From the NCBI RefSeq assembly GCF_000003815.2, contig NC_049980.1, forward strand, positions 8,665,431 through 8,729,430: DNA of 64,000 nucleotides, written 5' to 3'. This DNA comes from Branchiostoma floridae. Its lineage: Eukaryota > Chordata > Leptocardii > Amphioxiformes > Branchiostomatidae. The notes beneath the pieces are model-generated. The model saw only the letters and a program-made list of their open reading frames with translations, was not told where the DNA came from and did not search any database. The position numbers were made by a program, and so were the translations under genes. Positions 1 to 64,000 of the stretch are shown one piece after another (position 1 is the stretch's first letter; each line of letters opens with the position of its first letter).

Positions 1-148
1 TTTGGTTCAGTCCAACCCAATATACATTTATTCAACTTGGTACTATACATTCCGTGTAATGTTGATTATTGAAGCATCAGATATCAATATAAACACCCGC
101 ATCTTTCCAAGTTGGTGCATGTCAGGTTTATCATTTGAACATCGTTCC

Positions 149-326
149 TGTAACAGTGGGGTTCTAGCGCTGCCAAACTGACCACGCCAACAGCTCTTGA
201 GCTTTTGGTGTTGTGGTTAGCACGTTGGATTTGTGATCCGGCTGCCCGAGTTCGGCGCAGGTTCGAATCCCGGGAGTCGGGATGTTGTTTATTTCTGTTC
301 TTACTCGCCCCTCTGAATTTCTACAA
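149..326 (+). mobile_element. tRNA-derived SINE, copy 1
   Basis: It begins TGTAACAGTGGGGTTC and contains a box-A-like TGGTTAGCACG and a perfect box B, GGTTCGAATCC, at 260-270. The insert between anticodon arm and T arm (CTGCCCGAGTTCGGCG) looks like a class II (Leu/Ser-type) variable arm. It ends CTTACTCGCCCCTC...TTTCTACAA. Lack of a clean acceptor stem argues against a functional tRNA gene. Confidence 0.8.
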
Positions 327-429
327 TGGTTCCCACGCCGGCCCTGTGAGTAACAGGCTAGTATGTGCCACACAGGGATGTCGATCTCGGAGATTCGAGG
401 ACGAATCTTGAAAAGAAAAGGGGGAGTAG

Positions 430-606
430 TGTAACAGTGGTGTTCAAGGACTGCTAAACCGAAGACGCCTAATGGCTTAAGCCTTTTGGCCGAACGGTTT
501 GCACGTTCGATTTGTGATCCGGCTGCCCGGGTTTGGCGCGGGTTCGAATCCCGGGAGTCGGGGTGTTGTTTCTTTCTGTTCTTACTCGCCCCTCGTATTT
601 CTACAT
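430..606 (+). mobile_element. tRNA-derived SINE, copy 2
   Basis: Same family and orientation as the copy at 149-326, beginning TGTAACAGTGGTGTTC. Its box A region (TTGGCCGAACGG) is closer to a class II tRNA, and box B GGTTCGAATCC is at 541-551. The same CTTACTCGCCCCTC...TTTCTACA end follows. Between the copies, 331-425 is unrelated to a gene. Confidence 0.8.
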
Positions 607-784
607 TCCTATGAGAAATGAAAAGTCCCAGCATCGTAAAATTCACTGAAACAGGAACATATAAACAGACTGCATTGTGACTCTATGGCAAGCCAAGCCC
701 ACCTACAGTAACAGTACAGCAGATAATACGTCTTTGGTTGATGTGCTCTTGCTGAACATCCGATGACATGTTGAAGAAAAAAAA

Positions 785-1275
785 ATGGTAACGTAAATTA
801 TATGGTAACGTAAATTATATTTATGCTTTTAATGATAAATAAAATTTTAACAAACAGCTCTGGAAAGACTAACTCTGCAGGCAATTACTAATTATCTGGG
901 AGCATTCTTTCCTATGAGTACAAAAGTAATGATCTTTCTATAATTCTAAGGGACTTATTATGGTAATGTAAATTATATCAAAAAAGTGACAAACGGCCTG
1001 AGATTGGCGGTTATAGTCATGTTTCCAACATTCGTGTTTTATGTGTTCTGTCATTTGTTTATTACACAACACCACTGTTTAGCAGATAAAACAGTGAAAA
1101 CATTATCGGAAAATGTCTTTTCGTAAGCGAATTACACCCAACAGAAGTTCGGTAACGTAAATTATACCAAAGTTGGCGACAAGAATAAAACGGCATCTGA
1201 CGTAAAAAGGTCGTCTGCTGGACAAGTTCATCAACACGTGACAAGCCGGCCTAAGTGGTTGATGTAAATTATGAC
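785..1275 (+). repeat. Cluster of GGTAACGTAAATTATA repeats
   Basis: The core GGTAAcGTAAATTATA occurs in tandem at 787-801 and 804-818, then at 962-977 and 1151-1166, and degenerately at 1259-1274. The stretch after the core is also partly shared (CAAAaagTGaCAAACGGCcTGA versus CAAAGTTGGCGACAAGAATA). It may be a decayed satellite or a regulatory cluster; I cannot tell which. Confidence 0.55.
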
Positions 1276-1932
1276 TGAAAATTTAAAGAACTAACGTCTT
1301 TTCATTATCAGAATGCCACGATATTCACCTTTATAGCATTTCCGACACGTGTTTTTAGCGTGTTTCTAAGCAAAACCTTACCCGGGACGACCAAAAGGCA
1401 ACTAACAATGGTGGGAAAACATTGCTTAGCATATTACTATCATGTACTTGTAACGGAAAAGGGCAAAATACGTAGTCATTGTGTCTTTAAAGAAAACTGT
1501 GGCCCGCTGCTTATGTGCGACAGCAATTTGCCCCTTTAACGAGGAATGGGCGTGCAGTGGAATGTCCGGTTTTGATCACTTTATTGTGTTCTGGACAAGC
1601 TATGGTCACAATTTTTGGTTGGTAGATTGTACCTATGGTCAGGAAGAAGTGATTATGAATTCATATAGATAAGGCTGATAAGAGACTTTTGCATACCATT
1701 TACATTGTAATGAGACAAAATTACTCAGCAATCTGCAGGTACAATGTATGAAGTCGTAGAACTGTAAAACTTAGTTTCATACTAACAATATCTGCCAGCT
1801 GTAAGTTTCTTCTTCAACAAAACTAAGTTGCATTTATCTTTTGCTTCATCATGTCCCTATTCGGATCGTTCAAAAAGAGTGTAAATTTTAGAGGGTTAGG
1901 CACTGTGATGGTATGCAGTATCAGCTAGGAAT

Positions 1933-2121
1933 TACTGTAAATGCATTTCAGTTTGTGGGATTTAATTTCGGGTAGTGGAAAAAAGGACTTTTCTCGGTGG
2001 TTTTAAATTCGCGGGAGCACCATGCACTGTTGTCTCTTAATGCCATGGAAAAATGTTCGCGGTGGTTTTAAGTTCGCTGTGAGCTGCCACCGCGAAAATG
2101 TAGTTTCTGCATTTACAGTTA
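1933..2121. mobile_element. MITE family A, copy 1
   Basis: Terminal inverted repeats start TACTGTAAATGCATTT at the left and end TGCATTTACAGTTA at the right. The interior shares AAAAAGGACTTTTCTC(G/A)GTGG and TTAAGTTCGC with the copy at 22311-22520. It is a non-autonomous foldback element with no coding capacity. Confidence 0.8.
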
Positions 2122-2958
2122 CTGTAGTAAGGCTTGTTGGCGCCGGTTATGTCGTCTCGTCTGTACCAGTGAGACAGATTACCAGTGACCTGTGCCGCTG
2201 TGCTTTCAATTTGTATTCTGTGAAGCAGGCAGCTGGGGATAATTCCATCCCGACGGTTTCCATTGATTTTTGTCCTGCCAGACTTCCGTATTGTGGAATA
2301 TGTAGGCACTGGGTTATATCAAGAGCTTTTCCCAGAGCTGGCTTCTCTTACATTGATTCTTCCTCTCAGGTTTGGTTGCACATGTATAATGCATTGTATT
2401 GCTTCCTGTATTTTTATGGTCACCTTGTTAATTCTTATTTATCATCAAGTGTTATACCCTCAAGAGTGACGTCAATGGGAAATTACTGTTTTATATCCTG
2501 TTTATGATGGACATTTCAGTGTTACTGTATGTACAGTATTAAGAGCTTTTGCCAACTTTATACATAATGATTGTATTTACTGGTCTACATGTATGCAACA
2601 TTGTTAGTAGTACCACTGCATGTGGAAATTCACCAGGAAATAAACACAAATCATGTCATGAATCTTATTTTGAAATTTTGTGTATTCTGATGTCTTTTGT
2701 ATCATTCCTTTTCGCTCCCGAAAGCTGCCCGGTTTGGAAATGTGACCTAAGCCTTTAAAGCATGCACTCAGTATTTTGTAAGAGTATGGCAGTTGAACAC
2801 ACACAGACACCACTACCAGTTGACTAGCTCCCTGCTGTAGTGATTGAACAAAGTTGTGTGGCCCTATTTGTGTGGCTATTGAATTGGAATCAGCACTCAC
2901 CTATGCCCCATCTGGACTTTAATTCTTGCAAATAACATGAATTTTTTTGTTGCTGTAG

Positions 2959-5900
2959 CTTTGATGACATAGCGTGTCTGGGCGAGTCTGCGTCCCTGTC
3001 GGAGGTGTCGTTGGACGGAAACCCACTGGCACAGGAGGCCTTCTACAAACAAACCATCCTCAAACACATGGTGCAGCTCAGGCAGCTGGACATGAGGAGA
3101 ATATCGGTCAGTACGCAGCACGTCTTGAGTCTCCAAGCAGACCCTACGGTGCCTAAAGAGATAGTTTCAAAGCTGGCAAAGGAGTATAGCTGGCCAAAGG
3201 GAGATAGCTGGCCAAAGGGAGTCAAACGGGCACCGGTGCCGCTATACTAAGTCTCTTGCCAGCTTTGATACCATCTCTAAGGCACCGTAGGGTCTGCTTG
3301 GAGACTAGCACGTCTTCTTGTCACTTTTCTTTTCTTTGCATGGTATAATACCAGTTAACTGGCTTGGTGTAACATGCCAGTTTTGTATCTTTTTAGAGTT
3401 GTTAAAAAGTAAAAGCTATACAAGATTGCAAGTATGTAAAGGATATGGAGAGTGAGGGTGCACATGTAGAAAAATTGATGACAGTGTTGTTTAAATCTTT
3501 TTGCCCTTTAAGCCCCATGCATGCCCTCTTATCCTTAATGGACAGTTCAAGCGACCCTACCAAAAACCGTGGAACCGGTTACAGATGGTTAGTCTCTTGT
3601 ACCCGGGTGCCAGCATTGTCTAGTATAGACCACCTGTACGAGGGTAGTTTTTCTGTATAAAATGTGCAAATTATATGTATTAGTTAGCAATGGTGTGCAA
3701 ATTAGTTAGCAATGGTGGACACTGGAGATACAGCACTCAATGTAGGATAGGACGTTAGATGGAGGTCCTGTGTTTGAGGAGAGCCACACCTAGATCACGT
3801 TTAAGATCCCACCACACTTAGAGTAGGGGTTCTTCCCAATGTGAGTGGATCATAACCATACAGTTACACCCAGGGCAATTGTCATATTGAGGTCACCTGA
3901 GTGGTGCCGAATGGCAGCTCGCTCCAGACCCTTACGATTCAGCCCCGCCGGATGATAGTCGGTACCTCACGCCCCCCTCAGTGCTCTACAACAGCGTCCT
4001 GGCATATGAAAATCTGCCATCCCAGCTGCAAAGGACAGGTTAGACATAGAAGAAAAAAAAATATATGTGGTCTGGAGAAACTCTTAGTAGTTAAAGCCAA
4101 TATGTGTGTGGGGTTTGCAAACAGCATGGCAGCATCCAAAAGAACTGTCGAGTTAATACGCGCTTCTAGGGAACTAAAACATGGATCTTCGCTTTGAAAC
4201 TCTAACAATCTAACTTTTAGTTTACCAATCCGCTGGACAGTTGGATTTATGATTAGTCCGGTACCACCTGTTACAACTTCTGAATAATGAATTGGATGGA
4301 ATGATATTGGTTCATATTACAAGTTAGCCAATATTAAATCCTAATGCTAATTCAACACAAAATTATTTCAATTCAGCTATAAATGAATTTATGTAATGAT
4401 GATTTCTTGTGTGTAAACCAAATGCAACCAGTGCCTTTATGTATAGAAGGCACAATTCAGCTCTTGGCTGACTGCCTTTTTTTATCAATTATTTTAACCA
4501 CTTTGATTGATTGATTGACTTTTTTAAAGCAAACATAATCTTTGTCCTTCATTTGCAAAGTAAACAAGTTTGGTCGTGTGGTAGTCTGGTAGTCACACAA
4601 GCACTTTGCAAAGTGCGTTGGGGTAATACTATTTTTTATTTGAAGTGCACTAAGTCTGATGTCTCTAGCAACAAAAAAACACAGCCTGTCCCTAGATCCC
4701 TCTCCAAGCACCATTATAAGAGCTGCATCTACTTCAAGAGGCTTTCTAATGCCAATGTACTTTTGAACCGGACTGTACCAACACTGCATCATTTTGGGGG
4801 GCTTTTATTCCAAGAAAAACACATTTCCAAACAATGCAAACAACTTATTCAAACTTCGGTTAACTGCTGTTTGGCAGCTCTCGTTGGGAGATGGTTTACA
4901 GGTTGAACTTCCCGAAGGCAAATTCCGTTTTCGTATGTATTTCAACCATTTCTGACTTAGTAAACTTTGTGTTTTGTACAGTCACCTTTTTGTACTGATA
5001 AGTTCAGAAGCTGCTCACTGGACTGTGTCCTCTCTAAGCAGCCAAATATCAGTTTCCAATCCTTCATTCCAACCCACTGAGTACATGATCCAGGCAGGCA
5101 GCCGGCCAAATCATTACTGCAGATCCAATTCATAGCAGCGATTTGGTCTAGCGTTATAGCGAGTGTGTGCGTGGAATCAGGATGTCGAACTTGAACTGGG
5201 AACGTTACTGTGTGTATCGCCTGCACTACAGGTCCTGGGTGATAGGAAACTATGTAAGTTAACAACAGGCTGGGAGAGAACCTCTCAGGATTGTTGTTTT
5301 ATGCATAGTTGGGAGAGGCTTGGCTCTCATAAGATCATTTATAGTAGTTAAAACGGTTGTAGAATAGTTGGGGATGTAATAATCACAGAGCTACCCCTAT
5401 GTGGCACAGTATCTGTAGTTTTGGGTACAATTTTTTATAGTGTTAGTCAGATTTTGATTTACATGTTTGGCCTTTATTGATTCTGTATGATCATAATCAA
5501 TAGAAAGTGATTACATTTAAAGCTTGCCATGAATACACAAAAACTTGCCATGATGAATGTATGAAAAAAATGTCTTTAGTTTCTTGGTTTCCTGTTTTCA
5601 GTCCCTCTAGTGAAGAGTACATTGTATGACACTTTCTATAAGTGTAGTAAAATTTTGTGCTTCAAGTCTTCTCTTATTTAGATGATAAATGTTGTATATT
5701 TTTCTGTTTTTGCCCACCATAGGAAGAGGAGAGGCGAATAGCAGCAGTGATGGCTCGGAAAGAGGAAGAGAAGAAGAGAGAGACCAACAAAATGGCCATC
5801 ATCAAGGTCAGTGAGAGGTCATGCTGGAAAAAGTGCAGCTGGATTACAAAATTTCTGGGGAAGAATTTCTGGAAATGAGGTTTTGGCCCATTTTGGTGGG

Positions 5901-8900
5901 ATTAGAGGAAATTTTTCAGATCAATGCCAAAATTTGTATACCTGTATCTTGACATTACAGGGAAATATTTATAACATGGGAAGCTTTACATGTAGATATG
6001 TACTGCTTTTATTTCTCTTAAACTTTTTACACCAGATTTTCTTACTCATGCATTTTCTAGACTTTATGTATATTCCTTCATGTATATCCATTCTCACTGC
6101 AATGTCATTCACAGCCATGATTGATTATTGTAATACAAACAGTGTACATATTTTCTGTCTGTCAAAATATGTTTATATACTTTGTTTTGCCTGTCCTATC
6201 AGTAGTGATCATCCGATCTCTTTGTTGATGTTAGCCACCACTTAGTGGGAGGAAAGATATACAACTCTAATGGTAAGCTGTCCTGTCGGCTGAGTTCTGT
6301 GCTGTCTAATGATCATGATCTTTCCTCCTTTCAGGAGAATAGAAAGTTGGCTATCCGCAATGCTGCTAGACAATGGCAGATGACACAATTGCCTGCCTTG
6401 TCAAAATCTTCACGCTTCCACCCCGACAACCAGCCTCCTGTAAGAGCATGCGTACCCGCCATGATGCCACAGACTTACTCACACACACTTGTGGTTCACT
6501 CATGTCTGCAGTTATTATTGCAAACCATTCACAAATACCGTCGTTCTTGGAAAAGAATATAAAAAAAACAGGTTTTGGTCAGGGCCAGGGCTGTCTTTAG
6601 CATTGAATTTTTTTTCTGTCCTACCCATTAGTTGAAGCCCATGTTGTTAATATCTGTTGTTAAATTTTAACCTAATTAACATACAAAACTAAATCTTCAT
6701 CAATTTCATTTAATGAAGTTCCATCCCAACAAGCAAATTTCTATATTTGGGACTGAGAGAGGGGTCCTGGAGACATTGGGTTATAATCCAAAAAATATTG
6801 CTTTTCACACAGTTGGACACATTGACTGATTAATTGCAGTGAAAACAGTGCTTGGTAAACAACAGTTACTCCATCTGCTGGGCATAATGAGAATCGCATT
6901 TGTAAAATTATTCAGTTAATGGAAATCGAATCCCAGCTCAGGCACTAAACTTTCTGCATTGAAAGTGTTTCACTTGATGCCCCTCTCCAAAACAGAAGTA
7001 CTTTGCTCCTTCATATAAATTCTAGCAAGGCTTGATTTTTTTCCTCACTGCATTTCATCAAAAAAACTTTTCCACACATAAAGGAAACAATACTGACATC
7101 TGTGAGCCACAAGGGATGTAAGACTGTGGATGTATGATCATGGCGTTGGTGGTCTTCACCTTTTCGTGGTTCTGCCCGTCGAGACGTACCAGACCCCAGG
7201 AGTTTTCCCAACCTACCCTCCAACTACATGTAGCAGTAGGAAAATTAACCCAGGAAAAGTACCATAGCTTTTGGTGTGATCAGTAGAAGAGCTCAGGTTT
7301 GAACATTAGTCTACTTTTCATTCTAGTAGGTCCTATTAATCTGGACCCCGATGGTTTTGAGCTGTGGAGTGAACTAGGCGTAGAATATACCCTGGGTCCC
7401 AGGCTGGAAACACTGTTGACTGGTACTAACATCCAGATTTTACACCACATTCATCCAAAACCCCCTCCTAAAACTGGTAAGTTCAACCTAACACAAACCT
7501 AGCATCAAAGAGGTGGCAGAATCGTGAAAAGGTTCGCATTTTTCACCACATTCTGCTGGGTCGTGTGAGTACGGTACTGACGGAGTAGTGACGTTGTGTT
7601 CCAGGAGAAGAGGAGGCTCGCGATCAACAACGCAGCCAGGAACTGGGAGGCGAACCAGTCCGCCGCCCTGTCGAAGATAGGTCGCTTCCAACCTTTGCCA
7701 CAGAAGGACGCGGTCAGGAAGAGGGGCAGCCAACCGGAGGATGAGGAAAACAGGAACCTCCCGCCAAACTGGCAGGACACGTCATCAAAGTGAGCCATAA
7801 ATCTCATACAATTTTTATGGTCTTTTGTGAATGGCAAGTAACCCGCTAGGTCACCTTATCCGCAGGGTAATCTATATCCGTTGTTTTCAAATACAGGGAT
7901 ATGAAGTTGACCGACAGTTGTTCCAAATTGAAACGTAAAAATAATGCAATTTAAAAACACTGTCCGTTTGTTTGACATCCCTAAATGCACTGTTTAAAAA
8001 AAAAATGGTTATAAGTCGCCTAGGGGATAAATTGATCTAGTGTTGTATTTCATACTCTTAGATTTAGCATTTCTAGAACTGGAACATTCTAGTAGACTAA
8101 GTACAGACTGTTTTTACTACATTGTATTTGTGTCGAAAGATTTGGTGAGGACTCTGAACTCTTTCTGCAGTACTTTGTAGGAAGGAACTAACTCAGTCTC
8201 TGTTCTTTATAACAGAAGCAGTCAGGATAGCCTCTCTGGGGATGCCTGGGTCGCAGGGGAAGGGGCAGAGGGCAGAGGTGAAAGGACAACATCCCAGTCC
8301 TCCTACAGGAGTGAGTCACAGACATCTGTCAGGTCTACAGACAGACCAAGGTGAGGAAAACTGAAGTTGTGTCACTCAGTCTGTAGGCCAAAAATAAGGC
8401 AAAGGTAGTCCGATAGCCTTTTTGAGGAACGCCTTAGAACGTATTCGGTGGTTCACTTGAATTGTTTCTCAAGTTTGTTGAAAGTCCCCGCTAAGCCCTG
8501 AAGAGCTGCAACCACAACGGTAGATTCGGACATCTGCGGCCGGCTTACTTGCTACCCGGAAGTAAGTGGATTTGGTGGCGGCTTCCTTTTGCGTTGTTGA
8601 TTACCGCTAGAAATGTGACCAAATGAAACAGATGTGTTGAAAATAAGTTAAAAATGTCAATCTGCCTGGAGATTTTAAAGTTCAGAACAGTTGTTATTTT
8701 GGCACCAAAATATTACAATATATCCCTTTAACTGCTATCCCCCCAGGAGTCCAGACAGTATTTCCAATGACATTGGTCAGTCCCACCTGGCGGAGCTGGA
8801 GGGGGAGGTGCTGCACCTGTACGGGGCGGGCGCGCTGGACTCGCTGGACAGGAACTGGGGCATCCAGGCCGCCGGCTCCGTCACCGCAGTGTCCTTCCAC

Positions 8901-11895
8901 TTCATCGACTTCGACCACATCTCCAGGCAGCTGCACAAGATCCGCAACAGGTTCCCTAATGTGCAGGTGGGATGTTCTGTTCAATGCATACTGTTCTTCC
9001 ATCTACTGTGCCCAGCTATGGTCTTAATACAGTGGAAGCCGCTTAATTGCACACCCAATTGACCAGCAAATATCGTGCAATTATCCATCGTGTGCGATAA
9101 TGCAAAGTTACCCAGTTGGACCGCACCGCCAATTGACCGAAGTGTGCGTTTATCCGACGTGCAATTAACTGGCTTCCACTGTATACGTTCAGCAACATTC
9201 GCAAACTACGTAATCTATAACAATGCCTTCAGGATTTTGTTCGGTCATAGAATGAGTGCAAATGCTAGCCAAATGTTTCTTTCATGTGGGATAGACACCT
9301 TTGAAGCTTGACGAAGAAAACCAACATACGTATTTGTACAGCACGTATAACATCATCTCTCGGTTATTCCATTCAGATATCTACTCTCTCCAGCAAGATT
9401 TCTCCAGTGTCACTGACAAAAGACGCCGGATGGCCGTGTGAAAAGTCCGACCGTTTCCAAAATCATATCCAGTTGTTTGAGTAACAGCTTTTTGGCATAT
9501 CTTATTACCTGGATGTCTAACCTTCATTGATGTAGATCAATATGAATTGAACTGTTCTGCCATCTTGTTTCCAGACATTGATATTCAATGAGACCAACAT
9601 CAGTAACCTGCAGCAGTTCAACACCCTGGCCTCGCTGCGACGGCTGGACAACCTGACGCTGGTGCCGGAGGGCAACCCCGTGACTCAGTTCACCCTCTGG
9701 AAGCAGTACGTGCTGTTCCGCCTCGCGCACTTCTCTCTCAGGAAAATCAACGACACAGAGGTGAGCCCACGTTTTTCTCAGGAGAGTTACATTGTTGTAG
9801 TTGTGTCTATAGCAGAAACTGTCCTTTCATTCCAGGACAGAAATTTTCTTGGAAGGAAAAAGTATCTCACCCTGTCAAAAATAATCAGAACTTCTTGACA
9901 TGAAATTGCTGAAGATGTATTTTTGGAAGCTTGAAATGACAGATTTTTTTAGCAATAAAAGTCAATAACGTGGACACCCCAAACAACGAGTAGGACATAA
10001 AATGATTTAACACTGTAATGTGTCAAGTATTGTTTTGTTGGGCTCAATAAGGCAAGGGCATTAATATTGATAAGCATGACAGGTCAGTAGTGCAATGGAG
10101 TAATTAAGCAGAGGTGAATCTAGAGGAGTCTCTATGAGGCAGATTCAGCTCTGCATAGAAGAATGTAGAACCCAAACCTGTAGATGAGTCCATCTTTGCT
10201 CCTCCCCAGGTGACTAACTCAGACATGGTGAATGCAGAGAAGATGTTTGGTACCCTGTCCCACATCACCACCTCCCAGCTTCCACAGTCCAGACTACTCA
10301 CTCTGCTGGGAGAGACAAGGTCTGTCTGTTTGTTTGTTTGCTTGTTTGTTTGTTTTGCAAACCAGGTGAACCACTTCAAGGCATAACACACCAGGTTTGT
10401 ACTAAAGAGTACAAGCTGTATACCCAGACAGATTTATTTGATCCACTCACATCGGGATGGACCCCTACTCTTTTCAGTAAGTAGTGGGATTTTCTATGTG
10501 CTTAGGCGAGTGTCTTCTGCGTGGCCATTTTCTAATTCTAACTTCTAGGTACTTAAAGCTGATTATAATTATAACTCAGGCTGTCTTACTACAATGTTGC
10601 AGATTGTTTTAAATTTGCAGAAGTACATGTTTGTAAGAACTGGTCACCAAGGTAAATGTTCAAAGTAATTGTATCAACAATTTGTACCAATAAATAGGTT
10701 AGCATTAGTCAAAGTCAGCTTTGTCTCGTAAATGCTGTTTGCATGTTTGCTATGCATTTTGAATGTTTGAATTGACTTTTGAATTCAAAATTGAACGCTT
10801 TTTGAATAAGTTTCATAAGTTTTGAATACAGTTTGTTGCTATCTGAGGTTTGACTGTAAGCTAATATGTTTTGTAGGAGAAAGAAGCTCGGCATGGTGAA
10901 CGAACGGTTCAGGAAGTCGGAAGGTGAGGATGGGAAGAGCGAGCGAGCGTCGGAGTCGGTCGGACGGGCCGGCCTGCAGTACATGTGTGAGGACCTGGCC
11001 AAGGACAAACTCAAGGTCAGCTTCTGGTGTACTTAGGGTAGTTGATGCTCTTTTCTAAGTACAGTGAAACATGCTGTAGTGACCACCTCTACATAAAGTT
11101 CATATGGCAGTTGGGCCACACCACATTTATTTGCTGCTTCTCAGATTTTTAAAGAAAAATATCAGACCGACAGGTAAATAAAGATAGGTAAGAAAAATTT
11201 GTCAAAAATTAATTTTTTCACAAGGTCTGGACTGAAGATACATGGCTTAAATAACAAAACAAAAAAACAGCCTGAGGAGTTTAACGGCACGTTTGGTGTC
11301 ATTACTGTGATTGGTACTCTTTTCTAAATACAGTCAAAAATGCTCTAGTGAGCACCTCTACATTAAGTCCGCCTGGCTTTTGTGACTACATTGTGTCCTT
11401 GTTCTCCTCACTAAACAAGAATGGCAGTAAAAACATTATTGAAATAGCAACGATTGTCTCTTATAGTCTTACAAGAGGTGAACATAAGGCAAACCAAGCC
11501 TGGGAAAGAATAGACTGGAAGGATTGTTTAGCCCTGTTGTTTGGCAGCTTTTTTTGCTGCATTTTTATTTTTTTGGCTCTTGTGCATTAGTCTTGGGATC
11601 TCCAGACTGAGGATGTCATCCATAAAATTAAGCGAACGTGGCCTAACTACCGTGCTAATCTTGTGTCTATCCTATCCTGTAGGAGCAGACATCCAGGACC
11701 AAGTTCTCCCACTCGTACATCAAGGAGCTGACTAAAGAAGCCACCATGGGGAACAAGAAGCAGCAGGCTGTTCAGCAGGTGTGGCAGTACCTGTTCAGGG
11801 AGATGGTGCAGAAGTGTGTCCATGACATGACAGACTCCCACAGATACATGAGGGAACTCATGGACGACTTCGAGGGGAAGAAACAACAAAGTTGA
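2959..11895 (+). CDS. LRRC49: LRRC49, 3' ten exons (partial; 5' end outside window)
   Basis: LRRC49 is a leucine-rich-repeat subunit of the TTLL1 tubulin polyglutamylase complex, which acts on centriolar and ciliary microtubules (family knowledge). Exons read here: 2959-3106, 5723-5806, 6335-6439, 7605-7789, 8216-8350, 8747-8966, 9575-9760, 10210-10319, 10877-11015, 11683-11895 (TGA). All have AG/GT borders and matching phases. The first exon carries the end of the LRR region (SLDGNPLAQEAFYK, LRQLDMRRIS). A charged helix follows (EEERRIAAVMARKEEEKKRE), then a serine-rich linker, then the conserved C-terminal block (LHLYGAGALDSLDRNW, FTLWKQYVLFRLAHFS). I recognise that block as very close to vertebrate LRRC49. 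Exons 3 and 4 begin with paralogous sequence (ENRKLAIRNAARQW and EKRRLAINNAARNW), an exon duplication. Earlier LRR exons must lie left of the window. Confidence 0.93.
3127..3306. mobile_element. MITE family B, copy 1, with 10-bp target duplication
   Basis: Inverted arms of about 65 bp: TCTCCAAGCAGACCCTACGG at the left and its complement CCGTAGGGTCTGCTTGGAGA at the right. AGCACGTCTT occurs directly on both sides (3117-3126 and 3307-3316), a clear 10-bp target-site duplication. The centre holds a short tandem GATAGCTGGCCAAAGGGA. It starts only 20 nt inside the LRRC49 intron. Confidence 0.85.
3894..4037 (+). other. Exon-like open stretch inside LRRC49 intron, unassigned
   Basis: In one frame it reads DPYDSAPPDDSRYLTPPSVL followed by YNSVLAYENLPSQLQRT. 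Its composition looks like real protein and it ends at a donor-like ACAG|gttaga. An AG at 3920 could be its acceptor, but the pyrimidine tract is poor. It is not needed for the LRRC49 frame, since the flanking exons join in phase without it. It may be an alternative exon or a transduced exon fragment; I do not recognise it. Confidence 0.35.
7847..8026. mobile_element. MITE family C, degenerate copy
   Basis: The left end GGTCACCTTATCCGCAGGG and then TATATCCGTTGTTTTCAAATA match the complete copy at 12001, as does the interior GATATGAAGTTGACCGACAG. The right end is decayed (GTTATAAGTCGCCTAGG). It follows LRRC49 exon 4. Confidence 0.65.
9030..9181. mobile_element. pogo/Tigger-like MITE with TA target duplication
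   Basis: The left terminus CAGTGGAAGCCGCTTAATTG mirrors the right terminus CAATTAACTGGCTTCCACTG, and a TA dinucleotide flanks each side. The terminus style and TA duplication are those of the Tc1/mariner-pogo group. It has no coding sequence and lies in the LRRC49 intron after the exon ending at 8966. Confidence 0.82.
11041..11125 (+). repeat. Direct repeat, left copy
   Basis: GCTCTTTTCTAAGTACAGTG, AACATGCTGTAGTGACCACC and TCTACATAAAG recur near 11318-11395 in the same intron of LRRC49. The CAGTG...CCACCTCTACAT style again recalls pogo-type termini. Confidence 0.5.
11318..11395 (+). repeat. Direct repeat, right copy
   Basis: It carries ACTCTTTTCTAAATACAGTC, then AAAAATGCTCTAGTGAGCAC and CTCTACATTAAG, and is the partner of the copy at 11041-11125. 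Confidence 0.5.
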
Positions 11896-12000
11896 TAACC
11901 TACATTAACATCTATCTGACAGGTTACATAGATTGCTGCTTTCCTCAACGAAAGTAATCATCATCATTACTAAAGTAATGCTTACTAAAAGTAACATTAG

Positions 12001-12200
12001 TTCACCTTTATTCGTGGGGTAACCTATATCCGTTGTTTTTAAAAGAAGGTATTTTGGGATATGAAGTGGACAGTGGTTTTAAATTGCAACAATCTTAGTT
12101 TGTAAGAAAAATATTAGAAATATTGCAGTCGACTTGAAAAACCTTACTATCCAGTTTCTTTCACAACAACGGATATAGGTTACCCGCGAATAAAGGTGAA
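12001..12200. mobile_element. MITE family C, complete copy, TTAG target duplication
   Basis: The left end TTCACCTTTATTCGTGGGG, followed by TAACCTATATCCGTTGTT, is the inverted complement of the right end AACAACGGATATAGGTTACC, followed by CGCGAATAAAGGTGAA. TTAG flanks both sides. It lies just 3' of LRRC49. Confidence 0.87.
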
Positions 12201-12678
12201 TTAGCGTTATGTCTGAGCCAAGGTTTTACATCCAAACTGACAAATATATATCTTTACAAAGTCTTATGTATCAGAGACATATGCAAATCATACCATCATA
12301 TCAAACTTGTATGTTCAAAATGTTTGTCTGTTTCCTTTATAACACAGTCCTAGAACACATTGGACAAGATATAAGAGGTACAGATTAAGTGGAATGGTTC
12401 CTTCAGATATAAAAAGAGTTTATTTTTTCCATTCTTCATTTAGGTAAGGTATCAAACTGTTGCATTCAAGCAAACCTTGTCTCTCTTTCCATGTATGGTC
12501 GTTAAGTTGAAGTACCTCGATCACGTACCCATGTTTTAATGGGTTACAGTGCTCATAGAATTCTTGGCTCTACGACAGACATAACTATGCAAGTCTTTTA
12601 TAGAGTTGTAAATATTCTACACTTCTCTCTCTCTTATATAACCATTAGGAATGTATTACGTCCTTAGACGAGATAAGT

Positions 12679-13049
12679 TACTGTAAATGCATTTAAGTTT
12701 GCGGTGTTTTCATGTTCGCAGCTTGCAGTGGAGGTTTTAGTTAAAGACGCTAAAAAAAAGTTTTTGTTCTGTCTTCTGACTGCCTACCCACTTGTACATG
12801 TGCTACATGTACACACTATACATGTGTTGGCCGGCAACAATTTAGTCTGCTCGTATATGTAGCACCTATGGCTTTGCTCAAGTGCTAGTTGGTTGTTTTC
12901 AACTGTCTGTCTGTGTTTTCACTACTGTACGCATAGAACTATGGACTATATGACTGTAGCACTATTGCAAAGTCAAAACAACCATGATCACCCTACCTTC
13001 TCCTTACCGCAAAATTTAAATCACTGCAAACTTAAAGGCATTTACAGTA
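12679..13049. mobile_element. MITE family A, copy 2
   Basis: It has the same TACTGTAAATGCATTTAAGTT terminus at the left and AACTTAAAGGCATTTACAGTA at the right, with a longer and diverged interior. It lies between the LRRC49 stop and the CRT-like gene stop. Confidence 0.75.
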
Positions 13050-13625
13050 GTTATTTGACCACTGCACCATTCAGGGATTAACAGTAAGATAGATATTAGT
13101 ATACTGTAGTTAAGGACGTTTTTAAAACCTCCTTCATAATATGTGCATTTTGCACTTGTGATATACCACAGATTCACAATGTGATCTTTGATATCTTTAA
13201 AATTGATAAATGACAATTGCTGCTAATATATGGTGGAACATGTATATAATATGATATAAGATATGTGACGTGCAGTGGTAACTTTATAAGTGTTATGAAG
13301 GAAACAATACTGATATGTCAGCAATATCCATATTGATGTTACATTATGAATTTCATACAAGTACACACTCAGTATTCTTTGCTATCATATCAATATTTTG
13401 TTTTTTGCAATCCATTTGAAATTATTGCTTTTACAGTGAGTGCTGGGAAAGTTGTAAAAATTCGTTTTCACAGCATGCCTAGCATGAACCATATTTCCCA
13501 TCTGGTTTAATAAAATATGATTTGAAATCAATTCGCTCTTCAAATTGTGGTGAATTTTTTTGTCCTGCAATCAAAGTAATGCATAAGCTATAAACTACAC
13601 AAAGTGAACTGTGTTGTGAAATATA

Positions 13626-13784
13626 GTTGCTGTTGTGATTTGTTTAAATCGATATTTTCAGTGGAGGTAAAAAGACTGGTAATGTCCATGGTGCTGATCA
13701 CGTCATCGGGACAGAGAACTGTCCCTGTACTTGTACAGCAATCTGCTAGGTGGCGCCTCTGCACTGACAATGAACTATAACGTT
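13626..13784 (+). repeat. Interspersed repeat with CTCF-like core, copy 1
   Basis: This is about 160 bp shared with 16375-16536. Common blocks are GTTGCTGTTGT, CAGTGGAG, TAATGTCC, TGGTGCTGATCACGTCATC, ACAGCAA, CTGCTAGGTGGCGC and AACGT. TGCTAGGTGGCGC (13744-13756) fits the CTCF core YAGRKGGCRS. It lies just beyond the CRT-like stop codon, on the opposite strand. Confidence 0.75.
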
Positions 13785-13967
13785 ACATCCAGTACGATTG
13801 TCACGACTTGAACACGGCGCTTTTACTAGCTCTATGTTACTCTGCATACAGAGATGAATTTGAATATATATTCATATATGAAACATGAAAATGGGTGATG
13901 ATACTAAATACTGTTATTGATGTGTTACTGTTAAAAATAAGTACAATTTTTGTGTCTCCCATCGAAG

Positions 13968-16900
13968 TTAAATATTAGCATATTGGACATGTGATGTGAT
14001 AAGTGGCGTCTTCTCTGGGTCTGTCTTCTGCGTGCCGGCATCGGTGGAACGTTCTGACGGTCTGTAGAGACAAAAGTAATCCGTTAATACTCAGGACAAC
14101 ACGGTGGACTTTTCGGGTTCACCAGAGGGACGTAAGACTATTTGCTGACCTACTAGTATTCACAGCGCTGCACCTGTCCCCGCGCGCCACAGACAGGTGG
14201 TCAGTTAACTCAATTTTGGAGGATAACCAATCAGGGGAGTTATGCAAATGAGCACGTATGCTAATGAGGGCAGGGGTATAAAATGGGAGATATATTATAA
14301 AGGCGACAGTTTAACTTTGGGGAGGAACAGCAAGTGGTGGTTGGGAGAAACAGGCGAAAAGTCGGGTAAAATTGGGAAGGGAATTGGGATGTTGAGATGT
14401 AAAGAGGAGGGTAGTATTTTTTTTACCGACAACGGAGATTTACTTTAAGTTTAAGGCGTTTTGAGTGACATTCATCACTCTTCTTTAGCATCACTAACGT
14501 TAGAATAAACTGGCGGAAACAAATTCAGTACAAGTACATCTACCGGTAACGTTAACTACTAAACAAGTTGACAGTAGCTTTTCCTATGGTTTTGTCTTAC
14601 CATGATGAGAACCTACCTAAACGTGATTTACATTTGCATGCGATCATTACATGTTCAATCGTTTTTTCTAGTAAACCTCCGTTTTTATCCAGTCGTAGAG
14701 ATTAAATTGTATTTGAATATTGTTTACCTGTGTGTAGCCTTCAGATCACATAAACGTAACTTGTAACTTAGGTGCACCTTTTTCTACCTTAACCTCGCCG
14801 TAAAATGATGCTTTTCCGACCGATATGACTCACCCGGTGTTGTAGAAGTAGATGGAGGGCACCATGAGGGCCAGTGCGCCCAGGGAGAACCAGGTGGCGT
14901 TCCCGGTGTTAACCTGGAAGTGGAACGGGTCCTCTTCAAACAAGGTCCAGAAGAGGAACCCTAGTGGCGTCACGAGGGACTGCAGCGGGGTAGAAAATAA
15001 AAACTCACTGAATGATAAGAGTCGAGAGGAACATCTATTGTAATTGTACATTATTAGCTTTGGTGGCAACCTTGTTATAGTTTACTGGCAGTACCACACA
15101 GGCTAATACGTTAAATCCGACTTCATTCCCTTTTGAAATAAAATCGAATTCATTGTACTGGAGAGCGCATAAAACTGAATAACCCAAGTGTGGCACTCCA
15201 TATCTTAGACAATAGAACCACAGCACGCTAGCCTAGAATCCAGACAGTTTCCGGCCTACACAGGCCTACCCTAATTCTGGTAGACCGACAAGTCCAAAAC
15301 CCTTAGGAAGCAGTGGGAGTCGTGGGAAGCCTTACCGAGACCAGTGCGAGCATTGTGGCGCCCTCGGCGTGCCGGAGTAACAGGCCCCCGCCGAAGTAGC
15401 TGACGGCGTACCCCAGGATGAAGACGGTCCCTCTGGTGCCGGGTTCGCTCGTGCAGCCCCGTCCGCCGAAGAAACAAAGAAAGCCAAAAGCAACACTGTA
15501 GGGAGGAAACATAGACGTTATTTTTTCTAGCATTTTCTAGATGTAGATAGATGTGAATAGGCACAATCGCTTTGTGGAATTCAATGATCAAGCCTTTGCT
15601 TGTATTTTCTCTCCGCCCATTACTTTCTGTTAACTTTCCCTTTATTCTTGGCCATTGTGTTTTCTAATTATTAAGTTTTCACGCTGCAGTGTCATCAACG
15701 TCTCATCATACCAAGAAATCTTCTGACGACATCTGCCGAAATTTCCTTACATCCACAAAAAGAAGAAAATTCTGAAAAGAAATGTTCAACTGTAAACAGT
15801 GTCTGAAAAAACTCCGGGGATTCTATTTGCGGCCCTAATATAATATTCCTCATGAAACGAAAAGGAATCATTCTCACTTTTCGCCGAAGTCGTGTATGTC
15901 TGCGCTGTTACCGAACCCGGGGATGATGTCCGTCCAGAACAGCGCGGCTGCGCACAGGAACTGGTACACGGACTCCCAGAACAGGAACCAGATGAGGCTG
16001 ATCTGCTCCCGGCGTGCTCCCTTCGTCATCTTCATCACCTTCTCCTCGATCACGTTCATCGCCGCCGCAGGCACCTATAGGGGGAAAGTGACGCGGTAAC
16101 ATGACGTCACTTTAAAGATGGCCATGCACTAACCTGAAAACTGTGGTCTTAGTACATTGCTAAACTTTCCAACACGCGGATCATATTTCCAACGACCACT
16201 GTTACCCTTTTCATAGAGAGGAGAAAGAGTTACAGACAAGTGATCTTGTTAACACGTGATCTTGCGGATACGTGACGTCAGCAATTGAATTGGTCAAAAT
16301 ACGAAGAACTTCCTTTACACATACATGTAGTACCTCCTGTCTCTTACGGCATTCATAATTCAACATAAAACGCAGTTGCTGTTGTAAGTTGTCGACAATT
16401 ATATTTACAGTGGAGTGTGTAAGAAGAACATGTGTAATGTCCTTGGTGCTGATCACGTCATCCGTACAGGCAGCTGCCTTTGTATTTCTACAGCAACCTG
16501 CTAGGTGGCGCTTCTGTACTGATTACTCTAACGTCATGACTTGACGACAGAATCGACTCACAACACTCGCACTAATTTACTCTGTATTCCTGTTTACAAA
16601 ATGAGTCTGAATTATGAAAATTGCTGTACTGTTATGAGGGCCATGAACGCAACTGAAGTTCCTTTGCCGACACGGATAATAAACATAGCCAAACTACAGG
16701 AAATTACTTAGTATCTAATCACAGACAGAAATGTCACATCATGTACTCACGAAACCGATCATGAAGCACAGAGGCCAGAGCACGCCGGCGACACCCTTGG
16801 CGCCCGGTGCCTTGTCCGCGCCCAGAGCCGGGATCATCTTCGGTAGGAGGCACACGAACAGGGACAGCAGGACCAGCATGGAGCAGATGAACTTCCTCTG

Positions 16901-18587
16901 TGTGGGCTTCCTCCTCAGAACCAAGAGTCTGTGAAAAAATTGAAGGGAACGTTTTAGGTTACTACCCGTCCAAATAGATGGAAGGCGACATCATTAACGC
17001 TAGTTCACCTTTATCGATGGGGTAGCCTATATCAATTCAATAATCAGTTCAATGATTTATTGAAAATCAAAATTCGTACCCGATCGGATACAATGTCCTT
17101 CATGTCAATATGGTGCCGAAGACGAATACAAAGATTCGTGAATATGATCGAATATAGATCTTACACACCCTAGCCAAATACATTGTACCGTGTACAACTG
17201 CCAAGCAAATAAAAGTTCATTCATGATTGAAATGATGACTGAAATCTGTGTGCACTACCCTCACCTCAGTAAAGTGATGGGGGTGCCAAATGCATTGTAC
17301 CGTGTATAACTGCCAAGCAATAAAGTTCATTCATGATTGAAATGATGACTGTGCACTGCACGCACCTCAGCAGTATAGTAATGGGAATGGAGAAGTTTCC
17401 CAGGATGGCCTGTAGGTACGGAGCCGTTCTGGACCCGCTGGAGGCGTTCACTACCAGCACTCCGTTCAAGGCGTCAAACAGCCCCACTAGGAACAGCAGG
17501 GTGTGCGGGAACTTCAGGTCCGTCTCGGTGATGTGACCTGTGTGGTGGCAAAACTCATGTTACTTCTTATCTTTATTTACTACGATTGACATTGATGCAG
17601 TTATCATAATGTAAGACAAGAAGTAGTCTAGTGTTGGATGTAAACATAGCCTGTAGGAGACCACTTACCCAGGAGAAAAGCTCCCGCTAGACACACGCCA
17701 AAGAGGACGACGAAAGAGAAGCTGGCGAATGAGAAGACGAAGTACGGGACGATGTGAGGCGCTGACGTGCCGTTATGTGACGTGCCGTTTGACGTGGCGT
17801 TGGGCAGGCCTGGCGTAGCGGCGTCTATCCACAGGGGCAGGGCGACGTTCTGCGTCACCTGAAGAGGATTATGTTTTTAGGTGAGTAGAAACGATAAAGA
17901 TGAATGAACGAATGGTTGATTTAGTTTCCTATGAAACCTTGCAGTCTTGCAACTGAAATACGCTTTACTTACAACGAGTTAAAAGTTATACCATGTATTA
18001 ACAGTTCAAACTTGCATGACATATAAAACATTCCGTTACCATAACATAATTGAACAGACATAAAAATGCCTTTGGTTTGAGTAGTCAATTGCGTTACATA
18101 TAAAACAGTTATTTAACTAATACTGACTAATAATGTATCAAATAGTCCCCATTCATTCAGATCGAAAACACGTTAAGATTATTGAGCGCTAGCCGTCGTT
18201 GAGCAATCGGACAAGGTAGCAAACAGCTTTCAACAGGTGGGTATCTGTACCTATTTGTACGACGTTTGACATTTCTAAGTTTGTGAGAGTTGGGATAGGA
18301 TGTCTGGGTAGTGGTGATGATTAAACCATTCTGTGGTCCCTCTATGTGCCACCTTTCCGCTTCGCTGCCATAACATAGACTTGATCATTTATAACTTACA
18401 CTAGTGTAATGTTAAAAAGAATGACCTTTGAGCATTTCAGAGACCTAGAATTAAGGAAAACGTCACCTACCAGTCCAGCCACAGCGAGGAAGGCAAAGAT
18501 GATGTTAGCTACAGAGACGGAAACTTCCCAGCCACAGCAAAATGTCAGCCGGCGGTGCCGTGTGGTGGTCTGGGCACGTCTTTCCAT
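13968..18587 (-). CDS. CRT-like (chloroquine resistance transporter family) 10-TM transporter, complete
   Basis: Eight exons: 18471-18587 (ATG), 17669-17858, 17366-17537, 16751-16928, 15878-16074, 15336-15495, 14834-14979, 13968-14061 (TAA). They sum to 1254 nt, 417 residues, with consistent phases; the usual family length is about 420. About ten hydrophobic segments alternate with short loops. The stretch GLFDALNGVLVV...YLQAILGNFSIPITILLR matches the family's DMT-type repeat by position and character. The loop between the first two membrane segments holds three N-glycosylation sequons (NAT, NGT, NGT). The short last exon encodes a hydrophilic tail with EKTPLI, a fit to the [DE]xxxL[LI] lysosomal sorting signal. 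Known relatives export peptides, drugs or thiols from digestive vacuoles, lysosomes or plastids; a lysosomal or endosomal location here is inference. The start is the first ATG after a strong splice acceptor at 18603. An EamA/DMT transporter of another subfamily is the alternative. Confidence 0.82.
14155..14425 (+). promoter_or_regulatory. CCAAT/octamer/TATA element, copy A
   Basis: This is a promoter-like block shared with 59215-59472. In order it has CCACAGACAGGTGGTCA, CCAAT (14227-14231), the POU octamer ATGCAAAT (14242-14249), a near-copy ATGCTAAT, and TATAAA (14277-14282). A conserved downstream tract follows with GTCGGGTAAAAT and AGAGGAGGGTAGTA. The order resembles vertebrate histone H2B and snRNA promoters, but I recognise no histone or snRNA downstream. 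It could equally be the 5' end of a mobile element. Confidence 0.6.
16375..16536 (+). repeat. Interspersed repeat with CTCF-like core, copy 2
   Basis: Partner of the repeat at 13626-13784, same orientation, inside an intron of the CRT-like gene. The CTCF-like core TGCTAGGTGGCGC is at 16499-16511. Confidence 0.75.
17004..17033. repeat. MITE family C terminus fragment
   Basis: TTCACCTTTATCGATGGGGT followed by AGCCTATATC matches the left terminus of the element at 12001. Nothing more is recognisable. Confidence 0.55.
17173..17388 (-). repeat. Tandem duplication across a splice donor of the CRT-like gene
   Basis: Two units of about 105 bp (17173-17284 and 17285-17388) share GCCAAATACATTGTACCGTG, GTTCATTCATGATTGAAATG and a donor region. 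The functional donor is at 17365 (CTGAG|gtgcgt on the minus strand). The duplicate near 17272 reads CTGAG|gtgagg and is a better consensus donor, but follows only about 20 nt of exon-like sequence. Confidence 0.8.
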
Positions 18588-18602
18588 CCTGGATACGTAG
18601 CG

Positions 18603-21148
18603 ACTGTCAAAGAAAACAAAAAATGACGACCGCAAGCTGCTGGTAGTAACGTTAGGTGTAGACGCTTTCCTGCCCAACTAGAACGTTGGAAGATACCGGC
18701 TTTTTGTAGGCAAAAGTCTTCAAGGTTCAAGTACAAAACACTCTGCTACGGTACTGGAAACTACTACCACGTCTGGCTGCAGGCGCGCCTATCATTATGT
18801 ACTGAGTCAGGTGTGATAAACGGTATATGGGAAGTCACCCGGTAGGTATGATGAAACAACAGGAACTCTTGCGAAGCAGGTCTTGTGATGTTCATGTGTT
18901 CAACACTGAATGAATTAATGAATGACATCATTGTTCAAAAGAGCCATGCCTTTACAGGTTGGATTGCATGAGGAAGCAACCGGGGAAGGGGATTCATAGC
19001 ATGACATTATGGAAAAAGTGGCTGAATTAATAATCTACTTCAAATATTAAAGCAGAGCGGTCTTTGACGCCTAAGAAACCCCTCCCCTGACTCAACTACT
19101 TGCACTATCATTTCGTTCTTATATCTTTAGTCGATAGCTTGGTATGATTTTAATACGAGTAACGCCGTGGTGTTATCAGAATGAGCAACAGTATGGGACG
19201 TGCCCTTGAATGTTGACAAGTTACGTAACGTATTTGAGAACAATTGATAATTGATTTTGAATAACATTAGATTCATTTTGATATTCTTTATCAATATATT
19301 CAACCACGATATAACTGTCAATGTGTATTCCTACAGTTTGTATGTGTGTGTTCCGAAAACCCTACATGTTGGAAGTACATTGCAAGCCCACCTGTATTGC
19401 AAAGCTTGACTGTTGTGTTGTAACGCTAATGTTGTTTGTCAAAGTGACGGCCGGTCACACAAGAATCACGTGTACGCCCACATGGCAAGGTTACCTGAGG
19501 ACATATTATGACCAAGGAGGTTGAATTATTCAACCTCCTTGTTACTCTTGTTATGACTCACCTGGAACACGTGACCGCGGGTAGCCCATTCGCCTACAGC
19601 TGCAGCTCACTGGACTGCCGAAAGTTGCTGCGTTCTAAATTGGATGTGTGTTTCTCTCGAATTAATAATGGAATATCATACAAAAGTCACATAGGTGACT
19701 TAAAAAACACCAAAACACACAAAGCGTAAAAATCGATGAAATACGCAGCGAAGTCACCAACTGCTTCAGTTAGATACCCGCTGTATACGAGCGATCGCTG
19801 TTGTTATTTATATCCGGGGTATTCGACGGTTGGTGCCTACCAGGACGTCAGTAGATTGAATTAAAGATTGATATTTAAATTAGCAGATCAAATTACTGTT
19901 TAATATGTAAATCAATCTTTTGCCAAACACCTGCTTTTTGCCTACCATTGCGTCACCGTGACATCATTATTTGGAACCAAGGAGCTATCGGTTGGAACCC
20001 ATCGAAAAGTTTAATAAAGAGTGCGCACTACAGATTCCTGACTGTCTCAGCACATTTTGTTTGCACTTGGGAACAGAGAGTTCCACAACCATATATTCTA
20101 TAGGGTAATATTTGTAATCTGAATTGTAAAAAACTATCAGTTGTCGGAATATTTACAAATCAATTGATCATGATTGACTCAAACCACCCTGATGTTTTGC
20201 TCAGCAGATAGACTTTTATTCTCTTGTATGCAGGGAGAGGTATGTAATATTGTGAATTCAGGAAAAAGGACATTTCTGCATTTCTGAGTTTATCTGCTAA
20301 ATACTGAGGCCTAAGTTTTAATCTTCTGAAAATGATGTCTCATCAAGATTGCATCTTAAGGATGTATGACCATGGCAGTTGTACAATAACAGTTGTTGGA
20401 ATCCACCAAAGGTACTGGTATAAATGTCGTCAATTGACTGTCATATCTTACTTCCAATCTACAATATCAAAGTCATAACTTACCAATTCATAACTACTTT
20501 TCAACTTCTGCCATCTTGGATCAAAGAGAAATTTGTCTTCCAAAATCTTCTAATCCCCCTCTGTTGACTTGGTTTACAGTAACAATTAAGTGTTACCTTT
20601 AAGATAACCAAAAATCACTTTACAACTACGATGAGTCTGTCAAGTAATTAATTACAGCTCATTATTTGTAGAACATGGTGATGGACCTGAGACACATTTT
20701 TACCAAAATTCCATTTTATCATTATACATGGAGTTGCTATAACCAGACAAAACTGCTTTTTTTGCAATTGCATGAATTGTCTAGTTCATTGTTTTTTCAA
20801 TTCTTGTGGGTGTAAATACACTATGGCAAGGAATGCATTTGCATATAGAATACTGCATATGTTATGATGTAATGGCCACAGTTGATTTTCTATAAGTCTT
20901 GTGTCGACAGGCACATACCTACCAAACACTGGTTCATAATTGTACAACAATGTGAGCACATTTTCACCACATAAACATTTAAATTCATTTTACTCAATGT
21001 GTACTACATCATATGCAATCTCATGTAACTCACAGTACTTCACAGATCACCTTCATTTCATCATACACAATGTATAAGTCAATGTAAGGAAGCCTAACCT
21101 ACCATTGTGCTTTTTATCAGAGTGAAATAATAAAATAGTGGTAATTTT
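18603..21148. other. Spacer 5' of the CRT-like gene and 3' of the HECT gene
   Basis: The CRT-like 5' UTR and promoter must be here. The 13-bp hairpin at 19513 is the only structured item. 19900-21148 is AT-rich without recognisable genes. Confidence 0.5.
19513..19541. repeat. Perfect 13-bp hairpin
   Basis: CAAGGAGGTTGAA, loop TTA, TTCAACCTCCTTG. There is no U-run after it and no gene to terminate, so it is more likely the collapsed remnant of an inverted-repeat element. It is in the spacer 5' of the CRT-like gene. Confidence 0.75.
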
Positions 21149-21154
21149 TTTATT
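21149..21154 (-). terminator. Candidate poly(A) signal of the HECT gene
   Basis: AATAAA on the minus strand about 210 nt beyond the stop codon at 21367. Confidence 0.4.
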
Positions 21155-21366
21155 TTGACTTGTTTAGTAAGAATAAATTTTACAGAGCCACTTGTCCTAT
21201 TTACATAGGCTGTGATCTCTTACATAAATTTACACAAAATTAAGGTCTATCATCACATAAAATCTAGCTTGATTGTACATGGCATATTAAAAAGAACTTG
21301 ATCATTAATAAAAGTTCAAGTCAGTACAGCGTATTAGTAGCTTAAGCTATAATGTTCAAGTCATTT

Positions 21367-24300
21367 TCAAGTCAAGTTGTACTCCCACGCAGCACTGTCC
21401 TCCAGTAGAGTCATCCACACATGGTTGAACTCCTCCTGAGTAGAACACTCCTGGAACGTGGGGAGGGCGATCTCGTTAAAGCAGGTGTGGGACTCGATGC
21501 CGCGCACCCCCGGGTCCACTCGTACCTTTATCTGGTCCATACTGAGGAGATTACTCCCCGTTACGTACCGTAGAAACTTCCTGCAGACATCCTCGTTGGA
21601 GTTGTACAGAAACGACGTCAGCATGGAGAAAACCCTCGGCCCCTCCCCCCTCTGACTCTGAGTGGTTAGTTCCAGTTTACCGATGATGTTGTTTGCGGTT
21701 GGCTGCAGCGACGAGTACAAAGCGTGGATGTCCTCCGTGGTCACCTGTTTGAAGACCTCGGCACTCGCTTCCCCGAAACCGGACGCGATGCCCAAAATGG
21801 CGGACTTTGGTTCCTCGAAAACCTTGAACTCTGCCACACGGTGGAAGATCTCGGGAAAATCTTCGAAAGTTGGCACCGTCTGAATCTCACAGTTGATGAG
21901 GAAGTCTCTGAGCTCTGTCTTGTTGGACTTGAAATTTTCCGGTGTGTAGTTGTCGAACAGGGATTTGAGCATGGTTCTCTCTGTTTCTGTCAGTGTGTTG
22001 AGGAAGGCCTCCTGGACGGCTGGCTTGGCTGGTTTCTTGTCCAGAATATGCAAAGTGATGACCTGAACAAAGACACAAATGTAATGCTTAGTCTGTATCT
22101 TTTGCTTATTACTTTGAAGTACCATTCTTTGTATCCTCCGTAAGTGTCACAGTTACTAGAAACTAAGTTTCTAGTACATGTGTACCATTTGCTGCAAGCA
22201 CTATGAAGTGACTGTCTTCAGGCACAGGCTACGTTTTTAGCAGACTGATACCAGGCCGACAGCTGGTGTCTTTGGTGGCTCTGTATCTGTATCTGTGTAT
22301 CAAAACACAGTACTGTAAATGCATTTAAGTTCGCGGGGATTTAATTTTGCGGTAGCGGGAAAAAGGACTTTTCTCAGTGGTTTTAAGTTCGCCGTAACAC
22401 CATAGACTGCAGTCTAATACCATGATAGAAAAATGTTTGCAGTGGGTTTTTTTTCAGTTAAGAGGTCGCCGCAAAAACCGCGAACATTAATACACCGTGA
22501 ACATTTCTGCATTTACAGTATATGCACCAATCTAATCTAGAACTCTTGGTAGTTTAGCCCAAGCCAGTTTTGGCTAGCCCTGGTCAAAACTCCCACAGGC
22601 TAAACATCCCCGGAACACTAATTTGATTGGCAGGTATATCGCCGCTACAGTTGCCAGCCCGCATTGTTGGTCTGGCACCCAGGGTTGGCAGAGGTACACG
22701 TATGAAATATACACTTTTCAAAAGATCTACAGGATCTACATCATATGATTTGAGAGCCCAACACTGTAGTCTTACCTCAGGGATGACATCCACAGGGTAG
22801 TGCCCAACCAGCACATAGCAGTGACACAGCGCCCTCCCCACGGCCTCCCAGTACCTCTGGTTGTACTCGGGGGTGGAGATGGGCAGGCGAACATCCGACC
22901 CTGCCGTGGACTTCTGCTTCACCGCCTCCCAGAAGATGGTGAACATCTCCCTGCTGACTCCCTTCACATCCACGGATGGCTCACCCTGCGGTGATGGGAA
23001 TGAACATAAACTATGAGCCATGATCTGAGCGAAGTCTGACATGTAATAGACTGTGATCTGTGCTTTGATGCAATTTGAGCATTAACTACATGTAGGTTGC
23101 CTATATGGAGCATGTCACCGGAACGTACTGCACCTGCGCGAACCCTGGTGTTTTGGGGCTTGGTTTGGTCAACGTTGCATTGAAATACCGCTTGTTGCAC
23201 AGTATATGTTAGAGACATGGTTTCATGTAAAACGTACACGGGATTTTACCCTTATATACGCACGTACTTTCTTAAAACTCTCACGGGGATGCCCTAACAT
23301 CGGCTCCCGGTCCATCCGCCTTGCCGTGGTGTGAGAGCCCGAATGTACCAATCTCCCAGTCCCGGGGTAGGTGCCACATTCCTACTCTGTAACCTCGAAT
23401 GAGGGGGTGGAGCTTGGGTAGTCGCTAAAGGATGGACCTGCAAGCACCCCAACCCAAACCAGCACGTCTCCATCTCCATGGTGCCGCTGGAGAAGGCGGG
23501 TGCCCAAAGTGCGTGGGTCCCAGGCCGCATCCTGCGATCCACCTTAAACAAATTCACGCAAAGGCTTTCATGCCAGAACTAACAGTCTCAACCTACTTCC
23601 ATCACTCCCAAAAGTCCCGTGGCGATGGTACTCTGGATGACGGGGACAGGCCTGGTCAGCTGGAAGTCTCTAGTCCGGAGCCACACACTGGCGGCACCTG
23701 TGTGATGGTCGTCCTACCCTCAAAGCTGTGGTGACGTGGTAGCTCGGCAGCTGCAGGTGTGACTGGGCTGGCCTTTTTAGGAGTACTGCAGCCCACTCCA
23801 AATGGAGAGACCCCTAGAAAAGGTGGGGTAAACATCGGTCACCACAACCTCCCCTGACTGGCAGACCGTGGCCAGTGGGGACCTACTTCTGCGGTCAACA
23901 CCCGAGAAGAAAAGCTAAACCTAAACCTAAATTGAACCCTTTCAAGGTGGGGGCTTGGAATGTGAGGACCCTCATAGACCATGATGATACAGAGAGACCA
24001 CAACAACGTACTGCTCTTGTGAGTCGAGAACTTGATCGCTTCAACATTGATATTGCTGCCCTCTCCGAAACAAGACTTGCTGGAGAAGGAAGTCTGTCTG
24101 AAGCTGGAGCTGGGTACACTTTCTTCTGGAAAGGGAAAAGTGCTGAAGAGCGGCGGATCCATGGCGTAGGCTTTGCGGTCAAGAGTTCAATTGTGAATCG
24201 CTATAACCTGGTCCCAACCGCTATAAACGAACGTCTCATGACCCTCCGTGTGCCACTCCCCGATAATAACCACCTGACTCTGATTTCCGTCTATGCACCA

Positions 24301-27300
24301 ACCCTTGACTCTGAGGATGATGCCAAGGAGTCTTTCTACGCTGTGCTGAACCGTACCATCCAAGCTGTCCCCAGCAGAGACAAGCTCCTCGTGCTTGGAG
24401 ACTTTAACGCCAGAGTGGGTCGTGACCACAAACTCTGGAAGGGCATTCTGGGCAAGCAGGGTCTTGGCTCATGCAACTCCAATGGACTTCTCCTTCTTGG
24501 CCTATGTGCTGAAAATGAGCTGGTCATCACCAACTCTCTCTTCCGGCTGCGAAATCGTCACAAGACCACGTGGAAGCACCCGCGGTCAAAGCACTGGACT
24601 ATCCTCGACTACATCCTGACCCGGTCACGTGACCGGAGTGATGTCCTAGTGACCCGCAGTATGCCCGGTGCAGATGATTGTTGGACAGATCACCGCCTCC
24701 TCATATCCCGTCTCAGACTTCGACTGCGTAACCTTCCTCGCCACAACAGGCCAGTAAAGAGGGAACGTCGCTTCAACGTCGCAAGGCTGAAGACCCCGGG
24801 AGTCCAGGAGGACTACTCCAACCGTCTCACAGAGCTCCTGGGTGAGGCACCACCATCAGACCAGTCGGACTCTGTAGAAGTGGACTGGTCCGTGCTTCGT
24901 GGCAACATCAGCAAGGCTGCAGAGGATGTTGTTGGCTACTGCAGTCGCTCCCATCAAGACTGGTTCGATCAAAATGACTCCGATATCCGAGATCTGATAG
25001 ACCTGAAGAGATCTGCTCGTCTCGCATGGGAGAACCGCCCTACCCGCGCCTCCCTTCGACGCTTCAAGAAAGCAAAGCAGGAGTGCCAGTGAAGGGTCCG
25101 AGAGATGCAGAACCTCTGGTGGCAAGACAAGGCAAAGGAGATCCAGTCCTATGCAGACAACAGAGATCTCCGGCGCTTCTATGCAGCAACAAAGGAAACT
25201 TACGGCCCTCGTCGAGGAGGTACGAACAACCTCCTGACTGCAGACGGAATGACAGCCCTTACAGACGACTAAGCCATCCTTAACAGGTGGAGAGAACATT
25301 TTCAGACACTCCTAAACCGCCCATCGTCTGCGGCTGAAGACTTGCTCCGTAAGGTACCTCAACACGATGTTAGGCAGTGGATGTCTCTTCCCCCATCTTA
25401 TGCTGAGTTCCAGAAGGCGTTGAACCGCATGAAAGCATGGAAGGCCCCAGGTCCTGACAGCATTCCACTGGAGCTCATCTCTCATGGGGGCATAGCTGTA
25501 CAGACAAGGCTATTCATCCTGATCCTGCGCATGTGGGAGATGAAGGTTGTACCTGCGGACCTGAAGGATGCCACCATCATCACCATCTTTAAGAAGGGGG
25601 ACCGCTCCATCTGCGGAAACTACCGCGGTATCTCTCTCCTGAGCATTGCTGGAAAGATTTTCGCACGGATTCTGCTAGACAGGCTCCTGACTGTTGCCGA
25701 GGAAGTCCTTCCTGAGTCACAGTGCGGTTTCCGACCATCTCGTGGTACCACAGACATGATATTCTGTGCCCGCCTACTTCAGGAAAAATCCCGCGAACAG
25801 CGACAACCACTCTTCTTGGTCTTCTGGGACCTGGAGAAGGCATTTGACAGCGTCCCAAGACCAGCTATGTGGGCAACCCTGAGGCGTTTTGGCTGTCCTG
25901 ACCACTTCACAGACCTTGTGCAAGCCCTCCATGATGGGATGACTGGTCGTGTGGCTGTAAAGAACACTATGTCTGAGCCATTTGCCATCACTACTGGCCT
26001 GAAGCAAGGCTGTGTTCTGGCGCCAACCCTCTTCTCCCTTTACCTTGGGGCCATGATCCACGAGCTCCCCGACAACGCCTCCGGTATCCAACTTCGTTAT
26101 AGAATGGATGGAGGCCTCTTCAACACCGGACGCCTTCGCTCCCGCAGACACACCACTTCCTTCACGGTACGGGAGCTGCAGTACGCTGATGACAACGCAA
26201 CTCCTGTGGATACAGTCGACGCTCTTCAGAGTACTGTCGATGTCCTTGACGGTGCTTACTCCCGCTTCGGTCTCACTTCCAACATAGGGAAGACAAAGAT
26301 GTGCACAGGGAGCTCCGGGGCATCCTCCTCCTGACACTAGTAACATCCGACTCCGAGGTGAAGTACTAGAGACAGTGAAATCATTCCCCTACTTGGGAAG
26401 CTTCCTCTCAGATGACTGTACGATGCAGAAAGACATTGACAATAGGATTCGGGCTGCACATGCAGCTTTCGGGAGGCTCTCCAAACGTGTCTTCCTAAAC
26501 CATGACCTCAGTCTTCAAACAAAGATCATGGTTTTCCAAGCCATTGTCCTGTCTACCCTCCTATATGGCTGCGAGGTGTGGGTCCTGTATCTGAGAGATG
26601 TGAAAAAGCTGGAGCGTTTCCAACAGCAAAAACTCCGTGCCATTCTGAAGATAAAATGGCAAGACCGTGTCTCCAACGAAGCTGTCCTTCTCCAGGCCAA
26701 GCTCCCCAGCATTGAGACTACGATGGCGCAACATCGTCTCCGCTGGGCAGGACACGTCAAAAGAATGCCTACAACTCGACTTCCTCGCCAGATCCTATAT
26801 TCCCAACTAGAATCCGGCACAAGGTCGCGAGGAGCCCCCAAGCGTCGGTTTCGCAACCAGTTAAAGGCTACCCTCCTTCGTTGTGACATTGACCACACTA
26901 ATTGGGAGAGTCTCACGGAGAACCGGTCTGAGTGGAGACGCACCATAACGCAGGGGACTGATCACATGGAGCAGTTACGACGCTCCGAAGCCGAGACAAA
27001 AAGACAACAACGCAAAGAGAGACTACTACTTCCTCGCTCCCCACCCACTCTGCCCTGCACAAAGTGTCCCAGACTGTTCCACACTGCCCTGGGACTGAGC
27101 AGCCACCTCAGACACCGCCACCAACAATCAGCAAATGAGACTGGATGGACATGAACTAATGCTCGGTCACGAGCTGACGCCGATGATGAGCATGTCTATA
27201 CTTTTCGCGCAGGCGCAGTACGTCCCGGTGACGTGCTCCTATATGGGAGTCTGGGCCTACACAAATTGCCCTGATTGGCTAGTGAGAATTAGCCATTGTC

Positions 27301-30300
27301 ATCTGATTGGCTGGTGAGAGTAGCCAGCTATTTCACTCCTGAGTTGAGCTAGGAGGTTGCACATGTATTAGACTAATCAGTCAGTTCATGCCATCAATGA
27401 CCGTCCAATGACCCTATGAGTTTGTGATCTTGAGTTGTTTTTGTTATTAAGTATGAGTTGTTATTCTTTTGAGTGTTCCTAAGTTGCTTATATGATTTAC
27501 AAATCCGAATTGGATTATTGCTTTGTTATGTGCAATCCTATGTTAGCAGTTATCTTTTGTACTTTGAGTTATTATTATTGTTATAGGGCTCCATTGGAAA
27601 TCAGTTACTACGTTAACTGAAGGGACTACCCTAAAGATCAATAAATAAATAGAATAAATAAATCAGGTATGTGTACATGTTCATGCTGGTTAGTCTCTCT
27701 ATAGTTGTAGATTGTTGTACTTAAACAAACTATCTCAGTAGTGATACCATCTACAGCTGGTATTACATTAGATGCCCAACCTACCAGTTAGTATTTTTGG
27801 TGCTTGTAACCAGTACTTGTTCTTACCTTGAATGTGACCCTGATCTGATGTGTCCAGGTCCTCTTGTCTGTGTCAGAGTACAGACCGATGACGTCTGAGT
27901 GGATGGAGTCCCGGCTCACGGTCACGCTGTGCTTGTGGTAACCTTGGTTCATGGCCAGCTGCTGTCTCAGGCTGTCCAGTAATGCTGTCCCTCCTGAGAT
28001 TGAACTTCCTGCTGATACACCTGGGGCTGTGCTCCTGGGGAAAAAAAACACTGTAGTTTAATCTTAGTTCTCATAGACTTGATTTTGCAGTAGGAGAGAA
28101 AAAAAGCCATTTGTAGTGTTTCAAGTATACAGTAGAAACAACGTTAACTGTTGCAATGTAGTGTAAGACAGAACATGTGTTTGCACTATGAGGGTACGGA
28201 CACCACTGGGGGTACAGACACTACTGGGAGTACAGATACTACAAGTATCCGTACCCCCAGAAGTGTCATTACCCCCAGAAGTGTCATTACCCCCAGAAGT
28301 GTCCGTACCCCTAGTATTGTCCGTACCCCCAGTAGCGTCCATACCCCCAGTAGTGGCCCTACCCCCAGTAGTGTCCGTACCCCCAGTAGTGTCCATACCC
28401 CCAGTAGTGACCCTACCCCCAGTAGTGTCCGTACCCCCAGTAGTGTCCATACCCCCGGTAGTGTCCGTACCCCCAGTAGTGTCCGTACCCCCAGTAGTGT
28501 CCATACCCCCGGTAGTGACCCTACCCCCAGTAGTGTCCGTACCCCCAGTAGTGACCCTACCCCCAGTAGTGTCCGTACCCCCAGTAGTGTCCATACCCCC
28601 GGTAGTGTCCATACCCCCGGTAGTGTCCGTACCCCCAGAAGTGTACAGACACTTCCTGGTTTTAATGTTCACCTGTCAGACCGTCATTGCTATGGCAACG
28701 TCATTTTTACCAGTCTTGTTAGACATGGACTCCAACACACACTGTGCTGTACTAACCTGAGTGGAGGCCGGGTGAGACGACCAAACCGAGAGGAAATGTC
28801 TTCAACAGTCTCATCTGGTGCAGGATAGTCAACTCTCCTCAGAACTATGGGAGATTGAGACAGAAACACAAGAGAAGTTAAACGGCTGTGAGAGATGCTT
28901 AGAGTTCAATATTCAATAGTTTCAGTTGGACACTGAACAGGACTACATTGTATTTCCTAGGAGAAGTTGAATAGGCCACCTACGTCAGAGCCCATCAACT
29001 ATCCCTCAACAGAGATGGGCGCTGAAACTGTTTGCTGGCACCTCTAACCTGTTGGTGTCGTTCCACTTCCGGTCTGGTTACGCGACATTGGTGTTGAGCT
29101 CAAAGTCCAATTATTTCAAAGTATCATCAAGATCTACTCACAAACAAAATATCCAGACAATGAATCCATAAGTTACTGTTCATCCACAAGTTTGGACTCC
29201 AGGCTAAGACAAGTGAGTGTCATAAGAATTTAAGGCATGAGAAGATGAGAAGCACAAGTACCTCTGCACATGACACAGATGGGGCTGAGCCCAGTGTTGA
29301 CGTACGTGCACCTGTGGCACACCCAGGTTATCCTGTCTCCTTCGTCTGGAAGGACAAGACTTCTTTCAGTAAAAGTAGTTACACCACAATCATGCATTTC
29401 ATCATTATATATCATAATCATGTAGTCCCCTCAAAAGTGGAGATCCTGTAAGCAAATCATTTTTAAAAAGAACAGGTGAAACTGGATAGGTAAAACTTTG
29501 GGATGCAAAGAAGCAGGAAGAGCACACATACACGGGGCAGAGAGATGTCGAGAACAAGGGCAAAGGAAGTAGCAAGGATAAAAGCAAAGACGCCAGAAAT
29601 TTAAAGGAGTGGAGGTTGAGGGAAGGCCATAGGGTAGACATGGAAAACACATGTCCATGTAAGTCTCTTTACAAATATGGTAGGACATATTGGAAGACCC
29701 AAACTATGTCAGTGCAGAAATGTCCCACTTATACCCCATATCAATCCTCCAAACCTAACATGTTAGACGTCTTCTGCACTGTAGCCTAGGACTACATTTT
29801 GAGTTCTATAGGATATGGACACATTGACACTACAGCAGCTGCTATGGATATGGAAGTGACACATGATCTCAGCGCTAAGAAATGATACTGCTCATCTCCT
29901 CAATATTTCCTTTCATAACATCAGAACATGATTACTGTCCCTGCATACCTGCGCTGTCCTCTGTGATGCTGTCCTCTGGGGCACTGCTGTACTCCTCCCC
30001 ACTGTCCTCAGAGGAAGGTCCGACAGTCTCCCTCTCTGACTCTGGCTGTAGTGCTGAAATAACAGTTGTGGTTAAACATATTCCTGCTAAAACAAGAATT
30101 GTTTTGGTCCAGATTAGGTCTTTCTTCTTATACTAAATTCCCAAAATAGGTTTATCTGGTAAATAGCATATATTCTAACTTTGCCCTAAAAATTTTACTG
30201 AAAGTAAGCCAAGTTGTTGTGTATTCGGTTACCATCCCGATAGAAATGGAATGGATTCTCTTTTCTTTTTTTTCTTTTTTCTTAACTTAGATTTTGGCTG

Positions 30301-33300
30301 AAGTGTCTTAAAAAATAGTTTAAAAACCTAAAACTGAATTGCTTCAGGCCCTGTTTTTTTTAATATCATGCATCTTTATCATACAATTATACATAATCTA
30401 ACCACTGAGATATCATGATCAGATGGAAAATTTTATATTGGTTGCCAGGGGTACACAAAAAGATACTAGGTTCTGTCAGCTTTTGGTAGACTTGGTCGGG
30501 CTACCGGGAACATACTTTTTTCCAGGCCTAAGAAAACTCTCATTTCAATGTTGTGACCCCTTGCGCAAAATGAACAGTTCTACACTTATTTTTACACAAG
30601 ATTTAATCTACTGCAAAGTTGCCAGCTAGGGATGCTTGTAATGCAATTGGCAAAATTAACAACACATTACAGACAGACTACCACAAATTACTTAGAAAGT
30701 CATAAAGGTGGTGATACATACCTATGTTCTGAAGAGTTGAGCCCAAAGAAGGAAGGTTACCTATGAAACTGGTGTTTCTACTGTCTGTAAAACAAAGGAA
30801 AGTCGCATCATGAAAATCAAAGACAGTAGCAAAATGTTGGTGTGATATATAGGTAACCTCATCCCTATTCTAATAATACATTGTTATGCCACTGTGACAG
30901 CAAAATTTCTGTTAAAACTCTGTCTTGCCATCCCTCTTCTTAAGCTGCATTAAATGCATATTTCAATACATTTACTAGCTTTTCTCTACTAAGACTAAAT
31001 ATGAACAGACCTTTTGAAAATTAGCTAGAATCTCTAGAAACTTACATGTACCCAGAGTCTCTCCTGTACATATTCTCAACCGTAGCCTTGCAATCCTTAG
31101 CTGTAGTCTTGCAAAGTCCATCTATGACCTGGGCCTTTAGCAAATAGACACAGCTACTCTGCTGATAACACTGCTACATACTAGTACAGTCACTCAAGTC
31201 TTATCCTGGTAATGTCACCCATGTAAGTAACCTCTTGCAACATGATAACCAACAAATGAGTCATTTCCTGTGAGGACTGCTTTAAACTGACCAAAATCAT
31301 ATTCCCAGGTTGAAGATCCCTTGGGATCAAATTTAAACCAACAACAATCATAGGGCCCACATCAATTCTGTATATCAATTCTGAATTTTGAAGACCATAA
31401 TAAATTGTACAGATGCAAAAGAACTAAAATAATGTATTAAAGCTTCCAGTAAAAAATAACGCAATTGTATGTTGGACACTCACTGTAACACATCTCGCAG
31501 TGGTGACGCCATTCTTCATTCAGGTAGGTACACTGCACGCATGGCCAGAGCGTACTCCCACCTGCAAAACAAAATCAGTTCTCAAGCTTCTTGTTCATAG
31601 CTTCAGTGGTTTGTGACCCTGTCTTTAGATCTGTGTCAAGAGTTTGGGAGTTCAAATCAAACTGTAAGTGTGTTCAAGCAGCTCACCCAACATGGATGCT
31701 ACTGGAAATGCCTCCAGTCCTTATAGGACATGATGTTAAGCTGATGCCTTTGGTTCATTGTACTTGTCAAAAAGAGCTAAGTGTAATCACAATGTACTTG
31801 ACGAATGTGTGAACATGTTTCTACCATTGGGGTGACATTAGGATGATCAGATTTCCTTGATGAGATGAAACCTGACAGATCAACTGCTAGTGAATGTTGA
31901 GCCAAGGGAAAATTAGCCAACCACAAGCCACACTGTGGTGAACTTATTCCAGTGGGACTATCTTATGGCAATGGAGGGATCATATTTCACTTCAGCAACA
32001 CAATCAGGGATCAAGGTTATCATAGCCTATTTATACTTCCTGTTCCATGAGTCAGATTTGTACAGATGACACAGAAATGGTTTGCATAATGTGTATTACT
32101 GAATCCGCCTAAGTACTTGTTTGTCTGAAGAAAATAACATTTTCACTAAATCACTTGTCGAATGAGTACTCTGAATCTTATCATTCTTTTCCCAAAATAA
32201 CAATGACTTCCTATGATATTTTACAATCTTCATTTTTGACAATCTTCATTTTTGTTCATTGACAACTTGTGTAGAACAAGTTGCCATGCGCAATGTAAAT
32301 ATCAAGCCTTGTCTTCATGACATCTCAATAGCCTTATCTATGGTAATTAATATGTAATCACAAAGAGATCAATTCCATATACCTGCTACATTTCCTGTCT
32401 CCTGAGTAGTGTCAGTAGGCATGACTGATTCTGGGTCCTCTAGGGGTTTGGGGACATCTTCTGCTGTACCCAAGTCAGTAGATGGAACGTCCTGTTGGTC
32501 AATGTGCCAATAGAACATTGTCACATTATTTTTCAAAATCAAAACTCACAAAGTTCAAATTTATTAGGCACCTGCAATTTTCAAAATCTATTAGACTTAT
32601 TAGGCACCTGCAATTTTTATTCATTGTTTATCAGCACATAAAACAAAGTTGGTTGGCTTAATAGATCACAGACATAGAACCAGGCTTTTAGCTAGAATTT
32701 TATATTAGGGAGTCCAAACTTATTGGTGAGTCGCGGTAAGTGACTATTGTAGGGTAGTCTGGGGGCATCCACCTTCCATGGTGCAGAGTTTTTGATGATT
32801 TTAAGTTAAAAAAGTGCATTCTTAGGTATCCCGGCCAAGAGGCAAAAATACTGTTCCAGAGGTCACAGTAGAAGACTGTGACCACAGATGACCTGGTAGC
32901 ATCCCTGGTCAATCAGAATTTCATGCTTGTCAGACATTTTCTCCCCAGTGTAAGGGCGTCCAGGGGCATCAAATTTCTTGTTATTCTAAGAAAAGTGCGT
33001 CCAGATGACGTGTTGACGCATGCCTGGCTAAAAAGCCTGCATAGAACCTGCAAACTCTGAAGATTATTTGAACTACTGTAATTTGCATGTAACGTTATTT
33101 GTGGTCATATGATGCAATCAAATCCCATATCAATTAAGGTACATGGAAACCAAATACTTAGTTCAAACTAATATCAATCATAAAAGCAAAGTAGAAGAAA
33201 TAAAGACCAAAATTTTTTAGTAGATATAAAGAAAACATGAGGAAAAAGCAAATCAGAAGGAAGTGCTTTCAAATCTCTTACTTAAAAAAAAAAGTCATCC

Positions 33301-36300
33301 TAAAGTTACACCCACCTGCAGATGAAGTGATTCCATCCCACCTATCAACTCATCCATCCCTCCATCCTGTCCTGGTGTGTTCCTCACCCCTTCCCCACCC
33401 TCAGCTCTACCTCCAGCCACCCCATACTCATCACTGGGAGGCAGCACCATCCTCTCATCATCATTGGTATCATCCTTCTGTTCTGACGGTGTGGGAGTCT
33501 CTTGGGGGTTGCTAGCATCTCTCTCTTCCTCATCACCAGACACACCGCCACTTGCATATTCTGTGACACTCTCAGTCTCTACTGTAGGCACTTCAGGTTG
33601 TTGACCTTTTGTTAAGTCCGTGTCTTCAGTTGTCCCACCTTCACCATAAACAACAAAGTCACTAAGATCAGGTGATGTCCTCCCACTTTCATCTCCAGAG
33701 TCTCTCTTTTCGTCCCCCGGGACTTCATGTGATGATGCTGGAGAATCTGATGGCACAGTAGTTGTCTGCCTATCCCCCTGTGTAGCCCCGTCTACTGTAG
33801 GTGACTGAATGGAACCAGCACTGGTGTCTCCTAATGTTGGATATAATGGCACATGGGATTGGTGACCAGGATCTTCAGCAGCAGGTGGATGGTTATCAGA
33901 GGGGTATGCTGGGTAAGTTTGCGGTACCGGACCCGTGCCTTTAAATCCCTGCACAGTAGGAGGCTGTGACCCGGGGTATGATACAGGTGGTGCAGGGGGA
34001 ACTGGAGGTAAAGGTGCTGGTGGATGTGGTGGTTGTTGCTGCATGTAGTTCACAGGTGGAACAGTAGGGGGCACTGGTCTAGGGACTGGTGGAGTCATCT
34101 GTTGTGGCTGACCTTGCCGAGCTGCCATTTGCTCTGCAAAGAGGGACAAAGAGTTACGATCCTTTAATGGTACAAGTAGCATATTCATTTTGAATTAAAG
34201 CTCTGTGTTCAACAACATCACAATAGTTTGATACAAGAATAGTGAGTGAGTGAGTGTATTAAACTTAGATTGACTGAAATTCAAATATTTACTCTCATCC
34301 ACCCTCATTCTTGTGCTCTGAAATTGTCATCTTTAAAAAATATGAAGATTTACATTAACAATTATATCCTGTACAAGAATAAAACTGATCAAAACTTGTG
34401 CATCAAGTGTAGTAAGTGAATATGATGACTAGCACAAAAATCTTCCCGTTCAAAATCATTTACATAAAGGATAGTTTCAGATATGATTTATATTAGCATC
34501 AAATTTATGGTTTAGAAGATGAAATGATTGTTAAGTGATTCATATATTGATGTTTCTTCCTAATATTCTCATTTTGTTCATATTTGGCCGACATTGGAGC
34601 CTCTTCCAATCAGCTATGGATTTGATCAATTTGAAATTCTTCAGTTCAGAGAAAACAACGGCACCTAGTGGCGGTGCTGACGGTATAACTGCTGCGGACT
34701 GTACTGCAGTGTAAGGTGGAGGGGGGTCCTGTACCAGGGTGTAGGGTGGGGGGGTTGGACAAGACTCTGATGATAGAAACAAAATGTAACACCTGTATTG
34801 TCACTGTAACAGTTACATCAATAGTCTCAAGCTATTTGTACATACAACACAATTGCTAAAAAGGATATCTAGTATATTTTGACTATGTTAATTACAGTAG
34901 TTTAGATTTAAAAATGATATGTCCTCACTAATGTAATGTAAACTGGTACATTGTACTTGAGAACGGTGAGGGGTGGCGCTTCAGTTGATAAGAGAAATTT
35001 ACCATTATGAGTTGCCCGAAATTTGATCACACCAAATAATATATAGATGCTGAAAAAAATCATATTAGAGATTATGATATTGCCTTACCTTGTTGATACT
35101 GGTTTGCCCGTTGCTGGGCCCTTGCCCTTGCTAACTGCTCATACCTGGAAAAGACAGAAACACTCTCCTCTTATTACTGAGGCTCCGTCTGTTCATGGTA
35201 TGAACTTTAGCAAATCTTTAGCAAATCATAAAGATGTCACCTTAACTCAACGTTTGCAAATGCATCTGTAAGCGGTGACACCTAGTGCTACAATGCAATG
35301 TGGACCAGTCAGAATTGCCCTGAGGAAGGTGGCAAATGGTCACCTAGTTGGAATAATCAAAGCACTTTACATTCCTGCATATAAAGTTGACAACATTGTC
35401 TAAGCTTCAAAGCCTGGATTTTTACATGTTTAAAACTTATATGGCAAATAATACATTCAGCTCCTATATTGTTTTCCAACGTAATTTATAAAATGACACA
35501 ATTCAAAGTCAAAAGAGTGTTTGTGAATTGTTCCTTTGGAAAAAAATCCTTAATAAAATAATGTATGTACAGTATACAAACAGGTGTCACCATGAGCTAG
35601 TCTCAATGTGTATAAATAAGAGCCACAAGATATCTCTCACCTGATTTTCAAGCTTTCTTTCAGCCTCTCGGCCTCCTGAATGGCCTTCATGCCAGCTGGA
35701 GACCTCATGGAGAACAGGGGCACCACAAGCTCAGGTTGTTGTTCCTACAAATCAGACACAAGGAATTAAATTCATGTAAGCATTGATCTCAAATATCTCA
35801 ATTTCATGTCTGTTCATGATCTACAAAATTTGAAATGTAATAGGTGGGGGGATGGTAATGTAAAGATACTGAGTCAAAGAAATGAGGAACGGTGCTCTTA
35901 GAATCAATCAAACAAATGCTAATATCACAATAAAAACAGGGTCAAGTAGCCCGTTACGGATTTTCAAACCTACAACAGTCACAAAGAGCCCCATTTACTA
36001 CATGGGGACCTTACTGACTAATGAAAACAGACTTTAATTCTGAAGAACACTGTAATTCTTATTTGTAACAATGTAAATTGCAAATGTTTTTAAGTAAATC
36101 TTGTAAACCAGTCTGTTTAAGGCTGCCCTGAGGCCTGCCTTTGTTGTTCTTGAAATATGAACCAGTCATCATCATCAAATGATCACAGTAACACGCTGGT
36201 TTCAATTTCTACCATCTTACTACTAGTGTGGGATACTCTGAAAAGCGCAAAATTGCTTAGAATACTAGGGATGCTATGTGTACGGCNNNNNNNNNNNNNN

Positions 36301-37103
36301 NNNNNNNNNNNNNNNNNNNNNNNNNNNNNNNNNNNNNNNNNNNNNNNNNNNNNNNNNNNNNNNNNNNNNNNNNNNNNNNNNNNNNNTTGATAGGCTGAGA
36401 ATCAGACTAATCGCATGTAGTACACAAAGGCCTTCTCCTCATCCCCCACCTGCCCTGCTGCCTCAGCTGCTGCAAACAGCTTCTTCGCTGTTTCTGCATG
36501 TCTTAAAATATCATACAAAAACTCTTTGAAAACATTTCAATATCTATCAGACATCTTCCTCAAAGCTTCTAACTGGATCTACTTCTCGCTGCTATATGTA
36601 GCCAATGTAGAAATTACAATCAGTATGACCTACCAACATGATGAAATTATTTTCAGATATTCTACAACTATTCCACTGTATAAGTACTTAGTACGTTGTA
36701 TCCTAGAATTGCACAGACCTATGACCCCAAATGCAATGTAGTTAATACATGGAAATTGTGATTGAAATAGAAGGGGAACAATGAATTAAATATGTCTGAT
36801 GTTTGGCTTATGATACTACAAATTAAACTATGTAAGTTTGAACATAATGTATTTGTTTCATGTCCAATGAGTTCCAGTCAGTAGGCTAGAATATACGTCT
36901 GCAATGAACCATTCATTCACTCAATACAATTAGCCAAGCAAAAGCGTCAGACCATGGTCGTTGAAGCTTAATGTAAAACTTCATGACGAATATAAAACAT
37001 ACTTCAATATCCAGCCTCCAGCCTTAAACTCCACGTCTGCCAGTTGGTGGAGGGAGTCAAAGTCATTGGCCAGGTACAGCGTCTTCTTGGGCTGCTGGGT
37101 CAT
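21367..37103 (-). CDS. USP8-N-like dimerisation domain / PPxY / double NZF / HECT E3 ubiquitin ligase
   Basis: Fifteen exons in order: 37003-37103, 36408-36501, 35641-35744, 35089-35144, 34665-34766, 33316-34133, 32383-32491, 31484-31561, 30722-30784, 29949-30053, 29262-29345, 28757-28844, 27827-28034, 22776-22985, 21367-22062 (TGA). They give about 971 residues and every junction keeps phase. Residues 1-118 resemble the USP8/STAMBP N-terminal dimerisation domain (KKTLYLAND, AKKLFAAAEAAG, GDEEKAFVYYMRL, AIQEAERLKESLKIRYEQL). Residues 119-152 hold two PPPY motifs; 153-425 are Pro-rich, then acidic. Two RanBP2/NZF fingers follow: WPC-x2-C...HCEMC near 465 and WVC-x2-C...ICVMC near 550. A HECT domain fills about 600-971 (VTFKGEPSVDVKGVSREMF; HTCFNEIALPTF with the catalytic Cys near 934). 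The predicted role is ubiquitin transfer on endosomal or ubiquitin-bearing cargo, which is inference. The exon-2 donor (gtctga) is weak and abuts an N gap, so a small exon may be missing. The ATG at 37103 is chosen because it precedes the first USP8-like residues. Confidence 0.8.
22311..22520. mobile_element. MITE family A, copy 3
   Basis: It runs from TACTGTAAATGCATTTAAG to TGCATTTACAGTA. The interior GTTCGCGGGGATTTAATTTT and the complementary CCGCGAACATT form a long hairpin. It lies in the last intron of the HECT gene. Confidence 0.82.
23270..27663 (+). mobile_element. Full-length but decayed non-LTR retrotransposon (LINE), antisense in HECT-gene intron
   Basis: This element lies in the intron between the last but one and the preceding exon of the minus-strand HECT gene, in the opposite orientation. 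About 600 bp of 5' leader (roughly 23270-23874) precedes an endonuclease/reverse-transcriptase reading frame. An approximately 500-bp 3' region ends in an (AATA)-type tail, AATAAATAAATAGAATAAAT, finishing at 27663. The 5' limit is approximate because no target-site duplication could be fixed by eye. The protein resembles the family often mis-annotated as craniofacial-development-protein-2-like. I could not decide its clade (RTE-related is the best guess). Confidence 0.9.
23875..27154 (+). pseudogene. LINE endonuclease-reverse transcriptase, with two stops and one frameshift
   Basis: An apurinic-type endonuclease (EEP) domain comes first: VGAWNVRTL, ALSETRL, ISVYAPT, LGDFNARVG, LDYILT and WTDHRLL. 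Reverse transcriptase follows: KAPGPDSIPLELI, YRGISLLS, QCGFRPSRGTTDMI, the palm motif DLEKAFDSV, GLKQGCVLAPTLFSLYL and the catalytic QYADD. The C-terminus has a C2H2-like finger (CTKCPRLFHTALGLSSHLRHRH). The frame is broken by TGA at 25090-25092 and TAA at 25270-25272. A frame change occurs between about 26290 and 26375, after which the last third is read in the next frame. All catalytic motifs remain, so decay is recent, but this copy is unlikely to be autonomous. An in-frame methionine near the beginning is not evident, and the true start is uncertain. Confidence 0.88.
28190..28640. repeat. 18-bp minisatellite with an orientation switch
   Basis: The unit is GTGTCCGTACCCCCAGTA, with variants CAT/ATT/CCT for CGT and CGG for CAG, repeated about 22 times from about 28243 to 28640. 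From 28194 to 28240 two to three units run in the opposite orientation (GGTACGGACACCACTGGG), so the array switches strand at about 28241 and can fold. It lies in the intron between HECT-gene exons 28757-28844 and 27827-28034. Because the unit is a multiple of three and stop-free, long open frames arise on both strands. I treat these as a by-product, not genes. Confidence 0.95.
36287..36386. other. Assembly gap (100 N)
   Basis: It lies 21 bp downstream (in gene direction) of the HECT-gene second coding exon and may hide a small exon of the USP8-like domain. Confidence 1.
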
Positions 37104-37151
37104 CTTGTCTCCGTGAACCTTAAACTGTACCACCCAAGACTGGGAGGAGTC

Positions 37152-39379
37152 CTGCGCAAAAGAGACCGATGAAGAATCATCTGGCACATTTAGCCAAGGT
37201 AGATTTGAAGTTGGCATCATCCTTTTTGTACGAGGTATAGGCTAAAAGCTGCTCCTCACTCTAGGTTAATATGCTCTTCCCACAGTAATACTACACATAG
37301 AACCCTTAAGTAACCTTACAGTCATTCTTATGATGATTTACAGACACAAAAATTCCTTAAGCCCTTTGGATTATGGCCTTTCTGAGTCATTGGTAATTCC
37401 AAGGACAGTGCCATTGTAAATTGGGGGGAAAATTCTATCAGGTTTTTATGTTAATGAAATTATACTGATGACTTTGTCCAAGTGGAATAAAAACTTAACA
37501 GTAGCAATTTCTAAAACAATTTCTAGAGTATACATGAGCATTTTACAGTTAAAAGATGTTCTATTTATTGCTTTAAAATGCAAGTAAAATCTCCCACATG
37601 GACACTTCCACTAACCTATCTGCCTTACCCTAATGTCATTGTATGATAGAACAGAACATCACATGAGTGATGACCTAACACACAACGGGTCCCCTGACAA
37701 TTAGGGCCCACAACAGTTGCCATGGCAACATTACGTTAAACACAACAGCTGGGATTCCCGACACAAAAGATATTCGCATTATACCGGCAGTCATTCATTC
37801 ACACTGTAGCTGTCACTGGTAGTGTAACATTTTAATTTAGGTCAATTTGCACAATCTGACAAAACTTTGTTGCCTGGATTTTCTTAAGACATTGCATCAT
37901 AACAATTGTTTTTAGATATCCGTGTGTTAAACTGCAGCTATATAATGTCATGATATATGCCATGTATGAAATATGATGTTTTAGATCCATATCAGCTCAT
38001 GCCTGGTACAGGGTTGGACTGTCATGTCACGCAATCCCCATATCAGTGATGTCATAGTACAGGATGAATAATTGATAAGAGTGCTTCATGTCAAAGCCCA
38101 TTTTCTTCAACATGTCAAACAAGCTCATTAAATTTTTGCTCATGATTCCATGCAAATGACATTTCCAGATGATTCCTATGATTTCAAAAATTTAATATTA
38201 GTCACATGACACAAGTGGTATGGCTTGGATTTGTGTTCTAATCTAAAGATGAATAAGTGCCAAATATTGTGCTATAATTGAAATTACATCTTTTGATTCT
38301 GTGTTTCTATCGTTGTACTGTACCACCGATCTTGTGCCCTTGGGAAAGGCACTTTACCCGACTTTCCTCACCTAGCTCAGGTGTAAATGAGTACCTAGCG
38401 GCGACTAGTGGCAGTGTCAGGCCTTTGTGGCAGTGGCAGGCCTTAGGGGCATGTTCGGGCATGACGCACCCGCCATGACACATGAGTCAGGGGTAGGAGG
38501 AACCCCTTGCATCCTTGGTCGGAAGTCCTCCTAGGAGACGGAAACTCCAAATAACAAACCTGCATCTGCTGGGGCCGTTTTACATGTGGCATTCAATTCT
38601 GTCCCTGTGAGACTTAGTGTGCCAGTAGACGAGAGGGTGGAGAAGGGCATGCACATCCCTCCTTCCCCTTAAAAAGTCGCGTGCAGGCCAGACAGAGCAA
38701 GTATTAACTGTCTGCCTACCATTGTCTTCCGAGACAGATGGATGCCAACATTGTTGTACTAGGAGCTTATCTGACATGTGATCTCACTGAGTGTTGCGCA
38801 TGTACATTGGTTTGATAATATCAGTCGCAACACATTGTGTTTTCAGTCTCGGATATTCAAGTTTTTCATTGGCGCCATGTTGGATTACCGTTTATGTTGA
38901 AATGTTGCTACTATAATCCAGGTCACCAGGGGATAAAAGACATCAATGAAAAGGCCTGCAGCAATAATTTGCCAGAAAACACCAGGTACAAAACGACTTC
39001 ATGTTTTTACATGGCCGGCATGACCGTGATAAAGGAAACTGAAAATGTCTGTACTTGTAGTAAAGAAAAAGCAACTGACCATGACAACAGACAAACTTTA
39101 ACGAACTCAAAGAAGATTCTCTGTCTCATGGAGGCATGGAAAAATCTTAAACATATAATCTTACTTAGATCTAAAGTTATCAAGTTATCATCATGCATGG
39201 GGAGGGGGGGGGGATTATGCCTGGCCTGGTGATCATGATGATGATTTTCTGTACTGCATTTCTTAGTACAAATGTACTAGGATGTTTGTCTGACATAACA
39301 GGTATTACAGGTCTATGCCCAGAGTTTAGAAACTACAGAGAATTGGCGTGATTTCCGTATTACCTGTCTTTAGCGAGCG
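37152..39379. other. Presumed first intron of the HECT gene
   Basis: No coding exon is recognisable. It contains the forward SINE-like repeat at 38326-38470. Confidence 0.5.
38326..38470 (+). repeat. SINE-like GCACTTTACACGAC repeat, forward copy
   Basis: GGAAAGGCACTTTACCCGAC, then TTTCCTCACC...CAGGTGTAAA and GTACCTAGCGG are a widespread invertebrate SINE-like tail as I know it. The same order, reversed, occurs at the right end of this window. Confidence 0.6.
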
Positions 39380-39800
39380 GGAAACATTCTGACACCGAAG
39401 TTTCGATCGGAAGATTGCAGGAGAACTTCAAAACACTTCTTCACTTCCGGGTTGGTGCATCACGTGACGTCATCGGAGCGCCCTACAAAACATATTAAAT
39501 TTGACCGCCGTATTCGTGCAAGTTTCTTACCGTGTTTGGGACGCGTTCGATTGTTGTCTCCTCAAAAATACAATCATTGCGATCAGTGTATGACGATGAT
39601 ACCATTTTTAGTCGGCCGCATCATCGGTCATTGACCTCAGTTAACCCCATGACATTTCAACTCTTGCGGCAAGTTGCGCTCCGCAGGAGATGACCTACAT
39701 GTGACTGTGTGTATTGATTAAAACTTTAAAGGTTGTTTTATAGACCTTCCTGCCGTGAGATAGTTTTCACGCCGTACGTGGAAGATTGCCTGTAGCTGTC
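39380..39800. promoter_or_regulatory. Probable divergent promoter, HECT gene / NTF2-like gene
   Basis: It is richer in CpG than its surroundings, with ETS-like CTTCCGG (39444-39450) and a combined E-box/CRE, TCACGTGACGTCAT, at 39460-39473. Both neighbours show a splice acceptor just upstream of their ATG, so non-coding first exons probably start here. TCACGTGAC resembles the CLEAR element bound by TFEB-type factors; that link is inference. Confidence 0.5.
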
Positions 39801-40094
39801 TGGATGTAGTACCGTTGTCGTCGGACGTAATTTTGCTTTCCTGGGCCAAATTCTTGTGGTAAGTTGTGTAATAAATTTAAGGGGAGGGGCGGGTTAGTCA
39901 CAACTGGTGGTATACACCAGCACGTTGTTGTAAGCACTTGCAAGTTACTGTGTGGGAATCGGGATGTCCTAAGTCGAGGCATGCCTGCTTGAGTGTCTAT
40001 ATGCAAAATGAGATGCTGTGGTATGTGGAAATATGAATTTTTAACGGTTTGCAACGTTTGTTTATAGCAAGGCCATTTGAAAACTTTTATTTAC

Positions 40095-40282
40095 TACAAT
40101 TTTATAAAACGACAAGAGGGGCGAGTAGAACAGAAAGAAACAATATAATATACAAATATCCTGACGGACCCGGGAATCAAACCCTGGCCGTCAGATCACA
40201 ACCCTAGCAGCGTAACCAATCGACACAAAAAGCCTGACAGGCGTTTGGCACAGTTAGGGCTACTTGAACCCCCACTGTTACA
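40095..40282 (-). mobile_element. tRNA-derived SINE, copy 3 (reverse)
   Basis: On the minus strand it reads TGTAACAGTGGGGGTTCAAG, then a degenerate box B (GGTTTGATTCC, complement of 40172-40182). It ends with the family signature TTCTACTCGCCCCTC. It sits in the presumed 5' intron of the NTF2-like gene. Confidence 0.75.
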
Positions 40283-40488
40283 TTTAACTAAATTGATGGA
40301 AGATGGAAATTGCTATCTTTGGAAATGGCGGTGAACACTGGTTTCGAAGACTCGTACGTTAGATTGTATATAGGAGGGAAACAGTTGCCATCGAGGAGTT
40401 CCATAGTTTGGCTGTAAGGAGGAAAGAAGCTGTTGCTTTAGAAGAACTTTGAGACTGTACTGGTAATTGAACAGTGGTACAACTAACT

Positions 40489-40603
40489 GAGGCGACTAGG
40501 CATGGAAGGACGCATTTACTTGTATATCATATACTAGGCAGGAGGACTCAGTACTAGTTTATGATATTCAAGTAAAATATGTCCTTCCATGCCTAGTCAC
40601 CTT
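40489..40603. repeat. Inverted-repeat element (34-bp arms)
   Basis: The left arm contains GACTAGGCATGGAAGGACGC and ATTTACTTG. The right arm contains CAAGTAAAATATGTCCTTCC and ATGCCTAGTC. It lies in the presumed 5' intron of the NTF2-like gene. Confidence 0.75.
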
Positions 40604-40680
40604 GGCTGTATAGTGACTTTATATACTCTGAGCCTAACCTCGCATCATCTATGATCATTGTACTTTCAGGTCCATAAGAA

Positions 40681-41959
40681 ATGGGACACTTCAGGCGGGC
40701 AATTAATGGAGTCGCCATCTACTATGTAGGTCTCCAGGGCTACCTGGTCTACCATCTCAAAACAGCGCCCCCTAACAATGTGCAACCAAACTGGAGCGAT
40801 GGCAGTAAAGGCATGTTTCACTCAGGGATGGAGCCCATGACAGACAAACCCAAGGTAAGTTGAGGTGATACATTCAACCTCTTCACCCTGTGATCCCCCT
40901 GTTCCTATAAAGATGGTGTGTCTGGCCTAAAAGGGGAACTAAGCTTGTAATTGAAAAGCAGACTATACTGTGCTAATTATACCTCAGTCAAGGTTCTTTT
41001 AGTTTTACATCAGTCCAGCTGACTTTCCCGAGAATGGATTTCAAGGAATTCTTCAACAAATTAGACAGAATCAAATGGGCATTTAAAAGTTACGGTCAAT
41101 CTTAAGAAGGTATATAATATATCAGATATATCAGAACTGATTGGGACATGGCCCCATGTGATGTCACCAGTTGGGTTGCCATCAGCACAGTGTAAATTTC
41201 AAACTGTGGGAGAGCCCTGAACTATGATGGACTCTGACTATGATGGAGCTTGACTCTGTGTAGAGTGTAGTCGTAGTAGTAGTATGAAGTAGAGTGTAGT
41301 TAGCTGGTCAATTACAAGTTTATCTGCCCTTTAAGATGGTTATGCCAGAATAATTAATGATTTTGCATCAAGTTAAGTGCGGTAGAATATGTTTTAAAAA
41401 GAATGAGCCATGAAGTAAGATGTAAAACATGTATCATACTGTTTTTCTATCACAGTTGGAAAGTGCCACCCCAGAGTCCAGGGAGCCCATGGTACAAGCC
41501 GTCCTCAGCCTGTACCAGTGCAAGCCTTCGCTGGGGGCGATGGAGTTCTACGCTGCTGATGCCACAGTTGAGGACCCTTGCTTCCTCTTCAAGGGGAAGA
41601 CAGAGATTGCAGCTGCCTGGTACAACATGGTGAAGGTCATCCCCACATCAGAAACACTGAGCTACAAAGTCGACCATTCCGAAGACTGGGTTCGCATCTG
41701 GATGAACCAGAAGTACTGCCTACGCGGTATCGGACTTGACATCACGCTACCGTCCGTTGCGTACCTAACGTTGACAAGGACTGATGATGGGAAGGAGCTC
41801 ATCATTAATCACACAGATGAGTGGTACGGGAAACCCCTCCTGGAGAGGAGCAATCACTTTGGGTTTGAGCTGATAGGCACGACGGCTCGGGCTTTCCGCA
41901 GGGCACACGGTTGGGTCGCAACACGTTACAGCTGTGCACCCAATGTTAGAGAACTGTAA
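40681..41959 (+). CDS. NTF2/SnoaL-like fold protein, two coding exons, function unknown
   Basis: Coding exons are 40681-40854 and 41456-41959 (TAA), phase 0, 225 residues. The ATG lies 12 nt after a splice acceptor (ctttcag), so a non-coding 5' exon is likely, probably in the GC-rich stretch around 39400-39850 shared with the divergent HECT gene. Residues 8-28 (INGVAIYYVGLQGYLVYHL) are hydrophobic and could be a signal anchor or mitochondrial presequence. The second exon has the outline of a SnoaL/NTF2-like domain: MEFYAADATVEDPCFLFKGKTEIAAAW, then beta-rich segments ending in HTDEWYGKPLLER. I do not recognise a named orthologue. A poly(A) signal follows at 42022-42027. Confidence 0.82.
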
Positions 41960-42021
41960 TATGTGTGGAAATTTGCTGTATTTTGCTACTGTATCTACAG
42001 ATTGTAGAATTATGAATATGG

Positions 42022-42027
42022 AATAAA
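42022..42027 (+). terminator. Candidate poly(A) signal of the NTF2-like gene
   Basis: AATAAA 63 nt after the TAA stop, at a normal distance. Confidence 0.6.
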
Positions 42028-42300
42028 TGGAGCTTGAACGATGAAATTTAATGCCATTTCTCAATTTATTGAAATGTGTTGAGTGTGTACCACACCATTT
42101 TCTCTTTCCACTATATAAGAATGTCGAGCGAAGAAATGTGGAAATACATGCGAGTCAGTCTGTGTAACACAAACTCAGCTGCCCAGGGCTGTAACTGGCG
42201 GATGTTGGGTGGGCTGCTATAAGCAAGATTTAATCAGGCTACATACATGTGAGTGTGAGTGAGCAAAACAAATGAACAATCTTGTGGAGTGTCATCTGCA

Positions 42301-42306
42301 TTTATT
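42301..42306 (-). terminator. Candidate poly(A) signal of FAM199X
   Basis: AATAAA on the minus strand. It would give a 3' UTR of about 2.2 kb ending just short of the convergent NTF2-like gene, in keeping with the absence of any gene in 42310-44561. Confidence 0.35.
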
Positions 42307-42309
42307 CAG

Positions 42310-44561
42310 ACCTTGTAAGGGTAGACCTAATACATCTGACCTGAAAACACAATCTGTTTCACATTACAAAACTTCATTGATTTCTGTGAGTCGATTCCTC
42401 ACAACAATGATTGTTTCCATGTTACAAAAATGTAGTCACTGTTCAGAGCATGTTGCAGCATGAGAATCATAGATTATCCCAGACAAAACAAATAAACCCT
42501 TCCCCCCTGTTAAACTGAATGAATTGTCCCAGCTACTGAGGACAACTGTGTCAACTGAGCCACAAACAGGTTCTTCTTTGGTACTGTCTCAAATGTCCCT
42601 CCTGCAATGCTTGCTGTTGAAACATTTTACACTTTTTTTACGAACTCCAATGTACCATCAAATGTGATGCTAACTTAAACCATTGGAGTATCAGGGATTG
42701 GGTACATTCAATGAAAGAGAACACTAAATGTATACACATGTATGGCTAGTGGAAGAGTTCTTGAGAAGTACATAAAGCCAACATTCATACAACTATCTTC
42801 AAAAACAACTCAACTGAGCACAACTTAGCTTTCCTTTAAACAATCTTGACAAGAGGAATTCATGTTACGGATAAGGATAAGCTTTTGATGCAGCAGCTTT
42901 CAATTTGGAGGGGCAACATAAAAAGCTTTCATGACCAAAAGATATGAATACAAAGAGTTGAAGGGAATTTCAACTTGAGTTGTCAGTGTTTAACTTCGGC
43001 ATGAAGCTGTTAATTCAACACCCTTTGCTGTAACTTAAAACTGTGTTTAGTACCAGATACCCATGACAAGTTCACTGACAAACAGACAATGCATGCCTTT
43101 AGACATGAGTTTGCATGCCAATGTTGCCTGAAACAATGCAGAGGACATGTCAAGTCAGAAGGAGGCATGATTGCAACACTTGCACCAACAAGACTTTCGC
43201 ATGTAGTTCTGTCTCCAAACTCTTGTACCTTTTCCAATACAGCAGTCTTGGTCAACAGTGTGATTTGAGTTTTGTGGTTTTTACAAGACAAAACACACGT
43301 GAGCAGTGGTCTGAACTCAACAGAAATCTTGAAGTTACCAATTGTATTTTGAAAAGTTTCTAACTTTACACACACACCTATTACCATGCATTTGTTTTCA
43401 AAATAATCATAGCTGAAACTGTGGGCATCAATAACTTGCAGTTTTAACTTATGATCCACTGCTCGGGAAGTCACATGTTCTATCTGTAAAACAGAAGTTG
43501 TGGGTTCCTCATTCCTTGACAAAGACTGGAGTTGGTCAGTAGAAAATTTCGTTTGTACATGTAGTAGAAAACTCTGATTTTAGGTCGTCATCTTGCCTCC
43601 CTCCAGCCTGACATAGAAAATGCTTGGCAGGTACCACCAGGAACCCAGCATCTAGTTGTCACATTTTGTTTCTACTGTTGGACCTGGTCAGTATCTGGCC
43701 ACAAGCTTGCAGAGATGTTAAATCGCTGAAATTCATCGTCATAGAATTCATGGCCTATGCAAAGTGTGCATCCCTCTGGATAGCACGGGTATGATAGTTC
43801 TTTTTTACTCTTTCATATCAGTTAATATTGAATAAATACTACATATTTGGTTCAGGTAAGTACATCTTTTGTCTTTATCCAAGAGGGATGAACACAATGC
43901 AGATGACCATGTTCTGTGTGGTAGTTAAGTCATAGAGAGATACTGTAGCCATTTATTGCAGAAAGTCATCATCACGTAACAAACTCAGCGTTCGAAGAAA
44001 GGTTTGAGTAGAAAAGAATTCTTAAAAAAATGATGATACAAGTCATAATAAATGTGATGATCTTGGAGTCATAATTTTTGTAGAGCTCTGATGTCGGCCA
44101 TTCTCAGTTATCAAGAAGAAATGATAGCTTTAGCAAACAGAATCCCAAGCAAACATAAGTATCAAAGACCCAACATACATCAGTTTTGTTTGGTACTAAG
44201 CTAGGGTGGGTCCAGATTTATTCCTTTGACTTGGAGCATCTCTTATAGAATATCACAAATTCAAAGATAACCCTTGCTACTGTGTGCAGTGACTTTTGAA
44301 TCATCTCGCAATACACAAATTCTGCAGCCTTGCCAAACTAATACACAGAGCAACTTTCGTATAAGAGCAATCATCTGAAATTCCCAACCTCTACTGGAAG
44401 ACTACAATGCTCTGTTGATACCGAAATGAAATGCTACAGGTTTCTTCTAATTTGGTACCATGTTGAGAACTTTCTGCAACAATGCAGCACAATGGGATTG
44501 CAACTGGACAGACTTGTCAAAAACAAATTTTATGGTAGCAAACTCCCACGGGAGCGTGATG
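42310..44561 (-). other. Presumed long 3' UTR of FAM199X
   Basis: Open frames here (for example 43010-43522 on the minus strand) have no family resemblance and UTR-like composition. I see no separate gene. Confidence 0.45.
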
Positions 44562-47500
44562 TCATCCAAGTATGTCCACATCTAGACTCTCCTCCTCCTC
44601 TTCTTTTACCCTCTGCAAATTAAGGACCTGGCAGAAAAAGTACAATAGAAATGTAGTATTAGACATTTAATAGAACCTATAGTATTATCCACCCGCGACC
44701 GCGAGTGATAGTATTATCGTATTTGCAAATCCCTACATTGTTCTCATTTGGATATAAACATGAAACTAAAACACTTTTACAATAATGCAGAATTTTTTCT
44801 CGGTGGCCTTTAGTCAGGCTACTGGCTCGCCCTCTAGAACTATGTGCGAGTAAAAACAACCGTACGTCTACTTGGTTTTGGGACCAGGTCATTAACAATC
44901 ATAATTATACTACATGTATACCATTAGGCTTGCCCTTTAGTATTATGTGCGAGTAAAAAAATGCTCATATTTACAATATACAGCTAACATGCTTAACACA
45001 GTTTTAAGCTCCGTTAGGCTTCTGACTGAAAAAAAAGAAGAAATAAAAAGAACACACCACAATGTTTTCCCTACCATGGTACTTCATAAGGCCACACCAA
45101 TTTAATTTCTTGGTTCTCGGATTTCCCGGTCCATGTTTTTCCAATTTTGAAAAAAAAATTGGTCCCAAGGAAAACAATATACTCTTAGGTCCCTGAAATA
45201 AACGTACCGGGACATTTATTTTTTTCAGCCACAAAATCCACCCGGTGCGTTCTTATATTGGACGGTACGTTTATTAAGTTTTTGAAAATTAGAACAGGGA
45301 CCCCTGAAATAGTGAAAATTTGGGATTTTTTGCCCATATTTCCTTGTTTTTTTTTGTTGTCATATAAGCCTCATCTGTTCACCCCAGACTTTTTGCAAAA
45401 TTTTATTTTTCATTTATTTTCCACCGGCCGACCCAATATTTTTCTGCAAAAAAAACGAGAACCAAGAAATTAAATTGGTGTGGCCTAATGAGTAATTACA
45501 TACCTCCTCCTTGCCAAAAAATCCACTTCTTTTCTCCTTCATGGCCTGTCTGTGTTCTTTCTTCTGTCTCTGTCTCAGTGCTTTCAGCTGGTTTCTTCTT
45601 TCACGAGATTGTCTCTACAAGGGGAACAAGTACAGGCTTTGACTGTGAGATTCTTACTTACGCAAGGCAAAGACACAAACTTTTAGCTTTGATACCTCTT
45701 CATGTTTGTAGTTGTAAAGTTAAAGCTTTGTTCCAACAGAACACAAAGAAAGGAACTCACCATAAAGTTTTGGTCAAACTTGTTGACCTTCTTCAGATGT
45801 AGGTTCCCATCTTTGCATGGGAACAAAGCTTAAACTTTACAACTATGGATCCTACCAACACAGATGAGCTTTCATTCAAACTTTACTTTGTGTACGGATA
45901 TACTTTATAAAGTTTGAGATGGTAACATAATGTTCATGCGATGCTTAACTGACCTTTGATTCCTTAGTCTTCTCCGCCTGAGTCATGGCGTGCACATGGC
46001 CATCGCTGGAGCTGCTGCAGCCACTGCTGCTGGACTCACTGCAGCTGCTGGAGGCCGAGCTGCAGTCTTTACTTCTCTTGTCTATACAAGTCTTCACATA
46101 GTTCCGCACCTGCTGCAGTTTCTCATCATCTATCACATCTAGATCTGCATGGGAGGAGAAACGTGGGTTAGTACAGTCTTTACTTCTCTTGTCTATACAC
46201 GTCTTCACATAGTTCCGCACCTGCTGTAGCTTCTCATCATCTATCACATCTAGATCTGTGTGGGAGGAGAAACGTGGGTTAGTACAGTCTTTACTTCTCT
46301 TGTCTATACACGTCTTCACATAGTTCCGCACCTGCTGCAGCTTGTCATTGTCTATCACATCTAGATCTGCATGGGAGGAGAAACGTGGGTAAGTACAGTC
46401 TTTACTTCTCTTGTCTATACACGTCTTCACATAGTTCCGCACCTGCTGAAGCTTGTCATCGTCTATCACATCTAGATCTGCATGGGAGGAGAAACGTGGG
46501 TTAGTACAGTCTTTACTTCTCTTGTCTATATATGTCTTCACATAGTTCCGCACCTGCTGAAGCTTGTCATCGTCTATCACATCTAGATCTGCATGGGAGG
46601 AGAAACGTGGGTTAGTACAGTCTTTACTTCTCTTGTCTATACACGTCTTCACATAGTTCCGCACCTGCTGCAGTTTCTCATCGTCTATCACATCTAGATC
46701 TGCATGGAAGGAGAAACGTGGGTAAGTACACTACAAGACTGTTTCGTCTTGAAAGGATGTTTAAGAAAAATGTCACACTAAGAATTTGAGACTGTCTTCA
46801 ACAGGTAATGCTGGTTATATACAGTGCTGCATATCTGTACACCAGAACTGGACTTTTTCGGTTAAAAAAAGCAGAGAACCTGTTCTGGAACAAAAACTGT
46901 CTTTCGCTCATACTCTCTTTTTATTGTAAACCTTCTAAAACCCCCTTCATAGATTGTAAAATTTGTGCTGGAAACAAGATAAAAACATTGCTATGTTTGT
47001 TTTTATTACTTAGCTCTTGTGTTTACTACTTTATTAACTCTATAATTTTGCATGTAATAACATACAATGTAACATGTACCTGACAAAAGTATTTCTAGCA
47101 CACATGCCATGGCATGGGTTCAAGTCCGGACTTAAGTAAACATGAACCTAAACCTCTGGACCTGAACCTGAACATGAGATTAGGTAAGTAGCACTAGTTG
47201 TATTTGACTGTTTGCAAGCCTTAAAGCCAACATCTCATATCACAGTAGAAGTTGGTAGTTATAACTTGCAGTGTTTTTCTGGCACCACTGGTAAGACCTT
47301 CAGGCAATAACGACACTGCAGGAAGACCTGCTGTGGTGCGTTTGGCAACATCTAACCTAATCTCCAAGCAGATCCTACGGTAGCATACGATAGTATCAAA
47401 AGCTGGCAGAGGAGTGAAGCTGGCTTAGGAGCGTGTTTCGCTACCGGAGCAAATGACTATTTCCTGGCCAGTTTGGTACTCTTATGCCATTGTAGGATCT

Positions 47501-50500
47501 GGTTGGAGATTACATCATACCATCATTTTTATCTTCTGTATAGAATCTTTAAAAAAAACTTGAAAAGGTAACTTAATGCTTCCATTCAACATTACTTTTG
47601 GCTAAGGCCATGTCAAGTCCATTATATGGATGACATCCCAAAACTGATGCGGGCACGTGAAAAAAAATGTTCGTTGAATAAAAAGTTGCCTTCACTACTT
47701 AGATTTAGTCTAAGTGGTCAGAAAGGTTTGATCAAATAACACGCAAGGTATAGTATACCACAATAAATTCTTCATTTGTGTTCTTTTTACATCTTCTTCT
47801 TTAACTTTGAAATTGGCTTAAGCATTCTAAGACATCAGTTTTCCAACATTTTTTCTTAGCAATATAAAGCATACATTTTGCAGATAATTTTATGTAATTT
47901 ACAAATAACTTATTCTGTAAACAGACAAAAATTGATGTACCAAATCAATATGGCCTTATCTTTTGAAACAGCATGATGATGCATTTGTACATAAAATAAG
48001 TTTACAAGGTGATTAACCAAATGTAGGATGGGTCACTTTCCAACCCATTTGAAATAACTGTCAGTTGGCATTTCAATGGTTCAAAAGTGGTGTTTAGAAG
48101 CCTTACCTATGACAAACTCGCTGTCTGTGGGGTGGATTTTGGCATCAGGACTTATGATTCGTATGACCTCCAGCTGTTCCCGTAGGCCCATGCTGTTACT
48201 GATCACGTGACTCAGGGTCTCCACCACGCTGATCTGTTCTTCATCCGACATGTCAGTCCTGCAGAGGGCGCGGGAAAAACTGTTATCTTCTGTGGCATCT
48301 CGCAGGTAAGTGATATACCTTACATACTGTGGGAAATCCCAACTTAATCCCTGACAAATCCACAACTACCACACACAGGATTATTGTAGGACATAACAAT
48401 TGTTGGTATCACATTAAAAGAAAAGTTCTATCATAATAGCATTTACCAAAGTTACTATCCACAGTTGGAAGTTATCGATGTCTATAAGCAGGGCTCGAAA
48501 TACTTTTTTCTGTATACCTGAACTGGTGCAGTTAACATTGAAAATTACCTGCACCAAACAAATCTTACCTGCACCACTCTGAATTCAGGAAATATGGATC
48601 ATACTAAAATGGTTCAGGAACCATTGCTATTTTTTCTTTCACACTTAACAGGTAGTAACAGTCAATGCTGCTAATAACAATCCATATACACCTAAATCAT
48701 AGCATACATAATGTATAAAACCCAGTACATGGACCAGTGCAGGTAGACACCAGAAATACCTGCACAGCTCCAATTTTACCTGCACTAACCTGCATATGCA
48801 GGTGGTATTTCGAGCCCTGATAAGATATAGTCATTGCTTTGTGAGTCAATCTGCATGCCAGTGACTTCAATAGCCTAATGCAGGGCTCGCAATTCAGACC
48901 CACTTATTCTTAAAATTCAGGTGCGCAACAAAATGGGTGCACAGCATACAAGTAGCATAAAGTAGAATGTCAGCAAAAAACTAAGTGCACCAGTGCGCCC
49001 GTGGACAAAAATTAGATGCACAGCACCAAGTTTGGGTGCACAAAACTGCACTCATGTGCAAGATATTTCAAGCCCTGTAATACAGGTATGATTGCAAATA
49101 TGATTTAATCAATAAAAATATAGTACATGTTGTGTATGCCTATGAACCAGCTCTTCTCAAAGGATCTATACTCTATATGATGGAATAGACAATCTAGTCT
49201 AGATTTGTATGGTATGTAACCAAACATCGGACCACCTACCATGGGACGTTGTCCAAGTGTTTTCTCTTCTTCTTGGGAGGGCTGGGTGGGTTTGGTAGGA
49301 TGGGGATGCTCTCTGTTTTGTTGTTGTCATTACTCTGTGTTGCATTCACGTTGTTGTTTGTCACTTGTAGGTCCAGGTCACTGTCTGACAACTCAAAGGT
49401 GCTCAAAGAAACATGGTCTGAGAGGGAGAAAAAGAGACAAATATGCACATGAACAAGATGATCACTGATGATGTCTAGAGATACGATCCAAATCAAAGAT
49501 TCCACGCAAGTATCATTTCTTCTCAGAGAATTTCTACCTGCTTAATCACAGGTTTCTCACCGGTACAGTTAAACATGGGGGTACCTATGATAAAATTTGG
49601 GCCCCAACATGTTTCAACGTACGTGGAGGGCTTTTCTGTTGTTTGGTAAGGTTGGCATAATTTCATTACAATTGGCCATTAAAATTCAGGAAACAGTGTT
49701 CCTGACGGGTATAAACTTGCCAGAATGCCCCAGACTACCCTACAATGTCCACACCTGTGCCAGTTGCTATGTTGCTTCCACATACTAAAATTCCCCCTAC
49801 GCTGTGAAAAAGTCCTGGTAAGAACCTGCCTTGTAGCATGATAGATAATACAAACCTACACGTAACTGTAGTAACTGTGTCATCAATGTACAGAATGACA
49901 TAGAATGCAATCTCAACAGTGTATCAATGTACAAGTCCTTCATACTCAGTCCGTCCCACCTGTTGCGTTTCCATCTTCCAGAAGGTTCAAGATGGACGTG
50001 TTTAAGTAATCTGACTCGGACCCGCTGAAGAAGTTATCCGAGATGCCTCCAACATCGATGATGGTGTCCTCATCCGCGTCGTACTCGGAGCTGGCGACCG
50101 AGGTCGAGCAGGACGCGCTGTTTCCCGTCGACAGGTTTCTTCTGTATTCCTGAGTCACCTGTTTCTCTTGTTTAACTCTGTGGAAGTAAATAAATACAGC
50201 AATGTATGTTGCAAACGCTTCACATGGAACAGCAGGGCTTGAAACACTAGCCTCCATAGCAGGCTCTTGGGGCCTCTTTTTCGTTTTTGCAATGTACAAA
50301 AAGACATGGCCAGCAAAAGTATATTATGAGCAAAAAAAGCAAGAAAAAAAGGCCCAGAAGTCTGCTATGGAGGCTATCGAAACTGTGGTTGCATCTAGCT
50401 AATCTTATAGGCCATAGAATGAAGAACTATGTACCCTACTAGTATACAGACTATTCTTCATACTAAATGTCTGAATAAGCAATAGTACCTTTCTTGTACA

Positions 50501-53267
50501 CAATATTCTTGGAATGAAAGTGTTGGATGCCTTAATGGATTGCTTGCTTGCTTATAATATTGAAGTTAAGAAGAGAATTAAAAGATTCAAGTTCTGAAGA
50601 GAGGCTGTAAGGTTTAAGATTATATTTTACTGACATTCTACTTGATGTTATGTATGCTATGCATCCAAAATTCTTTCAGTGCACTCAAATTAGTAGGTTT
50701 GCGGCACCAATTCTCAAAAATGAATTTGCAGCCCTAAACAGCCGTCACTTTCAAGAGGAAATGCATGCACAAATGTAACCTGTCATATATCTGAATTTTG
50801 AAAAGTACTAGTAGAGTGGAAGAGCAACTATTTCTGTCATGGAAACATCAGAGCAAGGGAAGAGACGTTACCTCTCTATCTCTGCCTCTATTGCCTGGAT
50901 GTCTGCGTCCAGGTCCCCTGTGTCCAGGTACTTGTGGTACACATGAGGGGCTGCCTCTGGTTCTCTGGGTGGCAACTGGGAGCCCCATGGGCTGAAAATT
51001 AACATAGATATGCATAAGAAAACATAGTCTTACTCATGGAAACTGAAATAGAAGCGATGGCAACAGAGCACTTGGAAATTGGCACAGATTCATAATTCTT
51101 CAATCCTCTGTCAAGTCTGTGTCTGGATCAATATCATGTTTCACCAATCAATCATTTAAATATGCTTTTGTTTTTTTAATGTTATCAAAAGGAAAGGCAT
51201 CAAGTAGTGTGAATTACTAATTCTGATTCTAATACCAGTACTGATGATGATGATGACCATGTTGAACTTTGGTCAAGCAATTTGCAATAATGCAAAGTCT
51301 AACACTGCACAAGTTACAATACATTTATAGGTCAATGATTACAACTATCTCAATAATGAGGGTAATTATCCACTTAACCTAGCCCATGCCCTGAAAACTG
51401 ATAATTGTTCTTAACAAAGGGGTATAATTTTCACACAAAAGAACTCCTCAATTTGAATGATGACCAGACAAACGTCCTGTGATAAACAAGTTGTTCCTTC
51501 CTTCAAACTAGCACAATTATGTTACCATGGCAATGACAAGCAAGCCACCAGGAATAACCTTTAGCCTTTTCAGAGTTTTCTCTGCTGCCTTAGTCTGGCA
51601 CCAATGCAAATTTGCTGTCAAAAGGTTAACTCAGCATGAAAGATAGCAAAAGTAATTACCCAAATCAATGATACATGTGCACTTTCATTAGTAATGTGAG
51701 TAATAAAAGGTCTCAATGGGTTTTCATTACCAATGACAATACACTTGTGAGGTCTTTTATGGCCATGTTTTAAAACTTCCTGCATTATTTTTGTATCTTT
51801 CATATCACCAAGGAGATTCCATTCTTGATTTCTTGATTTGTTCTGTTATAGAGTTCTAATTTTGAACTGCATCTAGTGTAAATTCCATATACCAACAGGA
51901 AAATCAGAACAGGAAGATAGAACAGATAGAAGACCTGTTGATATTCAATGAATTAAAACTTTTAAAATGCAAATGAGGGTCAGACCACCAGTTGAGGGCA
52001 ACAACACACAAAAAGCATGCAGCTATTGGTCAGTACTCAATCTGGTGCCAAGTTGAGTTTACAGTCATGTCATGTTTACTTGTATCCTGGCTACACATCA
52101 ATGCTGATGTGTACTCTACTTCTGCAGTGCCCACCCTTGGACCAGAGACCAAGCTTACTACTAGCATGACTATGTAACTTGAACTTGCTGAAGCACACCC
52201 TTGAAACAACACTGACATATCACGGTATGTCTGAGTTAAATAAAAAGACAATTTTTCAGAAACACAGGCAATTGGTAGCTATGAAGATGTTGGAACATAC
52301 ACTTGTAGCTTTGATTATTGTGCACATGAAAACATAGTTCCATAAACAGTGGTGTACTAAAAGGTTGTATTTTCTCTTTAAAAAAATCATTAGTTTATGG
52401 GCAATAAAGTTTGATAAATTATATCAGTAAGTCCACAACTTTACTCTTTAGAATTCTTTCTTACCCTGCTATCAATATTCAGTACAACTATAGTTTCATT
52501 TTTCTTGATTTAAAAAAAGAAAGAGAAGAAAACAATTGCCAAATTAGCCGGTATTAGTGCTTTGTTATCATTCTAGCAAGGCTCCTCTGTGACAAGATAC
52601 TAGCAATCATGCAAATAAATCCTGTAAGTGTCCACAACTGGTGTTAATAATTAGAAAAGACGATTTGGAGCATCTCAAGTCTCGGTACGTTTTCTCTGTA
52701 ACGGTATATTCAAATAGTTTGTGTGAGGTTGTGAACATGATACTATGGAGAAACAAAACAAATATTCTCATTCCAATTTGCATATTGGTGTATCAGAATG
52801 TTGTGTATTTCTTGCAACACCACAGGTAAATTCATAAATTTGTGACCCGGTGTAAGGTAAGGCGATGTGGGCTTTGGGAGGGGGGCGTAGTTAGCCGTTT
52901 TCCAATCAATGAAAAAAAAAAAATTTGTTCCCGCAAAAATTACCTAAATCTGAACAACATTTCCACGCTTAGCCTAGAAGAGGCTCTTGCTGAAATACAC
53001 CAACAGTATGTTGGAAAGAGAGAGAGAGAGAGAGATGGAATAAGTCTCGTTGTCCGTGTTGACTATGCGGTTCCATTTGTAAGAAGCGGTCTCCATGTGT
53101 GAATCATGTGCTAACATATTTCTGCCGGCCTGTCGCCATTTTATCCAGGATCCCAGGCGGCAACTTCCTCTGTACTCGTCGAGAATACCTCACATAGAAA
53201 CACTGTACCAGAAAACCAATGTGATAGGTACATACCTTGCCACAGCAGTCGTTAAGGTCGGCTCCAT
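44562..53267 (-). CDS. FAM199X: FAM199X orthologue with six-copy internal module
   Basis: Eight coding exons: 53236-53267 (ATG), 50872-50991, 49960-50177, 49240-49417, 48107-48258, 45954-46699, 45504-45614, 44562-44627 (TGA). They total 1623 nt, 540 residues, with all phases consistent. Diagnostic FAM199X blocks are TSVASSE, a KKKRKHLDNVPW junction, MGLREQLEVIRIISPDAKI, PTDSEFVI, DEKLQQVRNYVK, a Ser-rich stretch, a basic RQRQKKEHRQAMKEKRSGFF helix and a C-terminal DVDIL. Human FAM199X is about 388 residues; most of the extra length comes from five additional copies of the 37-residue DEKLQQVRNYVK module in exon 6. Molecular function of the family is unknown. A nuclear role is suggested only by the KKKRK stretch. 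The gene is head-to-head with KRTCAP2 (start codons 608 bp apart). Confidence 0.92.
45090..45485. mobile_element. Harbinger-type MITE, 30-bp perfect TIRs, TAA target duplication
   Basis: Termini GGCCACACCAATTTAATTTC and then TTGGTTCTCG are perfect inverted repeats at the two ends. TAA lies immediately outside both (45087-45089, 45486-45488), as expected for PIF/Harbinger elements with 3-bp TWA duplications. It sits 18 bp beyond the donor end of FAM199X exon 45504-45614. Confidence 0.85.
46063..46731 (-). repeat. Six tandem 111-bp coding modules in FAM199X exon 6
   Basis: The period is 111 bp (37 codons), read from the recurrence of AGATCT at 46141, 46252, 46363 and onward. Each unit encodes DLDVIDDEKLQQVRNYVKTC followed by IDKRSKDCTNPRFSSHA. 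Copies differ at a few positions (E/D before KLQQ, C/Y after VKT, N/Y in TNP, A/T at the end). On the coding strand every unit contains a 3' splice-site-like tract, TTTCTCCTCCCATGCAG, directly before ATCTAGATG. The acceptor at 46700, used to join the upstream exon, is the rightmost of these. Only one copy of the module exists in vertebrate FAM199X as I know it. Confidence 0.97.
47358..47512. mobile_element. MITE family B, copy 2
   Basis: The termini TAATCTCCAAGCAGATCCTA and AGGATCTGGTTGGAGATTA form inverted repeats homologous to those of the element at 3127-3306, including AAAGCTGGCA(A/G)AGGAGT. Flanks ACATCTAACC and ACATCATACC may be an imperfect 10-bp target duplication. Confidence 0.78.
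48489..48819. mobile_element. CAGGGCTCG-type MITE, copy 1
   Basis: The termini CAGGGCTCGAAATAC and GTATTTCGAGCCCTG match apart from interior differences, flanked by ATAAG on both sides. The interior has repeated ACCTGCAC motifs. It is in a FAM199X intron. Confidence 0.8.
48881..49077. mobile_element. CAGGGCTCG-type MITE, copy 2 (related, shorter)
   Basis: The termini CAGGGCTCGCAATTCA and ATATTTCAAGCCCTG are related to the neighbouring element only 61 bp away. The flank TAAT is seen on both sides. The interior carries GGGTGCACA and GTGCACC repeats. Confidence 0.75.
50245..50382. mobile_element. Short foldback element in FAM199X intron
   Basis: The arms TAGCCTCCATAGCAGGCTCT (near 50249) and CTGCTATGGAGGCTA (near 50362) are inverted repeats extending through GGCCTCTTTTTC/AAAAAAAGGCCC. 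The preceding CAGGGCTTGAAACACT suggests a nested relation to the CAGGGCTCG family. Confidence 0.7.
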
Positions 53268-53875
53268 AAGCATTTTCTGTGTTATTTTGGGTTTACACTT
53301 GCCGTAGGAGAAACAAAATGTGCCCACGTCCTGGCAAGCGCCACTGGGAGCGCGTTGCAGGAATACCGAGTCTAGTCGCGGGCTTTGGCTCTCCCTGTCT
53401 GGTCTCGTCTCGCGTTAACCCGTCGGCAAGAAAATATCAAACTAAGTCCGGAAACATAAGGACAACCCCCTGTTCCCGCCTGCACGTCCAAATCACGACA
53501 ATGTTGCCTAAATCTCGACAATTCCGGCAACAAATTCCTAACAGGCTGGCAAAATTCACGCCCGAATATTCAACGTGGAACAAAGAAACCGGAAGTACTA
53601 TTAATATCGTTCCCGGGAAAATAGAGTCACGTGGACTTCTTTGCGTGAAGATGCGAGAGGTGTACTTTTCAACATGGGAATGAAATCTCGTGTTTTATAC
53701 TCACGTGATCAAGCCACGAGAGTTTGAATGAAGATATTTTCACTTCCGGGGTCACTGGTGTTTCTATCTCCTGTTCTGTGATTGGTCAGTCAACTGCACA
53801 ATCTATAATCTGATTGGTCGGACGAATAGCACAGCTGTAAAATCCCCCGGATGTGCCACCTCTACACTTTCCAAG
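53268..53875. promoter_or_regulatory. Bidirectional promoter, FAM199X / KRTCAP2
   Basis: This is 608 bp between divergent start codons, without a TATA box. Visible sites are ETS-like CCGGAAGT (53589-53596) and CTTCCGG (53743-53749), E-boxes CACGTG (53628-53633, 53702-53707), and two inverted CCAAT boxes ATTGGT (53781-53786, 53813-53818). The latter are 32 bp apart, a usual NF-Y spacing. The pattern is that of a housekeeping divergent promoter. Confidence 0.7.
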
Positions 53876-56800
53876 ATGGGTGAGTAAAGGAGTAGAAGTT
53901 TTCTCTCCTCCTTAGTTTCCTCTCTTGTCCGGGAACAGGACAATTTCTGATCATGGAGTGCATGGTGGTTGTTTGCAAAGGTATAAGGAACGCGTGGAGT
54001 GAATATTGAAGCTGTGTGCAAGCTCTGTATTTCGCTAGATTGTCGCAAACAAGTGTGGCCATACGTCGTGGGAGAAGTTGGTGGGAGTAACCCCTTGCGC
54101 TTAGTTTTGGCTCTCTCTCGATATTAAAGCAAGGTGTTATGCACGATGTAGCCTAAATAGCCCGTGTACTTATATATGTGGTGGAGAGCAGAAAAAAACA
54201 GCAACTCTGGTCTACAAAATGAGAAGCAGTGGCCCTGCGACACTGCGTGAAGGAGACATGACTGCGTTAGCAGGGAGGAATGTAGAAATTATTTTGCGTG
54301 CACAACTTAGCCATAACTTACTGACATGTTGCTCCTTGTGAAAAGTGGTTCCATGTGTTGTTTCTTTTTTTTCCAGCCGTGCCCACTTCTGTGTCCTTTC
54401 TACTGGCATCCACCCTGTGTATCCTGCTATTTGCAGGTAGGAACAAATTTTTAAACATTTGCACATAATGTAAAATTACGATATGTGAATCAGATGAGAT
54501 AACCACTTGCCAAGACTTAAGAACTCAGAACAGAGCTTTAGCCACAAGGATTCGATGTTTTTTCATAAAGTTTGCTTTAGATTCAATACCACATCATAGA
54601 TTAGGATGGACTGTACATGTAGTATGCACAAGGGAACAGCATTCTAGATATACATGCACTGCCTAGCTTCATGCACACACGCACACATTTGTAACATACA
54701 GTTTGTATTGTATTCACATTACTACGTAAATGATAGTTTCAGTTGGGCATGTGCAGTTTCAGTTGGGCATGTGCAGGTCAAAGGCCCCCAAGAAGAAGAT
54801 GTTGATAAAACATCTCTTGACAGTGGTATGCAAATCAACTGAACAAGAACTGTTTTCATTTCAGGTGCCTTAAACTTTGACCTTTCCCATGCTTGCTAGG
54901 AATGGTGATCAAGCTTACACTATAGTCTATGCTCTCATGATCTTATGTATTACATGCTGTCCACAGGAATGCAGATGTACAAGGTCCAGCTGGCCTCCAA
55001 GGAGTGGCTGACTATCCTCGGAGGTTTCCTGGGCTCCAACCTCTTCATCTTTGTCCTTACCGTATCCTTTGCATATAAGTATGATAAGCTAGTGATAAAG
55101 GATTGAGGTACATGATCTTTGTGAGACCTCAGGTGGTGCCTATCTACCTTCCCAGAATGCATCAATACACATCCAACAATTCACACCCCAGATGTGCTTA
55201 CTGTGGCCCACAATCATATGGATTTTCTATGATACCCTTTCAAAATACAGCATCTAGTATAATATTATCAGTATATTTNNNNNNNNNNNNNNNNNNNNNN
55301 NNNNNNNNNNNNNNNNNNNNNNNNNNNNNNNNNNNNNNNNNNNNNNNNNNNNNNNNNNNNNNNNNNNNNNNNNNNNNNATATTGTTTTTGTATAATTGTC
55401 GACAAATATCATTTTCTTTACTTTTCCATGAGTGCTTTTTAGTGCTTTTGTGTTTATCCGATGCGCAAGTAGTATAGCATCATCAATTAATGCTGTTTTG
55501 AAAAAAACACTGCTATTTGGTGAAGTTTGGGAACAATTTTTGACCTGAATATTACATCAATGTTTATCACACAATTTATAAAGTTGTAGGCAAGTAAGAA
55601 AGATCAAGACGTTCTCATGGACTAATTGAGTGTGTTAACAATTCAAGAATTTAAAAATATACTGATAATATTATACTAGATGCTGTATTTTGAAAGGTAA
55701 CATAAGAAATCCATATGATTGTGGGCCACAGTAAGCCATCTGGGGTGTGCATTGTTGGATGTGTATTGATGCATTCTGGGAAGGTAGATATTCACCACTT
55801 GGTGAGACCTCAAAGTATGGTAGGATTTTTGGCGGCCAATGGCTTGTTATGGTGAAACTACTGGTTTTATTACTTCTATATATAAAGCTATGGTCAGAAT
55901 TTTGGTAGGTGGCTCTCATGGTCAGGAAGAAGTTAGTTTGGGCCCCCAGCAGCTTTTTTTGGTACTGCAGAGAGTGTTTAAGTTTGCAGAGTTTGAAACA
56001 GAATAAGTCCAAAAGGGATAGATGATTTTAATGATTTTTTTACCTGTAGGTAAGACCAACATAATGGTTTGTAACTTGATTGGCATAATCAAGGAGAAAA
56101 TTTACAATTGTGCTAAATAACAGAAGCTTTATACTCGGTACATGTATAACCTTGACTGAATCTTCACCAGGCCACAAGCAACTTTGAAAGTTGGCTGTTT
56201 GGTCGTGGCTTCCAAGCCAAGGTGTTCCCAGAAGGTGAGGTTTACTTGTCCTAGACAATAATTATATGAATCTTCAAGGTATCTTGAAAGTCAACATAAG
56301 CAAACATATTATTAGTGGGGCTCACATTACAACCTTTGTGGTCATAATAAAGGAAGGGATAGAAAATAAGCAAAAGGGCTATATCTTAGAGATTCTTAGT
56401 TAATTCTTATGAGAGTAATTAGATTATTTTTGTTCTTGTCTGTGTCGACCCAGTAGGAGACCAGATTATCATTTAAGTCTTTGAATATGGACTGAAATAA
56501 ACACAGTTATGATACAAATGACCATCTTAGCATTCACAGTGTCAAAGTGGTAATCATCCACAAAGGCACTTGATGATGTATCCTAACAAGATGAATATGT
56601 TGTTTTCCTTTCAGTTCTGTTTGCTCTAGCTGTTGCCATGTTTGCTTCAGGACTGGTACACCGAGTGTGTGTCACAACATGGTGAGTTTCCATTCAAGAC
56701 TAACTATTTTTCAGTTCCTAGCAATAACAGATGATGCATATGTATATCTTTTTTGAAGAAGATGGAACAACCAATAACTATACAGATACAGAATTGACGC

Positions 56801-56936
56801 CATGTCCTTTTGTCCCCACTCTAGTTTCATCTTCTCCTTGGTGGCTCTTTACTACGTAAACAAGGTCTCAGCATCCAAGTACGCACCAATCGCCACTCCC
56901 AGCAAACCTGCCAAGGAAACAAAGAAGAGGAAATAG
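53876..56936 (+). CDS. KRTCAP2: KRTCAP2, oligosaccharyltransferase complex subunit
   Basis: Six exons: 53876-53879 (ATG plus one base), 54377-54436, 54967-55061, 56171-56234, 56615-56681, 56825-56936 (TAG). They encode 133 residues, against 136 in human. KRTCAP2 is a small ER membrane subunit of the STT3A-type oligosaccharyltransferase that ties the enzyme to the SEC61 translocon for co-translational N-glycosylation (family knowledge). The sequence shows the conserved [29 protein letters not shown] and [17 protein letters not shown], with three membrane segments and a basic tail ending KKRK. Intron 3 holds an inverted-repeat element and an N gap. Confidence 0.96.
54735..54776 (+). repeat. Tandem 21-bp duplication
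   Basis: GTTTCAGTTGGGCATGTGCA occurs twice in direct succession in a KRTCAP2 intron. Confidence 0.8.
55132..55801. mobile_element. Foldback element with ~145-bp arms and 11-bp direct flanks, N gap inside
   Basis: The left arm (about 55132-55278) and right arm (about 55656-55801) are inverted copies. Examples are CCTTCCCAGAATGCATCAAT versus ATTGATGCATTCTGGGAAGG, and GTGGCCCACAATCATATGGA versus its complement. GTGAGACCTCA is found directly outside both ends (55121-55131, 55802-55812), consistent with a target-site duplication. The assembly gap 55279-55378 begins exactly where the left arm stops. It lies in KRTCAP2 intron 3. Confidence 0.82.
55279..55378. other. Assembly gap (100 N)
   Basis: It lies within the spacer of the KRTCAP2 foldback element; long inverted repeats commonly break assemblies at such points. 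Confidence 1.
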
Positions 56937-59214
56937 ACTCGCCCTTAGCAGTGGTCCCAACAGGCCTGCACACCCCCTGTGCTGTCTAGTGGTTCATGCT
57001 GCCTGAAGGATTCTTGGGAAAACTGGACCACTTGATTTAACATTTTGGGGGTGGTCAGATCTGACAGACATTGCTGTAAGAGTAGTTACTCCAATCCCCC
57101 TGCCTGTTGCTACAAAAATAGATGAGTTTGAATACTGCTTTGGCTATGTACTTTAACAATACAATAGGAAACATTCTGAAGGAATATTAAATAAGAATCT
57201 GAAATACATTTGTAGAAAAGCATTTTTATTATTACCAAGGGTAATTTCTGGTCACATTCTGGTATCTAAACCAACAGAACTGAATGCTTCAGTTGTTAGT
57301 AAATGCACTGTTTGTATTCCATCTCATCTAGATGACAACTGGCAGCTAGGGACTTTTTATCAATCAAAAACCTAAAGACTTTTCCTAAACTTCTCTTAAA
57401 TCATCTAGCAGTAAGCCAGTCGGAATAGATTTTATAGCAAAGGCTCTCAGCCAGCCTGCACGTCTCTCTCATTATGAAGAGCCCTAGCGCTAAATTAGTG
57501 TTTTTATGACATATCATCATCTATTGCTAGATACCCCACCTAAACAGAACATGTACATTTTGTATAAAGAGTGGGTTGTAGATTATGTACATTCTGTGTT
57601 GGGAAACGAGTGCACGGTCTTCTGTACTAGTTCCTGTATGTGGCTAGCTTAACAGAAACATTACTCCAACTCTTTCTACCAGGACTTCTGCACCAGTCAG
57701 TGTCAATCTTCAAGAATGGTGCCTCTAACTCATTATAGGGGGATTGCATTTCTAAGAATCACATGTTAAGTTGACAGATGTCTGTTTAGCATAACTGATT
57801 TTGGTGTCATATCTACCTCGACCTACTCTTTGTTGAATTGCATGTTTTGGCTACACAAGCGAGGTTATCCCCGACGATGGTTGATAGACATCACTTATGT
57901 ACTTAGATATCAGATTCCTCTATTATTCCCTTACATGAAGACTGGAGAAGTTGCTGCATAATGGTATTCCGGACAGCTGTCCTTTGTGTTCTACATGGTC
58001 GACACTTTTTATTTTCAAATGAACACATCAAACTTACTGACAAAAAAGAGCACAAAGGACTGCTGTCTGAATGTCTCAGCCCCCTTATAGATGACATTGA
58101 CTTTGAAAAGATTGGGAGGGTCCCTAACGCTAAGATAAGTATATGTTTTATGTCCCGTGGGTATCGCTATATTTTGTATGATGATTTGTCCTCTTTGTTT
58201 GTTGCTGTTTGTAACATTCCAATGTTTTGTTCATTTTTTGTTTTGGTTTTTTTGGATAACAAGAAAAGACACAAAAAAAGAAAAAGAAACTATGTAATCA
58301 AAAAAGTGATTTTCTAAGCAAACAAAATAATACTTGATAATTGCAGATGTTGGCTCTGGTGTGTTTTCTTTACTCTCCAAGCAGAGGTTGAGTCGCGGGG
58401 ATATAGTAGTCGGAAAAATTACATGGACAATCGTCTTAAGAGAGTGTGTTTTCTTGGGTTTTACGCAGTGATCAAAGTCTTACTACTGTAGGACAGATGT
58501 TACAGTTTAGTTGTGTAGTATAGAAGGGACAAAATGGGAATACGATTATAGTGCAACCTGAAATCATTGAAAAACCTCTTTCCTTGAAAAGTTTGGCCCA
58601 ACCTGGAAACTTTTTGGGTTAAAAGGAACAGGCAGGGACTATGCTTTCCCATTTTGGTCAAAATTTGCTCTGTTCAGCAGTTAAGTTGGCGTGCGGAATG
58701 ATTTAAGTTGTTCGGTCATAGGTATCAGGAGAAAACGTGTCAAACACAAAGTTGAGGTTTCTTTAATTAAGCGAGCATTCGAGTTTGAGCCGATCAACAC
58801 CGTTTTTTTAATGGTGATATAGATGACCCATGTGACTTTCTGGTGAAGACAAAATTTTTAACATTGAAATTGGGGTTAGTAATTTTCATGCTTTTCTATG
58901 GAGAGGTCTAACTTATTTGCCATGTATGGATAGGGGATCCATGTCAAATATTGGGACGGGCGTGTAGCTGCATTTCTAGAAGCTGTTGCTAGGTGGCACT
59001 AGTGAGGGGGGTCTGTACACCAAGCTGAGGGGACAAGGAATGAAAACGGTGTGGTGAAGAAGTTAAAACGTTGTCATCTCGAATGTCGATCCTTTCAGTC
59101 TCTGGAGGATATTGTTGATGACAAAGTTAGATTTTGATAAAACGTGACAATTGCAATTGCGCTTTCGGCCAGGGCACACATGGTGTAGGCTCTGTTCAGC
59201 ATCGGTCCGCCGTG
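56937..59214. other. KRTCAP2 3' UTR and downstream spacer
   Basis: No supported gene. A 118-codon frame at 57961-58317 is low-complexity and unconserved in appearance. One CTCF-like motif TGCTAGGTGGCAC is at 58987-58999. Confidence 0.5.
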
Positions 59215-59472
59215 ACGTCAGGCACTCATAGCGCTACACCTGTCATCGCGCACCACAGACAGGTGGTCAATTAACTCAATTTTTGAGGTAACCAAGCAGG
59301 GGAGTTATGCAAATGAGCACAATGGCAAGGGGTATATAAATATATCACAAAATGCACACAGTTTGACTGGGGAGGGAAAGCAGAAGTTGGTTGGGAGGAA
59401 CACTGCCAAAAGTCGGGTAAAATAAGGATAGTAGGAAGGTAATGGAGATGTGAAGAGGAGGGTAGTAGCTTT
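59215..59472 (+). promoter_or_regulatory. CCAAT/octamer/TATA element, copy B
   Basis: It is homologous along its whole length to 14155-14425, in the same orientation. ATGCAAAT is at 59307-59314 and TATATAAA at 59333-59340. The CCAAT of copy A reads CCAAG here. The conserved downstream tract AAAAGTCGGGTAAAAT and AGAGGAGGGTAGTAG is retained. It lies between the KRTCAP2 and SLC16-like genes. Confidence 0.6.
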
Positions 59473-59900
59473 ACCCCACCCAACCAACCACACTCTTTCT
59501 TATAGCTTGGAAAAGTATTCACCTCGCTCTCTGGTCAGGGATGGGGACTTTTTCCACACTCCTATCATTGAACATTACTCCATAATTTGTCTTGCGCGGG
59601 GGATGTGTGGCGTTGTGAATTTTCCACTGTCAACTTTGGTGCCTTTGCTCAAATATAGTTCAGATCACAAAATACAATACGACAAACACGACATCAAGCA
59701 CCAATCGTAAAGGGCATTCGAAAATGCTGAGACTTTCTCCAGAAGTGATCTCTACGCTATGAGACGAGTGCCGTGCATGTGCGCCACCTAGCAATTTTGT
59801 GTCAAATTACAAGGCTTTACACTTATTCACTCAAACTATTTTAATCAATTTCAACATCAATTGGTGATGTTTTCATGGAGTCATCGTTCTTCAGACCTGA

Positions 59901-59906
59901 TTTATT
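59901..59906 (-). terminator. Candidate poly(A) signal of the SLC16-like gene
   Basis: AATAAA on the minus strand about 195 nt beyond the stop at 60099. Confidence 0.45.
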
Positions 59907-60098
59907 TCTAACGTAGCCGTAGAATTGTTTTTGTTTCCGGATCATTAATTCAGACAGTCACTGAAACGTCGGTTCACGTCAGGGCTGTATGTGGTTATAA
60001 ATGAAGATCTTTGTTTCACATGGGAGGGCAGAGTTACAAAGGCTTTCCATCGTCTTCAAAGATATATTTCACTGTATTTATATGGTTTTCAGAAATGA

Positions 60099-63086
60099 TC
60101 ACACAGAGGTTTCACGCGCAGGTACCAGTAGAATGCCAGTTTCAGCCTTCTCGGTGTCGCCCATGTCCGTCAGTGACCCCGAAGTGTCCGTCGGTCGTTT
60201 CTTCCTGAGTCGCAGAAGGAACGGCAAGAGTCCGGCCAGTAGGAACCCAGCGCCTGCCTGGAGAAACGTGGCGTCGTAACTTTTGGTCTCGTCGAACAGC
60301 CAGCCTGGACAAACATACAGGGTTTAATAGCATTATTACCTTCGCCAGAAGGTTATGTTTTAGTGTCTGTCCGTCTGTCTGTTTGTCAACATGATAACTA
60401 GAGAAGACCAGAATGGAGTGTTGGGTATGTGGACTTGGTGAGACCTGGAAATATCAATCCCTAGATTCGCTGGCGGCTTGTTACGGAACTGCCGTGGATC
60501 TTCCTGTTTTTGTATCTTTTCATCTGAAGATGTCACGGTCACCACGTCATAGTGGTAGATAGCTCTAATTTATGGAAAGAAGTGGCTTAAATTTTAGCTC
60601 CCTACCAGCTTGTTCTGGAAGTGCAGGAGCATTTCAAGAAGGAATTGGTTGTTAAGATACTGTCCTGTAATACTGCATGTCTTGAACCAAAGGTATGCCT
60701 AAGTTCATTTGAAATATTTTCAGCTTAAGATGCATCAAATGCCTTAGTATTCATCTTTACTAACCTGCAAATGGCGGTCCAGACAGCGACGCGAACCCCT
60801 GTACGGACATCAAAATTCCAATTGCACTGGGAAGACGTTTCGGGCCTACGAGTTCGGCAAGACACGTCAGTGAGATCGGGATAAAGGCACCATAGAACAC
60901 CCCGTGCGCGATAGCGTACGCCACGAGCGCCGGGTACGTCTTGGCTAGGGGAGATAGAAGGTTGGAGATGCCCAGCAGACACAGACTCAGTCCAAACTGA
61001 TCCAATCGGCCGAACCTGGAGTTGTCCGGAACGGCCCCGACTGCCAACCGACTGACCATGTCTGCGATAGAGATGACAGAGAGGAGAGAGGCCGCGGTGT
61101 AGTCCTCGATCTGTAGGTACTTGGCGCGAGGAACGATGTACAACGGCGGCACTATGAGACAGAACGAAACTATAAACATCGACGTCAAGAACAAGGCCAC
61201 CGCAGGTATCTTCATAACTTTAAAATCCATCTGTGCCCAGAAAGTTTTGAGAAAGTCCATTGTAGCTGCTGACCACTTCTTTGTCGTGTTAGTTTCCAGA
61301 ACGGTGTCCGAGTTGGTCATTCCGTTCTTCCCTGGCTTCTCAGCAGTCTTAGGTCCATTTTCGACTTTCCTGTCACTGTAGGCCTCGAGAGGTCTGATCA
61401 ATGCCCCCGCTACGACCATATTGAGCATGATGCCGCCTATGATGAGCAGAGCTCCCTTCAGACCATAGTCGTCCATCAGATACTGGAAGAGCGGTGGGAA
61501 CGACATGGAAGTGACACTGGAGCCCAGCAGGGTCAGGCTGTTGGCTAGAGCGCGTCGTTTGGTGAAGTACTGCCCGACAATCGCCATGGCGGGACTAAGA
61601 GTGAGGGCATATCCAAGGCCTGTTTGGAACAACAAAGAAAGAGTTATCATTAGCCTCATTTGCAGACCTCTAGCGGCGATTTGACAGGTCACTGAACGAA
61701 TTTGATAGCTATTTAATTAGAGAACGATTTTTTAAATTTACTTTTACATCTTGCACCAATCTTGTTGTTAAGGGTTACGCAAATCCATTTTTGCTCGCTG
61801 TCGTTCGGTGAACGCCGTGTAGTGGACACACCATACACACATGTATGGGATATAGGTTGGTTAGTCTAATGATATTTCACGTCATGAAAGCCCATCTGTG
61901 TTGGTAGTAATCATGATAGTACAATGCTAAACTTTCTTGACGTAAGCAATTGCAAATGGTCAAACGCACAAGGAAGTTTATAACGAGGGGGGGGTCTCTG
62001 TTCACTGATGAGTGTTCTGATGTATACCTAGCTCCTTTATACATCTTACAAAGCAGTCTTGTTCAGTGTCCAGTATTCTGACTTTGTGCAGTGAAACGTT
62101 AAGGCCCGTTGATTCAATGTGGTTGTGTTGAGAGACTTCCAACGACAATGGACTTGGGCATTTGTATTCAAAGAATCTAATTGAGTTCTAAACTTCCCTG
62201 CACGTTTGACCAATTGCTGACGCAACGTATCCGCACGATCACGTGATAATGGGTCGCGGGGTTGTAACCTTGCGCGACTGAGTTTACGTTCTGAAGTGTT
62301 TGGTCATAAGTATTGATCCTGAAGTAGGCGAAAGTGCACGTGGTCATTGAAAATTTGATCCGTGTATACCTTTGGAAGAAAGTTTAGCATTGCACTATGG
62401 TATTTCACATCAATTGCGAAACAGAAAAACTAGAATTCGGCCATCAATGTTGAGAAATCCACAAGACCGACCTGTCAGACATCCTATACCCAAGTACAAG
62501 TGAAACATGCGGGTCGCGAAACCGCTGATGATGTAGCCTGCAGCCGACAGCACCCCTCCCAGCATGACGGTGGGGCGGAAACCTATGGTGCTCGCCAGGG
62601 CTGTACCAACCGGAGCTACGGAGAAATAATGAATGAATGAAGAAGACCTTTATTGCACATTTATCACAATCGCACAATCTTCCCCACCAACCTCTGAGAA
62701 TAAACACAATGGACCCAACAAAAGTATCTGTCTGGGGCGTCTTGGTGCGAATTTAAAAACAAAACAAACTCACTGACAAGTTGTTCCAGAAGTAAAACAG
62801 AATGATGACTTTACTGCTTGCACGATATCGTAAATACAATCAGGTGCGTGAAAATGCTGATGTTGAACTCACATAGGAAATACGTGACGCTCATCAGAAT
62901 AGAGGTTATCCACGCCGTCTCCGCCGAGCTGGCCTGGAACTGTCGGCTGAACGTCAGGAAGAAAACCCCGAGGGAGCGGAAGATTCCCGCCGTACAGCCA
63001 CTGACTATAAACGCGCCAACCACCACCATCCAACCCCATCCGCCGTCCGGGGGCTGGGGGGAGCTTTGGGGGGTCGGGCTCGTCAT
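60099..63086 (-). CDS. SLC16 / monocarboxylate-transporter-like MFS protein
   Basis: Four coding exons: 62873-63086 (ATG), 62472-62615, 60765-61619, 60099-60304 (TGA). Phases are consistent and give 472 residues. The N-terminus PPDGGWGWMVVVGAFIVSG is the MCT signature (DGGWGW before the first membrane helix). GLGYALTLSPAMAIVGQYFTKRRALANSL is the typical TM4-TM5 region. A charged central loop (about residues 205-245, RKVENGPKTAEKPG) separates two six-helix halves, and the tail is hydrophilic. MCT relatives move lactate, pyruvate, ketone bodies, thyroid hormone or creatine at the plasma membrane; the substrate here cannot be assigned. PPLYIVPRAKY and the MVSRLAVGAVPDNS motif are typical of the orphan/MCT9-12-14 side of the family. 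A candidate poly(A) signal lies about 190 nt beyond the stop. Confidence 0.9.
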
Positions 63087-63892
63087 GGTGTCTCCCCAGG
63101 GGGTCTAAGTTAAACCTGGGAGTAAAGCGACTTGGGCGAAACAAAAGAGATGGTGGAACATGGCACGTTTGGCTTTACAGTATTTGTATTTCAGTTGATC
63201 TCCCTGTGGTCCTATATAAATTCATTTCTGGTACAACCATGAAGACAACCAATGCATGGGGAGCACTAGGTGCTCGTGATCTTAAAATAAGTAGTTGGTT
63301 TTAACCCTCCGACTTACTTATTTCGGCGATATAAATTTACCATACCTACGGTATGGTGGAGTGAAAATAATAATGTATACAGCGCCTTTCCTGACTACAC
63401 ACGGTGATGACTAATCTCCAAGCAGATCCTTGGTGGCAAAATCCCGACGGGACTCAAGGCTAGCATGTCTAGAAACAAACCGTTACTGTGCCATGTAAAG
63501 AAGTACATATACAGGTTAAAGGTTAATTAACAACGCTGTTTAACAAGTATTTACAATAGTTTTTCTCCACTCTATTAGTTCTCTGTCAGTTTCCACAGGA
63601 TTGTCAACGTTCCTAGTTTGTATCTTCTGCAGCATATTTTACCATAGAAAATGTTCTTCTTGTTAGTGTTAACGTTACATATTCATTTGTCAGAGGGCAT
63701 ACCTTTGTAACAGGACAGCGCGGCAGAGCAGGGTTCAGGCACGGGTTGAACTCTAACCCCGGCCCGTCCCGTGTACATAAAACCGCACTGGAGCGACGAC
63801 CTCTGATACCGAGCTATTTGCTTTTGGACAGACGAGGACAATGTGGCACTGCACTCAAGCTAGTAACTTATATTAACAGTGCCACGTACACA
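63087..63892. other. 5' flank of the SLC16-like gene
   Basis: The region presumably carries its 5' UTR and promoter. Only a family B MITE fragment at 63412 is recognised. Confidence 0.45.
63412..63450. repeat. MITE family B terminus fragment
   Basis: TAATCTCCAAGCAGATCCTT matches the family B terminus. The interior soon diverges and no second arm is seen. Confidence 0.55.
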
Positions 63893-64000
63893 GTACTGAC
63901 AGAAGGTAAAGGTAGTATTTTCTTTTACATCCCCGACCGAAGTCAGGTACCCATTTTTACACCTGGATGAAGCGAGGAAGGTCGTGTAAAGTGCGGTTCC
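63893..64000 (-). repeat. SINE-like GCACTTTACACGAC repeat, reverse copy (runs off window)
   Basis: On the minus strand: GGAACCGCACTTTACACGAC, CTTCCTCGCTTC, CAGGTGTAAAAATGGGTACC. It is related to 38326-38470 and is truncated by the window edge. Confidence 0.6.

Follow-up and report, generated by a model that had tools for sequence, protein, structure and literature searches.

The MIT domain of human USP8 is described in passages of PMC12057046 and PMC9477494 as binding ESCRT-III proteins, and the former presents it as essential for endosome recruitment. Four MIT-domain deubiquitinases are discussed in PMC9477494, a survey of human MIT-domain proteins. The ESCRT-linked deubiquitinase STAMBP (AMSH) also carries the module defined in Pfam as USP8_dimer. 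Among ubiquitin ligases, the pathway of the NEDD4-family HECT enzymes meets ESCRT, and HOIP and HOIL-1L combine NZF fingers with an RBR catalytic domain. No description of a protein uniting USP8_dimer, NZF and HECT domains was found in the open-access literature examined. The main text of Marin (2010), covering 16 animal HECT subfamilies, contains neither RanBP nor zinc finger, the text sections of PMC4327156 mention neither RanBP nor USP8, survey PMC11353290 holds nothing on such an architecture, and the main text of PMC9477494 contains no ubiquitin ligase, E3 ligase or HECT. Here we describe a locus combining these elements in a window of 64,000 nucleotides from the lancelet Branchiostoma floridae (contig NC_049980.1); positions refer to the window and all exons lie on its minus strand.

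A 15-exon model from a USP8-like N-terminus to a HECT domain

A preliminary description of the locus proposed that minus-strand exons join in phase from a USP8-like N-terminus to a HECT domain, and at the DNA level this was borne out. A model of 15 exons running from an ATG at 37103 to a TGA at 21367 encodes 971 amino acids with zero internal stops, with AG acceptors and GT donors at its exon borders and all joins in phase. An AATAAA at 21149..21154, approximately 210 bases past the stop codon, is likely to be the poly(A) signal. A Pfam scan of the 971-residue model returned four families, none of them USP/UCH, rhodanese, C2 or WW. We interpret the locus, with a probability of roughly 0.8, as one protein-coding gene formed by exon shuffling and having a USP8-derived 5' part: a duplicated 5' portion of USP8, comprising the start codon and the MIT (USP8_dimer) exons, would have been combined with NZF exons of phase 1 and with a HECT ligase of divergent sequence.

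The N-terminal module and the USP8 gene of the same genome

Exon 1 (37003..37103; phase 0 to 2) carries the start codon and residues 1-34 of the USP8_dimer/MIT module, exon 2 (36408..36501) continues it through residues 34-65 up to GDEEKAFVYYMRL, where its end is uncertain, exon 3 (35641..35744; phase 0 to 2, as in exon 3 of the lancelet's own USP8) contributes AIQEAERLKESLKIR, and exon 4 (35089..35144) encodes RYEQLARARAQQRANQYQQ, with a phase-2 intron at R-Y that is common to the own USP8 gene. Residues 1-118 matched the Pfam USP8_dimer profile (PF08969) at 40.9 bits against a cut-off of 24.6 (33.0 bits in the full protein), the match starting at residue 5; the preliminary description had named a lack of this match as grounds for refutation, and that outcome did not occur. 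When searched against the PDB with phmmer, USP8 provided the top two of the six chains listed (E = 4e-8 for human USP8, residues 7-112). Alignment with the own USP8 from the start codon onwards gave 25 ungapped identities in 65 positions, a count reached by none of 100,000 shuffles (maximum 16).

The correspondence extends to gene structure. The start codon is common to both genes, the coding part of exon 1 is 101 nt in each, and all three intron phases (2, 0, 2) agree; both phase-2 introns fall at the same aligned residue, and the phase-0 intron lies in the uncertain stretch at the end of exon 2. The frame-keeping acceptor of exon 2 (TTTTAAG/ACATGC, the slash marking the border) also coincides with the USP8 intron position; an alternative acceptor eight bases downstream (CATGCAG/AAACAG) was rejected, as it introduces a frameshift and stops. 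In the own STAMBP-like gene the introns within the domain occupy other positions, as judged by eye. Because the exon structure is common with USP8 and differs from that of STAMBP, the N-terminus, previously labeled USP8/STAMBP-like, narrows to USP8: the first half of that label stands and the second is dropped. The comparison supports an N-terminus that is USP8-type by descent, beyond mere likeness. The same genome contains USP8 as a gene of its own, with Rhodanese and WW_USP8 frames, and a further, STAMBP-like gene with USP8_dimer and a single-exon JAB frame scoring 21.5 bits (cut-off 22.5); the gene model is hence an extra USP8_dimer gene.

Linker motifs, zinc fingers and a divergent HECT domain

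Both of the PPPY motifs reported earlier were recovered in exon 5 (34665..34766; phase 1-1), at residues 124 and 134. Two further motifs had gone unreported, a PSAP at residue 147 in the same exon and a YPTL at residue 250 in exon 6 (33316..34133; 818 nt), which encodes a proline-rich and then acidic linker; both are short and were picked after inspection of the sequence. PPPY is a ligand of NEDD4-type WW domains, PSAP of TSG101 and YPTL of ALIX. A STAM SH3-binding motif, sought in the model by pattern, was not found.

Beyond the acidic linker of exon 7 (32383..32491), exons 8 (31484..31561) and 11 (29262..29345), both of phase 1-1, encode NZF-type fingers 1 and 2. They are separated by the linker exons 9 (30722..30784) and 10 (29949..30053; acidic), likewise of phase 1-1, and followed by the linker exon 12 (28757..28844). 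The W-x-C-x2-C-x10-C-x2-C zinc pattern and the Thr-aromatic...Met signature, which in NZF fingers marks ubiquitin binding, occur in both fingers (WPCVQCTYLNEEWRHHCEMC and WVCHRCTYVNTGLSPICVMC), with the W, the four Cys and the CTY...M pattern intact. The two RanBP2/NZF fingers of the preliminary description are thus upheld in presence and residue pattern and fall short on profile score, the pieces reaching 18.4 and 21.4 bits with Zn_ribbon_RanBP (PF00641; 20.8 in the full protein) against a curated cut-off of 27. Matching PDB chains were those of NPL4, HOIL-1L, TRABID, TAB2/3 and RNF31, only NPL4 falling below E = 0.001; the best chain was NPL4 1nj3 for finger 1 (E = 2.4e-4) and TRABID 5af6 for finger 2 (E = 0.017).

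The HECT domain begins in exon 13 (27827..28034), which contains linker and the start of the N-lobe and aligns with the beginning of the HECT chain of TOM1, continues in exon 14 (22776..22985), assigned to the N-lobe from its alignment with the same chain, and ends in exon 15 (21367..22062), which provides the remaining N-lobe, the C-lobe and the stop codon. The domain is present as described earlier, at 30.0 bits with Pfam HECT (PF00632) for its own piece and 26.8 in the full protein (cut-off 23.9), and it is divergent: exon 15 covers profile positions 84-286 of 306 and nothing matches before position 84. Against the PDB the TOM1 chain was best, though weakly; only one of the 31 chains listed fell below E = 0.001, and its two aligned pieces are weak singly (0.039 and 55). 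The predicted catalytic cysteine, Cys934 of 971 (TGC codon at 21481..21483), lies near the C-terminus in HTCFNEIALP, and its (H)TCFN context aligns with SHTCFN of TOM1 in a piece that is weak alone. Exon 15 gave no match in NCBIfam, and AlphaFold2 applied to exon 15 alone and without relatives returned a mean pLDDT of 39.

Phase and codon statistics across the linker exons

Codon statistics scored the assigned frame best in 14 of the 15 exons, exon 11 scoring better in another frame, and yielded P ≤ 0.03 in 10 of the 13 exons having a null, from which introns 12 and 13 (a repeat array and a retrotransposon) were left out; the training set consisted partly of the own USP8 and NZF proteins (TRABID, CAPN15-like), which may favor exons 2-4, 8 and 11. 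The signal was weak for exon 4 (P = 0.06) and absent for exon 9 (P = 0.31), the weakest of all. This analysis replaced an earlier run with doubtful training frames, where 13 of the 15 exons scored highest in their assigned frame and exons 8, 9 and 11 were unsupported (P = 0.67, 0.34 and 0.42).

The linker exons 5 and 7 look coding (P = 0.0005 each), a result that bears directly on whether the chain represents two same-strand neighbors, the first a gene with a USP8 fragment that terminates in exon 6 and the second an NZF-HECT gene whose start lies at exon 7 or close to it. An in-frame stop six codons past the exon 6 donor, AATAAA sequences at 32621 and 32565, both in intron 6, and the poor pyrimidine tract of the exon 7 acceptor are compatible with such a division. 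The exon 6 donor is nevertheless good-looking (CAG/GTGGGT) and of phase 0, exon 8 requires phase 1, and it is exon 7, with 109 nt and phases 0 to 1, that provides the shift between them; a USP8 fragment without a catalytic domain and with a proline-rich and acidic tail would, moreover, be odd. Phase and codon statistics across the linker exons therefore favor one gene over two, and we consider the two-gene arrangement improbable. Exons 5, 8, 9, 10 and 11 belong to the phase 1-1 class, favored in lancelet exon shuffling according to passages of PMC4284660, which also report that lancelets gain domain pairs unusually fast; a USP8_dimer-NZF-HECT fusion is plausible in that light.

An in-frame TGA and an assembly gap beside exon 2

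Read in frame, exon 2 ends in YYMRLV and is followed by a TGA (36404-36402), FSAYQ and an assembly gap of 100 N (36287..36386) that adjoins exon 2 and may contain its remainder; the preliminary description mentions neither the TGA nor the gap. Relative to the assumed donor the TGA is one codon downstream, and the gap follows 15 bases after it; this proximity makes one junction of the model, the end of exon 2, uncertain. With 94 nt in the model versus 145 nt in the own USP8, exon 2 leaves the domain approximately 17 residues short; these are either skipped through the weak-looking donor (GTCTGA) or located in the gap, in combination with a wrong or allelic base. The TGA may signal a truncated USP8_dimer domain or a broken allele. 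Were the TGA after MRLV real, the locus would be a pseudogene or broken allele whose protein ends at 66 residues, leaving the HECT domain untranslated or internally started. The codon does stand in the assembled sequence, but it does so only 15 bases from a gap, splicing at the GT one codon upstream would remove it and preserve the frame, and the remaining 14 exons are stop-free over more than 900 codons with mostly coding-like codon use, making this reading less probable still than two neighboring genes. A chimera of unrelated contigs fused at the gap, which does sit between exons 2 and 3, is very improbable, since exon 3 continues the same domain beyond it with the intron phases of USP8 and no further assembly gap interrupts exons 3 to 15.

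When the 971-residue model was searched against the assembly, 15 of the 18 matches with E ≤ 1 were to the gene model itself. The remaining three were a gene that we named TRABID-like by eye (C4), a gene with five RanBP fingers that, again by eye, we take to be CAPN15 (C7), and a weak frame (C220) without any Pfam family at E ≤ 0.01, for which the label HECT-like consequently denotes a weak match alone. No second haplotype or paralogue was identified among the 18.

Discussion

The gene model resembles USP8/UBPY in its N-terminal MIT-type USP8_dimer module and, relative to the own USP8, in start codon, exon 1 coding length and intron phases, and departs from it in presenting NZF fingers and a HECT ligase in place of the rhodanese and USP catalytic families. 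STAMBP is likewise an ESCRT-linked USP8_dimer protein, but the own STAMBP-like gene differs in its introns within the domain, by eye, and in its JAB/MPN frame. In contrast to the NEDD4 family, the model shows no C2 or WW family in the Pfam scan and itself bears PPxY motifs, and its HECT domain is nearest, weakly, to the TOM1 chain. Like HOIP and HOIL-1L it would be a ligase with NZF fingers, finger 1 resembling that of HOIL-1L second to that of NPL4; its catalytic domain is of the HECT rather than the RBR type.

By analogy with human USP8, the MIT-type domain would bind ESCRT-III tails and bring the protein to endosomes, where the PPPY, PSAP and YPTL motifs could add contacts with NEDD4-type WW domains, TSG101 and ALIX. 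The NZF fingers might then bind the ubiquitin of cargo or of the product chain, and the HECT domain would add ubiquitin through the predicted Cys934, resulting in a ubiquitin writer at sites where USP8 and STAMBP erase, possibly in antagonism to USP8. We propose this full mechanism tentatively, at even odds or somewhat less. Placed at the lower end of that expectation is a more specific scheme, in which a captured deubiquitinase module steers the ligase to ESCRT-III, the NZF fingers read, the HECT domain writes and the protein competes with USP8 for CHMP tails, giving a one-lineage writer-eraser pair at one address, with the PPPY, PSAP and YPTL motifs possibly forming a hub on several ESCRT entry points.

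If the model is true, the gene would clearly exemplify the rapid shuffling of exons that has been reported in lancelets. As a fusion of MIT and HECT modules arising in nature, it would mean that evolution has placed a writer at an eraser's address, and would open to direct test the question of whether USP8 and STAMBP are opposed by ubiquitin addition at ESCRT-III.

Exon structure and coding potential of the gene model

The preliminary description proposed that exons on the minus strand join in phase, and this was borne out by a 971-residue model of 15 in-phase coding exons. The model starts with the ATG at 37103, ends with the TGA at 21367 and has no internal stops; each of its 14 splice junctions has a GT donor and an AG acceptor, and the start phases are 0, 2, 0, 2, 1, 1, 0, 1, 1, 1, 1, 1, 2, 0 and 0 for exons 1 to 15. 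An AATAAA on the same strand (21154) lies approximately 210 bases beyond the stop codon. Since exon boundaries were picked with the reading frame in sight, in-phase joining alone does not constitute independent evidence. Exons were scored with codon statistics derived from 1,136 codons of other genes in the genome and compared with equal-length open intron segments, which were found for 13 exons (none in 200,000 tries for exons 6 and 15). The assigned frame ranked first in 14 of 15 exons, the exception being exon 11, and p values were 0.03 or lower in 10 of the 13 exons with a null, the remaining values being 0.038 (exon 11), 0.06 (exon 4) and 0.31 (exon 9). The training codons include parts of the genome's own USP8 and of NZF proteins and may favor exons 2 to 4, 8 and 11, a possible bias that does not extend to exons 5 and 7, linker exons that bridge the USP8-like part and the zinc fingers (p = 0.0005 each). 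Overall, we assign a probability of roughly 0.8 to a single gene with a USP8-derived N-terminus.

Other elements were also identified in the window, which covers contig C2 from 8665431 to 8729430. Intron 13 harbors a retrotransposon on the opposite strand (23818-27151, plus), with frames for an endonuclease (Exo_endo_phos, 46.9 bits) and a reverse transcriptase (RVT_1, 108 bits), and intron 12 contains about 22 copies of an 18-base tandem repeat (28194-28644). Outside the gene, a long minus-strand open frame (60763-61716) matches MFS_1 (90.9 bits) and, under the cut-off, a monocarboxylate transporter subfamily, and a 261-aa minus-strand frame (45948-46730), whose 23 Pfam matches fall in unrelated families such as BEN and FAM199X, is probably repetitive or low-complexity sequence.

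Relationship of the N-terminus to USP8

Residues 1-118 matched the Pfam USP8_dimer profile, as had been anticipated, with 40.9 bits (33.0 in the full protein; cut-off 24.6). Human USP8 provided the two best of six PDB chains at E ≤ 10 (phmmer, E = 4e-8, residues 7-112), the other four being unrelated. A USP8_dimer search of the 513-Mb, 431-contig assembly returned five matches: USP8 (one exon) and a STAMBP-like gene (two exons) on contig C3, the gene described here, and one on contig C2 under the cut-off. The USP8 stretch also presents frames that exceed the cut-offs of Rhodanese (24.1 bits) and WW_USP8 (26.9 bits), and the STAMBP-like stretch a single-exon JAB frame slightly below its cut-off (21.5 versus 22.5 bits).

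The first 65 residues share 25 identities with the genome's own USP8, gapless from the start codon, a number equaled in none of 100,000 shuffles (maximum 16). Exon 1 contributes 101 coding nt in each of the two genes, and the next three intron phases (2, 0, 2) are common to them; the two phase-2 introns fall at an identical aligned residue, and the phase-0 position falls in an incomplete stretch of the sequence of the present gene. Because gapless identities, exon 1 length and intron phases and positions agree, we read the N-terminus as sharing ancestry with USP8, not as a chance likeness. In contrast, STAMBP coding sequence, aligned by eye, is uninterrupted at the first of these intron positions, so that of the "USP8/STAMBP-like" label initially applied the USP8 part is retained and the STAMBP part is not.

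The incomplete stretch concerns exon 2, where ...DEEKAFVYYMRLV is followed by an in-frame TGA (36404-36402, minus strand) and FSAYQ, reaching a 100 N assembly gap (36287-36386) 15 bases after the TGA. The second exon spans 145 nt in USP8 versus 94 nt here, the USP8 exon thus encoding about 17 more residues. Two readings maintain the frame into exon 3: splicing at the GTCTGA donor, which would shorten the domain, or an exon that extends into the gap, in which case the TGA would be erroneous or allelic. A genuine unspliced TGA would result in a broken protein.

Linker motifs, zinc fingers and HECT domain

The linker contains PPPY at residues 124 and 134, PSAP at 147 and YPTL at 250, the partners of which we take to be WW domains, TSG101 and ALIX, respectively. 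When the 307-residue linker was shuffled 20,000 times, two PPxY motifs arose in 4.0% of the shuffles, P[ST]AP in 9.6% and YPxL in 6.4%, and the full set in 0.02% (0.15% with at least one PPxY); because the set was selected post hoc and shuffles disregard local proline clusters, these figures are only suggestive of co-occurrence beyond chance.

The two RanBP2/NZF fingers first described (exons 8 and 11) retain an intact W/Cys4 pattern, but both score below the Pfam cut-off of 27 bits (18.4 and 21.4). Among 19 matched PDB chains (E ≤ 10), the best were NPL4 (2.4e-4, the only one with E < 0.001) and HOIL-1L (0.0015) for finger 1, and TRABID (0.017) for finger 2.

The HECT assignment was upheld by Pfam when the piece was searched separately (30.0 bits against a cut-off of 23.9; positions 84-286 of the 306-position profile), with the predicted catalytic cysteine at residue 934 (codon 21483-21481). 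TOM1 was the sole PDB chain with E < 0.001 (1.1e-4) among 31 at E ≤ 10, aligning in two pieces, the N-lobe start and SHTCFN, each weak by itself. AlphaFold2 prediction of exon 15 alone gave no confident structure (pLDDT 39). The HECT profile produced 67 exon-wise matches in the assembly (E ≤ 0.001), including exon 15 (28.9 bits). With the HECT domain of the gene model as query, three of the four matches at E ≤ 10 were the gene itself, and the fourth was a 264-aa minus-strand open frame on contig C220 (G000:C220:52207-52998, equivalent to L031:9208-9999), with 23% identity over 160 residues (E = 0.008), FSTCGL close to its end and no Pfam matches. As this was the only non-self match, no close paralogue was seen in the assembly at this threshold.

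Novelty, origin and predicted function

No description of a USP8_dimer/MIT, NZF and HECT architecture was found in the titles and abstract starts listed from the open-access literature, and its novelty is accordingly "not found" there, as opposed to demonstrated. Animal HECT ligases have been divided into 16 subfamilies, and "RanBP" and "zinc finger" do not occur in the main text of that classification (Marin 2010, PMC2837046). Five of the 13 internal exons (5, 8, 9, 10 and 11) are phase 1-1. Lancelets are reported to gain more than 10 new domain pairs per Myr, with phase 1-1 favored among shuffled exons (PMC4284660), which makes a lineage-specific fusion believable and also less surprising.

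Published work describes binding of ESCRT-III proteins by the MIT domain of human USP8 (PMC12057046, PMC9477494), calls this domain essential for endosome recruitment (PMC12057046) and notes doubt over its once-proposed dimerization, full-length USP8 having behaved as a monomer in a recent study (PMC12057046). By homology with USP8, the MIT-type N-terminus would take the predicted ligase to ESCRT-III, where the NZF-type fingers may read ubiquitin and the HECT domain may act as a ubiquitin ligase and could antagonize USP8, a functional scenario that is, as a whole, plausible.
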